Source: Sphaerisporangium rubeum (lineage in GTDB: Bacteria; Actinomycetota; Actinomycetes; Streptosporangiales; Streptosporangiaceae). From it: DNA of 64,000 nt. The DNA lies in NCBI RefSeq assembly GCF_014207705.1, contig NZ_JACHIU010000001.1:4642501-4706500 (forward strand), written 5' to 3'. Positions 1-64,000 of the stretch are shown here, piece by piece; within the stretch, counting starts at the first letter, position 1; every line of letters starts with the position of its first letter. Under the pieces are notes generated by a model. The model was not told the origin of the DNA, made no database searches, and saw nothing but the letters and a program-made list of their open reading frames with translations. Made by a program: the position numbers and the translations under genes.

Positions 1-245
1 GCCTGGACGGCTTTCGGCTCCGCCGGATTACAGGCCTTATACGTTTTTTATCCGAAATGTTAGCTTTGTAGATTTGTGCACCATTAGATCGATCCAATTT
101 CCACGCGGACGACCCTGGGACCGTCACGGGAATGCCGGACGCGAACACACTCGGCCACCGGCCGCTACGGAAGGTGACAGCTTTCGCCACGGGACACGGT
201 GGCACGCCGGCGCGGCGGACGGGCCGGCGCGGAGTCCTCGGCGGG
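1..245. other. Intergenic stretch with AT-rich island downstream of pyrF
   Basis: No coding region is supported here. Bases about 30-100 are clearly poorer in GC than the rest of the window and include a run of T (about 45-50), which in this genome usually marks promoters. In other actinomycetes (for example Streptomyces) pyrF is followed on the same strand by mihF and gmk, so the island may hold the promoter of a minus-strand gene lying beyond base 1. That neighbour is not visible, so this is inference. Confidence 0.35.
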
Positions 246-944
246 TCAGTTCGGTACGACGCGCCTCAGCGCCGCGGCGATGCCGGCCGCGGCGGCTCCG
301 GGGTCGGTGGCGGCGGTGATGGGCCGGCCGATCACGAGGAGATCGGCTCCGTCGGCGATGGCACGCTCAGGAGTCGCTACCCTTGCCTGATCCTGGGTGT
401 CCGATCCGGCGGGACGCACGCCCGGGGTGATGAGCATGATGTCCGGCCCGACCTCGGCACGCACCGCGGCGACCTCGCGGGGTGAGCAGACCAGGGCCTG
501 GGCCCCGGCGCCGACGGCCTCGACCGCCAGACGGCGCACGGCGTCCCCGGCGGGTCCCCTGACCCCAAGGCGCTCCAGATCGGCCTCCGACAGCGACGTC
601 AGCGCCGTCACGGCGGCCACACGGGTGTACGGGGCGGCCTCCACCGCCGCTTTGATCATGGCGTGGCCGCCTGAGGCGTGCACGGTCAAGATCGCGGGCT
701 TGAGCCGCGCGACCGCGCGCGTGGCCCCGGCGACGGTGTTCGGGATGTCGTGGAGCTTCAGGTCGAGGAAGACCTGGACCCCGCTGGCCCCTCGCACGGA
801 GGCCAGCACGTCGGGGCCGTAGCGCAGGTAGAGTTCGAGGCCGACCTTCACGGTGCTCACGTGCGGTGTGACCAGGGCAGCCCAGCGGGCCGCCGTCTCC
901 AGATCAGGTGCGTCCAAGGCGACGGCGATGGGTGCGGACGTCAC
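246..944 (-). CDS. pyrF: Orotidine 5'-phosphate decarboxylase
   Basis: Last step of UMP synthesis, decarboxylating OMP to UMP in the cytosol. The 232-residue protein is of normal length for the bacterial PyrF family and carries the catalytic Asp-Lys-Asp set in DLKLHDIPN (D61, K63, D66), an early LDAPD substrate loop and a phosphate-binding stretch with GVRP near residue 177. The GTG start overlaps the pyrD stop in a GTGA arrangement, as expected for translational coupling, and it is the last pyr gene of the operon inside the window. The family assignment is secure; regulation is probably that of the whole operon through PyrR. Confidence 0.97.
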   Translation of the reverse strand: MTSAPIAVALDAPDLETAARWAALVTPHVSTVKVGLELYLRYGPDVLASVRGASGVQVFLDLKLHDIPNTVAGATRAVARLKPAILTVHASGGHAMIKAAVEAAPYTRVAAVTALTSLSEADLERLGVRGPAGDAVRRLAVEAVGAGAQALVCSPREVAAVRAEVGPDIMLITPGVRPAGSDTQDQARVATPERAIADGADLLVIGRPITAATDPGAAAAGIAAALRRVVPN

Positions 945-1915
945 AGGGAGCTCTCCTCCAGGTCGATACGGTGCCGGGGTCCGGCCCCGGGTGGTCGCTG
1001 GGCCAGGCCGACGGCGTCGGCCAGCCGCTCGAAGCCGCGCTCCTTGAGCAGGTCCTCAAGCTCCCGCAGGATGCGCAGGCACGCGTAGGGGTCGTGGAAC
1101 AGCGCGGTGCCGACAGAGACGACGCAGGCCCCCGCCAGGATGAGCTCCAGCGCGTCCCTGCCGCTGAACACGCCTCCCATGCCGACGATCGGCACACCGG
1201 GCAGCGCGGCGTGCACCTGCCACAGGCAGCGCACCGCCAGGGGCCGCACGGCCGGCCCCGACAGGCCGCCGGTGCCTGCGGCGAGCGCGGGACGCATGGT
1301 GTCGACGTCGATGCTCATGCCGAGCGGCGTGTTGATCATCGCGAGCGCGTCGGCGCCGCCGTCCACGCAGGCGCGTGCGACGGCCACGATGTCGGCGGCG
1401 TCGGGGGCCAGCTTGGCCACCACCGGCACGTCGTAGCGCATGGTGGCGCGCACCGAGGAGACGACCTCGGCGGCGGCGGCCGGGTCGCGCGCGAAGACCC
1501 GGCCGAGGTCCTCGACGTTGGGGCACGACAGGTTGACCTCGACGGCCGTCACCCCCGGCGCGTCGGCGAGCCTGCGGGCCAGCGCGGTGTACTCGGCGAC
1601 GCTGCCGCCCCCGATCGACACCACGGCCCGCGCGCCGCGGTCGACCAGGCGCGGCAGTTCGCGTTCCAGGAACACGTCCACGCCTGGCCCCTGGAGGCCC
1701 ACGGCGTTCAGCAGGCCCGACGGGGTCTCGGCCATGCGGGGGGTCGGCCGTCCGGCCCTCGGCGCCATGGTGATGGACCGGGTGACGAACGCGCCGAGAC
1801 GTGACAGATCGACGAACTGGGAGAGCTCGTCGCCGGAGGCGGCGCACCCGGCGGCCGTGGTGATCGGGTTGGCCAGTTCGACGTGCGCGAGGTAGGTCCG
1901 CATGTCAACTGACAT
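941..1915 (-). CDS. pyrD: Dihydroorotate dehydrogenase, class 1B catalytic subunit
   Basis: Oxidises dihydroorotate to orotate using FMN; class 1B enzymes pass electrons through PyrK to NAD. The active-site Cys typical of class 1B lies in VNLSCPN (class 2 enzymes have Ser there), and the adjacent pyrK gene supports the class. C-terminal motifs GMGGVFSG and VSVGTALF bind the FMN phosphate. I chose the ATG at 1915 (start MSVDMRTYL), which overlaps the pyrK stop by 11 bases; a GTG at 1930 and an ATG at 1903 are alternatives. The soluble NAD-linked class differs from the quinone-linked class 2 enzyme that I recall for Streptomyces and mycobacteria. Confidence 0.95.
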   Translation of the reverse strand: MSVDMRTYLAHVELANPITTAAGCAASGDELSQFVDLSRLGAFVTRSITMAPRAGRPTPRMAETPSGLLNAVGLQGPGVDVFLERELPRLVDRGARAVVSIGGGSVAEYTALARRLADAPGVTAVEVNLSCPNVEDLGRVFARDPAAAAEVVSSVRATMRYDVPVVAKLAPDAADIVAVARACVDGGADALAMINTPLGMSIDVDTMRPALAAGTGGLSGPAVRPLAVRCLWQVHAALPGVPIVGMGGVFSGRDALELILAGACVVSVGTALFHDPYACLRILRELEDLLKERGFERLADAVGLAQRPPGAGPRHRIDLEESSL

Positions 1916-2801
1916 TTCGGGTGTGAGCACCCCCTTCCTGTGCTCGTCCCCCAGGCGCACCCAGGGCGTCGAACGGGATGGTGCCGATGTCCTCGAACCG
2001 CACGCGCTCGCCGCGGAACACCGGCCCCTCCACGCAGGATCGCACCATGCGGGTCACGCCGTCGTCACCGATGACCGGAACGACGCAGGTCATGCAGACG
2101 CCGTAGCCGCAGGCCATGGCCTCCTCGATCGAGACCTGCACGGGGATGTCGAACTCGACGGCGACCGCGGTCACCCCGCGCAGCATGGCCATGGGCCCGC
2201 ACGCGTAGACCACGTCGGCCCGCGCGTCGGCGATCACCGACGGCAGCGCGTCGGTGACCCGGCCGCGCAGGCCGAGCGAGCCGTCCTCGGTGGTCAACGT
2301 GGTGGTCTCCCCCATGCGCCGCGCGCGGAGCGCGCCGAACACCCGGTCGGCGGACGCGGCGCCGAGCACGAAGTCGACGCGGCAGCCGCGCCGCTGCAGC
2401 ACGTCGGCGAGCGCGAACAGCGACGCCGATCCGTACTCGCCGCCGACCAGCACGCACGCCGCGGGATCGCGCGGCACAGGGAAGGGACGGCCGAGCGGTC
2501 CGACGAGGTCCAGGGTGTCCCTGGCCTTGCGCTCGGCCAGCCACGCGGTGCCCCGGCCGCGCACGGCGAAGACCAGCTCCACCGTGCCACCGTAGTCGGG
2601 CTTGACGTCGTGCACGGCGAAGGCGCGGCGGGCCGGCATGGAGGTGTGCGGCCCGCCGACGGCCACCGTGACGAAGTGGCCGGGGCGGAACCGCTCGGCG
2701 ATGCCGGGGGCGACCACGGTGAGGGCGTGGTAGGCGTCGACGCGGCGCGTGGTCAGCACCGTGCCCGTCACCTGTACCGCGGTACCGGCCGTCTCCTTCA
2801 C
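1905..2801 (-). CDS. pyrK: Dihydroorotate dehydrogenase electron transfer subunit (FAD, 2Fe-2S)
   Basis: Electron-transfer partner of the class 1B dihydroorotate dehydrogenase; it carries FAD and a [2Fe-2S] cluster and reduces NAD. The 298-residue protein shows a ferredoxin-reductase-like N-terminal barrel, an NAD-binding region (VLVGGEYGSASLF, about 117-129, and YACGPMAML, 199-207) and the C-terminal cluster ligands C231, C236, C239 and C256. The GTG start lies 16 bases after the carB stop, with GGGAG directly in front of it. It sits between carB and pyrD, as expected for a stoichiometric complex with PyrD. Confidence 0.95.
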   Translation of the reverse strand: MKETAGTAVQVTGTVLTTRRVDAYHALTVVAPGIAERFRPGHFVTVAVGGPHTSMPARRAFAVHDVKPDYGGTVELVFAVRGRGTAWLAERKARDTLDLVGPLGRPFPVPRDPAACVLVGGEYGSASLFALADVLQRRGCRVDFVLGAASADRVFGALRARRMGETTTLTTEDGSLGLRGRVTDALPSVIADARADVVYACGPMAMLRGVTAVAVEFDIPVQVSIEEAMACGYGVCMTCVVPVIGDDGVTRMVRSCVEGPVFRGERVRFEDIGTIPFDALGAPGGRAQEGGAHTRNVS

Positions 2802-2817
2802 CTCCCGCAGGGGTCGT

Positions 2818-7221
<4,404 letters not shown>

Positions 7222-7225
<4 letters not shown>

Positions 7226-8520
7226 GTGAGCTTCCCTTCGGAGACGGTGGGACGGCCCCGCAGGAACGTCGCCACGACCTTGCCAGGCAGTGTCATGCCC
7301 ACGTAGGGCGTGTTGCGGCTCCTGGACGCGAAGCCGCGGGGGTCGACCTCGGCGCGGGCCGAGGGGTCGACCAGGGTGATGTTGGCGGGGGCCCCGGCGC
7401 GCAGCGGGCCGCCGTGACCGGTCACCCGGCCGATGCGCGCGGGACGGGTGGACATGCGGTCGGCCACCCCGGCCCAGTCGAGCAGCCCGGTCTCCACCAT
7501 GGCCTCCTGCACGACCGACAGGGCCGTCTCCAGGCCGACCATCCCCATGGCCGCGGCGGGCCACTCGGTCTCCTTGTCCTCCACCGGGTGCGGCGCGTGG
7601 TCGGTGGCGACGCAGTCGATGGTGCCGTCGGCCAGCGCCTCACGCAGGGCCCGCACGTCGGCGGCGGTGCGCAGCGGCGGGTTCACCTTGTACACCGGGT
7701 TGTACGGCCCGGCGGGTGAGTCCTCGGCGAGCGCGTCGGTGAGCAGCAGGTGGTGCGGGGTGACCTCGGCGGTGACGTCCCACCCCTTGGACTTGGCCCA
7801 GCGGATGATCTCGACGGAGCCGGCCGTGGAGACGTGGCAGACATGCAGCCGGGAGCCGACGTGCGCGGCGAGCAGGCAGTCGCGCGCGATGATCGCCTCC
7901 TCGGCCACTGCGGGCCAGCCGGCGAGGCCGAGCCTGCCGGACACCTCGCCCTCGTTCATCTGCGCGCCTTCGGTGAGCCGCGGCTCCTGCGCGTGCTGCG
8001 CGATCACGCCGTCGAACGCCTTGACGTACTCCAGCGCGCGGCGCATGAGCACCGCGTCCGAGACGCACACGCCGTCGTCGGAGAAGACCCGCACGCGGGC
8101 CGCGCTGTCGGCCATCGCGCCGAGCTCGGCGAGCTGCGCGCCTTTGAGGCCCGCGGTGACGGCCCCGACGGGCCGCACGTCGCAGTGGCCGGCCTCCTGG
8201 CCGAGCCGCCACACCTGCTCGACCACGCCGGCGGTGTCGGCGACCGGCGAGGTGTTGGCCATGGCGTGGACGGCCGTGTAGCCGCCGAGCGCGGCGGCGG
8301 CCGTGCCGGACTCGACGGTCTCGGCGTCCTCCCTGCCGGGTTCGCGCAGGTGGGTGTGCAGGTCCACCAGGCCGGGGAGGGCGATCAGGCCGTCGGCGTC
8401 CACCCGGGTGGCGCGGCCGGCGTCCAGGGCCGTCCCGACCTCGGCGACGTGGCCGCCGTCGATCAGGATGTCGCACGGGTCGCCGCCGAGCAGGCGCGCA
8501 CCCGTGATGAGGTAGGTCAC
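7222..8520 (-). CDS. pyrC: Dihydroorotase
   Basis: Cyclises N-carbamoyl-aspartate to dihydroorotate. The 432-residue protein is a class I amidohydrolase: metal ligands H55 and H57 in [10 protein letters not shown], further His ligands in the HVCHVSTAG region, and the catalytic Asp in VATDHAPH near residue 300. The GTG start at 8520 overlaps the pyrB stop (GTGA); sequence upstream of it in the same frame is antisense-like and not conserved. The operon position between pyrB and carA fits its role as third enzyme of the pathway. Confidence 0.97.
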
Positions 8521-9451
8521 TTGTCTCCCCCGATGGCGGACTCGGAACCGGAAAGCAGCAGGTACAGCACGGCCATGCGCACGGTCACGCCGTTGGTGAC
8601 CTGCTCGACGATGGTGGAGCGGCCCGAGTCGGCGACGTCGGCGGCGATCTCCATGCCGCGGTTCATCGGGCCGGGGTGCATCACGATGGCGCCGTCCGGC
8701 ATGCGGCCGAGGCGGTCGGGGTCCAGGCCGTAGCGGCGGCTGTACTCGCGGGCCGAGGGGAAGAACGAGGCGTTCATCCGCTCGTGTTGCACGCGCAGCA
8801 TCATGACCGCGTCGGACTTCGGCAGCACGGCGTCGAAGTCGTAGGACACCTCGCACGGCCAGCCGTCCATGGCGACCGGCAGCAGCGTCGGCGGGGCCAC
8901 CAGGGTGACCTGCGCGCCGAGGGTGTGCAGCAGGTGGACGTTGGAGCGCGCGACCCGGCTGTGCAGCACGTCGCCGACGATGGTCACCCGGCGGCCGTCC
9001 AGCTCGCCGAGGCGGCGGCGCATGGTGAAGGCGTCGAGCAGCGCCTGGGTGGGGTGCTCGTGGGTGCCGTCGCCGGCGTTGACCACACTGCCGTCCACCC
9101 AGGTGGCGAGGCGGTGCGGCGCGCCGGACGCGCTGTGGCGCACCACGACGGCGTCGGCCCCCATGGCCTGCAGGGTGAGCGCGGTGTCCTTCAGGCTCTC
9201 GCCCTTGGAGACGCTGGAGCCCTTCGCCGAGAAGTTGATGACGTCGGCGGACAGGCGCTTGGCGGCGGCCTCGAAGGAGATGCGGGTGCGGGTGGAGTCC
9301 TCGAAGAAGAGGTTGACCACCGTGCGGCCGCGCAGGGTCGGCAGTTTCTTGATGGAACGGTCCGAGACCCGCGACAGTTGCTCGGCGGTGTCGAGGATGA
9401 GGAGCGCGTCGTCGCGCGACAGGTCGGCCGTGGACAGCAGGTGGCGGTTCA

Positions 9452-9452
<1 letters not shown>
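8517..9452 (-). CDS. pyrB: Aspartate carbamoyltransferase catalytic subunit
   Basis: Condenses carbamoyl phosphate with aspartate. The 311-residue protein has the carbamoyl-phosphate loop STRTR at residues 53-57 ([10 protein letters not shown]), the HEHPTQAL motif, and the aspartate-binding MMLRVQHER segment. No pyrI-type regulatory gene is adjacent, so it is probably a simple trimeric enzyme or associates with dihydroorotase, as known for some bacteria (inference). The ATG at 9452 overlaps the pyrR stop as ATGA, favouring it over an in-frame start 18 codons upstream. Confidence 0.97.
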
Positions 9453-10064
<612 letters not shown>

Positions 10065-10552
10065 TAAAGGAAGCTTGGCGTCACCACGGTAGCAGCCCGC
10101 CGAGAAAGCCTCCGAACGGGTACACACTCCACCAAGCTGCGCAAATGGCCGTATAGTGGGCGGCTGACCAGCGGGTCCTTCCGGTACCGCATCGTGCCTC
10201 CGACGGCGCGTCGCGCGCTCGGTGGCCCGCGCCGCACGGTCAGGAGGCCGGGGCACGGCGGGCGGATCACGGCCGTCGCGGCGCCGGCGGGGACACCTGG
10301 CACGGTCCGGCCGGTCAGGTGGATCGGCGCTGGACCGGACAGGATTCGGCATCTTTTTTCCAATCAGCTTGACCAATCACGCCCACACCTTTACCGTCAC
10401 TGTCCGTAACCACACCTCGCGACGTTCTCGGATAAACCTCGACGCGACGGTCACCGTTGGTGCCTGCCCCGGGTACCGGACCCGAGCGCTGGGTGATACG
10501 TCGCAAGGCGCACAATTAGTGAGAACGTTCATAGAAAGCCGGGGGGCCACAC
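10065..10552. other. Divergent intergenic region between pyrR and bldD
   Basis: About 490 bases without a supportable gene. On the minus strand a TATACG box (10150-10155) could be the -10 of the pyr operon, giving a leader of roughly 105 bases. I could not find a convincing -35. The bldD-proximal part (10380-10552) is less GC-rich and contains the candidate BldD site described separately. The open frames crossing this region have no recognisable protein sequence. Confidence 0.4.
10484..10497 (+). promoter_or_regulatory. Candidate BldD autoregulatory site
   Basis: The sequence GAGCGCTGGGTGAT matches 9 of the 11 fixed positions of the BldD consensus TNACNCWGNGTNAN. It lies 56 bases upstream of the bldD start codon. 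BldD of Streptomyces is known to bind its own promoter, so this placement is sensible, but a single imperfect match in GC-rich DNA is weak evidence. Confidence 0.45.
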
Positions 10553-11047
10553 ATGCCGTCTGACTACGCCAAGTCGCTGGGAGCTCGCCTGCGCGCCATC
10601 CGCACCCAGCAGGGACTTTCACTGCACGGGGTCGAGGAGAAGTCGCGAGGCCGGTGGAAAGCCGTCGTCGTGGGCTCCTACGAGCGTGGTGACCGGGCTG
10701 TGACCGTGCAGAAGCTGGCCGAACTCGCCGACTTCTACGGGGTGCCGGTCTCGGAGCTGCTCCCCGGCGGTTCCGCGCCGAGCCCCCTTGGCCCGACACC
10801 CAAGCTGGTGATCGACCTGGAGCGCCTCGCGCAGCTGCCGAAGGACAAGGCCGGCGCGCTCGCGCGGTACGCCGCGACCATCCAGAGCCAGCGTGGCGAC
10901 TACAACGGCAAGGTGCTGTCGATCCGCCAGGAGGATCTGCGCTCGCTCGCCGTCATCTACGACAAGTCCCCCACCGAGCTCACCGAGGAGCTCATCACCT
11001 GGGGTGTGCTGGACGCCGAGGCGCGCCGCGCCGTCGAGTCCTTCTGA
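10553..11047 (+). CDS. bldD: Developmental transcription regulator BldD
   Basis: Master regulator that represses sporulation genes during vegetative growth when bound as a dimer to tetrameric cyclic di-GMP. The 164-residue protein has an N-terminal Xre-type helix-turn-helix (about 8-72, with the highly conserved LSLHGVEEKS and GSYERGDRAVTV stretches) and a C-terminal domain with the c-di-GMP signature RGD-8 residues-RQED (RGDYNGKVLSIRQED). The latter is the RxD-X8-RxxD motif of the family, so ligand binding should be intact. Proximity to pyrR is also found in Streptomyces. The ATG follows a G-rich ribosome site. Confidence 0.97.
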   Translation: MPSDYAKSLGARLRAIRTQQGLSLHGVEEKSRGRWKAVVVGSYERGDRAVTVQKLAELADFYGVPVSELLPGGSAPSPLGPTPKLVIDLERLAQLPKDKAGALARYAATIQSQRGDYNGKVLSIRQEDLRSLAVIYDKSPTELTEELITWGVLDAEARRAVESF

Positions 11048-11065
11048 CGCGACGCACGACGGGGT

Positions 11066-11091
11066 CCCGCTACGCCTGCGGCCGTAGCGGG
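11066..11091. terminator. Hairpin between convergent bldD and GNAT genes
   Basis: CCCGCTACG (11066-11074) pairs perfectly with CGTAGCGGG (11083-11091) around an 8-base loop. It begins 19 bases after the bldD stop and contains the stop codon of the opposing acetyltransferase. There is no T-run, so it would be a GC-stem, actinomycete-type terminator working for one or both strands. Confidence 0.55.
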
Positions 11092-11624
11092 AGCGTCGCC
11101 CCCACGATCGCGTAGCGCTCGTAGCCGCCGGGGAACACGAACCCGCCGAGCAGGTCGGTGAAACCGAGCCGCCGGTACAGATGGCGTGCCGCCGTCGGCT
11201 GGTCATGGGTCGACAGCACGGCGGTACGCTCGGGCCTGCCTTCGCACAGTCCGCGCACCAGACGCCGGCCGACCCCCTTGCCCTGGTAGTCGGGACGCAC
11301 GTGGATCTCGGCGATCTCCAGCGCGTCACCGAACCACGCGACGGCCACGTCACGGCCCTGCCGGTCCTCCAGCGCACGGCGCACCACGTCGTGCCACCAC
11401 TGGCCGGGTGCGCCGTGGAACGCGTACCCGAAGCCCGCGACGACGTCGCCGTCGGTCTCGGCGAGCAGGCAGGTGAAGCCGGGGAAGGTCGCGTGGTTGC
11501 GCATGATCCCCTGCCGTCCCGACAACTGGTCGGCCGGGGGACGCATCGCCGCGGTGTAGATCTCGATGACGGTGTCCAGCGCGGCGGTGAACCCTTCGGG
11601 ACCGGTGCGTCGCAGTTCGATCAC
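11070..11624 (-). CDS. GNAT family N-acetyltransferase
   Basis: Predicted cytosolic acetyl-CoA-dependent transferase of 184 residues; substrate unknown. The acetyl-CoA-binding motif A is visible as IHVRPDYQGKGVGRRLVRGL (about 112-131), preceded by the typical beta-strand EIAEI and followed by the YRRLGF motif B near 158. It is transcribed toward bldD with which it shares a hairpin. Nothing in the neighbourhood indicates the substrate. Confidence 0.85.
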   Translation of the reverse strand: MIELRRTGPEGFTAALDTVIEIYTAAMRPPADQLSGRQGIMRNHATFPGFTCLLAETDGDVVAGFGYAFHGAPGQWWHDVVRRALEDRQGRDVAVAWFGDALEIAEIHVRPDYQGKGVGRRLVRGLCEGRPERTAVLSTHDQPTAARHLYRRLGFTDLLGGFVFPGGYERYAIVGATLPLRPQA

Positions 11625-11874
11625 TTATCGCACACTAGCAGGGCCCTCATCGACGAGCGGTCGAAAGCCGGTCAAATCGACCTTCACCCCCCGTTTCCCC
11701 CTGACCATCCCCGCAGGCGCGCCGGACCGTACCCGCCGGCCCCGGCCCGGCCTCCCGGCGGATCCGTATCCCCGTATCCCACCGACCGCCTGAGCCCGCC
11801 GCCGGACCGAATCGCCACAACCCCCTGAACTTCCCCCGGAACCACACCGGCCCGGACCTGCCGCCGTCCGCGGT

Positions 11875-12351
11875 CTACTCCACCTCGACAGGGGTGCCGC
11901 CGGTGATACGGACGAGCTCGTCGAACGTCGTGGGGAACACCGTGTGCGCGTGGCCCGCCGCGGCCCACACCACCTCGTGCCGGCTCAGCCACTTGTCGAC
12001 GAGGGTGCGGATCGGCGCGGGGTGGCCCACCGGCGCGACGCCGCCGATCGTCTGACCGGTGGCGGCCTTCACGAAGTCCGGGGTGGCCCGCTTGACCTTG
12101 GCGACCCCGACGAGGCCGGCCACGAGGCCGGTGTCCACCCGGTGCGCGCCGCTGGTCAGCACCAGCAGCGGCGCGCCGTCGGCGTCGAAGACCAGGCTGT
12201 TGGCGATCGCGCCGACCTCGCAGCCCAGCTGGGCCGCCGCCGTGACCGCCGTCGGCGCCGGGTCGGTCAGCACGACCACCTCACCCGCCGCGCCGAGCCC
12301 GCGCAGGGCCTCGGTCACCTTCATCACGCTCGGATGCAACTTTTCTGGCAC
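11875..12351 (-). CDS. YbaK/EbsC-type aminoacyl-tRNA editing domain protein
   Basis: Free-standing trans-editing domain of the YbaK/ProX superfamily, which hydrolyses mischarged tRNA (for example Cys- or Ala-tRNAPro). The 158 residues cover the whole domain: the conserved Lys of AKVKRATP and the GGVAPVGHPAP loop are present. The GTG start at 12351 has no ribosome site but a TAGAGT box (12358-12363, minus strand) ends 6 bases before it, suggesting a leaderless mRNA. Exact tRNA specificity cannot be told from the sequence. Confidence 0.85.
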   Translation of the reverse strand: MPEKLHPSVMKVTEALRGLGAAGEVVVLTDPAPTAVTAAAQLGCEVGAIANSLVFDADGAPLLVLTSGAHRVDTGLVAGLVGVAKVKRATPDFVKAATGQTIGGVAPVGHPAPIRTLVDKWLSRHEVVWAAAGHAHTVFPTTFDELVRITGGTPVEVE

Positions 12352-12480
12352 GCGGACACTCTAAACATGATGACGGGACATGGACCATTGATTACATCTG
12401 CGGCACACTACGCGTCCGTTCATGATCGGTGCGCTACTGTCCGTTGACCAGATCATGGAGTTGGGAAGGGAAAAAGCGAC

Positions 12481-13317
12481 ATGGCAAGTAGGACGCGGCT
12501 CGCCGCCGCGGCGGCGATGACCGCGACGGCCGTGCTCCTCGCGGGGCTCACGGGGGGGACGACGGCCTCGGCCGCCACGGTCCCGGCCTCCGCGACGGCG
12601 CTCACGGCCACGGGCACGACGGTCACCTCGCCGGTGACCACCGCGAGCCCGGCGCAGGCGCCGACGCCGTTCACGGCGCCCGGCCGCACGCTCAAGCTCG
12701 GCGCGAAGGGTGCGGCGGTCAAGGCGCTGCAGACCCGGCTGCTGGAGCTCGGTTACGTGCCCGGCAAGATCGACGCCAAGTACGGCGGGACGACGATGTC
12801 CGCCGTCTGGGCCTTCCAGAAGGTGCAGGGGCTCAAGCCCACCAGCACCGTCACCGCGCGCACCTGGCGTGCGCTCGAGAACCCCAAGGCACCCAAGGTG
12901 CTGGTGCCTCGGGGCAAGCCGGACCGGATGGAGGTCAACCTCACCCTGCAGGTCGCGGTGCTGTACGCCGCGGGGGTGCCGAAACTCATCACGCACGTCT
13001 CCTCGGGCAGCGGCATCCCGTACTGCGAGACGGCGGTCTGGGACGGGAAGCAGCAGCGGTTCTGCGGTGACGCGCGGACACCGACGGGGGACTACAAGAC
13101 CACCTGGCGGCGCTCGGGCTGGCACAAGTCCTACCTGGGACAGCTGTACAACCCGATCTTCTTCAACGGGGGCATCGCGTTCCACGGGGCGCTGTCGGTC
13201 CCGCTGTACCCGGCGTCGCACGGGTGCGTGCGCCTGCCGATGCACGTCGCGGAGATCCTCCCCGGCATGCTCGGCACAGGCGTCCCCGTGCACGTACGCG
13301 GCAAGTTCCGCCGCTGA
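12481..13317 (+). CDS. Secreted L,D-transpeptidase with peptidoglycan-binding domain
   Basis: Cell-wall enzyme of 278 residues that forms 3-3 peptide cross-links or attaches to peptidoglycan. Order: Sec signal peptide (1-32, Ala-rich core ending ASA), Ala/Thr-rich linker, PG_binding_1 repeat (about 62-125, LKLGAKGAAVKALQTRL), YkuD catalytic domain (about 139-277). The catalytic motif ASHGCVRLPM gives H247, C249 and R251, so the enzyme should be active. Start ATG has the ribosome site GGAAGGG 12 bases upstream. It is followed by a strong terminator, so it is probably a single-gene unit. Confidence 0.93.
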   Translation: MASRTRLAAAAAMTATAVLLAGLTGGTTASAATVPASATALTATGTTVTSPVTTASPAQAPTPFTAPGRTLKLGAKGAAVKALQTRLLELGYVPGKIDAKYGGTTMSAVWAFQKVQGLKPTSTVTARTWRALENPKAPKVLVPRGKPDRMEVNLTLQVAVLYAAGVPKLITHVSSGSGIPYCETAVWDGKQQRFCGDARTPTGDYKTTWRRSGWHKSYLGQLYNPIFFNGGIAFHGALSVPLYPASHGCVRLPMHVAEILPGMLGTGVPVHVRGKFRR

Positions 13318-13334
13318 CGTACCCGCACCTCACG

Positions 13335-13365
13335 AGGGCCGCGGCCGGTTGACGGCCGCGGCCTT
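13335..13365 (+). terminator. Strong GC hairpin terminator after L,D-transpeptidase
   Basis: A 13-pair stem (13335-13347 with 13353-13365, one G-T pair) closes a 5-base loop GTTGA, 17 bases after the stop codon. It is a long GC stem without a T-tract, the common actinomycete form. Confidence 0.75.
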
Positions 13366-13596
13366 CCGCGTACGCGGACGACCCGCCATCCCGGCCGTCG
13401 CCGCGTGAATGGCGGCGCGACCCTTCGTGCGCACGGACGACATGACGTCCCGGACGAATGGCACCCGCCGCCGGGAGACCGTCGGCGAGTACTACCACTA
13501 CTGACCATGTCCCACGTCCAGATCGTCGACCCGAGATCGCCGGCGCCGGCGCCGCCTGCACGGCAGCACGGCGCTTCGTGTGCGCGGACGACCCGA

Positions 13597-13651
13597 TCGA
13601 ACGGGTGTTCGTGTCGTGCTTGACACCGGGTCCGGTCGAATCTATGTTCGA
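13597..13651 (+). promoter_or_regulatory. Promoter with two LexA (SOS) boxes
   Basis: Box 1 is TCGAACGGGTGTTCGT (13597-13612) and box 2 is TCGAATCTATGTTCGA (13636-13651). Each matches 11 of 12 fixed bases of the mycobacterial/actinobacterial LexA consensus TCGAAC-N4-GTTCGA. Between and over them lies a good promoter: TTGACA (13620-13625), a 17-base spacer, and TATGTT (13643-13648), so box 2 covers the -10. Repression by LexA and induction on DNA damage are therefore expected. The first supportable downstream gene is the HEPN gene at 14006. Confidence 0.75.
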
Positions 13652-14005
13652 CAGCGTGGGGGTGGGACTCGCGGCCCGCCCTCACCTCCTGGCGCAGGGC
13701 GCCAAGTGGCGTCGGCCGGGCGGGGAGAGGGGAAGCTCCTCGTCCGGTCCCGGCGGGAATCCCCTCCTGCCTTTTCTCGCCACTCGGCGCACCGCGCCTT
13801 CGGTGAAATACGGGCAACTCGAAAAGGCGGAAAGCGGGAATAGAGATTCGCGGGCCCGTGGCACGGGGCGGTGCCGGGCCGGGAGAGCGAGGAGCGAACG
13901 GCCGAGTGACCACGAAATGCGGCACCACCGAAATTGTCGGTGGTATCTGCGACTGTGATTCTCACCGGCGGTGACCGCCGGAGTCACGACCCCAAGGAGG
14001 GTGAC
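13652..14005 (+). other. Structured 5' leader between SOS promoter and HEPN gene
   Basis: About 350 bases with no convincing gene; the open frames here have low-complexity Arg/Gly/Ser translations. It contains possible RNA hairpins: ACCACCG/CGGTGGT around 13924-13943 and a perfect CCGGCGG-TGA-CCGCCGG hairpin (13965-13981) just 12 bases before the AAGGAGG ribosome site of the next gene. The latter could influence translation. It could equally be the scar of a deleted gene. Confidence 0.4.
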
Positions 14006-14446
14006 ATGACTCGAACGTCCGAAGAAGGCCCCCGGGTCTCACCGACCGTGCGCGCACACATGTCCGACGCGCACTCCTGTCTCGCCGACGCCACCGCGGC
14101 CACCACCGCGGCCGAGCGTTACGTCGCGGCGCACCTCGCGGCCCTGCGCGCCGCCGCCGCCGTCATCGCGGCCCTCCCCCGGCCCATGGACGGCCGCAGG
14201 CGCCGTCTGCGCAGCGCCTGGGAGCTCCTCCCCGAAGCCGAGCCCCGCCTGGCCCAGTGGGCCGCCTACTTCGCCGTCAGCGCCACCAAGCGCGCCGCCG
14301 CCGAAGCCGGCATGGTCCGCGCCGTGACCCCCAAAGACGCCGACGAGCTCACCACGGAAGCCGACACCTTCGTCCGCGTCGTCGAGGAGATCCTCGGCCT
14401 CCCCAGCCAGCCGACCCTCCCCGTCCGCACCCCCTTGGCCGGCTGA
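14006..14446 (+). CDS. SAV_6107-type HEPN domain protein
   Basis: Small all-helical protein of 146 residues resembling the actinobacterial SAV_6107 family of HEPN-domain proteins; function unknown. Visible features are a predicted helical bundle rich in Ala, the HEPN-like helix with the ERYVAAHLAALRAAAAV segment and an R-rich turn ([16 protein letters not shown]). I do not see the classical catalytic RxxxxH of HEPN RNases clearly placed, so RNase activity is uncertain. ATG 14006 is chosen because AAGGAGG lies 6 bases upstream; the frame continues upstream without conservation. A promoter with twin SOS boxes lies 350 bases before it. Confidence 0.7.
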   Translation: MTRTSEEGPRVSPTVRAHMSDAHSCLADATAATTAAERYVAAHLAALRAAAAVIAALPRPMDGRRRRLRSAWELLPEAEPRLAQWAAYFAVSATKRAAAEAGMVRAVTPKDADELTTEADTFVRVVEEILGLPSQPTLPVRTPLAG

Positions 14447-14565
14447 CCGGAACGCCGGGTCCGGCTGACCGGCACTGCTTCCGCCGACCTGTCACGGAGC
14501 AGCGTTACCGTCGCCGAGTGACCGGTGCGACCATCGCCGACCGGTGCGGCCACTCCAGCGTCGAA

Positions 14566-14700
14566 CGACCGGCCGAGTCCCGACCGGCCGAGTCCCGACC
14601 GGCCGAGTCCCGACCGGCCGAGTCCCGACCGGCCGAGTCCCGACCGGCCGAGTCCCGACCGGCCGAGTTCCGACCGGCCGAGTTCCGACCGGCCGACCCC
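14566..14700. repeat. Nine tandem copies of a 15-bp unit
   Basis: CGACCGGCCGAGTCC is repeated head to tail nine times: six exact copies (14566-14655), two with GAGTTC (14656-14685) and a last copy ending GACCCC. The unit contains the palindrome ACCGGCCG-like core. It lies between convergent HEPN and metF genes; the frames through it (RPAES repeats) are not believable proteins. Confidence 0.95.
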
Positions 14701-14827
14701 GATAGCAGCCGACCTCACTATCAGTCGAGTTCGCTACCGCCGACCCCGTTACCGGCCGAGTCCGATAGCAGCCGACCTCACTACCGGTCGAATTCGCTAC
14801 CGGCCGACCCCGTTACCAGCCGAGTCC
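14701..14827. repeat. Two copies of a 63-bp unit next to the 15-bp array
   Basis: A unit starting GATAGCAGCCGACCTCACTA occurs at 14701-14763 and again, with a few substitutions and one added base, at 14764-14827; a short third remnant follows. It includes sequence related to the 15-bp unit (CCGGCCGAGTCC), so both arrays probably grew from the same seed by slippage. Confidence 0.9.
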
Positions 14828-14867
14828 GATTCCGGTCGGCCCGGGGGATCTTGCGGTCTCGGTCGTC

Positions 14868-15800
14868 TCAGACCGCGTTGGCGGTGGGGCGGGAGGGGGC
14901 CAGGGCCTGGTACACCTCTCGTGTGGCGCTGCTCTTGTTGAAGGTGATGAAGTGGATGCCGGGGGCGCCTTCGTCGAGCAAGGTCTGGCAGAGCTCGGCG
15001 GCGTGTTCGATGCCGAGGTCGCGGACGGCGGCGGGATCGTCGGCGACGGCTTCGAAGCGCGCGGCCACCTCAGGGGGGAACGGAGCGCCGGAGAGCTTCT
15101 CCGAGCGCTCGATGGTGCTCATCTGGGTGACCGGCATGATGCCGGGGATGATGGGGGTGTCGCAGCCCTTGGCGGCGACGCGGTCACGCAGCCGCAGATA
15201 GTCCTCGGCGCGGAAGAACATCTGGGTGATGGCGTAGTCGGCCCCGGCGCGGCACTTGCGGATGAAGTAGTCGGTGTCCGACTCCACCGACGGTGAGCGG
15301 GGGTGGCGGTAGGGGAACGCGGCCACACCCACGCAGAACTCGCCGGCCTGGCGGATCAGGCGCACGAGATCTTCGGCGTAGTGCACACCCTCGGGGTGCG
15401 CCACCCACTCGGCGAGGGGGTCGGCGCCGGGGGGGTCGCCGCGGACGGCCAGGATGTTGCGCACCCCGGCCCCGGCGAAGCGGCCGATCAGATGGCGCAG
15501 CTCCCGCAGCGAGTGGTCGACCGCGGTGAAGTGGGCCACAGGGGTGAGCGTCGTCTCGTGCGCGAGCCGCTCGACGATCTCGACGGTGCGGTCACGGGTG
15601 GAGCCCCCCGCGCCGTAGGTCACCGAGACGAAGGTGGGGCGCAGCGCCTCGAGCTCGCGGATCGCGCGCCAGAGCAGCCGTTCCCCGGTGTCGGTCTTCG
15701 GGGGGAAGAACTCGAACGAGAACGACCGGTCACCGGCGGCGAGAAGCTCGCGGACGGTGGGCACGCGGCCGGGCAGGACGGAAGGACGACCTGAAGCCAT
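14868..15800 (-). CDS. metF: Methylenetetrahydrofolate reductase
   Basis: Reduces 5,10-methylene-THF to 5-methyl-THF for methionine synthesis; FAD enzyme of 310 residues. Family motifs: FEFFPPKT near residue 29 (Glu proton donor), [10 protein letters not shown] near 60, ILAVRGDPP near 118, [12 protein letters not shown] near 185 and PGIMP near 222. ATG start at 15800 is conserved. In M. tuberculosis a related gene (Rv2172c) also neighbours a polyprenyl synthase gene; here the two are divergent. Confidence 0.95.
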
Positions 15801-15948
15801 GGATACCAGGCTACAGGTGCACGCGCCGCCGCGCCTTGTGCCGCGGCCCCGATACGCGGTCCCCAGTTCCCCGACTCGGGTGCGATAGGCGGTGACAGGG
15901 GACGCCCCATGGGGCTTAGCGGGGCACTCGGGACATTAGGCTCAGAAC

Positions 15949-17016
15949 ATGACCACATCCTTCGCCGTCACGGAGGCCCTGCGCGCCGCGGTGGACGACC
16001 GGCTGCAGGAGTTCGTCGACCGGCAGCGTCCCCTGGTCGGCGCACCGGAACTGGCGCCGCTCCTGTCGGCCGCGAAGGACTTTTTGGCCGGCGGCAAGCG
16101 TCTGCGGCCCGCCTTCTGCTACTGGGGCTGGCGCGGCGCCGGCGGGGACCAGGACCCCGCGATCCTGACGGCCGCCGCGTCGCTCGAACTGCTCCAGGCC
16201 AGCGCGTTGATCCACGACGACGTCATGGACGCGAGCGACCTGCGCCGGGGCCTGCCGTCCGCGCACCGCCGCTTCGAGGCGCTGCACGAGGCGTCGGGCT
16301 GGCTCGGCTCGGCGCGGCAGTTCGGCGAGGGGGCCGCGGTGCTGCTCGGCAACCTGCTGCTGGTGTGGTCGGGTGAGATGTGGCGCACCAGCGGCCTGCC
16401 TCCCGAGGCGCTCGCCGCCGCGCAGCCCGTGCACGACCACATGCGCACCGAGCTGATGTGCGGCCAGTACCTCGATCTGCTCGAACAGGCGCAAGGAGGC
16501 GGCACGTTCGACAGCGCGCTGCGGGTGGCGCTGCACAAGAGCGGCAAGTACTCGGTGGAGCAACCGCTGCGGCTCGGCCTGGTGCTCGCCGCGCGCGAGC
16601 GGAGCGAGTGGATCGACCGCTTGTGCGTCGACTACGGGCACAAGGTCGGCATCGCGTTCCAGTTGCGCGACGACCTGCTCGGCGTGTTCGGCGACCCCGT
16701 GGAGACCGGCAAGCCCGCGGGGGACGACCTGCGTGAGGGCAAGCGCACCATGCTCGTGGCCCGCACCGTGGCCGCCGCCTCCCCGGCGCAGGCGGAGGAC
16801 GTACGGCGCCTGCTCGGCGACCCCGAGCTGGACGACGAGGGCCTGGCGCGGCTGCGCCAGATCATCGAGGACACCGGCGCGCTGGCCGCCAGCGAGGAGA
16901 TGATCAAGCAGTACCTCTACGACGCGCTCGGCGCCCTCGACCACGCGCCGCTCACGCCCGACGCGCGCGAGGCCCTCACCGAGCTCGCGGTCGCCGCCAC
17001 CTCTCGCAGGAGCTGA
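15949..17016 (+). CDS. Polyprenyl (probably geranylgeranyl) diphosphate synthase
   Basis: Trans-isoprenyl diphosphate synthase of 355 residues that condenses IPP with an allylic diphosphate. Both Asp-rich motifs are present: first motif HDDVMD near residues 88-93 and second motif LRDDLLGVFGD near 240; the GGKRLRPAFCYW substrate-binding loop is near 45. Chain length cannot be fixed by eye, but the family is closest to actinobacterial GGPP synthases (mycobacterial homologue Rv2173, idsA2). TAGGCT (15937-15942) ends 6 bases before the ATG and no ribosome site is visible, suggesting a leaderless transcript. No terpene cyclase is nearby, so a primary-metabolism role is likely. Confidence 0.92.
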   Translation: MTTSFAVTEALRAAVDDRLQEFVDRQRPLVGAPELAPLLSAAKDFLAGGKRLRPAFCYWGWRGAGGDQDPAILTAAASLELLQASALIHDDVMDASDLRRGLPSAHRRFEALHEASGWLGSARQFGEGAAVLLGNLLLVWSGEMWRTSGLPPEALAAAQPVHDHMRTELMCGQYLDLLEQAQGGGTFDSALRVALHKSGKYSVEQPLRLGLVLAARERSEWIDRLCVDYGHKVGIAFQLRDDLLGVFGDPVETGKPAGDDLREGKRTMLVARTVAAASPAQAEDVRRLLGDPELDDEGLARLRQIIEDTGALAASEEMIKQYLYDALGALDHAPLTPDAREALTELAVAATSRRS

Positions 17017-17064
17017 GGCCTCCGGTCGCGGTGGCTTGAGCTGAGGCCTCCGGTCGCGGTGGCT
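17011..17064. repeat. 26-bp direct repeat at 3' end of polyprenyl synthase gene
   Basis: AGCTGAGGCCTCCGGTCGCG plus GTGGCT occurs exactly at 17011-17036 and 17039-17064. The first copy contains the stop codon of the synthase gene; the duplication therefore extends only the 3' untranslated region. Confidence 0.9.
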
Positions 17065-17204
17065 ACCAGTGGCCGGTGCCGGCGGCGGTCAGGCGCAGGT
17101 CGCCGGTCGGCGCGTCTCACTGCGCGCCGAGCTCTCCCCCGCGTGTCGGCGCATGAGGACAGCGGCCGCGCCGCGGACGGCACGGCCGGAGTCCGCGCCG
17201 ACGT

Positions 17205-17843
17205 TCACCCCTCGCGCAGGCGGCGGGCGAACTCCTTTGCGGCGGCGGCCGGGTCGTCGGCCTCGGTGATGGCGCGGACCACCACCACGCGGGTGGCGCC
17301 ACGGGACATGACCTCGCCGAGATTGCCGAGGTCGATGCCGCCGATGGCGAACCACGGACGATCGGTGCCGAGCGAAGCGGCGTGGTCGAGCAGTCCGAGG
17401 CCGGGAGCGGGCCTGCCGGGCTTGGTCGGCGTGGGCCAGACCGGGCCGCAGCAGAAATAGTCCACCCCGTCCTCCCGCGCCGCCGCGGACACCTCACCGG
17501 CCGCGTGCGTGGAGCGGCCGATGAGCATGTCCTGGCCGACGATCTCGCGTGCCACCGGGACCGGGAGATCGTCCTGGCCGAGATGGAGCACGTCCGGGCC
17601 GGCCGCGTACGCGACGTCGGCCCGGTCGTTCACCGCGAGCAGCGCGCCGTGCCGGTCGCAGGCGGCGCGGAACACCTCCAGCAGCGCGAGCTCCTCGGTG
17701 GCCTCCAGGCCTTTCTCGCGAAGCTGCACGATGTCCACACCCGCGCCGAGCACGGCGTCCAGGAAGGGCTCCAGGTCGCCGCGCGCGCGGCGGCCGTCGG
17801 TGCAGAGGTAGAGCCTGGCGTCAGAAAGCGAGCGCTTGGGCAC
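17205..17843 (-). CDS. thiE: Thiamine-phosphate synthase
   Basis: Couples HMP pyrophosphate with the thiazole phosphate to give thiamine phosphate. The 212-residue TIM-barrel protein carries all signature motifs: VQLREK near 39, VNDRADVA near 70, [10 protein letters not shown] near 86, [10 protein letters not shown] near 108, [14 protein letters not shown] near 130 and AIGGI near 165. GTG 17843 lies inside the 3' end of the Rv2175c-like gene (23-base overlap), so translation is probably coupled. The other thiazole genes (thiO, thiS, thiG) lie 1.8 kb away on the opposite strand behind a TPP riboswitch. Confidence 0.95.
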
Positions 17844-18195
17844 GCCTTTTCACCTCGGTGTGCCTGCCCGCGACGATCGCGTCGATCGGCGCCCCGGGCA
17901 GGGACTCGTCGGACGTGAAGAGCCACCGCAGGGCCTCCACGTCGTCGTACCCCGCGTCCGACAGGACGGTCAGGGTGCCGGGGAGGCCTTTCACCACGTC
18001 ACCGCGGTGGAGGAACACAGCGGGGACCTCGGGTTCAGGGCCGCCGCGCCGGACTCCGATGAGCTTCTTGTCCTTCAGAAGCTGCTTCGCACGGCCGGCG
18101 CTGAGCCCGAGCCGCTTGCCCACCTCGGTGAGAGGGAGCCATTCGCCTACTAACTGGTCGGTTTCCCGGTCGATCTGTGCAACAGAGAGCGTCAC
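17821..18195 (-). CDS. Rv2175c-like helix-turn-helix DNA-binding protein
   Basis: Small protein of 124 residues related to mycobacterial Rv2175c: an N-terminal winged helix (about 18-50, [20 protein letters not shown]) followed by the Rv2175c C-terminal domain (about 60-120). In M. tuberculosis the homologue is a DNA-binding substrate of the kinase PknL encoded next door. Here a Ser/Thr kinase gene also lies within 4 kb (22167), so a comparable kinase-substrate pair is possible (inference). It overlaps the start of thiE. Confidence 0.85.
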
Positions 18196-18243
18196 GAACC
18201 CACAATTACCACGTCCCGGGACTCCGCAAACACCCCAGACGGG

Positions 18244-19413
18244 TCATGTGCAGTCACGCAAGGGTGTCGCGGGGTCCCGCACACGATCCACATCGAGTCT
18301 TTGACCCCCCTCGATGAGACGGCGGCCCTGCACCAGGTCGCGCGGCAGGTCCACCGTGAGGATCGCCGTGAGCCGGTCGTCGCCGGTCAACCAGCACGCC
18401 GCCCACTTCGCGCCGGCCGCCGGATCGCCGCGCATCACCAGCCGCGCGCCGTCGTGGTTTCCTGCGTACTGCAGCATGTGGTCGAACTGCTCGGACCAGA
18501 AGTAGGGCACCGGGTCGTACACGGCGGTGCCGCCGAGCATGGTGGCCACGGCGGTCTCCGGCGCGTGCAGCGCGGTGTCCCAGTGCTCGACCCGCAGGCG
18601 GCGGCCGAACCGGCGCGACCACCAGCTCGCGCAGTCGCCGACGGCGACCACCCCCGGCATGGACGTGCGCAGGTGCTCGTCGACCACGATGCCGTTGTCC
18701 AGCTCGATCCCCGACCCGGCGAGCCACGCGACGCTCGGCCGCACGCCGATGCCGGTCACCACCACGTCGGCCGGGATCCATGAGCCGTCCATCATGGTCA
18801 GCCCGCCGGGGTCCACCGAGCCGACCATGGTGCCGAGCCGCAGATCGATGCCGGCGTCGGCGTACCAGGAGGTGGTGAACGCGCCGACCTCGCAGCCGAG
18901 CGCGCCGGCCAGCGGCGTGCGCGCCGCCTCGACGACCACGACGTGCGCGCCGGCCTTTCGTGCCGCCGTGGCGACCTCGGCGCCGATCCATCCGGCGCCG
19001 GCGATCACGACCCTGGCGCCGTCCGTCATCAGCTCCCGGAGTGCGAGCGCGTCGTCGATGGTGCGCAGCACGTGCTGGGGGCCCTCGCCACGCAGTCGCA
19101 CCGGCGCCGCACCGGTCGCGATGATCAGGCCGTCGAACTCCAGCTCGCCCTCGGTCGTCTCCAGCGTGCCCTCGCGCAGCCCTTTGGCCGCGACTCCGAG
19201 CCGCAGATCGACGTCGAGCGCGCCGAAGTCGGAATCGACCACCGTGGAGTCCAGATCTCCTTGTAGCACCGCCTTGGAAAGGGGAGGCCTGTCGTAAGGA
19301 CGATGGGTCTCTTCCCCAATCAAAGTGATGCGCCCTTTGAATCCTCGGGCCCGTAGCGCCTCGACACTCCGCACACCGGCCAGCCCGGCGCCTACTACCG
19401 CGACATGATTCAC
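18244..19413 (-). CDS. FAD-dependent pyridine nucleotide oxidoreductase (ferredoxin reductase type)
   Basis: Flavoprotein of 389 residues with two Rossmann folds: FAD motif VVGAGLAGVRS at the extreme N-terminus, the PYDRPPLSK signature of the ferredoxin/putidaredoxin-reductase family near 40, a second NAD(P) motif VIAGAGWIGAE near 137, and the GDCAS FAD motif near 260. It should transfer electrons from NAD(P)H to a ferredoxin or similar carrier; no carrier gene is adjacent. It is divergent from thiO, whose riboswitch shares its upstream region. Confidence 0.88.
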   Translation of the reverse strand: MNHVAVVGAGLAGVRSVEALRARGFKGRITLIGEETHRPYDRPPLSKAVLQGDLDSTVVDSDFGALDVDLRLGVAAKGLREGTLETTEGELEFDGLIIATGAAPVRLRGEGPQHVLRTIDDALALRELMTDGARVVIAGAGWIGAEVATAARKAGAHVVVVEAARTPLAGALGCEVGAFTTSWYADAGIDLRLGTMVGSVDPGGLTMMDGSWIPADVVVTGIGVRPSVAWLAGSGIELDNGIVVDEHLRTSMPGVVAVGDCASWWSRRFGRRLRVEHWDTALHAPETAVATMLGGTAVYDPVPYFWSEQFDHMLQYAGNHDGARLVMRGDPAAGAKWAACWLTGDDRLTAILTVDLPRDLVQGRRLIEGGQRLDVDRVRDPATPLRDCT

Positions 19414-19554
19414 AACCTGACCCTAAGCGGCCGGGCCGGTAACTTGCCAACGGCGATTTGGTAACGAATTGGCTCACTATCCGGTACGCGCGGTAATGAA
19501 ACTACCCAAGCGGGTGCGCATGCCGTACGAGGGCAGGAATAGGCTAGTGTCGCA

Positions 19555-19650
19555 AGTACGCGCGGGAGTCCGGCGAGACCGGGCTGAGAGGAGGGCTGCC
19601 GGCCCTCGACCGCCACAGACCTGATCCGGATCATGCCGGCGAAGGGAGCG
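19555..19650 (+). promoter_or_regulatory. TPP riboswitch (thi box) upstream of thiO
   Basis: The conserved halves of the thi box are clear: GGGCTGAGAGGAGGG (19581-19595) and ACCTGATCCGGATCATGCCG (19619-19638) followed by GCGAAGGGA. The second half runs into the ribosome site of thiO 10-15 bases before the GTG, so control of translation initiation by thiamine pyrophosphate is likely. A TAGGCT box at 19540-19545 is well placed as its -10. An ATG at 19633 inside the aptamer is not a start codon. Confidence 0.95.
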
Positions 19651-19659
19651 GAGATCCAC

Positions 19660-20856
19660 GTGAACCTGCCGCATGGCGATCCCGCCACGGCCTCCCCCCT
19701 CACCCGCCCGGCCGACGTCTGCGTCGTCGGAGGCGGCGTCATCGGGCTGTCCATCGCCTGGCGCGCCGCCGCGCTCGGCCTGTCCGTCACCGTCGCCGAC
19801 CCCTCCCCCGCGTCCGGCGCCACCCACGCGGCGGCCGGCATGCTCGCGCCGGTGAGCGAGGTGACCTACACCGAGGAACCACTGCTGCGGCTCGGCCTCG
19901 CGTCCCTGGCCCGCTGGCCCGCCTTCGCCGCCGAGCTGACCGAGGACTCAGGCGTGGACGTCGACCACCGCGCCGACGGCACGCTCGCCGTGGCGTTCGG
20001 CGCCGACGACCTCGCGGCGCTCGGCGAGCTCGCGGACTTCATGGCCAAACTGTCGCTGCCGGCCGAGCGGCTGACCGGCCGTGAGTGCCGCAGGCTCGAA
20101 CCGATGCTCGCCCCCGGTGTACGCGGCGGCGTGCTCGCCGCCGACGACGCCTGGGTGGACCCGCGCCGCGTCGCGGAGGCCCTGCTGGCCGCCGCCGGCC
20201 GGCGCGGGGTGAGACTGGTCCGCGAGCAGGTGAGCGCTGTGGTCGTCGACGGTGACGCCGCGACAGGGGTGCGACTCGCCGGCGGTGGCACGATCGCCGC
20301 GGGCCAGGTCGTGCTCGCCAACGGCGCCTGGGCCGGCACGCTGGACGGGCTGCCGGCCGGGGTGCTGCCGCCGGTGCGGCCGGTCAAGGGCCAGATCATG
20401 CGGCTGCGCGGCGCGCCGGGATTCCTCGGCCACTGCGTGCGCGGCGTGGTGCACGGCTCGTCCGCCTACCTCGTGCCCCGCCGGGACGGCGAGGTCGTGC
20501 TCGGCGCCTCTCAGGAGGAGATGGGGTTCGACACGCGGGTGACGGCGGGAGGGCTGTACGAGCTGCTGCGCGACGCGCGTGAACTCGTGCCCGGTGTCAC
20601 CGAGCTCGAGGTGACAGGCACCGTGGCGGGCCTTCGTCCCGGCACCCCGGACAACATCCCGGTGATCGGCCGCGCGTCGCTGCCGGGCCTGCTGTTCGCC
20701 ACGGGGCACCACCGCGGCGGTGTCCTGCTGGCCCCGCTGACCGCCGACCACGTGGCCGCGGAACTGACCGGCGGCCATCCCGGCGACGACCCCCCGGTGG
20801 GCCGGATCTGCTCCCCCGCGCGGTTCACCGGCCGGCCCGCGCACGGCGACGACTGA
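19660..20856 (+). CDS. thiO: Glycine oxidase ThiO
   Basis: Oxidises glycine to iminoglycine (dehydroglycine) for thiazole synthesis. The 398-residue flavoprotein has the FAD motif VCVVGGGVIGLSIAWRAAAL near residue 20, the AAAGMLAPVSE loop near 58, and the DAO-family C-terminal GLRPGTPDNIPVIG motif near 330. GTG 19660 is taken as start because upstream in-frame codons belong to the TPP riboswitch and GGGAG lies in front. It forms an operon with thiS and thiG, all thereby under TPP control. Confidence 0.94.
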   Translation: MNLPHGDPATASPLTRPADVCVVGGGVIGLSIAWRAAALGLSVTVADPSPASGATHAAAGMLAPVSEVTYTEEPLLRLGLASLARWPAFAAELTEDSGVDVDHRADGTLAVAFGADDLAALGELADFMAKLSLPAERLTGRECRRLEPMLAPGVRGGVLAADDAWVDPRRVAEALLAAAGRRGVRLVREQVSAVVVDGDAATGVRLAGGGTIAAGQVVLANGAWAGTLDGLPAGVLPPVRPVKGQIMRLRGAPGFLGHCVRGVVHGSSAYLVPRRDGEVVLGASQEEMGFDTRVTAGGLYELLRDARELVPGVTELEVTGTVAGLRPGTPDNIPVIGRASLPGLLFATGHHRGGVLLAPLTADHVAAELTGGHPGDDPPVGRICSPARFTGRPAHGDD

Positions 20857-20915
20857 CAGACGGCAAGGAGGAGGGCTTGTCCGGTCCGCATGGACGGGAC
20901 TCCCGCACAAGGCAC

Positions 20916-22086
<1,171 letters not shown>

Positions 22087-22166
22087 GCTGGGACGGGGAA
22101 ACATGTCGGCATCGGTTTGGGATGAGCCCGCTCTGCGCCTGGCAAACCGCCCGTAAACTCGCTCCT

Positions 22167-24095
22167 GTGGACACGACGGTTGCGGACCCCCTCGTAGGGC
22201 GAGTGCTGGACGGACGCTACCGCGTCGAGTCCCGGGTCGCCCGGGGTGGCATGGCTGCGGTCTATCTCGCGCTGGACGTCCGGCTCGACCGCACGGTCGC
22301 TCTCAAGGTCATGCACCGGTCGCTGGCCGAGGACCCCGACTTCGTGCGGCGGTTCATCGGCGAGGCCAAGTCCGTGGCGAGCCTTTCCCACCCCAACGTG
22401 GTCCACGTCTTCGACCAGGGCACCGACGGCGACCATGTGTACCTGTCGATGGAGTACGTCCCCGGCAGCACGCTGCGCGACGTGCTGCGCCGCCGCACGC
22501 GGCTGCCGGCGCGCGAGGCGCTGGAGATCATGATCCCGGTGCTGGCGGCGCTCGGCGCGGCCCACCAGGCCGGCATGGTGCACCGCGACGTCAAGCCGGA
22601 GAACGTCCTCATCACCGACGACGGCCGGGTCAAGGTCGTGGACTTCGGGCTGGCCCGCGCCATCGAGGGCGGCTCCCATCAGACCCGCACCGGTGTCATG
22701 ATCGGCACCATCGCGTACATGTCCCCCGAGCAGGTCCTCGCCGGTCAGACCGACGCGCGCAGCGACGTCTACGCGGCAGGCGTGATGCTGTACGAGTTGC
22801 TCACCGGACGGCAGCCGTACGAGGGTGAGAACCCGATGTCGGTGGCGTACCGCCATGTGCACGACCGGGTGCCGGCCCCGTCGGCCGTCGTCCCCGGCAC
22901 GCCGCCGCCGCTCGACACCCTGGTGCTCGCCGCCACCGACCGCGACCCCGCCAGGCGTCCGCCGGACGCCACGGCCATGCTGGTCGCCGCCGTGGACGCG
23001 CACCGCGCGCTGCCCTCGGGGCCCTCCCCCACGGCCCGGCACACCGCCGTGCCGGCCGGCCCCGGGGATTCTTCGGGGGTCACCGCGAGCCCGATGCCGC
23101 CGCCGGCCAACCCGACGCTGATCCACTCCGCCGCCGACCTGCTGACCTCACCCCCGGCGCGGCCCGGCCACGAGGCCTCGCGCCGCCGCCACGTCAACTG
23201 GTTCCTCATCGCGCTCGGGATCGTGATGATCGGCGCCGTCGCCGGCACCGGCTGGTGGTTCTCCGAGGGCCGCTACGACAAGGTCCCCGACCTGGTCGGC
23301 ATGAACCTCGCCGTGGCCAAGGCCGAGGCCGGCAAACGCGGCTTCGAGGTCAAGGTCGGGCCCGCCGAGCACGACAGCAAGCTCGGCGAGGGCAAGGTGC
23401 TGCGCACCGATCCCGGCGCGGGCCGCGAAGTGGTGAGCGGTTCCGCCATCACGCTCATCCCGTCCTCCGGCCCCGTCAAGATCGCCGTACCCAACGTCGT
23501 CGGCCTCTCCGAGGCAGAGGCGCGCGCCAAGATCTCCGAAGCGGGCCTCACCGCCGGCTCGGTCAGCAAGGTCCCGAGCGACACCGTGCAGCGGGGCCAG
23601 GTCCTGCGCACCAGCCCCCAGGTCGGCACCAAGATCAAAGAAGGCGGCAAGGTCCAGCTCATCCTCAGCGCCGGCCAGCTCATGCCGGACGTGAGCGAGA
23701 TGCAGTGCGACCAGGCCGCCGAGTTCCTCCGCCAGCGCGGCCTCAACCCCGCCGTCGTCGAGCAGGTCGACGACGCGCAACCCGGCACCGTGATCGCGCA
23801 GAACCCCGCCGCGCGCGCCGAGATCACCTCCGGCCAGCAGGTCCAGCTCACCTGCAGCAAGGGCCCCGACGTCGGCTTCCGCTGGCCCTGGGAACGCGAC
23901 CCCAACGTCCAGCCCGGCCAGAACCTCGTCCCCATCCCCGACGTCCGCTTCAAAAGCGTCCGCGACGCCAGCAACGAACTCCGCGCCGCCGGCTTCCAGG
24001 TCAAGGTCCGCCGCGTGGCCGGCCGCGGCGTCGTCCTGGGAGAGAACCCCCTCGGCCAGGCCCCGGCCGGCACCCGCATCACCATCTGGCACTGA
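22167..24095 (+). CDS. Transmembrane Ser/Thr protein kinase with PASTA repeats
   Basis: Membrane sensor kinase of 642 residues. Order: kinase domain (about 10-275) with glycine loop ARGGMAAVY, VALKVM lysine, catalytic HRDVKPEN (H139-R140-D141), VDFGLA and the GTIAYMSPEQ activation segment; Pro-rich linker; one membrane helix (about 344-366, LIALGIVMIGAVAGTGWWF); then four PASTA-type repeats to the end, which bind muropeptides in related kinases. GTG 22167 is preceded by TAAACT (22154-22159) and no ribosome site, suggesting a leaderless transcript. By neighbourhood it corresponds to mycobacterial pknL, but that protein lacks PASTA repeats. Confidence 0.94.
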   Translation: MDTTVADPLVGRVLDGRYRVESRVARGGMAAVYLALDVRLDRTVALKVMHRSLAEDPDFVRRFIGEAKSVASLSHPNVVHVFDQGTDGDHVYLSMEYVPGSTLRDVLRRRTRLPAREALEIMIPVLAALGAAHQAGMVHRDVKPENVLITDDGRVKVVDFGLARAIEGGSHQTRTGVMIGTIAYMSPEQVLAGQTDARSDVYAAGVMLYELLTGRQPYEGENPMSVAYRHVHDRVPAPSAVVPGTPPPLDTLVLAATDRDPARRPPDATAMLVAAVDAHRALPSGPSPTARHTAVPAGPGDSSGVTASPMPPPANPTLIHSAADLLTSPPARPGHEASRRRHVNWFLIALGIVMIGAVAGTGWWFSEGRYDKVPDLVGMNLAVAKAEAGKRGFEVKVGPAEHDSKLGEGKVLRTDPGAGREVVSGSAITLIPSSGPVKIAVPNVVGLSEAEARAKISEAGLTAGSVSKVPSDTVQRGQVLRTSPQVGTKIKEGGKVQLILSAGQLMPDVSEMQCDQAAEFLRQRGLNPAVVEQVDDAQPGTVIAQNPAARAEITSGQQVQLTCSKGPDVGFRWPWERDPNVQPGQNLVPIPDVRFKSVRDASNELRAAGFQVKVRRVAGRGVVLGENPLGQAPAGTRITIWH

Positions 24096-24179
24096 CCTCA
24101 TCCGGCCACCGGCCGATCAAGGTAAAGAAAAACCCGAACCACCGTCACGTAAAGTACCGGTCATGTAACTTCCCGTGAC

Positions 24180-25046
24180 ATGCCATCTGTCGTCCATGAC
24201 ACCTTGAACTCACTGTTCCGCAACCGGCCCGAGCTCGCCGCAGAACTCCTGCGTGACCGGTTCGGCGTCCACGTGCCACCCGACGCACCCGTGCACGTGA
24301 CCACGAGCGACTTCAACGACCGCCCGTCCCGCGACAGCCAGGCCGACACCGTGATCCTCGTCGGCTCGTCACGGGACCCTCTCCACGGCATCATCGTGGA
24401 GATCCAGCAGGACGTCGACGACTCCAAGCGCCGCGGCCTGGCCCGCTACGCGGCGGCCCTCTGGCTGCGGCTCGACCGCCCCGTCTCCGTCCTCGTGGTC
24501 TGCCCCAACCCGAAGGTCGCGGCATGGGCCGCCGAACCCATCCGCACGACGCTCCCGGGTTACGTCCTCAGCGCCGAGGTCCTCGGACCCGCCCTCATCC
24601 CCAAGGTCACCGACCCGGCGCAGGCCGCGGACAACCCTGAACTGGCGGCCATCTCGGTGATGGCCCACGGCAGGCACCGCGCCGTCGTCACCGCGTTCAT
24701 GACCGCCCTGGAGAAGGTCCCCCTCGATCACGCTCCGCATTACTATGAATACGCACACCGTCTGGCCTCACCGGCCGCACGGCGCATCCTGGAGGAGATC
24801 ATGTCGTCTACCACCTGGCCCGTCTACAGCCCGTTCGCCCGCGAGCACTTCGGCAAGGGACTGGCCGAGGGCCGGACCGAGGGTCAAGCCGAGTCGCTCC
24901 TGACCGTCATTCACATGCGTGGCATCACGGTGCCCGGCGAGGTCAAGGAGCGCATCATGTCGTGCCGCGACCATGACCAGCTGGACACGTGGCTGCAGCG
25001 TGCCGTCGGCGCGACCTCGCTCGACGAGATCTTCGGCGCCGACTGA
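24180..25046 (+). CDS. Predicted PD-(D/E)XK-fold (Rpn/transposase-nuclease-like) protein
   Basis: Protein of 288 residues that I cannot name with certainty. Residues about 50-110 look like a PD-(D/E)XK nuclease core: D56 in QADTVIL and E74-x-Q76 in IIVEIQQD, followed by a helix (RRGLARYAAALWLRL) and a strand with VLVVCPN. The C-terminal part is helical with a GKGLAEGRTEGQAES segment typical of Rpn/YhgA-like families. The usual Lys of the motif is replaced by Gln. A GTCACG/CGTGAC inverted repeat (24144-24149, 24174-24179) abuts the ATG and may be an operator. It is a probable mobile-type accessory gene in a core region. Confidence 0.6.
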   Translation: MPSVVHDTLNSLFRNRPELAAELLRDRFGVHVPPDAPVHVTTSDFNDRPSRDSQADTVILVGSSRDPLHGIIVEIQQDVDDSKRRGLARYAAALWLRLDRPVSVLVVCPNPKVAAWAAEPIRTTLPGYVLSAEVLGPALIPKVTDPAQAADNPELAAISVMAHGRHRAVVTAFMTALEKVPLDHAPHYYEYAHRLASPAARRILEEIMSSTTWPVYSPFAREHFGKGLAEGRTEGQAESLLTVIHMRGITVPGEVKERIMSCRDHDQLDTWLQRAVGATSLDEIFGAD

Positions 25047-25107
25047 GGACCGCATGGCGCCGGTGGCCTCAGGACCTCCTTGGTGGAGTCCGGCCACCGG
25101 CGCGGGG

Positions 25108-26079
25108 TCAGGTCGCGGGGGTGCCGTGGAGGCGGAGGCGGCCGAGGCCGCCGTCCGGGTAGATGTCGAGGCGGACGTGGGTGGCGGAGGTGGACGGGGA
25201 GAGGCGGAAATGGTGGCGGGTGTCGGGCTGGAGGGGGGTTCTTTGCAGTAGGGGGGTCCAGGTGGCGTCGTCGAGAGGTGCGCCTTGGGGGAGGTTGGCG
25301 GCGGTGAGGCTCGCGGCGGCGGGAGCGTTGTAGACGAGGTTGGTGGTGTCGAGTTCCGCCAGGTGGATGACGCCGGGGAGGCCCAGGCGGACGATGAGCC
25401 AGTCGTTTCCCTCGTCGCGGCGGCGCGCGGTCTCCCAGCCTTCGGCCTGGTGGCGGGGGAGGCCGGGGGCCAGGACGTTGGCGGGGGACGAGTAGAACTC
25501 GTTGGAGCAGGCGATGACGAGGCCGCCGTTCTCCAAGGCGGCCAGGTCGGTGGTGAGGCCCTCGTAGCGGAGGGGGTCGGGGACGACCTCGCCGTGTGCG
25601 CGGAGGCGGGCCACGCCGCCGTCGGGGTGGATGTTGAGTCTCAGGTGGGTGACGCGGACGGGGTGGTCGACGGCGAACTCGTGGGTGCTGTCACCGGTGA
25701 GGGGGGTTCGCGGGACGATCTCGGTCCAGTCGGCGGCGTGGAGTTCCGCGACGGAAGGGTGACCGTCGAGTGCGCAGGCCTCCACCGAGGCGGTCGCGGG
25801 GTGGTTGCCGGTGAACCACGCCGTGTCGACGACGACGCCGCGCACGATGCCGGGGAGGCCGAGGCGGACGATGGCCCAGTCGTGGCCGGAGGTGCGTCGG
25901 CGGCGGGTCTCCCACCCGTCGTACACCTGACCCCGGAAGCCGAAGGTGTGCGGCTGGAACACCGGAGCGCTCGGCAGGATCAGCGCCTGCCGTTCGGCGA
26001 ACGACTCGTCGCTCGCGGCGACGACCGACCCTCCGTAGGCGCGGGACGCGAGGTCAGGCAGCCTGCCGACGTCGCTCAC
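25108..26079 (-). CDS. alc: Allantoicase
   Basis: Hydrolyses allantoate to ureidoglycolate and urea in ureide breakdown. The 323-residue protein shows the family's internal duplication: two jelly-roll halves, each with a GWET-R-R(R/D) element (DGWETRRRR near residue 55; EGWETARRRDEGNDW near 215) followed by IVRLGLPG and a RLRLNI/RLDIYPDGG strand. It ends the catabolic gene series allantoinase-allantoicase; glycerate kinase lies further upstream in the same direction. Confidence 0.94.
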   Translation of the reverse strand: MSDVGRLPDLASRAYGGSVVAASDESFAERQALILPSAPVFQPHTFGFRGQVYDGWETRRRRTSGHDWAIVRLGLPGIVRGVVVDTAWFTGNHPATASVEACALDGHPSVAELHAADWTEIVPRTPLTGDSTHEFAVDHPVRVTHLRLNIHPDGGVARLRAHGEVVPDPLRYEGLTTDLAALENGGLVIACSNEFYSSPANVLAPGLPRHQAEGWETARRRDEGNDWLIVRLGLPGVIHLAELDTTNLVYNAPAAASLTAANLPQGAPLDDATWTPLLQRTPLQPDTRHHFRLSPSTSATHVRLDIYPDGGLGRLRLHGTPAT

Positions 26080-26140
26080 GTGCGGTCCTCCACCTGGTCG
26101 TTCAGATGACGTGTCATGTGGCCCCTCACGTTGCGGGTTG

Positions 26141-26228
26141 CCTGGTGGGTGGCGGTCACAGGAGTTCGCCGGTGGGGTCGGTGACCTGGTGGGTGGCGGT
26201 CACAGGAGCGCTCCGGTGGGGTCGGTGG
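26141..26228. repeat. 44-bp tandem duplication at the 3' end of allB
   Basis: CCTGGTGGGTGGCGGTCACA plus 24 bases at 26141-26184 is repeated with few changes at 26185-26228. The inner copy supplies the last codons and stop of allB; the outer copy encodes a near-identical but now untranslated tail. A local duplication without functional consequence is the simplest reading. Confidence 0.85.
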
Positions 26229-27498
26229 TGTCGGTGACCTGGTGGCCGCGGAGCCATGTGGTGCGGACGACTCCGGTGAGGGTGCGGCCGTGGTAGGGGG
26301 TGATCGGGTTGCGGTGGCGCAGGCGTGCGGCGTCCACGGTGAAGTCGGCGGTGTCGTCGAAGGCGACCAGGTCGGCGTCTGCGCCTACGGCGATGGCGCC
26401 TTTGGCGGTGAGGCCGGCGAGTGCGGCGGTGCGGGTGGACATCCAGTCCACGACGCGGGTCAGGGGGTGGCCGCGGTCCCTGGCCTCGGTCCACACGGCC
26501 GGCAGGCCGAGTTGCAGGGACGAGATGCCGCCCCAGGCGGCGGCGAAGTCGGGGACCTTCAGGTCGGGGGTGGAGGGTGAGTGGTCGGACACGACGCAGT
26601 CGAGTACGCCGGCGGCGAGGCCGTCCCACAGCGCGTCGCGGTTGCCGGTGTCGCGGATCGGGGGGCAGCACTTGAACTCGGGGCCGCGGACCTGGTCGGC
26701 GCTGAGGGTGAGGTAGTGGGGACAGGTCTCGGCGGTGATCCGCACGCCGTCCCGTCTGGCGGCCTCCAGGGGTTCCAGGCAGGAGGCGGAGGAGACGTGG
26801 AGGATGTGCACGCGCGCCCCGATGTCCATGGCGGCGGCGACGACGCGTTCCACGGCGCGGCGTTCTGACTCACCGGGCCGGGAGCCGAGGAACTCGGGGT
26901 AGGTCGGCCCGGCGGGCTCGGTGAGCAGCGCGGGGTCCTCGGCGTGGACCACCATGAGGCCGTCGAACGCCGCGATCTCGGTGAGCGCGGCCCGCAGTCC
27001 GTCGTCGTCGAGCGGCGGGAACTCGTCCACACCGGACGGCGACAGGAAGCACTTGAACCCGTACACGCCGGCGTCGTGCAGGGGCCGCAACGCGGCGGCG
27101 TTCCCGGGGATGGCGCCACCCCAGAAGCCGACGTCCACGGCGCACTTCCCCGCGGCGGCCTCGCGTTTCACCGCGAGCGCGGCGGCGTCCACCGTGGGGG
27201 GAAGGGAGTTCAGCGGCATGTCGACGATGGTGGTGACCCCACCGGCCGCGGCCGCGCGGGTGGCGGTGGCGAACCCCTCCCATTCGGTGCGACCCGGTTC
27301 GTTGACGTGCACGTGGGTGTCGACGAGACCTGGCAGGAGCACGGTGTCCCCGAGGTCCACGTGCTCCGCGGCCTCCGGCGGTTCCGCGTACGGCGCCAGC
27401 GCGGCGATCGTGCCGCCACGGACCGCCACGGCCAACGGCCGCTCCCCCTCAGGTGTCACGACCCGGCGTGACCGCACGACCAGATCGAATCCGCTCAC
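26200..27498 (-). CDS. allB: Allantoinase
   Basis: Opens the hydantoin ring of allantoin to allantoate. The 432-residue amidohydrolase has metal ligands in [17 protein letters not shown] (near 62-78), the carboxylated Lys in YGFKCFL near 150, His ligands in VHAEDP and ILHVSSA, and the Asp in VVSDHSPS near 318. GTG 27498 was chosen because AGGAG precedes it and the homology starts there ([13 protein letters not shown]). An in-frame ATG at 27591, overlapping the glycerate kinase stop, would add 31 unlikely residues. Confidence 0.95.
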
Positions 27499-27580
27499 CG
27501 GATCTCCTCCCGTTCTCCGTGGACGAGCCGGCCGGCGGTCCGCACGACACGGCAGGACCGTACGACCGGCTCGACCCGGC

Positions 27581-28726
27581 TCATCGGTCATCCTCCGCGC
27601 CGGTGGCGGGCCACTCGGTGGCGATGCCGGTGGCCAGGCGTTCGAGGAGGGGGCCGGCTTGGGTCATGAGGCGGGTCTCGTCCTTCTCGATGTCGGTGAG
27701 TGCGTACGCGCGGTGGATGCCGGCCTGGCCGAGCTGGCCGGCGGTCAGGGTGGTGCGGCCGCAGACGGCGATGACGGGGACGGCTTGTGCGGCGGCCATG
27801 GCGGCGACGCCGGCGGGGGCCTTGCCGCGGAGGGTCTGCTCGTCGAGGGCTCCTTCGCCGGTGACGACCAACGTGGCACCGGGGAGGTGGCCGGCGAAGC
27901 CGAGGAGGTCGAGGAGCAGCGCGATGCCGGAGCCGGTGGCGGCTCTCAGGAACGCCATCGCGGCGAAGCCGGTGCCGCCGGCCGCGCCGGCGCCGGGGTC
28001 GTCCCTGCACCGCACGCCGAGCTCACGTTCCGCGATGTCGGCGAAGCGGATCAGGGCCTCCTCCAGGCGGCGCACGTCGTCCGGGCCTGCGCCTTTCTGG
28101 GGACCGTAGACGGCGGCGGCGCCGTGCGGGCCGAGCAGCGGGTTGTCGACGTCGCTTGCCAGGGTGAACGTCACCCCGTCAGGCAGGGTGAATCCGGACA
28201 GGTCCATGGCGTGCAGGTCCGTGAGCGCCGCGCCACCCGGCGGCAGGTCGTGGCCGCGTGCGTCGAGCAGGCGCACGCCGAGCGCACGGGCCAGGCCGGC
28301 GCCGCCGTCGGTGCAGGCGCTGCCGCCGAGGCCGATCACGACCCGGCGCGCGCCACCGGCGAGCGCCGCCGCGATCATGTCGCCGGTGCCTTCGCTGCCG
28401 GCGGTGAGTGGCGCGAGGCGACCGCCGGGGAGCCGCCGCAGGCCGGACGCCTCGGCCAGCTCCACGATCGCGAGGTCGCCTCGTGTCGCGTACGCCGCGG
28501 TGACCGGATCGCCGAGCGGGCCGGTGGCCGTGGTCCGCCTGCGGGTGAACCCGGCGACGACGGCGGCGTCCACCGTGCCGTCCCCGCCGTCGGCCACCGG
28601 CACGGTGACCACCTGCGTGCGCGGCCGCGCGGCGCGGAACCCGGCCGCGACCCGTGCGGCCACCTCGACGGCTGTGAGCGACCCCTTGAACTTGTCCGGA
28701 GCGACGACCACGTGTCCCTGGCTCAA
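27581..28726 (-). CDS. Glycerate kinase (GlxK/GarK type)
   Basis: Phosphorylates glycerate, the exit from glyoxylate produced by ureide breakdown, into central metabolism. The 381-residue protein has the family N-terminus [19 protein letters not shown] near 47, [13 protein letters not shown] near 130 and [18 protein letters not shown] near 280. Start is a TTG at 28726 with AAGGGGAGGGG upstream; no ATG is available before the conserved core. Lying between 8-oxoguanine deaminase and allantoinase, it fits a purine-to-glycerate route, although glyoxylate carboligase and tartronate semialdehyde reductase are not in the window. Confidence 0.92.
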
Positions 28727-28742
28727 GCACCCCTCCCCTTGG

Positions 28743-30128
28743 TCATCCGTGGACTTCTCCGGCCACTGTATGACCTTGGCCCGCGGCCAGTTCCAGGAGG
28801 CGGCGATGCGCCGTGGCGCCGGCCTCGGCGGCGGTGTCCTGGGGGACGGTGCGCAGCTCACCGGCCTCCACGATGGTCCGGCCTGCCACCATGACGCGTG
28901 CGACGGGGGGTGGCGGGCCGAGGACGAGCGCGCCGACGGGGTCGTCCACGGCGGAGCGGAAACCGTCGACGCGCCACAGCACGACGTCGGCCTGTTTGCC
29001 GGGTTCCAGGGTGCCGATGTCGTCGCGGCCGAGGCAGCGCGCGCCGCCGAGGGTGGCCGTCTCCAGCGCCTGGCGTGCGGTGAGGGCCGTCGGGCCGTAC
29101 CGTGCGCGCTGGAAGAGGAGCGACTGGCGCATCTCGCCGGACAGCGGCGTGAGCTCGCTGGAGGCGCTGCCGTCGACGCCGAGGCCGACGATCGCGCCGG
29201 CGCGCAGCAGTTCGGAGACGCGGGCTATCCCGGCGCCGAGGCGGCCGTTGGACGAGGGGCAGTGCGCGGTGCCGGTGCCGGTCTCGGCGAAGCGGGTGAT
29301 GTCGCGGTCGCGGAGGTGGACGGCGTGCGCGACCCACACGTCGGGCCCGAGCCAGCCGAGTTTCTCCATGTAGTCGACCGGCGCGCAGCCCATCTGCGCC
29401 AGGCAGTGCTCCTCCTCGTCCAGCGTCTCGCACAGGTGGGTGTGCAGACGCACCCCTTTGTCGCGTGCGAGCGAGGCGGCCTCGGTCATGAGGCGGCCGG
29501 TGACGGAGAACGGCGAGCACGGCGCGACGGCGACCCGCAGCATCGAACCGGGTGCGGGGTCGTGGTAGGTGTCGATGGCCTCGGCCGTGGCGTCGAGGAT
29601 CTCCTCCAGGGTCTCCACGACCTCGTCCGGCGGCAGCCCGCCGTCGGAGGCCCCGCGGTCCATGGAGCCGCGGCAGGGGTGGAACCGCACCCCGATGTCG
29701 CGCGCCGCGTCGATCTCGGCGGCGAACAGGTCGCCGCGGCCGGAGGGGAACACGTAGTGGTGGTCGGTGGTCGTGGTGCAGCCCGACAGGGCCAGCCAGC
29801 CGAGGCCGGCCGTGGCGGCGCCGTTGACGACCTCGGCGTCCATGGCGGCCCACACCTGGTACAGCGCGGTGAGCCACTCGAACAGGGTGGCGTCCTGCGC
29901 GACCCCCTGCGTGGCCCACTGGTACAGGTGGTGGTGGGTGTTGACCAGGCCGGGGGTCGCGAGGCACCCGGTGCCGTCGACGCGTTCGGCGCCGGGGACG
30001 TCCGGCGCGGGCCCTTCGCCGAGCGCGGCGACGCGGCCGTCCTCGATGTGGAGGTACCCGCGGGTGATCTCGGGTCCGGCGACGGGGGCGACGGCGACGT
30101 TCTCGACGACGGTCGCGCGGGGGGTCAC
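28743..30128 (-). CDS. 8-oxoguanine deaminase (guanine deaminase-like amidohydrolase)
   Basis: Amidohydrolase of 461 residues predicted to convert 8-oxoguanine to urate; related enzymes deaminate guanine, so substrate is inferred. Metal site: NTHHHLYQWATQG near 65, HTHLCETLDEE near 240, AHAVHL near 285 and GVDGSASSE near 335 with the catalytic Asp. GTG 30128 overlaps the stop of the iron-sulfur xanthine dehydrogenase gene (GTGA), so it is translated with that unit. Position beside uricase and xanthine dehydrogenase subunits supports a role in purine catabolism. Confidence 0.88.
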   Translation of the reverse strand: MTPRATVVENVAVAPVAGPEITRGYLHIEDGRVAALGEGPAPDVPGAERVDGTGCLATPGLVNTHHHLYQWATQGVAQDATLFEWLTALYQVWAAMDAEVVNGAATAGLGWLALSGCTTTTDHHYVFPSGRGDLFAAEIDAARDIGVRFHPCRGSMDRGASDGGLPPDEVVETLEEILDATAEAIDTYHDPAPGSMLRVAVAPCSPFSVTGRLMTEAASLARDKGVRLHTHLCETLDEEEHCLAQMGCAPVDYMEKLGWLGPDVWVAHAVHLRDRDITRFAETGTGTAHCPSSNGRLGAGIARVSELLRAGAIVGLGVDGSASSELTPLSGEMRQSLLFQRARYGPTALTARQALETATLGGARCLGRDDIGTLEPGKQADVVLWRVDGFRSAVDDPVGALVLGPPPPVARVMVAGRTIVEAGELRTVPQDTAAEAGATAHRRLLELAAGQGHTVAGEVHG

Positions 30129-30595
30129 CGGGCCGCCTTCCGCGCGGCGGCGAGGCGCACCGCGTCCATGATCTTCTCGTAGCCGGTGCAGCGGCACAGG
30201 TTGCCGGCCAGCGCCTCCCTGATCTCGGGGTCGGACGGCTCGGGGACCCGTTCCAGCAGGTCGTGCGCCTGGACGACGAGGCCGGGGGTGCAGAATCCGC
30301 ACTGTACGGCGCCGCACTCGACGAACGCCTCCTGCACGGGGTCGAGCCGGTCGCCGTCGGCGAGCCCTTCGACGGTCCGCACCTCGCGGCCCTCGGCCTG
30401 ACCGGCGGCCACCAGGCACGCGCACACCGGCAGCCCGTCGAGGTACACCGTGCAGGACCCGCACTCCCCCTGCTCGCAGGCGTTCTTGGACCCGGGGAGG
30501 CCGAGACGTTCACGCAGCACGTACAGCAGGCTCTCGCCTTCCCAGACGCCGTCGGCGGTCTCGGCGCGGCCGTTGACGGTGAGGTTCACGCGCAT
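30125..30595 (-). CDS. Xanthine dehydrogenase-type 2Fe-2S subunit
   Basis: Iron-sulfur subunit of 156 residues of a molybdenum hydroxylase. Both clusters are complete: plant-type ferredoxin ligands CEQGECGSC (near 40-48) with a further Cys in VCAC, and the second cluster in CGFCTPG and LCRCTGY (near 99-137). It overlaps the FAD subunit gene by 10 bases upstream and the deaminase by 4 bases downstream. The molybdopterin-binding subunit, which should complete the enzyme, is absent from the whole window. Confidence 0.93.
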
Positions 30596-31461
30596 GACGC
30601 CACCCTTTCGCGGTAGTCGTTCCAGGCCCAGCCGAGCGTCCGTCTGGCCATGACCGCCACGGCGTGGCGGCGGTAGGCGGCGGTGCCGCGCACGTCGTCG
30701 ATCGGGGAGGCCGCCTCGGCCGCCAGTTCGCCGAACCTCGCGAGCAGCGGTCCGGTGAGCGGCGCGGCGCCGTCCCAGTCGAGCTCGGCGGCGAGGAAGT
30801 CCTCGGCGGCCCTGGCCCGGCGCGGCGTGGGGGCCGCGGAACCGAGGCCGGTGCCGGCGCGGCGCTCGCGCGGGTGCAGCGCGACGGCGAACGAGCAGAC
30901 GGCGATGACCATGGCGTTGCGGGTGCCGACCTTGGAGAAGTACTGCGGCCCGGTGGCGGGGCTCATCCAGAAGGCACGGATCAGCTCGTCGGGCCGCAGC
31001 GCGTTGCGTTTGACGCCGGTGTAGAACGTGTCGGCGGGGATCATGCGCACGCCGCCTGCCGCCGACTCGGCCTCGATGACGGCGTCCCCGGCGAGCAGCG
31101 GCGGGTGGCTGTCCCCCGCCGGTGACGCGGCGCCGAGGTTGCCGCCGACGGAGCCTCGGTTGCGGATCTGCGGCGACCCGACGGTGCGGGACGCCTGGGC
31201 CAGGCCCGGCAGCCGGTCCCCGAGCTCGGTGATGATCCTCGCGTACGGCACGGCGGCCCCGACCCGCACCCGGCCGTCGGCGGCGACCTCCCAGTCGCTC
31301 AGGGACGTGATCGCGCCGAGGTCGAGCAGCGCGGCCGGCCGCCGCACGTCGAAGTTGATCTCCACCATGACGTCGGTGCCTCCCTGGAGGGGGACCGCGC
31401 CGGGGACGTCGGCCTTGGCGGCCAGCGCCTCCTCCCAGGTGGCGGGACGCAGGAACTCCAT
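30586..31461 (-). CDS. Xanthine dehydrogenase-type FAD-binding subunit
   Basis: FAD subunit of 291 residues of a molybdenum hydroxylase, passing electrons from the 2Fe-2S subunit to NAD. It begins MEFLRPATWEEALA and shows the FAD pyrophosphate loop VPLQGGTDVMVEI (near 24-36) and the family motif RNRGSVGGNLGAASPAGD near 105. ATG 31461 follows AAGGAG. It starts 18 bases after the uricase stop, in the same direction, so they probably share a transcript. Confidence 0.92.
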   Translation of the reverse strand: MEFLRPATWEEALAAKADVPGAVPLQGGTDVMVEINFDVRRPAALLDLGAITSLSDWEVAADGRVRVGAAVPYARIITELGDRLPGLAQASRTVGSPQIRNRGSVGGNLGAASPAGDSHPPLLAGDAVIEAESAAGGVRMIPADTFYTGVKRNALRPDELIRAFWMSPATGPQYFSKVGTRNAMVIAVCSFAVALHPRERRAGTGLGSAAPTPRRARAAEDFLAAELDWDGAAPLTGPLLARFGELAAEAASPIDDVRGTAAYRRHAVAVMARRTLGWAWNDYRERVASCA

Positions 31462-31478
31462 TGCTCGCGCTCCTTGCT

Positions 31479-32348
31479 CTAGTCCCACGCCGGACCGGGA
31501 TCGGGGGCGTCGTCGTGCCGCACGGTGCCTTCGATGAGGCCGTACGGACGGTCGGCCGCGAAGTAGACCTCGTTGTCGTTGTCCAGCCCGAAGGGGGTGA
31601 GGTCGACGAGGAAGTGGTGTTTGTTGGGGAGCGCCAGACGTACCTCGCAGATCTCCTCACGGGTGGTGAGCACGCGCGAGCCCATGGCGTACAGGGTCTG
31701 CTGCAGGGACAGGCTGTGCGTGCCGGCGAACGCCTCGATCAGGCATCGCCGCACCTGTTCGTAGGATTTCCCGTAGTCGCGGGACCCGGCCGCCGACGGG
31801 TGGTGGCGCCACCCCGCGGTGACGGCGGTGGCGAGGACGCGGTCGGTGGCCGGCGGGAGCGTGGTGTAACGGTCCTCGGCGAAACCGTGGAACTCCGAGC
31901 CGGTGGTGTTGAGCAGCACCAGATCGCGCAGGCCCGACACCACGCTGGTGCTCCCGTCCTTGTCGTGGTGGACGACGCAGGTGCGCACCTCGGCGGCGGC
32001 GCGGGAGAACGAGTGCGGGCCCTGCCGTTCCCAGGAGTACTCCTCGATCGCGACCCGTGCGTGGCGGACGGCCGGCTGCGAGGCGGTGAAGTGCCGCGCG
32101 AGCAGCAGCGCGAAGTCCTCGATCTGGCCGACGCCGTGCTCGCGCGCGAAGGCGTAGACGGTGTTCTTCTGCGAGTCGGTCGGCAGGACGGCGGAGTTGT
32201 CGCCGGTCAGGTGGGTGGCGGCCAGGTCACCTGACAGGGCCACGCTGACGTTGCAGTCCTTGATGTGATGCGTGTCCCCGTCGCGGGTGACGCGGACGAC
32301 GCGGGTCTCCGCCTTGCCGTAGCGGTTGGCGCCGAGGACGACGGTCAC
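31479..32348 (-). CDS. Urate oxidase (uricase)
   Basis: Cofactor-free oxidase converting urate to 5-hydroxyisourate. The 289-residue protein has two T-fold halves with the signature VYAFAREHGV near 64, the catalytic Lys/Thr region (LGANRYGKAE near 5 and SAVLPTDSQKNT near 52), and LPNKHHFLVDLTPFGLDN near 245. It is followed by xanthine dehydrogenase subunits and preceded, 2 bases away, by the hydroxyisourate hydrolase gene, giving the full urate-to-allantoin pathway in one operon. Confidence 0.96.
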   Translation of the reverse strand: MTVVLGANRYGKAETRVVRVTRDGDTHHIKDCNVSVALSGDLAATHLTGDNSAVLPTDSQKNTVYAFAREHGVGQIEDFALLLARHFTASQPAVRHARVAIEEYSWERQGPHSFSRAAAEVRTCVVHHDKDGSTSVVSGLRDLVLLNTTGSEFHGFAEDRYTTLPPATDRVLATAVTAGWRHHPSAAGSRDYGKSYEQVRRCLIEAFAGTHSLSLQQTLYAMGSRVLTTREEICEVRLALPNKHHFLVDLTPFGLDNDNEVYFAADRPYGLIEGTVRHDDAPDPGPAWD

Positions 32349-32350
32349 GG

Positions 32351-32674
32351 CTAGCTCCCACGGTAGGTCGAGTAGGCGAACGGGCTGAGCAGCAGCGGCA
32401 CGTGGTGGTGCGCCGCGGGGTCGGCGACGGTGAACGTCACGACGACCTCGGGGTAGAACGCGTCCACGCCGAGACGGGTGAAGTACTCCCCGGTGCCGAA
32501 GACGAGCCGGTACGTCCCGGCTTCCGGCTCGCCGTCCGGCAGCCAGTCGCGCAGCCGGCCGTCGTGGTCGGTGCTTCCCGTCGCCACGGCGCGGCCGTCG
32601 CGTTCCAGCCGGACGGCGACGCCTTCGGCGGGACGGCCGAGGGTGGCGTCCAGGACGTGCGTGGACAGGCTCAT
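32351..32674 (-). CDS. uraH: 5-hydroxyisourate hydrolase (transthyretin-like)
   Basis: Hydrolyses 5-hydroxyisourate to OHCU. The 107-residue transthyretin-fold protein has the three diagnostic elements: N-terminal LSTHVLDATLGRPA with the catalytic His, the HHHVPLLLSPF segment, and the C-terminal YRGS tetrapeptide. Its ATG overlaps the OHCU decarboxylase stop as ATGA, so expression is coupled. Confidence 0.97.
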   Translation of the reverse strand: MSLSTHVLDATLGRPAEGVAVRLERDGRAVATGSTDHDGRLRDWLPDGEPEAGTYRLVFGTGEYFTRLGVDAFYPEVVVTFTVADPAAHHHVPLLLSPFAYSTYRGS

Positions 32675-33207
32675 GGAGCCTCCCTGCCCGCGGTCAGCAG
32701 TTTCCCCACCCGCAATCTGGTGATCTTGGCGAGTTCCTCGCGCACGACGGCGCGTTCGGCCGGTTCGTCGTTGCCGAGGCGCGCCGTCAGCCGGTCCAGC
32801 ATCTCGGCGGCGGTCAGCCCGGTGGCGCAGACCAGGTACACGTGGCCGAACCGCCGTTCGTAGGCGGCGTTGCCGTCCGCGAGTCCGGTGAGGACATCCT
32901 CGTCCGCGCCGTCGGCGCCGGCCTGCTCGCGGCGCGACCAGGCCGACTCACGTCCCGTACCCGCGGCGCGCTCGCCGATGCGGGGGTGCGCCGCCAGCGC
33001 CTGGAGGACCTGCGGCCAGGTCAGGCCGAGCACGGTGGCGGCGGCCGTGTCCGCGAGGTCGTCCGCCGACGCGAAGGGCCGCGCCGCGGCCACCTCGGCG
33101 GCGAAGGCCGTGGACGCGCAGCAGGCGAGCAGCTCGCGCCGCGCCTCGGGTTCGGGCAGGGCGTTGAGCGCGGCCAAGCCGGCGTGCGCCGGGGTGACGT
33201 GCGGCAT
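32671..33207 (-). CDS. uraD: OHCU decarboxylase
   Basis: Decarboxylates 2-oxo-4-hydroxy-4-carboxy-5-ureidoimidazoline to S-allantoin. The 178-residue helical protein carries the catalytic His in LAAHPRIGER (near 93) and the conserved SRREQAG and GHVYLVCATG segments. It is the first gene of the minus-strand purine catabolism series; the 220 bases between it and endonuclease IV form the divergent control region, where I see no clear operator. Confidence 0.95.
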   Translation of the reverse strand: MPHVTPAHAGLAALNALPEPEARRELLACCASTAFAAEVAAARPFASADDLADTAAATVLGLTWPQVLQALAAHPRIGERAAGTGRESAWSRREQAGADGADEDVLTGLADGNAAYERRFGHVYLVCATGLTAAEMLDRLTARLGNDEPAERAVVREELAKITRLRVGKLLTAGREAP

Positions 33208-33427
33208 GACAGCCAGTAGATCGCCCGGCCCCGCGGCCGGTCCAGTGGCGATGACTCCGAACCGGGCCGCGCATCGCCGGGACTTTTCGTGTCATGCTCC
33301 AACAGGCCGGAGGCCCCCGGCGACTGTCCTAAGCTGGAGCGCATCTGACCTGCGTTTCCGCGTCAGGGAACGCCAGCCGACACCGAAGGAGAGGGCACGC
33401 CGCCGACTGCGGCGGTCCCGGCATGCG

Positions 33428-34276
33428 ATGACCCCTACCTCACCCATCGGCGGCCACGTGTTCGTGGCCGGCGGCCTCGCGACCGGCGGCCTGAAGTACG
33501 CCACCGAGATCGACGCCGAGGTCGTTCAGGTGTTCGTCACCAACCCCCGGGGCTGGGCCCTGACCGACGGCAACCCGGCCGAGGACGCATCGCTGCGCGG
33601 CAGCGGCGTCCCGGTGTTCATCCACACGTCCTACCTGGTCAACATGGGGTCCCCCGACCCGGCGATCCTGGAGAAGTCGGCGGCGTCGATCCGCCACGCG
33701 CTGCGCCGCGGCCGTGAGCTCGGTGCGCGCGGCGTCGTCGTGCACACCGGTTCCGCCGTCAGCCAGACCCGGGAGGCGGCTCTGCGCGGCCTGCGTGAGC
33801 ACCTGCTCCCGATCCTGGACGAGATTCCCGCCGACGGCCCCGACCTGCTGCTGGAACCCATGGCGGGCCAGGGCAACATGCTGTGCGCCACAGTGCAGGA
33901 CCTCGGCCCCTATCTCGGCGCGCTGGACCACCACCCCCGTGCCTGTGTCTGCCTGGACACCTGTCACGCCTTCGCCGCCGGCCACGACCTGTCCACCGAG
34001 CGCGGCGTCACCGAGACCCTGGACGCTCTGGAGGCCATCGCCCCCGGCCGCCTGAGACTGGTCCACGCCAACGACTCCAAGGACCCGTGCGGTTCCAAGC
34101 GGGACCACCACGAGAACATCGGCGCCGGCCACGTCGGCGCCGCGGCGTTCGGCACCCTGATGCGCCACCCCGCCGCGGCCGGCGTGCCGCTGTGCATCGA
34201 GACCCCCGGCAAGGGTGAGCGTCACCATCAGGACATCCTGCTGCTCAAGCGGCTGAGGGACGGCACGGACGCCTAG
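33428..34276 (+). CDS. nfo: Deoxyribonuclease IV (AP endonuclease)
   Basis: Base-excision repair endonuclease that cuts 5' of abasic sites. The 282-residue TIM barrel has the zinc ligands of the family: Glu in LLLEPMAGQGNML near 140, CLDTCHAFAAGHD near 176, HANDSKDPCGSKRDHHENIG near 208, and CIETPGKGERHHQD near 250. The open frame runs 186 codons further upstream through the promoter region, but homology and ATG 33428 fix the start. It converges on the aminotransferase gene, overlapping it by 4 bases. Confidence 0.95.
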   Translation: MTPTSPIGGHVFVAGGLATGGLKYATEIDAEVVQVFVTNPRGWALTDGNPAEDASLRGSGVPVFIHTSYLVNMGSPDPAILEKSAASIRHALRRGRELGARGVVVHTGSAVSQTREAALRGLREHLLPILDEIPADGPDLLLEPMAGQGNMLCATVQDLGPYLGALDHHPRACVCLDTCHAFAAGHDLSTERGVTETLDALEAIAPGRLRLVHANDSKDPCGSKRDHHENIGAGHVGAAAFGTLMRHPAAAGVPLCIETPGKGERHHQDILLLKRLRDGTDA

Positions 34277-35421
34277 GTACGGCGGCGGCCGGTGAGGAAG
34301 CGGTCGAAGGCGGCCAGGGCCGGGCCGGGGTCACGGCGGCCGACACCGATGCGGAACCGGTCGGCGGGGACGGCCGCGAGCGTGGAGGCGTAGATGCTCG
34401 CGGGGAGCAGCACCACCCCGGCCGTCTCCACCAGGTCACGGCAGAAGGCCTCCACGCCGTCCGTACCGAGGTAGCGGGGGAAGGCGACGCAGCCGCCTTC
34501 GGGAGGCGACCACTCGAACAGGTCCTCGTGGGAGGCGAAGAAGCCGGCGAACACCGGCAGGTTGCCGGCGATGATCTTCCGGTTGCGTGCCTGGATCCGC
34601 TCCCCGGCCCCGAGCGCGACGGCCGCGAGGAACTCGCTCGGCACGGCGCCGCAGATCGACGTGTAGTGCTTGTGCCGTTCCAGCGTTTCCAGCAGCGCGT
34701 GGTCGTGGCTCGCGACCCACCCCACCCGCAGCCCCGGCATGCCGTACGACTTGGACATCACGTTGATCGACACCGCCGTCGGTGACAGGTCGGCGGCCTG
34801 CGGCAGCATGCGTTCCCTGTCGCTCTCCAGCCCCCGGTACACCTCGTCCGACACCAGCCGGACCCCCCGCTCCTCACACAGCTCCACCAGGGCACGCCAC
34901 GTCTGATGATCGGGGACGGCCCCGGTGGGGTTGTTGGGGAAGTTGACCGCCACGACTTTGGTCGAGGGCCGGATCGCGGCGCGCACCGCCTCGACGTCGA
35001 GCCGCCACCCGTCGGCCGGGTCGAGCGGCACTCCGGTCACCTCGGCCCCGGAGGTCAGCGGCACCGTCTCCATCGACTGGTAGTTCGGCACCGTGACGAT
35101 CACGTGGTCGCCGGGGCCGGCGAGCACCCCCATCACCCAGAAGATCGCCTCCTCGGCCCCGGTGAAGGCGAGCACGTCCTGCGGCCCGCACGTCTCGTAC
35201 GTCGCCGCCACCGCCTCCCGCAGCCGTCCGGTCCCCCACGTCTCGATGTAGCCGAGCGGCTGTTCCATGAACGCGCGCCGGTCGTCCTCGGTCCCGAGGC
35301 CGAGCAGCTCCGCGACGGTCAGGGTCTCGGCGTCCGACGCCGTCAGGTGGTGCTCGGCGGCGAACTCCCACCGCGACAGATAGGTCTCCAGCCGGAACTC
35401 CGGCATCGGCGTGATCGTCAC
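34273..35421 (-). CDS. Class I/II PLP-dependent aminotransferase
   Basis: Fold-type I aminotransferase of 382 residues; substrate unknown. The PLP-binding Lys is in VMSKSYGMPGLRVGW (near 235), with FTGAEEAIFWV (PLP phosphate loop, near 100), NFPNNPTGAV near 170 and SDEVYRGLE near 208. It resembles aminotransferases annotated as capreomycidine-synthase-like, but there is no antibiotic cluster here. GTG 35421 (AAGGG about 10 bases upstream) is slightly preferred over ATG 35406. A structured inverted-repeat element lies 90 bases upstream. Confidence 0.88.
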   Translation of the reverse strand: MTITPMPEFRLETYLSRWEFAAEHHLTASDAETLTVAELLGLGTEDDRRAFMEQPLGYIETWGTGRLREAVAATYETCGPQDVLAFTGAEEAIFWVMGVLAGPGDHVIVTVPNYQSMETVPLTSGAEVTGVPLDPADGWRLDVEAVRAAIRPSTKVVAVNFPNNPTGAVPDHQTWRALVELCEERGVRLVSDEVYRGLESDRERMLPQAADLSPTAVSINVMSKSYGMPGLRVGWVASHDHALLETLERHKHYTSICGAVPSEFLAAVALGAGERIQARNRKIIAGNLPVFAGFFASHEDLFEWSPPEGGCVAFPRYLGTDGVEAFCRDLVETAGVVLLPASIYASTLAAVPADRFRIGVGRRDPGPALAAFDRFLTGRRRT

Positions 35422-35510
35422 AACCCGGCCCTTCCACGGTGATCGTCGGCAGGGACGTCCTTGCGGCCCTCTGGACAGGACTACCACCCGTCGCGATCGG
35501 AACGGCGTCG

Positions 35511-35602
35511 GGCGGGGTGTTCGCGGACGCGATCCGGCCGCCCCCCTAGTGGGCCGGATCGTGTGCAGGGCCGTCTCGCGGCCGGCCGGCGAACACCCCG
35601 CC
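35511..35602. repeat. Nested inverted repeats forming a three-way-junction-like element
   Basis: Outer arms GGCGGGGTGTTCGC (35511-35524) and GCGAACACCCCGCC (35589-35602) are perfect 14-bp complements. They enclose two hairpins: GATCCGGCC/GGCCGGATC (35531-35539, 35552-35560, 12-base loop) and GGCCG/CGGCC (35569-35573, 35579-35583, 5-base loop). As RNA this would be an outer stem with two inner hairpins. It sits in the upstream region of the aminotransferase. It could be a leader RNA, small RNA, operator or a short palindromic mobile element; the sequence alone does not decide. Confidence 0.7.
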
Positions 35603-36050
35603 TCGCCGAGGCCACCCGGCCCTACCCCCCGGTCAGGGCCCGGTGGCCTCTGGCGGTCGCCGGGTGCGCGGGTGCGCGTCACCATGTGGCGGCCACCATC
35701 GGAACCGTACGACCAGGGCTGCGTTGGGCCTGGTCACACGGTGTGGCTCTCGACGGGCACGACATTACGTCGGGTAATCGGCGGCGTGTGAGGTCGTTGG
35801 AAGATGGCTCGCTCAACGGTCAGTAGTCAGCGTTGTGCGGAGCGTTCCGACGCGACGAGCGGTGGCCGCCGGACGACGAGCGGCGAGCCGAGGGCATTCG
35901 TGCAGGGGGTTTCGGCGGCGCGGCCGGACCCGGCGGCGATGGCGCGACGAGGCCGCCGGGTGCCGGTCGGCGGGGACGAACGGGCCGCGGTCTGACGGTG
36001 AGCGGAGGCGCGGTGCCCGCCAGACGCCGCGCCGGGCCCGCTCAGGCGCG
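35603..36050. other. Intergenic region without recognisable gene
   Basis: About 450 bases between the palindromic element and the LytTR regulator gene. Open frames exist on both strands but give Arg/Gly/Ala-rich translations without conserved features or ribosome sites. The segment 35745-35790 is somewhat richer in A/T and could contain a promoter, but no paired -35/-10 stands out. Confidence 0.4.
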
Positions 36051-36821
36051 TCAGGGCCGCGGTACCGCGTCGGGAGGGGCCGGCAGGGGCCGGGTCTGGC
36101 GGACGAGCCGTTCCCGCACGTGGCGGGTGTGGCGGCGGCTGACCTTCAAGGTCACGTCGCCGACCTTCAGGAAGGCGCTGCCTTCCTCGAAGCGCATCTC
36201 CGTGACGTGACGCGCGGAGACCAGGGTGCTGCGGTGGACGCGGATGAACCCCAGCGGGCCCCAGCGGCGTTCCAGCGCGGCCAGCGACATGCGGACCAGG
36301 TGGGTGCCGTCGGCGGTGTGGAGGCGGACGTAGTCGCCGCTGGCCTCAGCGTAGCTCACGGCGTGCTGGGGGATGAAGCTGGTGCGTCCCCCGAGTTCCA
36401 CGGGGATCACGTCCTCTGTGCCGGCGTCGGCGGTGGCCGAGCCGTACGTGGCGAGCTCCAGGCGGCGTACGGCCTCGGCCAGGCGGTCGGGACGCAGCGG
36501 CTTGAGCAGGTAGTCGACCGCCTCCAGCTCGAACGCCTGGACGGCGCGGTCGTCGTGAGCGGTGACGAACACGAGCTTCGGCGGGACGGGGAACGCGCCG
36601 ATCAGGCGGGCCAGGTCGAGACCGTCGAGACCAGGCATGCGGATGTCGAGGAAGACGCAGTCGAGCCGCTCCCCCGCGCCGATCATCGCCACCATGTCCT
36701 GCAGCGCGGCCACGCCGTCGGAGGCGGTGAGCACCTGCTCGACACGGCTGTCCTGCCGCAGCAGGTAGGCGAGCTCCGACAGCGCGTGTTCCTCGTCGTC
36801 AACTGCCAGCACACGGAGCAT
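36051..36821 (-). CDS. LytTR-family response regulator
   Basis: Two-component response regulator of 256 residues. Receiver domain (about 2-125): acidic pair VDDEEH at the start, phospho-acceptor Asp in FLDIRMPG near 58, TAHDD and the Lys in LLKPLRP near 110. C-terminal LytTR DNA-binding domain (about 145-245, with FIPQHAVSYAEASGDYVRLH and FIRVHRSTLV). The partner kinase is encoded just upstream on the same strand, 77 bases away. The target genes are unknown. Confidence 0.94.
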   Translation of the reverse strand: MLRVLAVDDEEHALSELAYLLRQDSRVEQVLTASDGVAALQDMVAMIGAGERLDCVFLDIRMPGLDGLDLARLIGAFPVPPKLVFVTAHDDRAVQAFELEAVDYLLKPLRPDRLAEAVRRLELATYGSATADAGTEDVIPVELGGRTSFIPQHAVSYAEASGDYVRLHTADGTHLVRMSLAALERRWGPLGFIRVHRSTLVSARHVTEMRFEEGSAFLKVGDVTLKVSRRHTRHVRERLVRQTRPLPAPPDAVPRP

Positions 36822-36898
36822 GGCCCATACGCTGCCGTCCCGGACACCCGCCAGGCAAGACCTGTCGCGACATTGTGTGGTTGCCTGACGACACCGAG

Positions 36899-38077
36899 TT
36901 ATGGACGCGGATGCCGCTTGGGGAGCCTCATGCGGACCGTGGTGCCCTCTCCAGGCGCGGTGTCGATGGCCAGGCCGTAGTCCTGGCCGTAGATCTGGCG
37001 CAGCCGCACGTCGACGTTGGCGAGACCGATGCCGCTGTCGCCGATCGGCGGCTCGCCGTCGAGCAGGTCGCGCACGCGGGCCGGGTCCATGCCGGCGCCG
37101 TCGTCCTCGACGGTGATGTGTACCTCGTCCCCGGCGTCGCGCACCACCACGCTGACCTCGCCGCTGCCGCCGCCGCGGCGGATGCCGTGGGTGATGGCGT
37201 TCTCCACCAGCGGTTGCAGGCACAGGAACGGCACGGGGACGGGAAGCACCTCGCGCACCACGTCCACGACATATCTGAGCTTGCTGCCGAACCTGGCACG
37301 TTCCAGCAGCAGGTAGCGGTCGACGCAGGTCAGCTCGTCCGACAGCGTGGTGAAGTCGCCGGCGCGGCGCAGCGCGTGCCTGGCGAACTCGGCGAAGTCC
37401 AGCAGCAGTTCGCGCGCGCGGGCCGGCTCGGTGCGGGTGAACGACGCGATGGTGGCGAGCGAGTTGCACACGAAGTGCGGCGAGATCTGCGCGCGCAGGG
37501 CACGGGTCTCGGCGGCGAGCGCGCGGCGCCGGGTGGCGTCCAGTTCGGCCAGTTCCAGCTGTCCCGACACCCACCGGCCGAGCTCGGTGGCGGCCCGCAC
37601 CAGTGTGGCCCCGACCTGCGGGTGGAAGGCGGCCAGCGCGCCGATCACCCGGCCCCCGGCGGTGAGCGGCACCACCACGGCGCTGCGTACCGCGCAGTCG
37701 TCGGCCTCGCAGAACAGGTCGTCCCCCGCCACAAGGTAGGGCCTGCCGCCGGCGAGCACCCCCGAGACGTGGCCGAGCAGGTCGCGCACCTGCTCCTCGC
37801 TGAGGGTCTCCCAGGGGCCGTCCCAGGCGAGGAGCTGGTCGGTGGAGGTGACGGCGAGCGCGGACGTGGCCGCGAGCGCGCGCAGGTGACGTACGGCGCG
37901 GCGGGCCGACTCGCGGGTGAGCCCGGCCCGCAGGTACGGCGCGGCCATCGCGGCGACGTGCAAGGTGGCGTGGGCCGCCGCCGTGCCGTCGTCGCCGCGT
38001 CCGCGCACGCGGCGGCCGAGGACGTACCCGGCGACGCCGACGACGACGCACAGCACCACCCATACGCTGTCTGGCAT
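36899..38077 (-). CDS. LytS-type sensor histidine kinase
   Basis: Sensor kinase of 392 residues. One N-terminal membrane helix (about 4-24, VWVVLCVVVGVAGYVLGRR), a GAF-like sensing region (about 50-190), the His_kinase dimerisation segment with the phospho-acceptor His in QISPHFVCNSLATI (near 220) and a HATPase domain with PLVENAITHGI, DDGAGMD and GIGLANVDVRL. Most LytS kinases have several N-terminal helices; only one is seen here, so sensing is probably cytosolic. It pairs with the LytTR regulator downstream. Confidence 0.92.
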   Translation of the reverse strand: MPDSVWVVLCVVVGVAGYVLGRRVRGRGDDGTAAAHATLHVAAMAAPYLRAGLTRESARRAVRHLRALAATSALAVTSTDQLLAWDGPWETLSEEQVRDLLGHVSGVLAGGRPYLVAGDDLFCEADDCAVRSAVVVPLTAGGRVIGALAAFHPQVGATLVRAATELGRWVSGQLELAELDATRRRALAAETRALRAQISPHFVCNSLATIASFTRTEPARARELLLDFAEFARHALRRAGDFTTLSDELTCVDRYLLLERARFGSKLRYVVDVVREVLPVPVPFLCLQPLVENAITHGIRRGGGSGEVSVVVRDAGDEVHITVEDDGAGMDPARVRDLLDGEPPIGDSGIGLANVDVRLRQIYGQDYGLAIDTAPGEGTTVRMRLPKRHPRP

Positions 38078-38121
38078 GCGGCAAACCGTAATAGGTGACG
38101 GGCCGTGATCGGGGGCGAACG

Positions 38122-38730
38122 CTACGCGGGACCCTCGCCGGGGTCCTCCTGGTAGGAGTACCGCTGCTCGCGCCAGGGGTCGCCGACGTTGTGGTAGCCC
38201 CGGTCCTCCCAGAATCCGCGCCGGTCCTCGGTGAGGTACTCCACGGCGCGCACCCATTTCACGCTCTTCCACGCGTACAGGTGGGGCACGACGACCCGCA
38301 CCGGGTGGCCCCGGTCGGGGGTGAGGGGCTTGTCGTCGAGCTCGGTCGCGAACAGCGTGGTGTCGCGGTCGAAGTCCGCCATGCGCAGGTTGGCGCTGTA
38401 GCCGTACTCACCCCAGATCATGACGTGCCGGACGTCCGGCGCCGGTGGCGCGGCGGCGAGCAGCGCGCCGGCCGGCACGCCACCCCATTCGTTCCCCATC
38501 AGGGAGAACTTCGTGACGCAGTGGAAGTCGGCGAGCACGTTGACCTTCGGCAGGCCGGAGAACTCCGGCCACGTGAGGCGGGTCTCCTCCCCCGAGGCGG
38601 TGGCGCCGAAAACCGAGAAGCTCCAGGTCTCCGGCCGGAACGCCGGGACGCGTCCGTAGTGGACGACCGGTCGGCCGCGCGGGACGTACTGCCCGGGGGG
38701 CAGTCGGTCTTCCTCGGTAGAGTCCGGCAC
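38122..38730 (-). CDS. Sulfite oxidase-like molybdopterin-dependent oxidoreductase
   Basis: Protein of 202 residues of the sulfite oxidase/MsrP fold, binding a Mo-molybdopterin through the conserved Cys in DFHCVTKFSL (near 70). The substrate-channel segments GHPVRVVVPHLYAWKSVKWV and WEDRGYHNVGDPW are typical of the short bacterial branch (YuiH-like). No signal peptide, haem domain or dedicated membrane partner is visible, so it is probably cytosolic; substrate unknown. Confidence 0.88.
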   Translation of the reverse strand: MPDSTEEDRLPPGQYVPRGRPVVHYGRVPAFRPETWSFSVFGATASGEETRLTWPEFSGLPKVNVLADFHCVTKFSLMGNEWGGVPAGALLAAAPPAPDVRHVMIWGEYGYSANLRMADFDRDTTLFATELDDKPLTPDRGHPVRVVVPHLYAWKSVKWVRAVEYLTEDRRGFWEDRGYHNVGDPWREQRYSYQEDPGEGPA

Positions 38731-38819
38731 GCAGTCATCCTCCCATCGCGTCCCGCGCCGCGCGGCATCGGCACCCGGGGGCGGCGCGGCGGTCGAGGGC
38801 TGCGCTACACTCGATCACG

Positions 38820-38894
38820 ATGCGTACAGCGATCGAGTTTTGGTATGGCGACGGACCCGTGGAGCGGACCGTTCGCCGTCAGACGCTGCGCTGA
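38820..38894 (+). CDS. Leader peptide with Phe-Trp-Tyr regulatory codons
   Basis: Short open frame of 24 codons beginning MRTAIEFWYGDG and ending in TGA 15 bases before the terminator stem. One codon for each aromatic amino acid (TTT, TGG, TAT at 38838-38846) stands side by side near the middle, matching the end products of the pathway that the downstream enzyme starts. It is too short for normal gene calls. Its role as a sensing peptide is inferred from composition and geometry. Confidence 0.85.
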   Translation: MRTAIEFWYGDGPVERTVRRQTLR

Positions 38895-38908
38895 CAGGTA
38901 AACGTCAC

Positions 38909-38944
38909 AAAGGCCCCGGGTCCATCTGGACCCGGGGCCTTTTT
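38909..38944 (+). terminator. Intrinsic terminator of the aromatic attenuator
   Basis: Fifteen perfect base pairs (38909-38923 with 38928-38942), 4-base loop ATCT, and a T-tract 38940-38944. It is the only stem in the window that I found with such a clear T-tract, and lies 22 bases before the DAHP synthase start codon. Confidence 0.93.
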
Positions 38945-38966
38945 CGTTGCGGGAAGGACGAAGAAC

Positions 38967-39998
38967 ATGGTCATCGTCATGGCTCCGGAAGCCACTCGGC
39001 AGGACGTCGACGCGGTCGTCGAGGTGGTCGCCGCGGCAGGCGGCAGCGCGTTCGTCAGCCGCGGCGTGAGCCGCACGATCATCGGGCTGGTCGGGGACGT
39101 CGCGCAGTTCGGCACACTCGACCTCGCCGGCATGCGCGGCGTGGCCGACGTCATGCGCATCACCGCGCCGTACAAGCTGGTCAGCCGGGAGAACCATCCC
39201 GACCGGACGACGGTGCGGGTCGGTGGTGTGCCGATCGGTCCCGACACGGTGACGCTGATCGCGGGGCCGTGCGCGGTGGAGACCCCCGACCAGACCCTGC
39301 AGGCCGCGCTGATGGCCAAGGCCGCCGGCGCCACCCTGCTGCGCGGCGGCGCCTACAAACCCCGCACCTCCCCCTACGCCTTCCAAGGACTCGGCGTCGA
39401 AGGCCTGCGCATCCTCACCGACGTACGCGAACAGACCGGGCTCCCCATCGTCACCGAGGTCGTCGCCGCCGACGACGTCGCCACCGTCGCCGAACACGCC
39501 GACATGCTCCAGATCGGCACCCGCAACATGCAGAACTTCCCCCTGCTCCAAGCCGTCGGCGCCGCCGGACGGCCCGTCATGCTCAAACGCGGCATGAGCG
39601 CCACCATCGAGGAATGGCTCATGGCCGCCGAATACATCGCCCAGCGCGGCAACCTCGACATCGTCCTGTGCGAACGCGGCATCCGCACCTTCGAGACCGC
39701 CACCCGCAACACCCTCGACATCTCCGCCGTCCCCGTCGTCCAGCGCCTGTCCCACCTCCCCGTCATCGTCGACCCCTCCCACTCAGGAGGCCGCCGCGAC
39801 CTGGTCCTGCCGCTGACCAGGGCGGCGGTGGCGGTCGGCGCGGACGGCGTGATCATCGACGTGCATCCGCACCCAGAGCAGGCGCTGTGCGACGGGCCGC
39901 AGGCCTTGGTGGACGGTGACCTCGACGCGCTGGCCGGCGTCATGCGCGACCTGCCGCCGCTGGTGGGCCGCACCGCCGCGGCGCTCACCCCGGCGTGA
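38967..39998 (+). CDS. aroF: 3-deoxy-7-phosphoheptulonate synthase (DAHP synthase, type I-beta)
   Basis: First enzyme of the shikimate pathway, joining PEP and erythrose 4-phosphate. The 343 residues comprise a short N-terminal ferredoxin-like regulatory domain (about 1-72) and a catalytic TIM barrel with IAGPCAVE near 98, RGGAYKPRTSPYAFQG near 124, LKRGM near 207, and IVDPSHSGGRRD near 266, containing the metal ligands and PEP-binding Lys/Arg. The GGAAGGA ribosome site precedes ATG 38967. Control by the FWY attenuator directly upstream is predicted. Confidence 0.96.
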   Translation: MVIVMAPEATRQDVDAVVEVVAAAGGSAFVSRGVSRTIIGLVGDVAQFGTLDLAGMRGVADVMRITAPYKLVSRENHPDRTTVRVGGVPIGPDTVTLIAGPCAVETPDQTLQAALMAKAAGATLLRGGAYKPRTSPYAFQGLGVEGLRILTDVREQTGLPIVTEVVAADDVATVAEHADMLQIGTRNMQNFPLLQAVGAAGRPVMLKRGMSATIEEWLMAAEYIAQRGNLDIVLCERGIRTFETATRNTLDISAVPVVQRLSHLPVIVDPSHSGGRRDLVLPLTRAAVAVGADGVIIDVHPHPEQALCDGPQALVDGDLDALAGVMRDLPPLVGRTAAALTPA

Positions 39999-40059
39999 CG
40001 CGGCGGCCGGGGCTCCTCCCGCCGGGGCCCCGGCTCAGGCGGACCGTCCGGGGTTCGGC

Positions 40060-41358
40060 CTAGGCGGACCGCTCGGCGCGCTCCATCGCGAACTCCTGCT
40101 CGGACTCCGGCTCCTGCTCGGACCCGGTCTCCGCGGACCCGGCCTTCGGGGAGTCGAGCTTGTACTCCTGGATGGAGTCGGCGAGGCGCACGGCGAGTTC
40201 CTCGGCGTCGAGCCGCCGCTCGATCTGCCGCAGGTCGGAGATCTTGGCGCGGGTCTCGGCGCGGCGGGGGGTGAGCAGGGTGCAGCAGTCCTCGTCGGGG
40301 AGCTCGGAGATCTCCAGGGTGCCGATGCGGCGGGCCTCGGCCATGATCTCGCTCTTGTCCATGCCGATCAGCGGACGCAGGATCGGCATGGACACCGCGT
40401 CGTCGAGCGCGGTGATGTTCTGCAGGGTCTGCGAGGCCACCTGGCCGAGCGAGTCACCGGTGACGAGGACGTCGCGGTGCAGGCGGTGCGCGACCTCCTC
40501 GGCCGTCTTCAGCATGAGACGGCGCTGGGCCACCACCTGCAGCCGGTCGGCGCCGGAGGTCTTCAGCGACTGCTGCGCCTTGCCGAACGGCACGACGAAC
40601 AGCCGGGCACGGCCCTGGAACCGGCTCAGGGCCCGCATCAGCGCGTACGCCTTGTAGATCGACTCGGAGGTGGTGAACGGGATGCCGGAGAAGTGCAGGA
40701 AGTCGACCTGCAACCCGCGGCGCATCATGCGGTAGGCGGCGACCGGAGAGTCGATGCCTCCGGACATCAGCACCAGGCCCCGGCCGCTCGTGCCGACCGG
40801 CAGGCCCCCCTGGCCGGGCAGTCCGTCGGTGTAGACGAACACCTCGTCCCTGTCGACCTCGATGGACACGGTCAGCTCGGGGTCCTTCAGGCGCACCGGC
40901 AGGCCGTACTTGTCGTTGATCTCGCCACCCACCATGCGGTCGAGCTCGTTGGACCGCAGCGGGAAGCGCTTGTCGCGGCGGCGCGAGCGCACCGCGAACG
41001 TGGCGCGGCGCTCGACCTCGGGACGGCCCGCGACCAGTTCGAGCGCGGCGGCCGTGACGGCGTCGGGGTCCTTGGCGACCCGCCAGGCCCGGTGGACCCA
41101 GACGAGCCCGACGACGTCGGTGAGACGGCGCGCGAACGCGTCGGCGGTCGCCACGGGGGTGCCCTCGGGCAGCAGGATCGCGATCACGCCGTGCCGCTGG
41201 CGCAGGTCGAACGGCACGCCGAACTCCCGCAGCACGGCCCTGATGTTGCCCTGCAGGCGGCGCTCGAACCGCTCGCGGTTCCTGCCCTTGAGCACGACCT
41301 CACCGAGCTTCAGCAGCACGCAGGGGTCGCCCAGGGCAGACGGGGGCACGACGGACAT
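40060..41358 (-). CDS. thiI: tRNA 4-thiouridine synthase / sulfurtransferase ThiI
   Basis: Uses ATP and persulfide sulfur to thiolate U8 of tRNA. The 432-residue protein has an N-terminal ferredoxin-like plus THUMP domain (about 10-175) and an AANH/PP-loop domain with LVLMSGGIDSPVAAYRMM near 190-207 and the Cys-rich DEDCCTLLTPRR region near 355. There is no C-terminal rhodanese domain; instead a Glu/Ser-rich tail (about 400-432) of unknown role. ATG 41358 has GGAGG 5 bases upstream, preferred over the longer frame. Confidence 0.93.
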   Translation of the reverse strand: MSVVPPSALGDPCVLLKLGEVVLKGRNRERFERRLQGNIRAVLREFGVPFDLRQRHGVIAILLPEGTPVATADAFARRLTDVVGLVWVHRAWRVAKDPDAVTAAALELVAGRPEVERRATFAVRSRRRDKRFPLRSNELDRMVGGEINDKYGLPVRLKDPELTVSIEVDRDEVFVYTDGLPGQGGLPVGTSGRGLVLMSGGIDSPVAAYRMMRRGLQVDFLHFSGIPFTTSESIYKAYALMRALSRFQGRARLFVVPFGKAQQSLKTSGADRLQVVAQRRLMLKTAEEVAHRLHRDVLVTGDSLGQVASQTLQNITALDDAVSMPILRPLIGMDKSEIMAEARRIGTLEISELPDEDCCTLLTPRRAETRAKISDLRQIERRLDAEELAVRLADSIQEYKLDSPKAGSAETGSEQEPESEQEFAMERAERSA

Positions 41359-41636
41359 GGGGGCCTCCGGGCGGGGTGGTCGGGGTCGGGGTCGCCGCAC
41401 CGGCCGGAGGAAGGCGCCGGGGGCACCCTTCAATTTATCCCGGATGGCGACCACTCCTGCCCTCTTTCGCAGGGCTTCCGAGCACGGGACACTTCCGTTC
41501 CCTGACATTTTCGGTCAGGTCTTCAATCAGGTCGTGATGCGCCGAATACTGGCAGCCACATCAGCGATGATGGGATACGTCCCACTATGACCAGGTAACA
41601 CGAACCATGTTCGCGTTTCCCGCAAGGAGCGCACGC

Positions 41637-42491
41637 TTGTCCCACATCGACCACTTCTCCCACGGGGCGCTCATCCCCGTGCTGTCCTATGCCATGTCCG
41701 TCATCGGTTCTCTGCTCGGCCTGCTGCTCGCCTCCCGCGCACGCGTGACCGAGGGGGCCGCGCGGACCCGCTGGCTCGTCGCGGCGGCCCTGGCCATCGG
41801 CGGCACCGGCATCTGGGTCATGCACTTCATCGCGATGATGGGCTTCTCCGTGCCGGGCACGTCGATCCGCTACGATGTGCCGCTCACCGTCGTCTCCGCG
41901 TTCGTCGCGGTCGTCATCGTAGGGATCGGGCTGCTGCTCGCGGCCCGCGGCGGCGAGCACTTCCCGCGCCTCGCCGGCGCGGGCCTGATCACCGGGCTCG
42001 GCGTGGCCGCGATGCACTACCTCGGCATGTCCGCGATACGCATCCCCGCCGACCTGCACTACGACGTGGTGACCGTCGCGGCCTCGGTGCTCATCGCCGT
42101 GGTGGCCGCGACCGCCGCGCTGTGGTTCACCCTGCGGGTCGAGGGCCTGGTCGCCACCACGGCCGCCGCGCTCATCATGGGGGTGGCGGTGTGCGGCATG
42201 CACTACACCGGCATGTTCTCGCTCAGCGTCAGCCTGTGGCCGGGGCCCGCCGCGGACGTCGGCGGCGCGACCGCGCTGAGCTTCCTGCTGCCGCTGCTCA
42301 TCGGCATCAGCCTGGTGACGCTCGGCCTGCTGCTCGTCGTCACCCTGATGCCCTCACGTCAGGAGATCGAGAACGAGGCCGCGCTGCTCGCGTCCATCGA
42401 GCGGCGCCGCGCCGGGATCGTTCCACCTCAGGCCCCCGCGGCCCCCGCGCGCCGTCCGTCGCTGTTCGACTCCGGCGGCCCCTCGCGCTGA
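41637..42491 (+). CDS. Stand-alone MHYT-domain integral membrane protein
   Basis: Membrane protein of 284 residues with about seven helices and three MHYT-type motifs: WVMHFIAMMGF, AAMHYLGMSA and VCGMHYTGMFS. The His/Met pairs are thought to bind copper or sense gases such as O2, CO or NO in the family. There is no GGDEF, EAL or kinase output domain; only a short basic cytosolic tail, Pro-rich at the end. TTG 41637 is chosen because AAGGAG lies 7 bases upstream; an ATG at 41607 has none. Signalling partner unknown. Confidence 0.87.
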   Translation: MSHIDHFSHGALIPVLSYAMSVIGSLLGLLLASRARVTEGAARTRWLVAAALAIGGTGIWVMHFIAMMGFSVPGTSIRYDVPLTVVSAFVAVVIVGIGLLLAARGGEHFPRLAGAGLITGLGVAAMHYLGMSAIRIPADLHYDVVTVAASVLIAVVAATAALWFTLRVEGLVATTAAALIMGVAVCGMHYTGMFSLSVSLWPGPAADVGGATALSFLLPLLIGISLVTLGLLLVVTLMPSRQEIENEAALLASIERRRAGIVPPQAPAAPARRPSLFDSGGPSR

Positions 42492-42495
42492 CCTG

Positions 42496-42540
42496 ACGAC
42501 GACGGCCCCGGCGACGTGATGTCGCCGGGGCCGTCGTCGT
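42496..42540. terminator. Perfect 20-bp bidirectional terminator
   Basis: Arms 42496-42515 and 42521-42540 pair completely around a GTGAT loop, 5 bases after the MHYT gene stop and 19 bases from the end of the convergent phosphofructokinase gene. It should serve both. Confidence 0.88.
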
Positions 42541-42558
42541 TCACCGTACGCCGGTCTG

Positions 42559-43584
42559 TCAGCCGAAGAAGACCTCCGCCTCCTCGTACCGGGACACCGG
42601 GACCGTCTTGAGCTCGGCGGTCGCCTCCTCAAGGCGCGCACGGACGATGTCGGTGCCGCGCAGCGCGACCATCTTGCCGAAGTCGCCGTCGTTCACCGCG
42701 TCGATGGCGTGCAGGCCGAAGCGGGTGGCGAGCACGCGGTCGTACGCGCTCGGGGTGCCGCCGCGCTGCACGTGGCCGAGCACGGTGGTGCGGGCCTCCT
42801 TGCCGGTGCGCTTCTCGATCTCCTGGGCCAGCATCTCGCCGATGCCGCCGAGACGGACGTGGCCGAAGGAGTCGAGCTCACCGGTCTGCAGGGCCATCTG
42901 GCCCTCCAGCGGGTGCGCGCCTTCGGCGACCACGATGATCGGCGAGTAACGGATCTTGAAGCGGCTCTCGACGTACTCACAGACCTTGTCGATGTCGAAC
43001 GGCTTCTCCGGGATGAGGATGACGTTGGCGCCACCCGCCATGCCGGCGTGCAGCGCGATCCAGCCCGCGTGACGGCCCATGACCTCGCAGATCAGCGCGC
43101 GGTGGTGGGACTCGGCGGTGGTGTGCAGCCGGTCGATGGCCTCGGTCGCGATGTTGACCGCGGTGTCGAAGCCGAAGGTGTAGTCGGTGGCGTTGAGGTC
43201 GTTGTCGATGGTCTTCGGCACGCCGACGACCTTCACGTCCCGGTCGTACAGCTGCTTGGCGACACCCAGGGTGTCCTCGCCGCCGATCGCGATGAGCGCG
43301 TCGACGCCGTACTCGGCGAGGTTGGCCTTGATGCGGTCGACACCACCCTCGATCTTGATGGGGTTGGTGCGCGAGGAGCCGAGGATGGTGCCGCCGCGCG
43401 GCAGGATGCCGCGCACGCTGGAGATCTCCAGCGGCATCGTCTCGCCTTCGAGCGGGCCGCGCCAGCCGTCCCGGAACCCGACGAACTCGTGCCCGTAGAC
43501 GCTCACGCCCTTGCGGACGACGGCACGGATGACCGCGTTGAGGCCAGGGCAGTCTCCGCCCCCAGTCAGTACACCGATACGCAT
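42559..43584 (-). CDS. pfp: 6-phosphofructokinase, pyrophosphate-dependent type
   Basis: Phosphorylates fructose 6-phosphate reversibly, here probably with pyrophosphate. The 341 residues start with TGGGDCPGLN. The phosphate-donor site reads GGEDT (about 101-105) where ATP enzymes have GGDGS or GGEGT, and PKTIDND where E. coli has PGTIDND. Asp at E. coli position 104 and Lys at 124 are the known markers of PPi use. The sequence is very close to what I recall of the PPi-PFK of Amycolatopsis methanolica. Other substrate motifs (EVMGRHAGW, RYEEAEVF) are normal. It is a single gene ending at a strong shared terminator. Confidence 0.93.
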   Translation of the reverse strand: MRIGVLTGGGDCPGLNAVIRAVVRKGVSVYGHEFVGFRDGWRGPLEGETMPLEISSVRGILPRGGTILGSSRTNPIKIEGGVDRIKANLAEYGVDALIAIGGEDTLGVAKQLYDRDVKVVGVPKTIDNDLNATDYTFGFDTAVNIATEAIDRLHTTAESHHRALICEVMGRHAGWIALHAGMAGGANVILIPEKPFDIDKVCEYVESRFKIRYSPIIVVAEGAHPLEGQMALQTGELDSFGHVRLGGIGEMLAQEIEKRTGKEARTTVLGHVQRGGTPSAYDRVLATRFGLHAIDAVNDGDFGKMVALRGTDIVRARLEEATAELKTVPVSRYEEAEVFFG

Positions 43585-43745
43585 GGCGGGTTTCCTCCCG
43601 ATGTGGGTCTGCGGTCACACTTCTTGTGCGTCATGGCTGCCGGCGGGCACCGTCGGAAAGGCATTCCCCCCATCCGCCGGCGTCACCGCCCATGGCATTG
43701 TGCCGCAGCCGCCAACATTGGTCTAGACCAGCATGTGACAGGCGG

Positions 43746-44753
43746 TCAGACCGGTGCCGGCAACACGCAGGAGGGGCTGCCGACCTCGAACGCCAGACCC
43801 GTCGGCACCGGAACGCCGTCGTGCAAGGCGAGCACGGCGACGTTGTCGGACCGCTGGTTGGCGACGTACATGTGGTCGCCGGCGACCGTGAAGTGGCGCG
43901 GCCACAGTCCACCGCAGCCTACCTCCGCCAGGAGGGTGAGGCCGCCGTCACCGGTGAAACCGAACACCGCGATCGTGTCGGGGCCGCGGTTGGCGGCGTA
44001 CAGGTGCCGGCCGTCGGGGGAAAGGTCGATGTGCGACACGAGGTTGCGGCCGGCGGACCCGGTGGCCGGCACCGCGCCGAGCTCGCGCCACCCGTCGTCG
44101 TACACCCGGATGGCCCCGTCCAGCTCGCCGGCGACGTACCAGCGGCCGTCGCGGCGTGCCATGTGGCGCGGGCCCATGCCGGCCGGCATGATCACCGGCC
44201 CGTCCGGGTGCGGCGCCGGCGCGGCGCCGGTCGTGAAGCGGCGGATCCGGTCGGTGCCGAGGTCGGTGGCGTACAGCGTGCGGCCGGGGCCGAACGTCGA
44301 CTGGTGCGCGTGCGGGCCGGCCTGGCGCGCGGGGTCGGCGCCGTGACCCTCGCCGGGGAACAGGTGCGGACGGCCGTCGAACAGGCCGGAGCTGCCGAGC
44401 CGGAACACCGCCACGGTGCCGTCGCCGTAGTTGGCGACCGACAGCCACGTGCCTGAGGGGTCCACGGCGACGTGGCAGGGGTAGGAGCCGCCACTCGGTC
44501 CCTCCGCCAGCAGCGCCGGCCCCTCGGCGTCGGCGGAGAAGGCCGCCACCCCGCCTTCCTCGCATTCGAGCACCGCGTACACGATCGGCAGCCGCGGGTG
44601 GAAGGCCAGGAACGACGGGCCGGTCGCCGCGGTCTCGGCGAGTGCCTTCAACTCGCCGTTCCCCTCGCGCCGCACGACGGTCAGCCCGGTCCCCGAGCCA
44701 CCGGTGCCGGGGGTGTATCCGCCGATGAAGAGCATGCCGTTCCCCGCTTCCAT
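43746..44753 (-). CDS. Lactonase-family seven-bladed beta-propeller protein
   Basis: Protein of 335 residues of the 6-phosphogluconolactonase-like propeller family (YbhE/Pgl type, distinct from DevB). Repeated strand motifs such as VYAVLE, LSVANYGDGTVAVF, LYATDLG, LYAANRGPDTIAVF and MYVANQRSDNVAVL mark the blades; the conserved HAHQSTFGP motif is near 147. Physiological substrate is uncertain because many members are not true 6PGL enzymes. It is divergent from the MarR-GNAT gene and may be its target. Confidence 0.85.
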   Translation of the reverse strand: MEAGNGMLFIGGYTPGTGGSGTGLTVVRREGNGELKALAETAATGPSFLAFHPRLPIVYAVLECEEGGVAAFSADAEGPALLAEGPSGGSYPCHVAVDPSGTWLSVANYGDGTVAVFRLGSSGLFDGRPHLFPGEGHGADPARQAGPHAHQSTFGPGRTLYATDLGTDRIRRFTTGAAPAPHPDGPVIMPAGMGPRHMARRDGRWYVAGELDGAIRVYDDGWRELGAVPATGSAGRNLVSHIDLSPDGRHLYAANRGPDTIAVFGFTGDGGLTLLAEVGCGGLWPRHFTVAGDHMYVANQRSDNVAVLALHDGVPVPTGLAFEVGSPSCVLPAPV

Positions 44754-44828
44754 GCGGTCGACGATACCGCGCGCCGATCTTGAGGCCTGATCAGGAGGCG
44801 GGCCCTGGAACGGCGACGCGCTTTATGT

Positions 44829-44853
44829 TTGACTGAGTCAACGAAACAGTTGA
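44829..44853. promoter_or_regulatory. Candidate MarR-type operator in a divergent promoter region
   Basis: The palindrome TTGACT-G-AGTCAA (44829-44841) overlaps a second inverted repeat TCAAC-gaaaca-GTTGA (44838-44853), 13-37 bases before the MarR-GNAT start. Symmetric elements of this size in a divergent region usually bind the locally encoded MarR regulator, here presumably to control itself and perhaps the lactonase gene. Confidence 0.55.
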
Positions 44854-44865
44854 TCGGAGCAAACG

Positions 44866-45795
44866 ATGCAGGAGCTCATCGGCGGCGTCCGCGCGTTCAA
44901 CCGCTTCTACACCCGGATCATCGGGGTGCTCGGGGCCGGCATGCACGACACGCCGTACTCGCTGACCGAGGCCAGAGTGCTGTTCGAGCTGTACGGCCAC
45001 GGGGACCTTCCGTCGGCGGAACTGCGGCGGCGGCTCGGTCTGGACGCCGGCTACCTCAGCAGGATGCTGGCCGGGTTCGAGTCCGGCGGGCTGGTCACCC
45101 GGGAGCGCTCGGCCTCCGACGCGCGGCGGCAGGTGGTGCGGCTCACCGCCGAGGGCCGCGCGGCGTCCAAGGTGCTCGACGAGGCCGCCGCCGGCGCCGC
45201 GCGCGACCTGCTCGGCCCGCTCACCGCCGGGGACCGCGAGCGTCTGCTGTCGGCCATGGACACCATCCGCCGCGTGCTGTCCCCCGCACCCGGCGCCGTG
45301 CCGTACGTCATCCGGCCGCCGCGGCCCGGCGACCTCGGCTGGATCGTCCAGCGCCACGGCGCGCTGTACGCCGAGGAGCAGGGGTGGGACGTCACCATGG
45401 AGGGCTACATCGCCGCCATCGTCGCCGAGTACGCCACCTCCCGTGACCCGCGGCGCGAGGCGTGCTGGATCGCCGAGGTGGACGGGGTCCCCGCCGGCTC
45501 GGTCATGTGCGTGCGCGGCCCGGACGAACGCACCGCGCAGCTTCGCCTGCTGCTGGTGGAGCCGTCCGCGCGCGGCATGGGCATCGGCTCCCGGCTCGTC
45601 GAGGAGTGCCTCGTCTTCGCGCGCGCCACCGGTCACACCCGGATCGTCCTCATGACCGTCGCGGGCCTCACCTCGGCGCGCCGGATCTACGAGGCGGCCG
45701 GGTTCGCGCTGGACGACGAGCATGAGGTGGACGCCTACGGGACGCGCGTCACCGAGCAATGGTGGTCGCGCACGCTTGAGGGCAAATCTCGGTAA
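44866..45795 (+). CDS. MarR regulator / GNAT acetyltransferase fusion
   Basis: Fusion of 309 residues: an N-terminal MarR winged helix (about 1-140; YSLTEARVLFEL, LGLDAGYLSRMLAGFESGGLV recognition helix, wing RSASDARRQVVRLT) and a C-terminal acetyltransferase (about 148-305; LRLLLVEPSARGMGIGSRL acetyl-CoA motif and RRIYEAAGFAL). This domain pairing is a known bacterial architecture; probably the acetyltransferase acts on a small molecule that also controls DNA binding (inference). GGAG precedes the ATG. It may be autoregulated through the palindromes just upstream. Confidence 0.92.
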   Translation: MQELIGGVRAFNRFYTRIIGVLGAGMHDTPYSLTEARVLFELYGHGDLPSAELRRRLGLDAGYLSRMLAGFESGGLVTRERSASDARRQVVRLTAEGRAASKVLDEAAAGAARDLLGPLTAGDRERLLSAMDTIRRVLSPAPGAVPYVIRPPRPGDLGWIVQRHGALYAEEQGWDVTMEGYIAAIVAEYATSRDPRREACWIAEVDGVPAGSVMCVRGPDERTAQLRLLLVEPSARGMGIGSRLVEECLVFARATGHTRIVLMTVAGLTSARRIYEAAGFALDDEHEVDAYGTRVTEQWWSRTLEGKSR

Positions 45796-45813
45796 AAAGC
45801 CGCTCTTGAAGTG

Positions 45814-45838
45814 GCATGGCGGGAGTGAGGTGCCATGC
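45814..45838. repeat. Inverted repeat between MarR-GNAT and KAP NTPase genes
   Basis: GCATGGC (45814-45820) and GCCATGC (45832-45838) are exact complements with an 11-base spacer. It lies 19 bases after one gene and 42 bases before the next. It may be an operator for the large NTPase gene or a weak terminator; a TTGACA at 45843-45848 follows but I see no matching -10. Confidence 0.5.
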
Positions 45839-45879
45839 GGCGTTGACACCATCGGCAGTGCGCCCCAGGGAGCACGCCG

Positions 45880-48849
45880 ATGACCTCGATGATCGTTACC
45901 GCGCCGCCGGCACCCGCCATCAGGAACCGCAAGGCCCTGGTCTTCCTCGACCCCGAGGACGGCCCCGAGCACGCCGCGCGCAGGCTGGCGCACGCGCTCG
46001 ACGCCGAGGGGTACACCGTGCGGACCGCCGCGTGCGGCGACGAGGAACAACGGCGGGTGGAGGCGTTCCTCGACGCGGTGGAACCCGGTGACCTGCTGCT
46101 GGTGCGATGGTCCACCGAGTCGGGGTGGGGACGCAGGGAGTTCGGCGCGCTGATGGCGGAGTTCGCGCGGCGCGTCGAGCGGTCCGACGGCGCGGCGCTG
46201 CTGCTGGTCGTGGACTTCGGCTGGCTGATCACCGTGGACGGCGGCCGTTCCCACGAGACCGTGGGACGGCTGCGGGTCAGCGGCGAGCCGGTGTCCGCCG
46301 CCGCGGCCCTCACCACGAGCGCCACCATGCCGGGGGAACGGCCGGGCCGCACGGTCTCGCTCACCGCGATCCTCGCCGACGGCATCCTGTCCGGCGCCGC
46401 CGATCTGGACGGGGACGGCACCGTCACCGTCGGCGACCTGTTCAGGTACGCCGAGGAGCGCTGCGCCGCGCTCGGCGCGGACCGGCGGCCGTACCTGCTG
46501 ACGTACGGCGAAGGCGAGCTGATCGGCGTCGCCGCGACCCCCGGACCGGCGCGGCACCTCGGGCCGGCGTTCGGCACCGCTCTGGCCCGCCTCGCCGTCA
46601 CCGGCGACCCCGTGCCGCCGCTGTCGGCGACCGAGCTGGTGGGACGCGTCTACGACGTCCACCTCGGCGAGAACGCGCGCCGGCTGCTGCGCCGCGCCAC
46701 GCTGCTCGACGACGACGAACCCCTCACTCCCGACCTCGCGTACCTGCTCACCCGGGGAGACCCGCCGGCCGCCGGCGACGAGGCCCGTACGGCCGAGACC
46801 GCCACCGAGGTGGAGGAGGCCGTGCGTGAACTGCTCGCCTGGGGACTGCTCGGAGAGCGTGCGCCGTTCACCGACCCCGCCGTACGGCACGCGGCGGCGG
46901 CGCGGCTGGACGCGGCCGAACACGCCAGGGTGGCCGCCGCGCTGCGGCGCCGCCGCGCCGCGCACCGCGCCGTACGGCCCCGGACACGGATCACCGGCGA
47001 CCGGTGGACCATCACCGACCGGCTCGGCCACCGGGTGCACGCCGAGGCCGTCGCCGCGTTCATCCGCCACCCGGACACCAGGCCGCCGCTGACGATCGGC
47101 GTGAAAGGGCCGTGGGGAGCCGGCAAGACCTCCCTGATGCGCATGATCCAGGACGTGCTGGACCCCGGCGCGGCCGAGGGACGGCCGGCGCCGATCCATC
47201 TGAACCGGGACCAGACCGCGCCGACCAACGCCGAGGTGCTCGCGCGTGTGCGCACACCGCGAGACGGCGCGCCGGGCCGTGCCGTACCGGGGACGCTGCC
47301 GCTGCGGGAAGGCGACTGGCGGCCCACGGTGTGGTTCAACCCGTGGATGTACCAGAACGGCGAACAGGTGTGGGCCGGGCTGGCACACGAGATCATCAGC
47401 CAGGTCACCGACCGGTTGCCTCGCGGCGAACGTGAACGCTTCTGGCTGGCGCTCAACCTGGCGCGGATCGACCGCGAGGCGGTGCGCCGCCGCGCGTACC
47501 GGCTGGCGCTGATCCGCCTGCTTCCCGTGGCGCTGGCCCTGTGCGCCACCCTGCTGCTCACCGTCGCGGCTCTGGCGGCGGCCACCCTGGTGCCGTCGCT
47601 CGGGCCGGCGCTGCGCGGCGGCGCGGCGGCCGTCGGCGCGGGAGGCACGCTGATCGCCGTGGTCGCCGCCGTGGTACGGCTGGCGCGCTTCCTCGGCGAG
47701 TCGGCAGGCACGGCGTTCGCCGGGCTGGTCAGCAGGCCCGAGGTGCTCACCACGCCGCCTGACCTGGTGGAAGGCCTGACACCCGACCCCGGGTACCGGG
47801 CGAGGACCGGGTTCCTGCACCTGGTGCAGACCGACATGCGGCACGTGCTCGGCATGGTCGCGAGCGCCGAGCGGCCGCTCGTCGTCTTCGTGGACGACCT
47901 CGACCGGTGCTCGCCAGGCACGGTCGCGCAGGTCATCGAGGCGGTCAACCTGTTCCTCGCCGGGGAGTTCCCCGACTGCGTGTTCGTGCTCGCCATGGAA
48001 CCCGACGTGGTGGCGGCACATGTGGAGGTGGCCTACGGCGACCTGGCCCGCAGTCTGCCGCCTGGCGGGCTCGAACGGTCGGGGCTCGGGTGGCGGTTCC
48101 TTGAGAAGATCGTGCAGTTGCCGCTGAGCGTGCCGCTGCTCGACGACGGCGAACGGCTGCCGTCGTACCTGCGTGCGCTGCTCGGGGTGCGGGCCGGCGC
48201 CGGCGAGCACCCCGCCGTCCCGGTGGCCCGGCGGGGAACCGGGGAGGACACCTCGGTCCTTGAGCTGGTGGACCGGCTGGAGGCGCGGATCAGAGCGCTG
48301 CGGCCGTCCGCGGACGACCTCGACGCCGTCGCGCGGCAGGTCGAGGAGACGGCGGACGCCGGACCCGCCGAGACACGGATCGGAGGGCTGTCGGCCGCGA
48401 CGCGGCTCGCGGCCGACCGGGTGTACGACGACCTCTACAGTGACGAGAAGGCGTACGCCGCCATCCGCCGCGTCCTGCCGGTGCTGAGCCTCACCAACCC
48501 GCGTGAGCTGAAACGGTACGTCAACGTGTTCAGGTTCTACTCGTTCGTCACCTACCGCCGGGCCCTCGCGGGAGCACCGCGCGCCGGCGACGACGAGGTG
48601 GCCAAGCTGGCACTCCTCACCATCCGCTGGCCGCACCTGCTCACCCTGCTCACCCGCGACCCCGGCGACGGCCCCACGGCCCTGGACTCCCTGGAACGCG
48701 CCGCACCGGCCTCCGACGCCGAGTGGTCCCGGGCCCTCGCCGCCGCCGGCCTCACCGGCGCCGGCGAGGCCGGGACGCGCTGGGAAGCGCTCCGCGCTCT
48801 GCTCACGACCCGGCCACCGGTCGCACCACTCGCCCGCGACGTCCTGTGA
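45880..48849 (+). CDS. Caspase-like domain fused to KAP-family P-loop NTPase
   Basis: Protein of 989 residues. Residues about 15-215 resemble the bacterial caspase-like (peptidase C14) fold: paired strands ending GDLLLVRW and ALLLVVDF, and a C-terminal TVSLTAILADGIL-(LDGDGTVTVGDLFRYAEE) segment typical of that family. The catalytic His and Cys positions (normally SGHG and DCC/DxCHSG) read STESG and VVDFG, so it looks inactive. A helical linker follows (about 240-365). The KAP ATPase has Walker A GPWGAGKTS (about 410-418), FNPW, two membrane helices inserted near 545-605, and Walker B VVFVDDLDRC (about 668-677). KAP NTPases often act at the membrane in phage defence or signalling; that role is inference. 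Confidence 0.75.
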   Translation: MTSMIVTAPPAPAIRNRKALVFLDPEDGPEHAARRLAHALDAEGYTVRTAACGDEEQRRVEAFLDAVEPGDLLLVRWSTESGWGRREFGALMAEFARRVERSDGAALLLVVDFGWLITVDGGRSHETVGRLRVSGEPVSAAAALTTSATMPGERPGRTVSLTAILADGILSGAADLDGDGTVTVGDLFRYAEERCAALGADRRPYLLTYGEGELIGVAATPGPARHLGPAFGTALARLAVTGDPVPPLSATELVGRVYDVHLGENARRLLRRATLLDDDEPLTPDLAYLLTRGDPPAAGDEARTAETATEVEEAVRELLAWGLLGERAPFTDPAVRHAAAARLDAAEHARVAAALRRRRAAHRAVRPRTRITGDRWTITDRLGHRVHAEAVAAFIRHPDTRPPLTIGVKGPWGAGKTSLMRMIQDVLDPGAAEGRPAPIHLNRDQTAPTNAEVLARVRTPRDGAPGRAVPGTLPLREGDWRPTVWFNPWMYQNGEQVWAGLAHEIISQVTDRLPRGERERFWLALNLARIDREAVRRRAYRLALIRLLPVALALCATLLLTVAALAAATLVPSLGPALRGGAAAVGAGGTLIAVVAAVVRLARFLGESAGTAFAGLVSRPEVLTTPPDLVEGLTPDPGYRARTGFLHLVQTDMRHVLGMVASAERPLVVFVDDLDRCSPGTVAQVIEAVNLFLAGEFPDCVFVLAMEPDVVAAHVEVAYGDLARSLPPGGLERSGLGWRFLEKIVQLPLSVPLLDDGERLPSYLRALLGVRAGAGEHPAVPVARRGTGEDTSVLELVDRLEARIRALRPSADDLDAVARQVEETADAGPAETRIGGLSAATRLAADRVYDDLYSDEKAYAAIRRVLPVLSLTNPRELKRYVNVFRFYSFVTYRRALAGAPRAGDDEVAKLALLTIRWPHLLTLLTRDPGDGPTALDSLERAAPASDAEWSRALAAAGLTGAGEAGTRWEALRALLTTRPPVAPLARDVL

Positions 48850-49003
48850 CGGCCGGCGCCGCCGTTGCTCTCCCCACTCGCGACCGCTGGGTCAGCCACC
48901 GCCTGGGGCTTTCCGGACGGCCGGCCCGCGGCGCGCGCCTCGGCGACGGCCGTCCGGGCCGGGTCCGGTCACCACGGGCCCGCTCGGCCGCCTCACGGCA
49001 TCG

Positions 49004-49471
49004 TCAGCGCTGGGCCTGGATCATCCAGTGCTGCTTCTCCAGGTCCTGGGTGACCGCGATGAGCAGGTCCTGGGTCACCGGGTCGGCCTCCTCGGTGGCC
49101 GTGACACGGTCGCGCATGCGCTTCACCATGGCGCCGAGGACGTCGGTGAAGACGGCCACCATCTTGGAGTCCTCCAGGTAGCCGACCTCCGGTTGCTGCA
49201 CCTGGGTGTCCCTGGCGACGGTGGCCGCGCGGCCGTCGGGGTTCAGGCCGAGCGCCACGGCGCGCTCCGCGACCTCGTCGGCACGGGTCCGGGCGATGGC
49301 GACGATGTCGTCCAGCTGGAGGTGGAGGGAGCGGAAGTTCCGTCCCACCAGGTTCCAGTGGGCCTGCTTGCCGACGAGCGCCAGGTCGAGCAGGTCGGTG
49401 AGCGAACCCTGGAGCGCCTCACCGGTGATCGTGAGGTTCTCGCCCGACAAGGGGCTGGTGATCTGGGCCAT
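49004..49471 (-). CDS. dps: Dps-family ferritin-like DNA-protection protein
   Basis: Dodecameric iron-storage and DNA-protecting protein of 155 residues. Ferroxidase ligands at the dimer interface are present: the LVGKQAHWNLVGRNF helix with its His, and LQLDDIVAIARTRADEVAERAVALG with the Asp/Glu pair; EKQHWMIQAQ closes the C-terminus. ATG 49471 fits the family start and has AGGGGG about 10 bases upstream. It is divergent from the MerR gene; their start codons are about 115 bases apart, so common control by the MerR dyad is conceivable. Confidence 0.94.
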   Translation of the reverse strand: MAQITSPLSGENLTITGEALQGSLTDLLDLALVGKQAHWNLVGRNFRSLHLQLDDIVAIARTRADEVAERAVALGLNPDGRAATVARDTQVQQPEVGYLEDSKMVAVFTDVLGAMVKRMRDRVTATEEADPVTQDLLIAVTQDLEKQHWMIQAQR

Positions 49472-49550
49472 GAGGATGTGTCCCCCTAACAGCACGATGT
49501 CGATGGCCTTCTTCGTTGAATGCCCTAACCCGTGGCCCCGGCGCTAAACG

Positions 49551-49580
49551 TTGACACTGTCATGATGACAGTGTCATAAT
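49551..49580 (+). promoter_or_regulatory. MerR-type dyad promoter with leaderless start
   Basis: TTGACA (49551-49556), an 18-base spacer and CATAAT (49575-49580) form a clear promoter. A perfect inverted repeat, TGACACTGTCAT - G - ATGACAGTGTCA (49552-49576), spans from the -35 to the -10, exactly where MerR regulators bind. The ATG of the MerR gene begins 7 bases after the -10, so transcription probably starts at or within a base of the ATG and the mRNA would be leaderless. Confidence 0.85.
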
Positions 49581-49586
49581 CGTCGC

Positions 49587-50768
49587 ATGAGCGAAACCTG
49601 GACCATCGGCGAGCTGGCCGACCGAGCGGCCGAAGCCCTCGGCCCCTCCACGCCACGCGCCAACGGCCGGGTCCGCGACGTCCCCAACGAGCGCCTGATC
49701 CGCTGGTACACCACGATCGGCCTGCTCGACCCCCCACTGACCCGCCGCGGCCGCGTGGCCCTGTACGGCCGCCGCCACCTGCTCCAACTCGTGGCCGTCA
49801 AACGCCGCCAAGCCGAAGGCCTGTCCATAGCCGCCATCCAGTCCGAGCTCACCGGAGCCCCCGACTCCGTCCTCGAATCCTTGGCCCACCTCCCCACCCC
49901 GACCCCACCAGGTCCCCCCATCCCGATCCCGGCGCCACCCCCGGCCGGCTCCCCTCGCACCACGCCACCCCTGGTCGACCCCCCTCGCATTGCGCCACCC
50001 CCGGCCGACCCCGCTCGCACTACGCGACCCCCGGCCGATCCCCTTCGCGCTACGCCACCCGTGGTCTTCCACCCCTCGCGGAACGATGACGCTCGCGGCC
50101 CGCACCCCTCTCCGGGAGCCGGCCCCCCTCCGGCCATCCACGTGCCCCAGGAACCGATCTCGCCGCTGGAGCCGCTGCTACCACCGGCCGTGCGTTCACC
50201 CGGCCACCCCGGTCCCTCCGACGAGCCGCACTACACCCCGGACGTCGCGCGGCCACGCTTCTGGGCCGAGCGGCCCGCCACCTTCGCCGCGGCCATACCT
50301 GAGTCACCTCCCGGCGGCCATCGCGTGCCTCCAGATCTCCCGCCTCCGGGAGGCGATGCGCTCATCCACGGCATACGGCTGGCACGCGGCGTGACACTCC
50401 TCATCGACGGCCGGACCCCGGGCCTGGACGACATCACCGCCATCAGGACCGCCGCCGGCACCCTCCTGGCCGTGCTTCAGGAGCGGCACCTGCTGGCCCC
50501 GGCCGACCCCGTCGAGCCGCACGACCTCACCCGCACGAGCACCACCCATCACCCCTCCACGCGCACCGGTGCGAGTCACGGCACAGCCATTCATGACGCC
50601 GCGGCTCGCACCACCACCGATCCGGCTCCGCCTCACTCCACGGCCACCCACACCACCCCCCTTGACCTGCCGCACACCACCGTCACCCGGCCCGCGGCCG
50701 ATCCGGTCGCGACTCACGTCACCCGTGCCGACACCACCGCCGGCGATCCCGAAGGGAAGCAGAGATGA
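49587..50768 (+). CDS. MerR-like helix-turn-helix regulator with long Pro-rich region
   Basis: Regulator of 393 residues. N-terminal MerR winged helix (about 4-85: TWTIGELADRAAEA, RLIRWYTTIGLLDPP, GRVALYGRRHLLQL, IAAIQSELTG). Residues about 100-250 are Pro/Ala/Arg/Thr-rich and include about four 10-residue repeats of the type RTT(R)PPADP (49950-50065). A second conserved block (about 255-310, ALIHGIRLARGVTLLIDG) follows, then a Thr/His-rich tail. The gene overlaps the VIT/vWA gene by 4 bases (ATGA). It is probably autoregulated through the dyad upstream; the effector is unknown. Confidence 0.85.
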   Translation: MSETWTIGELADRAAEALGPSTPRANGRVRDVPNERLIRWYTTIGLLDPPLTRRGRVALYGRRHLLQLVAVKRRQAEGLSIAAIQSELTGAPDSVLESLAHLPTPTPPGPPIPIPAPPPAGSPRTTPPLVDPPRIAPPPADPARTTRPPADPLRATPPVVFHPSRNDDARGPHPSPGAGPPPAIHVPQEPISPLEPLLPPAVRSPGHPGPSDEPHYTPDVARPRFWAERPATFAAAIPESPPGGHRVPPDLPPPGGDALIHGIRLARGVTLLIDGRTPGLDDITAIRTAAGTLLAVLQERHLLAPADPVEPHDLTRTSTTHHPSTRTGASHGTAIHDAAARTTTDPAPPHSTATHTTPLDLPHTTVTRPAADPVATHVTRADTTAGDPEGKQR

Positions 50769-53700
50769 GTGTTTCCATCGCCCCGCTGAAGCCCGGCGAG
50801 TACACCCCGCTCCCCGACGCGGGGATCGGCGCGCTGAGCACGGGAAAGGGCAATCTGCCCCTGGAGAGCGTCCACGTCACCGCGCACGTCAACGGCCTCA
50901 CCGGCGGCGTGGAGATGTCCCAGGTCTTCAAGAACCCGCACGACGTGCCGCTGGAGGCGACGTACGTCTTCCCGCTCCCCGACCGGGCGGCGGTGACGGC
51001 GTTCCGCATGGAGGCGGACGACCGGGTGATCGAAGGCACGCTGAAGGAGCGCGGCGAGGCCAGGCGTGAGTACGACGAGGCGACGGCACAAGGCAAGCGG
51101 GCCGCCATCGCCGAGGAGGACCGGCCCGACGTGTTCACCATCCGCGTCGGCAACATCGTCCCCGGCGAACGGGTCACCGTCCGTCTGACCCTCAGCCAGC
51201 CGCTTCCCTACGAGGACGGCGCCGCCACCTTCCGCTTCCCCCTGGTCGTGGCTCCGCGCTACATCCCGGGCACCCCCCTGGACGGCGACCCCGCCGGCTC
51301 CGGCGTCGCCCCCGACACCGACGCCGTCCCCGACGCCTCCCGCATCACCCCACCGGTCCTCCTCCCCGGCTTCCCGAACCCCGTCCTCCTGTCCCTTGCC
51401 GTCCACCTCGACCCCGCCGGCCTGGACCTCCGCGAAGTCCGCTCCAGCCTCCACACCGTCACCGAGGACAACGGCACCCTCCGCCTCACCCCCGGCGAAC
51501 GCCTCGACCGCGACTTCCTCCTCCGCCTCCACTTCGCCCCCTCCACCTCCTTGGAACTATTCCCCGACCCCGACCCCGACCCTGCTACTGCTACTGCTAC
51601 TGCTACTGCTACTGCTACCGACATCGACACCGACCCAGCTACTGCTACCGACACCGAGCCCTCCCACCCCCGCACCCCCCACTCACCCGAGTCACCCCCC
51701 GGCACCTCGTCCGTCGGCGCCACCTCCTCCGGCAGCGCACCACCCGACAGGATCGGAACCCCGGCCGACACCCCGACCTCGACCTGGCCCATCGAACCGA
51801 CCCGGTCCACCGAGCCGGTCAGCGGCGTGAAAGCCGACGGTCCAGACGATGGGAGCGGCACCTTCGCGCTCACCATCCTGCCGCCGGACCTCGGCGACGA
51901 CGCAAAGCGGCGGCCGCGTGATGTGGCGTTGCTGCTGGACCGGTCGGGCAGCATGACCGGGTGGAAGATCATCGCGGCACGCCGCGCCGCCGCTCGCATC
52001 GTCGACACCCTCACCACCGACGACAGGTTCGCCGTCCTGTCGTTCGACTCAGTGGTCGAGCGTCCACAAGACCTCGGCCCCGGCCTGTCCCCCGCGACCG
52101 ACCGCAACAGGTACCGCGCGGTCGAGCACCTCTCCCGCCTGGAGGCACGCGGCGGAACCGAAATGCTGTCCCCCATGGAACAGGCCCTCACCCTCCTGAC
52201 CGACCCAGACCAGGACCCGGACCATCCGAACAACCCGGACCACGACCCCGACCTTCGGAACAACCCAGACCGAGACCCCGACCGTCCGAACCACCCAGAC
52301 CACGACCCGGACCATCCGAACCACCCAAACCCGGACCTCAACCTTCGGAACAACCCGGACCACGACCCCAACCGTCCGAACAACCCGGACCACGACCCCA
52401 ACCTTCGGAACAACCCAGACCACGACCCCAACCGTCCGAACCACCCAGACTACGACCCCAACCTTCGGAACAACCCAGACCGAGACCCCAACCGTCCGAA
52501 CCACCCAGACCACGACCCGGACCATCCGAACCACCCAAACCCGGACCTCAACCTTCGGAACAACCCGGACCACGACTCCGACCATCCGAACACCCCGGAC
52601 CGGGATCGCGTCCTGGTGCTGGTCACCGACGGACAGGTGGGTAACGAGGATCAGATCCTTGAGCGGCTTGCTTCCCGGCTCGCCGCCATCCGGGTCCACA
52701 CCGTCGGCATCGACCGGGCAGTCAACGCCGGTTTCCTCGGCAGGCTCGCCGGCCTCGGCTCCGGTCGTTGCGAACTCGTCGAGTCCGAGGACCGTCTCGA
52801 CGAAGCGATGGAGCACATCCACCGCCGCATCGGCTCCCCGCTGGTGAACGGCCTCACCCTGAAAGCCGACGGCCTCGACGTCCTCCCCGCCACCGTCACC
52901 CACTTGAGCTCCTTGTACCCCGGCGTTCCCCTCCGCGTCTGGGGCCGCTACCGCGGCCCCGCCAGTGGCGCCATCACCATCCACGGCCAGACCCCCACCG
53001 GCCACCCCTGGGACCACCACCTGACCGCTTCCCTCCCCACCTCAACCCCCCCGAGCTCTCCTCACCTCACGCCTTCGGACCAGCCCACATCCACCACGTC
53101 CGCCACCCTCCCTCAACCGGCCGCCGCCGGCACACCGGCGACTCCGCACTCCGTACACCCCGGCACCACCCCTCCCACAGCGGCCACCACCGCCTCCTCG
53201 TGTCCTGTCGCCGGCACGGCCCCGCGACCCGCGTCCGACGCCGACGCGTCCCCCGGTGCACCTCACACCGGCAGCGCACATGCGCCGGGTGTGGCGCGGG
53301 CCATCTGGGCGAGGGCTCAGCTGCGTGGGCTGGAGGACCGGTACGCCGGCGGGGAGTACGAGTTGGAGCAAGAGATCATCCGTACCTCGCTGCGGCATGG
53401 GGTGCTGTGCCGGTTCACCGCTTTCGTGGCCGTGGACACCAGGGTCGTCACCGCGCCGGGTGGGAAGACGCACCGCGTGATCCAGCCGGTGGAGACGCCG
53501 AGCGGCTGGGACATGTCCATCAACGCGGCCCCGATGATGGCCGCCGCCCCGATGGCGTTCACCACCGCCGCGCCGGCGTTCTTCGACGCCGGCCATCAGA
53601 GGAACTCGGCCGGCGACCAGGAATCGTCTCGAAGCAGCCTGGGTGTCCCCTCACCTCCGCCACCCGGCTCACCACCCGCGTCACCGCTCGCCCCACCACC

Positions 53701-54190
53701 CGGCTCGCCATCTGCGCCGTCACCGGTGCCACCGCCGGTTCCGTCGTTCGCCCCACCGCCGAGTCCGCCTTCCGGACCTCTTGGCGGCCTCTCCGGTGCG
53801 CCGCCTCGCGGCCGGTTCGGTGTGGCCAAGCGCATGGCCGGCCCCGCTCCGGGGTTGATCCGCCGCTCCCCCGAAACCATCCGTCCTCAGTTGACGGAGG
53901 AACTGAGCCGGCTGCGTTCCCAGCAGGCACTCTCTCCGGCCGATCGCATGACGTACCTGGCGGACCTGGCCAGCCGACTGGCCGCACTCGCCACCCACCT
54001 CGGCGATGACGGTCCGCTGGCCACCCTGGCCCGCGACCTCGCCGCCTGTGAAACCCCGACTCCCGACCTCGACCTGGAAGCCCTGTGGCACCGCGCTCTC
54101 ACCGTCCTCGCCACCCTCACCGGCGAACCCCCCACCCCACCGCCACCCGCACCCCCCACCTCTCGCCGATCCTTCTGGAAGCGTTCCTGA
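50765..54190 (+). CDS. VIT and von Willebrand factor A domain protein with internal minisatellite
   Basis: Protein of 1141 residues without signal peptide. VIT domain (about 5-135: VHVTAHVNGLTGGVEMSQVF, ATYVFPLPD, RREYDEA), Asp/Thr-rich linker containing (Ala-Thr)6, then a vWA domain with the MIDAS motif DRSGSM at about 392-397. The vWA fold is interrupted after its second half-helix by 135 residues (480-614) of a 10-residue Asn-Pro-Asp repeat and resumes at VLVLVTDGQVGN. The C-terminal half has Pro-rich spacers and a helical tail. Coupled to the MerR gene by a 4-base overlap. Function unknown; VIT/vWA proteins commonly act in protein assembly. Confidence 0.85.
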   Translation: MSVSIAPLKPGEYTPLPDAGIGALSTGKGNLPLESVHVTAHVNGLTGGVEMSQVFKNPHDVPLEATYVFPLPDRAAVTAFRMEADDRVIEGTLKERGEARREYDEATAQGKRAAIAEEDRPDVFTIRVGNIVPGERVTVRLTLSQPLPYEDGAATFRFPLVVAPRYIPGTPLDGDPAGSGVAPDTDAVPDASRITPPVLLPGFPNPVLLSLAVHLDPAGLDLREVRSSLHTVTEDNGTLRLTPGERLDRDFLLRLHFAPSTSLELFPDPDPDPATATATATATATDIDTDPATATDTEPSHPRTPHSPESPPGTSSVGATSSGSAPPDRIGTPADTPTSTWPIEPTRSTEPVSGVKADGPDDGSGTFALTILPPDLGDDAKRRPRDVALLLDRSGSMTGWKIIAARRAAARIVDTLTTDDRFAVLSFDSVVERPQDLGPGLSPATDRNRYRAVEHLSRLEARGGTEMLSPMEQALTLLTDPDQDPDHPNNPDHDPDLRNNPDRDPDRPNHPDHDPDHPNHPNPDLNLRNNPDHDPNRPNNPDHDPNLRNNPDHDPNRPNHPDYDPNLRNNPDRDPNRPNHPDHDPDHPNHPNPDLNLRNNPDHDSDHPNTPDRDRVLVLVTDGQVGNEDQILERLASRLAAIRVHTVGIDRAVNAGFLGRLAGLGSGRCELVESEDRLDEAMEHIHRRIGSPLVNGLTLKADGLDVLPATVTHLSSLYPGVPLRVWGRYRGPASGAITIHGQTPTGHPWDHHLTASLPTSTPPSSPHLTPSDQPTSTTSATLPQPAAAGTPATPHSVHPGTTPPTAATTASSCPVAGTAPRPASDADASPGAPHTGSAHAPGVARAIWARAQLRGLEDRYAGGEYELEQEIIRTSLRHGVLCRFTAFVAVDTRVVTAPGGKTHRVIQPVETPSGWDMSINAAPMMAAAPMAFTTAAPAFFDAGHQRNSAGDQESSRSSLGVPSPPPPGSPPASPLAPPPGSPSAPSPVPPPVPSFAPPPSPPSGPLGGLSGAPPRGRFGVAKRMAGPAPGLIRRSPETIRPQLTEELSRLRSQQALSPADRMTYLADLASRLAALATHLGDDGPLATLARDLAACETPTPDLDLEALWHRALTVLATLTGEPPTPPPPAPPTSRRSFWKRS
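51584..51619 (+). repeat. In-frame GCTACT hexanucleotide run
   Basis: Five perfect GCTACT copies plus one GCTACC encode (Ala-Thr)6 in the linker of the vWA protein; a shorter relic lies at 51639-51650. Copy-number change would alter length but not frame. Confidence 0.95.
52202..52606 (+). repeat. 30-bp coding minisatellite inside the vWA domain
   Basis: About thirteen units of roughly 30 bp encode variants of the decapeptide NNPDHDPNRP / NHPDHDPDHP. Higher-order copying is visible: bases 52291-52366 and 52501-52576 are identical over 76 bp, 210 bp apart. All variation keeps the frame open. The product is extremely rich in Asp, Asn and Pro and should be disordered or extended. Confidence 0.95.
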
Positions 54191-54756
54191 GGAACTTCCC
54201 CATGGCGGCGACCCGCTCCCCGTCCTCGTATTCGGACGGGGAGCGCTGCGGAACACGGCCAAGTGCGGCACGGCGCTCCAAGTGAAAGCCGGAAGCTGAG
54301 CGCGTGGGGATCGCGTGGACTGCCGTCGGACCGGTCTGCGTCGCCGCGCTCGCGGCCACCGGAACTGCGTGAGCGCGGAGCTCGGCGTCGACTGCCGTGA
54401 GTGATCTTCGTCGCCACGATTGTGGCCGCCGGGACGGTGTGAACGCGCGGAGGTCGCGGCGGCTACCGCTGGACCGGTCTGCGTCGCCACGCTCGTGGCC
54501 ACCGGGACGGTGTGAACGCGGAGCTCGGCGTCGACTGCCGCGAGTGATCTTCGTCGCCACGATTGTGGCCGCCGGGACGGTGTGAACGCGCGGAGGTCGC
54601 GGCGGCTGCCGTCGGAGTGGGACGTTCCAGGTAGCGGCCTCGGGGTGGGAGCTACATTGCGCAGCGGGTACTCGTCGTGCCGTGCGAGCCCGAGTCGCCG
54701 CTGACGCCTGTGGATGTGAGTGCCTTAGTGGTGGGAGTGGTTCCTGCTCTCTGTGT
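54191..54756. repeat. Intergenic region with 143-bp tandem duplication
   Basis: No gene is supported in these 560 bases between convergent vWA and SWIM genes. From about 54321 to 54607 there are two tandem copies of a 143-bp unit; the 90 bases at 54375-54464 and 54518-54607 are almost identical (one difference around GTGAGTGATC/GCGAGTGATC). Each unit contains two related sub-elements with TCGCCAC(G)-N-CGTGGCC(A/G)CCGGGACGGTGTGAACGCG. The short frames through it look like repeated artefacts. Confidence 0.85.
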
Positions 54757-55701
54757 TCAGTTCTTTGGTCGTTCCCTTTCCTCCTCCTGGTCGGGGAGCG
54801 ATCGGTAGGCGGGACGGAGGATGTCCATCAAGGGGATGTGGCGGATTTTCAGAGGTGGGGGGTCCAGGGCTCGGAGGAGGAGTTCGGGGGGGTTTGTGGT
54901 GGTGGGGGGTGGGTGGAGGCGGGAGAGGGGGGTGGTGGGGGTGTAGAAGTCGGTCAGGCGTTCGGTGAACGGGGGGTCTGCGGGGAGCGCGGTTGGGGAT
55001 GGGTCGGAGGCGGTGGGGTTGGGGGTTGAGGTTGGGTTGAGGGCTGGGGTGGTGGGGGTGAGGGTTGATCTGGCCGTGTCGGGGAGGTCAGTGGGGCTGC
55101 GTGGTGTGGGGGTGGGGGGAGTTGGGTGGAGGGCGGTCAGGAGGGTGGGGCGGGGGCGGCCTCGCCAGTGGAGGATTTGGAAGGGGTCGTCGTCGAAGGA
55201 CTCGGCGAGGAGGTAGAGGACCGCCGAGAGGTGTTTGCAGGGGTCGGACCAGTCGGGGCAGGAGCAGGTCATGTCGAAGGTGGTGGGGAAGAGGGAAAGG
55301 TTCAGCGTTTCGAAGACTTCGACGATCTCGGGGGGCATCTCGCCGGCCAGGAGTTTGGCGCGGTACAGGGCTCGTCTGGAGAGTTCTCGCTCCACGCGGG
55401 TCCAGTCGGCGTCGTCGTACGCGGGGACGGTGATGGTGACCTGGTAGGGCTCGGGTCGTGAGCCCTGGACCAGGGCACGGACTGTCCCGGGTGCGAGGCC
55501 CATCTCCAGGACCTGGCCTTTGCGTGCGTACGCGCGGCCACGGGACAGCCGGCCGGGGTCGCAGATCTCTTCCAGGATGTCGATGAAGCGGCGGGACCAC
55601 CATTGTTCCCCGATCGAGCCCCGTTTGCTCCGGGCCCGCAACCCGCCTTCGACCCGGATCGGCGCCGCCGCTTCGAACCACCCGTCCCTGCCGATAGGCA
55701 T
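54757..55701 (-). CDS. SWIM zinc-finger protein
   Basis: Protein of 314 residues with the SWIM zinc-binding motif CSCPDWSDPCKH (near 141-152, CxCx6CxH), preceded by a conserved domain (about 35-130, RGRAYARKGQVLEM) common to this family. The C-terminal half (after 190) is Pro/Thr-rich and poorly conserved. It starts 1 base after the SNF2 gene stop and is certainly co-transcribed with it; SWIM proteins paired with SNF2 ATPases occur in many bacteria and probably act together on DNA or chromatin-like complexes (inference). Confidence 0.9.
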   Translation of the reverse strand: MPIGRDGWFEAAAPIRVEGGLRARSKRGSIGEQWWSRRFIDILEEICDPGRLSRGRAYARKGQVLEMGLAPGTVRALVQGSRPEPYQVTITVPAYDDADWTRVERELSRRALYRAKLLAGEMPPEIVEVFETLNLSLFPTTFDMTCSCPDWSDPCKHLSAVLYLLAESFDDDPFQILHWRGRPRPTLLTALHPTPPTPTPRSPTDLPDTARSTLTPTTPALNPTSTPNPTASDPSPTALPADPPFTERLTDFYTPTTPLSRLHPPPTTTNPPELLLRALDPPPLKIRHIPLMDILRPAYRSLPDQEEERERPKN

Positions 55702-55702
55702 G

Positions 55703-58700
55703 TCAGCTCACCGCCTCGGGTGAGAGGCGGAACAGGTCGTGGAGTTGCGTTGTGGACAGTTCGGTGAGCCAGTCCTCGCCGGTGCCTATCACGGAGTCGG
55801 CCAGGGCTTTCTTGCGTTCGATCATTTCGTCGATGCGTTCTTCGAGAGTGCCGGCGCAGATGAACTTGCGGACCTGGACGTTGCGGTGCTGGCCGATGCG
55901 GAAGGCGCGGTCGGTGGCCTGGTCCTCGACGGCGGGGTTCCACCAGCGGTCCACGTGGATGACGTGGTTGGCGGCGGTGAGGTTGAGGCCGGTGCCTGCG
56001 GCTTTCAGGGACAGCAGGAAGATCATGGGGTCGTCCTCGTTCTGGAAGCGGTCCACCAGTTCGTCGCGGCGTTTCTTGGGGAGGCCGCCGTGGAGCCACA
56101 GGACGGGACGGTCCAGGTGGGCCGCCAGGTAGGGCTGGAGCAGGGAGCCCCATTCGGCGTACTGGGTGAAGACGAGGGCTTTGTCGCCTTCTTGGATGAT
56201 CTCTTCCGCGAGCTCTTCGAGACGGGCCAGCTTGCCGGAGCGGCCGGCGAGGCGGGAGCCGTCCTTGAGCAGGTGCGCGGGGTGGTTGCAGACCTGTTTG
56301 AGCCGGGCCATGGCGGCGAGCACGTTGCCGCGGCGCTCGATGCCCTCGCTGTCGTCGATGCGGGCCATCATGTCTTCGAGCACGGCCTTGTAGAGGGTGG
56401 CCTGCTCAGGGGTGAGAGTGCACCAGACCTTCATCTCCAGCTTCTCGGGGAGATCGGAGATGATCGTCTTGTCGGTCTTGAGGCGGCGCAGGACGAACGG
56501 GCCGGTGGCGCGGCGCAGCGCCAGGGTCGCGGTCTCGTCGCCGCGGGCCTCGATGGGTTCCTGGTAGCGCTCGCGGAACCGGCGTGCGGGGCCGAGCAGG
56601 CCGGGGTTGCAGAACTCCATGATCGACCACAGTTCGGCGAGGTGGTTCTCCACGGGGGTGCCGGTGAGCGCGAGCCGGGTGCGGGCCGGGATGGAGCGCA
56701 CGGCCTGGGACTGCCTCGCGCCGCTGTTCTTGATGGCCTGCGCCTCGTCGCACACCACCCGGCCCCAGGCGAAGGCCGCGAGCGCCGCGGCGTCGCGCAG
56801 CAACGTGCCGTATGTCGTGATGACGAGGTCGGCGCCGGCGACGGCACCGGCGAGTTCGTCCGCGCGCATGCGGGACGCGCCGTGGTGGACGTACAGCCGC
56901 AGCGAGGGGGCGAACCGCGCGGCTTCCTTCTGCCAGTTGTTGATCAGCGACATGGGGCAGACCAGCAGCGTAGGCGCGGGGGTGCCGCCGTCGCGGCGCT
57001 CGTCGAGCAGCAGGGACAGTGTCTGCGCGGTCTTGCCGAGGCCCATGTCGTCGGCGAGGATGCCGCCGAGCCCGAGCCGGGACAGGAAGCTCAGCCACGA
57101 CAGGCCGCGCTCCTGGTAGGGCCGCAGCGCGCCGTGGAACGACGCGGGGGTCGGCACGGGGGTCAGGCGCCGCTCGGCGTCGGTGGACAGCAGGTCGCCG
57201 AGCACCCCGTCGGCGTCTACCTCGACCAGCGGCAGCTCCTCGTCGCCGCCGGTGACGACCTCGTGCAGCGCCTGCGCGACGGTCATCTCGCCGGCCCGGC
57301 GCCGCTCGATGGCGGCGAGCGCCGCCTTGAGCTGCCGGTCGTCCAGCTCGACCCACTGGCCGCGCACCCGGACCAGCGGCACTTTCAGCCGCGCCAACTC
57401 GGCGAGCTCCTCCTCGCCGATGGTGTGGCCGCCGACGGCGAGGTCCACCCGGAAGTCGACCACCTCGCCGAGACCGAGCCCTTGGCCGCCGGCCGCGCGG
57501 GACGCCGTGGCACGGCTGCGGGTGGTGAGTTTCAACCCGAGCGCCTTGCGGCCGGCCCACGCCGGGAGCCGCACGCCGTACCCCGCGGCCTGGAGCAGGG
57601 GTGCGGCGCGGCGCAGGAAGCCGAAGGCCCAGGCGCTGTCCACCACCATGCCGGACGGCCGTGCGTCGTCGAGCGCGGTGTGCAGCTCGGGGCAGAGCCG
57701 CACGGCGCGGCCGAGCCCGGCGAGCAGCGTCTCGTCGGGACGGCCGGGCAGGCCGCGGATCGGGGTGCCGTCCCAGAGCAGGGACGCCGGCACGTACAGG
57801 CTGGGGTCGTCGACCGACTGGAGAGCGAACTCCAGCTCCCAGCGGTCGTCGTCCCCGGCCGGTTCGATGAGGCGGAAGCAGACCCGGATGGGGCCTTCCA
57901 TGCGGGTCGCCGCGTCCAGCCAGGTGGCGAGGGTGCCTTGCAGCGCCGCCGCCTCGGCCGGGCCGGGGTCCTCGACGGCGGCGTCGGGGGCGGTGAGGGC
58001 GAACAGCCAGCGGTCGGGCAGGGGGCTGGTGCGGCCGGGGCGGTTGCCGAGCAGGAGCCGTTCCGGCATGCGTGCGCGGGTGACGGCGTCGGTGAAGCCG
58101 GACAGTGCCTCGTGCAGCACGTCGGCGGCGGGCCGTTCGCGCGGCGCGGCGCGGCAGGCGGGGGGCATGGCGGCGGCGAGGTCGCGCACGGCGGTGACGT
58201 CGGCGCCGGTGATCACGGGGACCCACCGCGCGGCGTAGCCTCCGTCCTCGTTGACGAACTGCGGCAGCACCCTGCCTCGTCCGGCCAGTGCGCGCGCGTG
58301 CTCGGCGACGAGCGCGAAGTACCGCAGCGACCAGCCTGGGGCCCACTCGGCGGCACCGGCGTCCAGCGCGGGGCCGCCCCGCGGGACGGACGTGCCCGGC
58401 AGGGAGCGCAGCAGGACGAGCGCCTGCGCGGGGGGCAGCCGCAGCGACGGCGCCTGCCAGGTGACGATCCTCGGCCGGCGAACCCGGCTCGCCAGGCCCG
58501 ACTCCGGGGACGGCAGCGGCTCGGTGGCCGACCCCGGGAGGCTCAGGCCGACCGGCTCGGCCGCGATCTCGCCGGTCAGGCCGAGCGCCGCGGCCAAGGC
58601 GTCCGCAGGCGCGGCGAACGGATGCGGCCTCACGCCACGGATCCGGCCGCGCGAGGCGGGGCCGCTCTCGCGGGACAGGAGGCCGCTCGGGTGAGACACA

Positions 58701-58834
58701 AGACCGCTTGCGCCAGGCACAGGGCCGCTCGTGCGGGTCGCCGACGCCGTGCCGTCGTCGCCGCCGGGTGCCGTGGTGTCCTCGGCCCACACGGTGAGAC
58801 GGCCGGCCACCCAGGCGCCGTGGACCACGAGCAC
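55703..58834 (-). CDS. SNF2-family DNA-dependent ATPase/helicase
   Basis: Protein of 1043 residues. An N-terminal bacterial SNF2-associated region (about 1-560) precedes the two-lobed ATPase: ADDMGLGKTAQT (Walker A), CDEAQAIKN (DEAQ variant of the DEAH box), LALTGTPVENHLAELWSIMEF, and C-terminal lobe WLHGGLPKKRRDELV, LKAAGTGLNLTAANHV, QATDRAFRIGQHRNVQV. It probably translocates on duplex DNA in repair or transcription. The frame stays open far upstream, but GTG 58834 with GGAG about 8 bases before it begins the conserved LVVHGAWVAGRL start. Operon with the SWIM gene. Confidence 0.92.
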   Translation of the reverse strand: MLVVHGAWVAGRLTVWAEDTTAPGGDDGTASATRTSGPVPGASGLVSHPSGLLSRESGPASRGRIRGVRPHPFAAPADALAAALGLTGEIAAEPVGLSLPGSATEPLPSPESGLASRVRRPRIVTWQAPSLRLPPAQALVLLRSLPGTSVPRGGPALDAGAAEWAPGWSLRYFALVAEHARALAGRGRVLPQFVNEDGGYAARWVPVITGADVTAVRDLAAAMPPACRAAPRERPAADVLHEALSGFTDAVTRARMPERLLLGNRPGRTSPLPDRWLFALTAPDAAVEDPGPAEAAALQGTLATWLDAATRMEGPIRVCFRLIEPAGDDDRWELEFALQSVDDPSLYVPASLLWDGTPIRGLPGRPDETLLAGLGRAVRLCPELHTALDDARPSGMVVDSAWAFGFLRRAAPLLQAAGYGVRLPAWAGRKALGLKLTTRSRATASRAAGGQGLGLGEVVDFRVDLAVGGHTIGEEELAELARLKVPLVRVRGQWVELDDRQLKAALAAIERRRAGEMTVAQALHEVVTGGDEELPLVEVDADGVLGDLLSTDAERRLTPVPTPASFHGALRPYQERGLSWLSFLSRLGLGGILADDMGLGKTAQTLSLLLDERRDGGTPAPTLLVCPMSLINNWQKEAARFAPSLRLYVHHGASRMRADELAGAVAGADLVITTYGTLLRDAAALAAFAWGRVVCDEAQAIKNSGARQSQAVRSIPARTRLALTGTPVENHLAELWSIMEFCNPGLLGPARRFRERYQEPIEARGDETATLALRRATGPFVLRRLKTDKTIISDLPEKLEMKVWCTLTPEQATLYKAVLEDMMARIDDSEGIERRGNVLAAMARLKQVCNHPAHLLKDGSRLAGRSGKLARLEELAEEIIQEGDKALVFTQYAEWGSLLQPYLAAHLDRPVLWLHGGLPKKRRDELVDRFQNEDDPMIFLLSLKAAGTGLNLTAANHVIHVDRWWNPAVEDQATDRAFRIGQHRNVQVRKFICAGTLEERIDEMIERKKALADSVIGTGEDWLTELSTTQLHDLFRLSPEAVS

Positions 58835-58906
58835 TGCACCAACTCCGTTCGAGGCGTCGCCTGACCTGCCGGGGGATCCCGATGATACGTCGCCGCGCGC
58901 ACAGCG

Positions 58907-58978
58907 GACGGCGGTGTGGACGGCGGTGTGGACGGCGGTGTGGACGGCGGTATGGACGGCGGTATGGACGGCGGTATG
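58907..58978. repeat. Six tandem 12-bp units in a divergent promoter region
   Basis: GACGGCGGTGTG occurs three times and GACGGCGGTATG three times, head to tail, between the divergent SNF2 and homocysteine methyltransferase starts. Position 73 bases upstream of both genes' coding ends of the region makes it a candidate regulatory spacer, but no motif in it is known to me. Confidence 0.92.
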
Positions 58979-59050
58979 GACGGACGTTCGGTGGAAGGTC
59001 CGGGTGCCGTCTTGGGGGCCGGTCGACCACGCGCCACATAAGGTACATAG

Positions 59051-59962
59051 GTGACATTCGACTCGGATGACGTAGGAACCGTGATCCTCGACGGAGGGCT
59101 CGCCACCCACCTGGAGGCCCTCGGGTACGACCTGAGCGACGAGTTGTGGTCGGCACGCCTGCTCATTGAGGACCCCGAGGCCATCCTGCGGGCTCACCTG
59201 GACTACTTCGCCGCGGGTGCCGACGTCGCCACGACGGTCAGTTACCAGGCGAGCTTCCCTGGTCTGATGCGCCGGGGCCGCAACGAGCACGAGACGCGGG
59301 CCCTGCTGCAGCTGTCGGTGGAGCTGGCCGTCGAGGCGCGGGACGCCGCCGGCGGTGGTGTGGTCGCGGCGAGTATCGGGCCGTACGGCGCGTTCCTGGC
59401 GGACGGCGCCGAGTACACCGGTGACTACGACCTGGACGAGGACGGGCTGTTCGAGTGGCACCGCCGGCGCTGGGAGGTGCTCGCACGCAGCGGCGCCGAC
59501 CTGCTGGCCTGCGAGACCATCCCGTCGTACGCCGAGGCGAAGGCGATCGCGCGGCTGCTGGAACGGACGCCGGACGTCAACGCCTGGGTCGCATTCTCCT
59601 GCCGTGACGGGGAGTGCATCAGCGACGGCACGCCACTGGAACGCTGTGCGGAACTGTTCGCGGGGAACCCTCAGGTCGTGGCGATCGGCGTCAACTGCAC
59701 GTCCCCCGCGTACGTCGAGAGCCTGATCGGCCGCCTGAAGGACGCACCGGTCATCGTGTACCCCAACTCCGGTGAGACCTGGGACGCCGAGCGGCGCCGC
59801 TGGCGTGGCACCGCCGACCCGATGGACTTCGCCGCCGCCGCAGCGCGGTGGCGTGCCGCCGGCGCGACGTACATCGGGGGCTGCTGCCGCACCACTCCGG
59901 AGCACATCCGCCGGGTGCGCGACCGCCTGGAGGGGCCGGCGGACGAGCGAAGCGGGGCCTGA
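59051..59962 (+). CDS. mmuM: Homocysteine S-methyltransferase
   Basis: Zinc enzyme of 303 residues that transfers a methyl group (from S-methylmethionine or SAM) to homocysteine. The zinc-binding Cys residues are in VNCTSP (near 217) and GGCCRTTPEHI (near 277-287); LDGGLATHLEALG opens the barrel. GTG 59051 has no ribosome site, but TAAGGT (59039-59044) ends 6 bases before it, so the message may be leaderless. It is a single gene divergent from the SNF2 operon. Confidence 0.93.
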   Translation: MTFDSDDVGTVILDGGLATHLEALGYDLSDELWSARLLIEDPEAILRAHLDYFAAGADVATTVSYQASFPGLMRRGRNEHETRALLQLSVELAVEARDAAGGGVVAASIGPYGAFLADGAEYTGDYDLDEDGLFEWHRRRWEVLARSGADLLACETIPSYAEAKAIARLLERTPDVNAWVAFSCRDGECISDGTPLERCAELFAGNPQVVAIGVNCTSPAYVESLIGRLKDAPVIVYPNSGETWDAERRRWRGTADPMDFAAAAARWRAAGATYIGGCCRTTPEHIRRVRDRLEGPADERSGA

Positions 59963-60188
59963 GCGGCCGGCGACCGGTTCGTCCGGCGCGGAAGGGGAAC
60001 GACGCTTTTGCCGTCACCGAGCGTGACCGGCCGCACCGAAGATCCGTAACACAAGGACAGCCACGATGACCAGCGGCGGAATAGTAGCCACTGAGTAACA
60101 TCGCGGTCATCCGTGAGCACCACAAAGGCAACATTCTCACGGTTGACTCCTGACAGGCACCGACCTATGGCTGTCAACAGGAGGCGCG

Positions 60189-60926
60189 ATGACGTCCCCG
60201 CCGCACCCCCCTGAGCGACGGGCCGGCGAGCGAGCGGACCCACCCGCGACCGAGGTGGCGTTCGACGCCGCCACGCTGTCCACACGGGAGATCAACCGCT
60301 CGCTGCAGGCCATGCCGCGCGGCAGGGCGACGGTGAGCAACCCCGCGGGGCGGCACAACCTCGCCGTGGGCCTCGACGCGCCGGTCCGGGTCGAGATCGA
60401 CGGCCCCGCGGGTGACTACGCGGGTGGCCTCGGCAAGAAGGCCGTCGTCTCCGTGCGCGGCGCCGCGGGCTGCGGGGCCGGCGAGAACCTCATGTCCGGC
60501 TGCGTCCACGTGCGCGGCTCGGCGGGCCCGAGTGTCGCGGCGTCGGCCAGAGGCGGCACGGTGGTGGTGGACGGCGGCTGCGGCGCCAGAGCCGGCATCT
60601 CGCTCAAAGGCGGCACCTTGGTGGTCGGCGGTGACGTGGGGCCGCTGTGCGGGTTCCTCGCGCAGTCCGGCGTGATCCTGGTCGGCGGGGACGCCGGACG
60701 GCACCTCGGTGACTCGCTGTACGAGGCCGTGGTCTACGTCGCGGGACGGATCGCGGGGCTCGGCGCGGACGCCATAATGGAGGAGATCAACGAGCACGAC
60801 GTGACCTTCGTGAAGATCCTCGCGGACGGATACGGCCTCGATCACATCTCTCCTGAGAACATCTCCAAGGTCGTCTCCACCCGGCGCCTCTACCACCTCG
60901 ACGGTCACGTCGACGGTGCGTACTGA
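60189..60926 (+). CDS. Glutamate-synthase GXGXG-domain subunit (GlxC/MgsB-like)
   Basis: Protein of 245 residues equivalent to the C-terminal beta-helix (GXGXG) domain of glutamate synthase, as in GlxC or N-methylglutamate synthase subunit B. Repeated G-x-G-x-x-G turns (GDYAGGLGKKAVVSV, GAGENLMSGCVHV, GGTVVVDGG, GGTLVVGGD, GVILVGGDAGRHLG) form the helix. The N-terminal 25 residues are Pro/Arg-rich. AGGAGG lies 6 bases before the ATG. The FMN subunit gene follows after 18 bases. In isolation the domain has no activity. Confidence 0.9.
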   Translation: MTSPPHPPERRAGERADPPATEVAFDAATLSTREINRSLQAMPRGRATVSNPAGRHNLAVGLDAPVRVEIDGPAGDYAGGLGKKAVVSVRGAAGCGAGENLMSGCVHVRGSAGPSVAASARGGTVVVDGGCGARAGISLKGGTLVVGGDVGPLCGFLAQSGVILVGGDAGRHLGDSLYEAVVYVAGRIAGLGADAIMEEINEHDVTFVKILADGYGLDHISPENISKVVSTRRLYHLDGHVDGAY

Positions 60927-60944
60927 GCCGAGGAGGCCCGCCGC

Positions 60945-62249
60945 ATGAGCCACACCTTCTCCCCGGAGGTGATCGGTGAGATCCAGGAACGTGCCAGATT
61001 GGGCCGCTGCGAGGTGCGCGGCTGGGGTGCGCGCCGCGCGGTGCCGGGCTTCGACGACCTGCTCATCCTGACGGCGGGCCTGTCCGCCACTCCGCTGGAG
61101 GACCACAGGGAGCGGTGCGACACCCGCACCGTGCTCGGCACGCGCAACGCCGCGGAGCCGGTCATCCTGGACATCCCCATCACCATCGCCGGCATGTCGT
61201 ACGGCGCGCTGTCGGCCGGCGCCAAGGAGGCGCTGGCCCGGGCCGCGACGCTGACCGGCACCTCGGCCACGTCCGGCGAAGGCGGGCTGATCCCCGAGGA
61301 GCGCGGCGCCGCCAAGACACTGGTGTACCAGTGCCTGCCGTCGCGGTACGGCTTCGACCCCGACCATCTGCGCGCCGCCGACGCCGTCGAGATCGTGCTC
61401 GGCCAAGGCGCGTCCCCAGGCGCCGGTGGCGTGCTGCTCGGCCAGAAGGTCACCACGCCGGTGGCGTACATGCGCGACCTCCCCGAAGGCGTGGACCAGC
61501 GCACCGCGAGCCGCCACCCCGACTGGGCCGGCACCGAGGGCCTGCGCGTCAAGATCGAGGAGTTGCGCGAGGTCACCGGCTGGCGCATCCCCGTGTACGT
61601 CAAGATCGGCGCGTCCCGCGTCGCCGCCGACGTCCGCCACGCCGTGGAGGCCGGGGCCGACGTCATCGTGGTCGACGGCATGCAAGGCGGCACCGGCGCG
61701 GCCCACGACGTCTTCATCGAGCACACCGGCATCCCCACCCTCGCCGCGCTCCGCCTGGCCGCCGACACCCTCAAGGCCCTGTCGGTGGAGAACGAGGTGC
61801 AGCTCATCATCTCCGGCGGCATCCGCAGCGGCGCCGACGTCGCCAAGGCCCTGGCGTTAGGCGCCGACGCCGTCTCCCTGGGAGTGGCGGCCCTCATCGC
61901 CTTGGGCTGCAACTCCCCCTCCGACGACACCGGCGCCGACGTCAGCCTCGGCTACCGCGCGCTCGGCACCTCCCCCGGCTCCTGCACCGCCTGCCACACC
62001 GGCGGCTGCCCCGTCGGCATCGCCACCCAGGACGACATGCTCGCCGACCGCCTCGACCCCGACTTCGGCGCCGAACGCGTCGCCAACTACCTGCGCTCCC
62101 TGACCACGGAGGCCACCATGCTCGCCAGAGCCTGCGGCCGCAGCTCCGTGCACGACCTCTCCCCCGACGACCTGGTCGCCCTCACCGTGGAGGCCGCCGC
62201 CATGGCCCGCGTCCCCCTGGCCGGCACCACCTGGATCCCCGGCGGCTGA
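60945..62249 (+). CDS. FMN-binding glutamate synthase family protein (GlxD/MgsC-like)
   Basis: Protein of 434 residues corresponding to the FMN synthase domain of glutamate synthase: MSYGALSAGAKEALARAA and SGEGG near 85-108, GQGASPGAGGVL near 152, VKIGASRVAADV near 222, VDGMQGGTGAA near 243, and the [3Fe-4S] Cys cluster in SCTACHTGGCPVGIATQ near 346-362. It should make glutamate or N-methylglutamate from 2-oxoglutarate with the GXGXG partner. The class II amidotransferase partner (GlxB/MgsA) and a glutamine synthetase-like gene are not adjacent here. Confidence 0.92.
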   Translation: MSHTFSPEVIGEIQERARLGRCEVRGWGARRAVPGFDDLLILTAGLSATPLEDHRERCDTRTVLGTRNAAEPVILDIPITIAGMSYGALSAGAKEALARAATLTGTSATSGEGGLIPEERGAAKTLVYQCLPSRYGFDPDHLRAADAVEIVLGQGASPGAGGVLLGQKVTTPVAYMRDLPEGVDQRTASRHPDWAGTEGLRVKIEELREVTGWRIPVYVKIGASRVAADVRHAVEAGADVIVVDGMQGGTGAAHDVFIEHTGIPTLAALRLAADTLKALSVENEVQLIISGGIRSGADVAKALALGADAVSLGVAALIALGCNSPSDDTGADVSLGYRALGTSPGSCTACHTGGCPVGIATQDDMLADRLDPDFGAERVANYLRSLTTEATMLARACGRSSVHDLSPDDLVALTVEAAAMARVPLAGTTWIPGG

Positions 62250-62292
62250 CCGGCCCGCGCCGCCGGCGATCGGCGTTGCTACCCTCGCCGTC

Positions 62293-62790
62293 GTGGCGAT
62301 CATCAACTCCTGCTGCTCCTTCTGCGGAGCGGCCTACGAGCCCGGCCTGTCCTGGCCGCGGACCTGCGCCGAGTGCGGCAACACCAGCTACCTCAACCCC
62401 CTGCCGGTCGCGGTCATGGTGCTACCGGTGGACGACGGCCTTCTCATGGTCCGCCGGGACGTCGAGCCGCGCCGCGGCCTGCTCGCGCTCCCCGGCGGAT
62501 TCATCGACGTCGGCGAGTCCTGGCAGCAGGCCGCCGTGCGGGAGCTCCGCGAGGAGACGGGGGTGGTCGTCGACGCGGCCGACGTGCGGCTGTTCGACGC
62601 GGTCAGCGCGCCGGACGGCACCGTGCTGATCTTCGGTCTCGGGCCGCGTACGACCGCGGACACCTTGCCGCCGGTCGTACGCACCACGGAGACCAGCGAG
62701 TGGCTGGTGATCGACGGCCCTCAGGAGCTGGCGTTCCCCCTGCACACGCAGGCCGCGGCCCGCTTCTTCGGCGAGGGCCGATCGTCGTGA
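62293..62790 (+). CDS. Nudix hydrolase with N-terminal zinc ribbon
   Basis: Hydrolase of 165 residues. An N-terminal four-Cys zinc ribbon (CSFC and CAEC, about 8-29) precedes a complete Nudix box GGFIDVGESWQQAAVRELRE with EETG (about 69-91, the GX5EX7REUXEEXGU pattern). The ribbon recalls NADH pyrophosphatases, but the protein is shorter and lacks their extra motif, so substrate is open. GTG 62293 lacks a ribosome site; TACCCT (62280-62285) ends 7 bases before it, so it may be leaderless. Confidence 0.9.
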   Translation: MAIINSCCSFCGAAYEPGLSWPRTCAECGNTSYLNPLPVAVMVLPVDDGLLMVRRDVEPRRGLLALPGGFIDVGESWQQAAVRELREETGVVVDAADVRLFDAVSAPDGTVLIFGLGPRTTADTLPPVVRTTETSEWLVIDGPQELAFPLHTQAAARFFGEGRSS

Positions 62791-62838
62791 GCGTGCGGGG
62801 ACGCGCAGGGGACGGGTCGGCCCGGCCCCTGCCGGGGG

Positions 62839-63552
62839 TCAGGGGGAGGTGGTGCCGCGGGCCGCGCGAGCGGCGCGTTCTTGTTCGATCTTGGCGCTGG
62901 TGGCGTACTTGTCGACGTATTCCTGGCCGGAGAGTTCCATCAGCGCGTACATGATCTCGTCGGTGACGGCGCGGAGGACGAGGCGGTCGTCCTCCATGCC
63001 GTAGTAGCGGGAGAAGTCGAGGGGTTTGCCGTATCTGACGGTGGGGCGGATGCCGAGTTTGGGAAGGGGGCGGCCCGTCGGCATGATCTCGAAGGTGTCG
63101 AGCATGGCCCAGGGGATGACAGGGACGCGGGACTCCAGGGCCAGGCGGGCCACGCCGGTCTTGCCCTTGTAGAGGCGGCCGTCGGGTGAGCGGGTGCCTT
63201 CGGGGTAGATGCCGAGGAGGTGGCCTTCGCGGAGGATGCGCAGGCCGGTGCGCAGGGCGGCCTCGCTGGCCTTGCCGCCGGACCTGTCGATGGGGACGGT
63301 GCCGACGCCGGTGAAGAAGGCGCGGGTGAGCAGACCCTTGAGGCCGCGGCCGGTGAAGTACTCGGCTTTGCCGAGGGAGATGACCTTGCGCGGGAGAGGC
63401 AGGGGGCCGATGAAGTGGTCGGCGAAGGACAGGTGGTTGCCTGCCAGGATGGCGGCGCCTTGGCGTGGCACGTTTTCGATGCCGTCGACTTTGGGACGGA
63501 ACACCAGATGGAGCAGTGGCCCCAGAACGGCCTTCACCACCCAGTAGAACAC
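62839..63552 (-). CDS. 1-acyl-sn-glycerol-3-phosphate acyltransferase (PlsC family)
   Basis: Membrane-associated acyltransferase of 237 residues in phospholipid synthesis. Catalytic NHLSFADHF (HX4D motif, near 39-47), glycerol-phosphate-binding GKAEYF, IYPEGTRSPDGRLYKGKTGVA near 115-135 and VPVIPWAM near 144 are all present. A hydrophobic N-terminus (YWVVKAVLGPLLHLV) should anchor it. ATG 63552. It is convergent with the Nudix gene and divergent from the esterase gene. Confidence 0.93.
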   Translation of the reverse strand: MFYWVVKAVLGPLLHLVFRPKVDGIENVPRQGAAILAGNHLSFADHFIGPLPLPRKVISLGKAEYFTGRGLKGLLTRAFFTGVGTVPIDRSGGKASEAALRTGLRILREGHLLGIYPEGTRSPDGRLYKGKTGVARLALESRVPVIPWAMLDTFEIMPTGRPLPKLGIRPTVRYGKPLDFSRYYGMEDDRLVLRAVTDEIMYALMELSGQEYVDKYATSAKIEQERAARAARGTTSP

Positions 63553-63757
63553 GCGGGCACCTCATTTCCGGTCATACAGGCACCAGACCGCGTGGGGCCG
63601 TGGCGTGGCGTCATCTTCGCACGCCGCGAGCGTCGTGCCGAATCCTGCGCGGTCCGCATGATCACCGGACGGCGCGACACCGGGTCCTCGGATCTCGCGG
63701 GACCGGCCCCGCTCGTGCGACGATCGGGATGAGCCGTATCAGGAGAGGACGGGAAAC

Positions 63758-64000
63758 ATGCCGCTCATGCCCGGCTCCGCGCCGTACCACCACGAAGGCG
63801 GCCAGATCGGGGTGTTGCTGTGCCATGGCTTCACCGGCACGCCTCAGTCGTTGCGGCCGTGGGGCGAGCACCTCGCCGCGGCCGGCCTCACCGTGTCCCT
63901 GCCGAGGCTGCCGGGGCACGGCACCACGTGGCAGGAGATGAACCGCACCCGCTGGGAGGACTGGTTCGCCGAGCTGGAGCGCGCGTTCGACGCGTTGCGC
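63758..64000 (+). CDS. Alpha/beta-hydrolase (carboxylesterase/monoglyceride lipase), 5' part
   Basis: First 81 codons of an alpha/beta-hydrolase cut by the end of the window. IGVLLCHGFTGTPQSLRPW carries the oxyanion-hole HGF(T) motif and LPRLPGHGT the loop typical of carboxylesterases of the Est30/monoglyceride lipase family. The nucleophile Ser lies beyond base 64000. AGGAGAGG precedes the ATG at a suitable distance. Confidence 0.85.
   Translation, partial: MPLMPGSAPYHHEGGQIGVLLCHGFTGTPQSLRPWGEHLAAAGLTVSLPRLPGHGTTWQEMNRTRWEDWFAELERAFDALR

Follow-up and report, generated by a model that had tools for sequence, protein, structure and literature searches.

The trp and pheA attenuators of Escherichia coli work through exclusive 1:2, 2:3 and 3:4 pairings, with the control codons placed ahead of strand 1. 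In the multivalent attenuators of the ilv and thr operons, a single leader senses several end products. Among actinobacteria, 'LVVI' codons are given for ilvB1 of Mycobacterium tuberculosis in the accessible part of PMC13236596. As far as the accessible parts of the respective papers go, the aroF leader of Corynebacterium glutamicum carries Phe-Tyr-Phe according to small-RNA data (PMC4046766), aroF transcription rises on Phe limitation with no effect of Tyr (PMC11802643, a review), and leader replacement has already been used to relieve aroF control (PMC7356990). In Streptomyces lividans TK24, seven of eight leaders are described as leaderless, and neither DAHP synthase nor chorismate mutase is represented among the eight (two for Leu, two for Trp, and one each for Ala, Ile, Met and Thr) in the portion of the report available (PMC8079986). 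A comparative study from 2005 found, in its accessible text, no conserved RNA structures upstream of actinobacterial Phe and Tyr operons (PMC1262725). No title or abstract opening that we found names a Phe-Trp-Tyr (FWY) leader before the gene for DAHP synthase or that for chorismate mutase, full texts being covered in part.

The window studied here, a stretch of 64,000 nucleotides from Sphaerisporangium rubeum, contains an FWY leader before a type I-beta DAHP synthase gene, which is probably a widely spread variant of a known attenuator type. With E. coli trp and pheA it shares mutually exclusive pairings and control codons before strand 1, whereas those systems sense one amino acid each and have an untranslated 5′ part in their transcripts; here, the transcript is probably leaderless, and 1b:3b extends the predicted antiterminator outwards. 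The multivalent ilv and thr attenuators likewise assign several pathway end products to one leader, but these are branched-chain amino acids or threonine and not aromatics. In motif and proposed function, the locus resembles C. glutamicum aroR, also an actinobacterial leader-peptide attenuator with aromatic codons before DAHP synthase. It differs from aroR, as described in the parts of the papers available, in having Phe-Trp-Tyr and a type I-beta enzyme instead of Phe-Tyr-Phe, no Trp and a response to Phe only, and in that a four-strand structure and a wide distribution have been worked out here. The C. glutamicum precedent (PMC4046766, available part) qualifies the opinion of the sequence-only reading that this is not a textbook case. 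The same reading considered a leaderless start odd for an attenuator. This is contradicted by S. lividans, likewise a high-GC actinobacterium with leaderless leader peptides, seven of eight according to the accessible part of the report (PMC8079986).

The leader peptide gene (MRTAIEFWYGDGPVERTVRRQTLR), conserved in relatives, is located on the forward strand at 38820–38894, with ATG at 38820, 24 codons, and TGA at 38892–38894. As noticed earlier from the sequence, this frame carries adjacent TTT (38838–38840), TGG (38841–38843) and TAT (38844–38846), and these contiguous control codons (38838–38846, forward) are codons 7–9 of the leader. Based on sequence and comparison, TACACT at 38806–38811 of the forward strand, 8 nt before the ATG, is a plausible -10 box of a leaderless transcript whose start would be expected at or next to the ATG. 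A generic promoter and terminator scan listed no promoter-like hexamer pair in 38600–39100. When the 450 nt upstream of the gene were shuffled with dinucleotides preserved, a leaderless ORF of 10–40 codons with three different adjacent aromatics appeared in 0 of 2000 rounds. The FWY core pattern has a single occurrence in its own genome, and if three mismatches are allowed the 7 matches are no excess over the reversed-pattern control with 8 in all. Comparisons of five leader peptides with NCBIfam and of three with Pfam gave no match.

Sequence and folding place an intrinsic terminator at 38909–38944 of the forward strand, comprised of a 15-bp stem (38909–38923 with 38928–38942), the loop ATCT and a T-tract. 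Described earlier as near perfect, the stem is perfect over its 15 bp, and T's run to 38944. The generic scan listed no terminator in 38600–39100, probably because the stem extends into the T-tract; in many relatives T counts behind the stem are modest (the commonest is 3 in 8), in part because the stem takes up T's. The next gene (38967–39998, forward) is of aroF type and encodes 343 aa with matches to PF00793 (6.3e-80) and PF18152 (5.4e-18), in agreement with its earlier assignment to DAHP synthase and specifying type I-beta. The likely upstream gene, a 202-aa ORF at 38122–38730, is read from the other strand, which means that this terminator does not serve it.

Four strands are evident in the alignment A1 of 77 representatives. 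Strand 1 comes directly after the last aromatic codon and strand 2 within the later half of the leader; strand 3a spans the leader's stop and continues beyond it, and strand 3b is the left arm of the terminator. On the forward strand of the window, folding and strand comparison place strand 1 of hairpin P1 (GGCGACGG) at 38847–38854, with its partner at 38869–38877. Strand comparison further places strand 1b (GGACCCG, 38853–38859), the outer antiterminator strand with its partner at 38917–38923; strand 2 (GGACCGTTCGCCGTCAGA, 38866–38883), which serves as the 3′ side of P1 (38869–38877) and as the inner antiterminator strand; and strand 3a (38890–38907), which runs across and just past the leader stop and pairs with strand 2. 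Judging from these sequences, hairpin 1:2 is predicted to tie up strand 2, while 2:3a and 1b:3b together are predicted to make up a two-part antiterminator exclusive with the terminator. Strand 1 is the stretch that a ribosome stalled on FWY would, in the model, at least partly cover.

A single antiterminator pairing, between 38853–38862 and 38914–38923, had been proposed previously. It is real, with nine of ten Watson-Crick pairs and the sole failure at T38860/C38916, but makes up just the outer half of the two-part antiterminator; that proposal lacked strand 2 and the sequence at the leader's stop that it pairs with (2:3a), as well as hairpin 1:2 and the helix at the 5′ end. The 2:3a helix is interrupted in the window's own genome. 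The 5′-end helix, P0, is formed by 38822–38831 (forward) and CGCTGCGC at 38884–38891, and was recognized by strand comparison and also in the MFE structure. P0 joins the first codons of the leaderless mRNA to the region before the leader stop, with a sequence that differs between clades, and perhaps silences untranslated transcripts. A search of 38300–39300 for a T-box or other Rfam RNA, with E up to 1, gave no T-box and brought up only PrrB_RsmZ and two miRNA models, none of which came near its gathering score.

Pairing across relatives was assessed by duplex energies and not by a column-wise pair counter, because, as seen by eye, strand 2 is displaced by a column from clade to clade owing to a bulge; RNAalifold on A1 recovered the terminator only. 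Among the 77 representatives, own strands paired better than swapped ones for 1:2 (−16.8 versus −15.0 kcal/mol; own better in 59/77), for 2:3a (−13.6 versus −11.0 kcal/mol; 64/77) and for strand 1 with the left arm (−16.3 versus −14.5 kcal/mol; 61/77). Each of these was equalled in 0 of 2000 permutations, which ignore relatedness. The control pairing 1:3a had no own-versus-swapped advantage in the same 77, while the control 2:3b also beat all permutations (−12.1 versus −11.2), with own strands better in only 36/77. The longest perfect run, likewise uncorrected for relatedness, exceeded the swapped value for 2:3a and 1b:3b (0/2000), was weakly above it for 1:2 (21/2000 permutations), and gave no effect for the control 1:3a. 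The helices differ by clade, as in CGTTCGCC/GGCGAACG, TGGTCTG/CAGACCA, GTGGT/ACCAC and GGTCGC/GCGACC, and 1:2, 2:3a and 1b:3b still pair in relatives in which the sequences are altered. The alternative pairing that the earlier proposal called for is in this way kept across relatives.

That the locus is a real attenuator, all variants taken together, is very probable. To the reading as a ribosome-mediated four-strand attenuator on a leaderless transcript, in which one leader senses Phe, Trp and Tyr, we assign a probability of about 0.7; regulation itself and the action of all three codons are what we infer from the sequences. With tRNA-Phe, tRNA-Trp and tRNA-Tyr all charged, the ribosome would reach the stop codon and cover strand 3a. 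Behind it, 1:2 would close, and the left arm would be left free to form the terminator, turning aroF off. If any of the three tRNAs were uncharged, the ribosome would halt on TTT, TGG or TAT and cover strand 1. Strands 1b and 2 would then capture 3b and 3a while the right arm was still to be transcribed, permitting read-through into the DAHP synthase gene. If true, the first enzyme of a branched pathway would be tuned by all three end products via nine nucleotides.

The effect of ribosome position was modelled as the energy cost of freeing the left arm in a transcript that extends as far as this arm, in 78 of the 79 ingroup leaders (L130 was left out for its odd picked start). With a footprint of 9 nt, this energy was 5.8 kcal/mol for free RNA, 9.7 with the ribosome at the stop and 13.2 with the ribosome on the last aromatic codon; the values with 12 nt were 5.8, 9.6 and 13.4. 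A footprint of 15 nt gave 5.8, 8.1 and 9.2, and 13.2 two codons earlier. The peak of the codon scan moves relative to the last aromatic codon, from 0/+1 (9 nt) to −1/0 (12 nt) and −2/−1 (15 nt), and at the shortest footprint takes in the codon after the last aromatic. Outside the peak, means were 8–10 upstream, 4–5 a few codons downstream, and about 8–9 near the stop. In this model, the left arm is tied up best when the ribosome stalls on the last aromatic codons or within one codon of them, a placement that would favour the antiterminator. The at-stop state was costlier than free RNA at all three footprints, and partition-function folding showed no useful difference between the states (0.67 for free RNA, 0.72 for stalled and 0.78 for stop), a result that we count against the model.

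Conservation was examined in 200 upstream regions, comprised of 94 (including the two copies of the own genome), 26 loci and 80 stretches, in which some genomes are present twice because they came from two collections. Of these regions, 167/200, own genome included, have an aromatic leader preceded by a -10 box, and these leaders amount to 136 distinct ones by leader plus left arm. F, W and Y all occur within the first 20 residues in 151/167 leaders (123/136 distinct), thus establishing conservation of the FWY codons across relatives, and they are contiguous in 94/167. All three are present in 75/79 ingroup representatives versus 4/12 outgroup representatives. The motif changes with the clade, e.g. 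FWYGDGP, FWRFYGYRP, YFFWYGQPGR and YFFGHLPG. Many of the genera concerned are known for antibiotics derived from shikimate precursors.

A strict criterion (start 5–9 nt after the -10 box, 10–40 codons, three aromatics in six residues) was positive in 165 of 199 testable regions, one region (L027) having only 28 nt upstream, versus a mean of 0.5 and a maximum of 2 in 20 rounds of shuffling, and in none on the reverse strand. In the leader search of all 200 regions, 33, including that of the own-genome paralogue L002, had no leader; a relaxed search of these 33 gave unlike ORFs dense in aromatics in 9. At other genes, the strict criterion was positive in 2/30 type II DAHP synthase loci, 0/9 trpE loci (trpE was found in 9/41 genomes at the cut-off) and 0/30 pheA loci, a few control loci being cut by contig ends so that their stretch may be misplaced. 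Across the phylum, among the best 29 of 185 genomes with a match, 25/29 loci were positive with any start, 20/29 with a -10 box, and F, W and Y lay within ten residues in 22/29 (any start). Full-length matches of the RNA model R1 were also found directly before DAHP synthase in five of these genomes, which belong to other families (G164, G194, G249, G300 and G369). The pairs in R1 are the terminator's only, so it also matches bare terminators, and among the full-length matches inspected L229, L230 and L235 are not aromatic leaders. In g53, a genus of the same family, genomes G062, G100 and G142 had no match to this DAHP synthase and the fourth, G123, has one; the three may use a different enzyme or have gaps in their sequence (84–93% complete).

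The preferred three-way sensing is rated lower than attenuation as such for two reasons: at some footprints the stall peak extends beyond the aromatic codons, and the same attenuator could answer to only one or two amino acids, e.g. Phe, with the other codons kept for spacing or for the RNA. C. glutamicum AroR offers a precedent for this, having Phe and Tyr codons yet a response to Phe only in the accessible part of PMC11802643. Absence of W in 8/12 outgroup representatives points the same way, as does the stall model, where the three positions are not equally good at any single footprint. Against it, 75/79 ingroup representatives retain W, which also turns up in distant families, and the chorismate mutase sister element described below is without W. 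On balance such partial sensing is unlikely, though it deserves to be kept in mind.

Far less probable is an arrest-peptide device, in which the nascent peptide stalls the ribosome on metabolite binding, as in tnaC. In its favour, the residues that follow FWY show good conservation within each clade, and Gly...Pro behind the aromatics is seen again even in distant families. These residues (GDGP, GYRP, QPGR), however, change in step with the underlying RNA strands, whose pairing is maintained, and Gly and Pro would follow from the GGC and CCCG in strands 1 and 1b alone. The terminator is very strong, which would suit a constitutive terminator next to a chance ORF and no regulation; with 0/2000 shuffles, wide conservation, negative controls and an upstream 202-aa ORF on the other strand that the terminator does not end, this explanation is highly improbable. 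We give equally little credence to sensing by tRNA or protein, as in a T-box or a TRAP-like RNA, instead of by the ribosome. The site before an aromatic gene with a terminator at its end would fit, but the Rfam matches (two miRNA models and PrrB_RsmZ) scored far below gathering, and an ORF with matching codons would be left unexplained.

Chorismate mutase serves Phe and Tyr only. Full-length R1 matches were observed beside chorismate mutase in eight genomes of genus g70, probably Streptomyces, and in a single genome belonging to yet another family; PF01817 was confirmed for one of these adjoining genes. A search of genus g70 matched 39/41 genomes, and 38 loci were examined, 29 of them new and nine from the R1 matches. 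Chorismate mutase was present in 38/38, and a leader sharing the RNA architecture of the window's element in 37/38 (L221–L228, L236, L385–L412; L413 has none). The control cluster, as in FVFTYG, contains F and Y without W in 36/37 leaders, L228 being the exception; for L390 and L391 the script first picked another ORF, and for L399 it counted a late W. Since the enzyme serves Phe and Tyr only and these leaders are without W, codon content follows the product. As the clade differs too, F/Y versus FWY leaders would be a contrast rather than a proof, and the element provides a natural contrast for the question of whether codon content follows product.

Codon choice at the control positions is biased. 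In ingroup representatives the last Phe codon is TTT in 72/79 and the first Tyr codon is TAT in 66/78. By comparison, TTT accounts for 3/385 and TAT for 8/281 in 38 ORFs of the window, whose selection for high third-position GC tends to lower such counts, and, in a better comparison without such filtering, for 0/283 and 1/233 in 51 aroF genes of the same loci. The corresponding counts in leaders are 93/154 and 77/116, while other two-fold codons there end in T in 27/133. Because leaders are generally less GC-rich at third positions (0.76 versus 0.96), part of the TTT/TAT shift is general, and some of the preference may be imposed by RNA structure. We infer that TTT and TAT, read slowly by wobble, make the switch more sensitive; rare codons at the stall site would offer a testable case in which the choice of codon sets the gain of an attenuator. 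Taking both elements together, we lean towards the view that Actinomycetota possess an ancient family of aromatic attenuators on leaderless transcripts, in which the codon menu follows the place in the pathway and rare TTT and TAT set the sensitivity.

The own genome has at least three DAHP synthase genes, and the leader was found only at the window's copy (38967–39998). Neither the type II gene L326 (own genome 4241614–4242912) nor the second type I-beta gene, L002 (G000:C1:2394359-2398372), has one. The L002 gene adjoins an ORF that resembles, by eye, prephenate dehydrogenase. Compared with 39207–39806 of the window, the L002 copy is nearly identical over about 540 nt, with a longest identical run of 426 nt, while both ends of the two copies are only 57–80% alike. 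By sequence comparison, this near-identical stretch looks like the product of a recent gene conversion.
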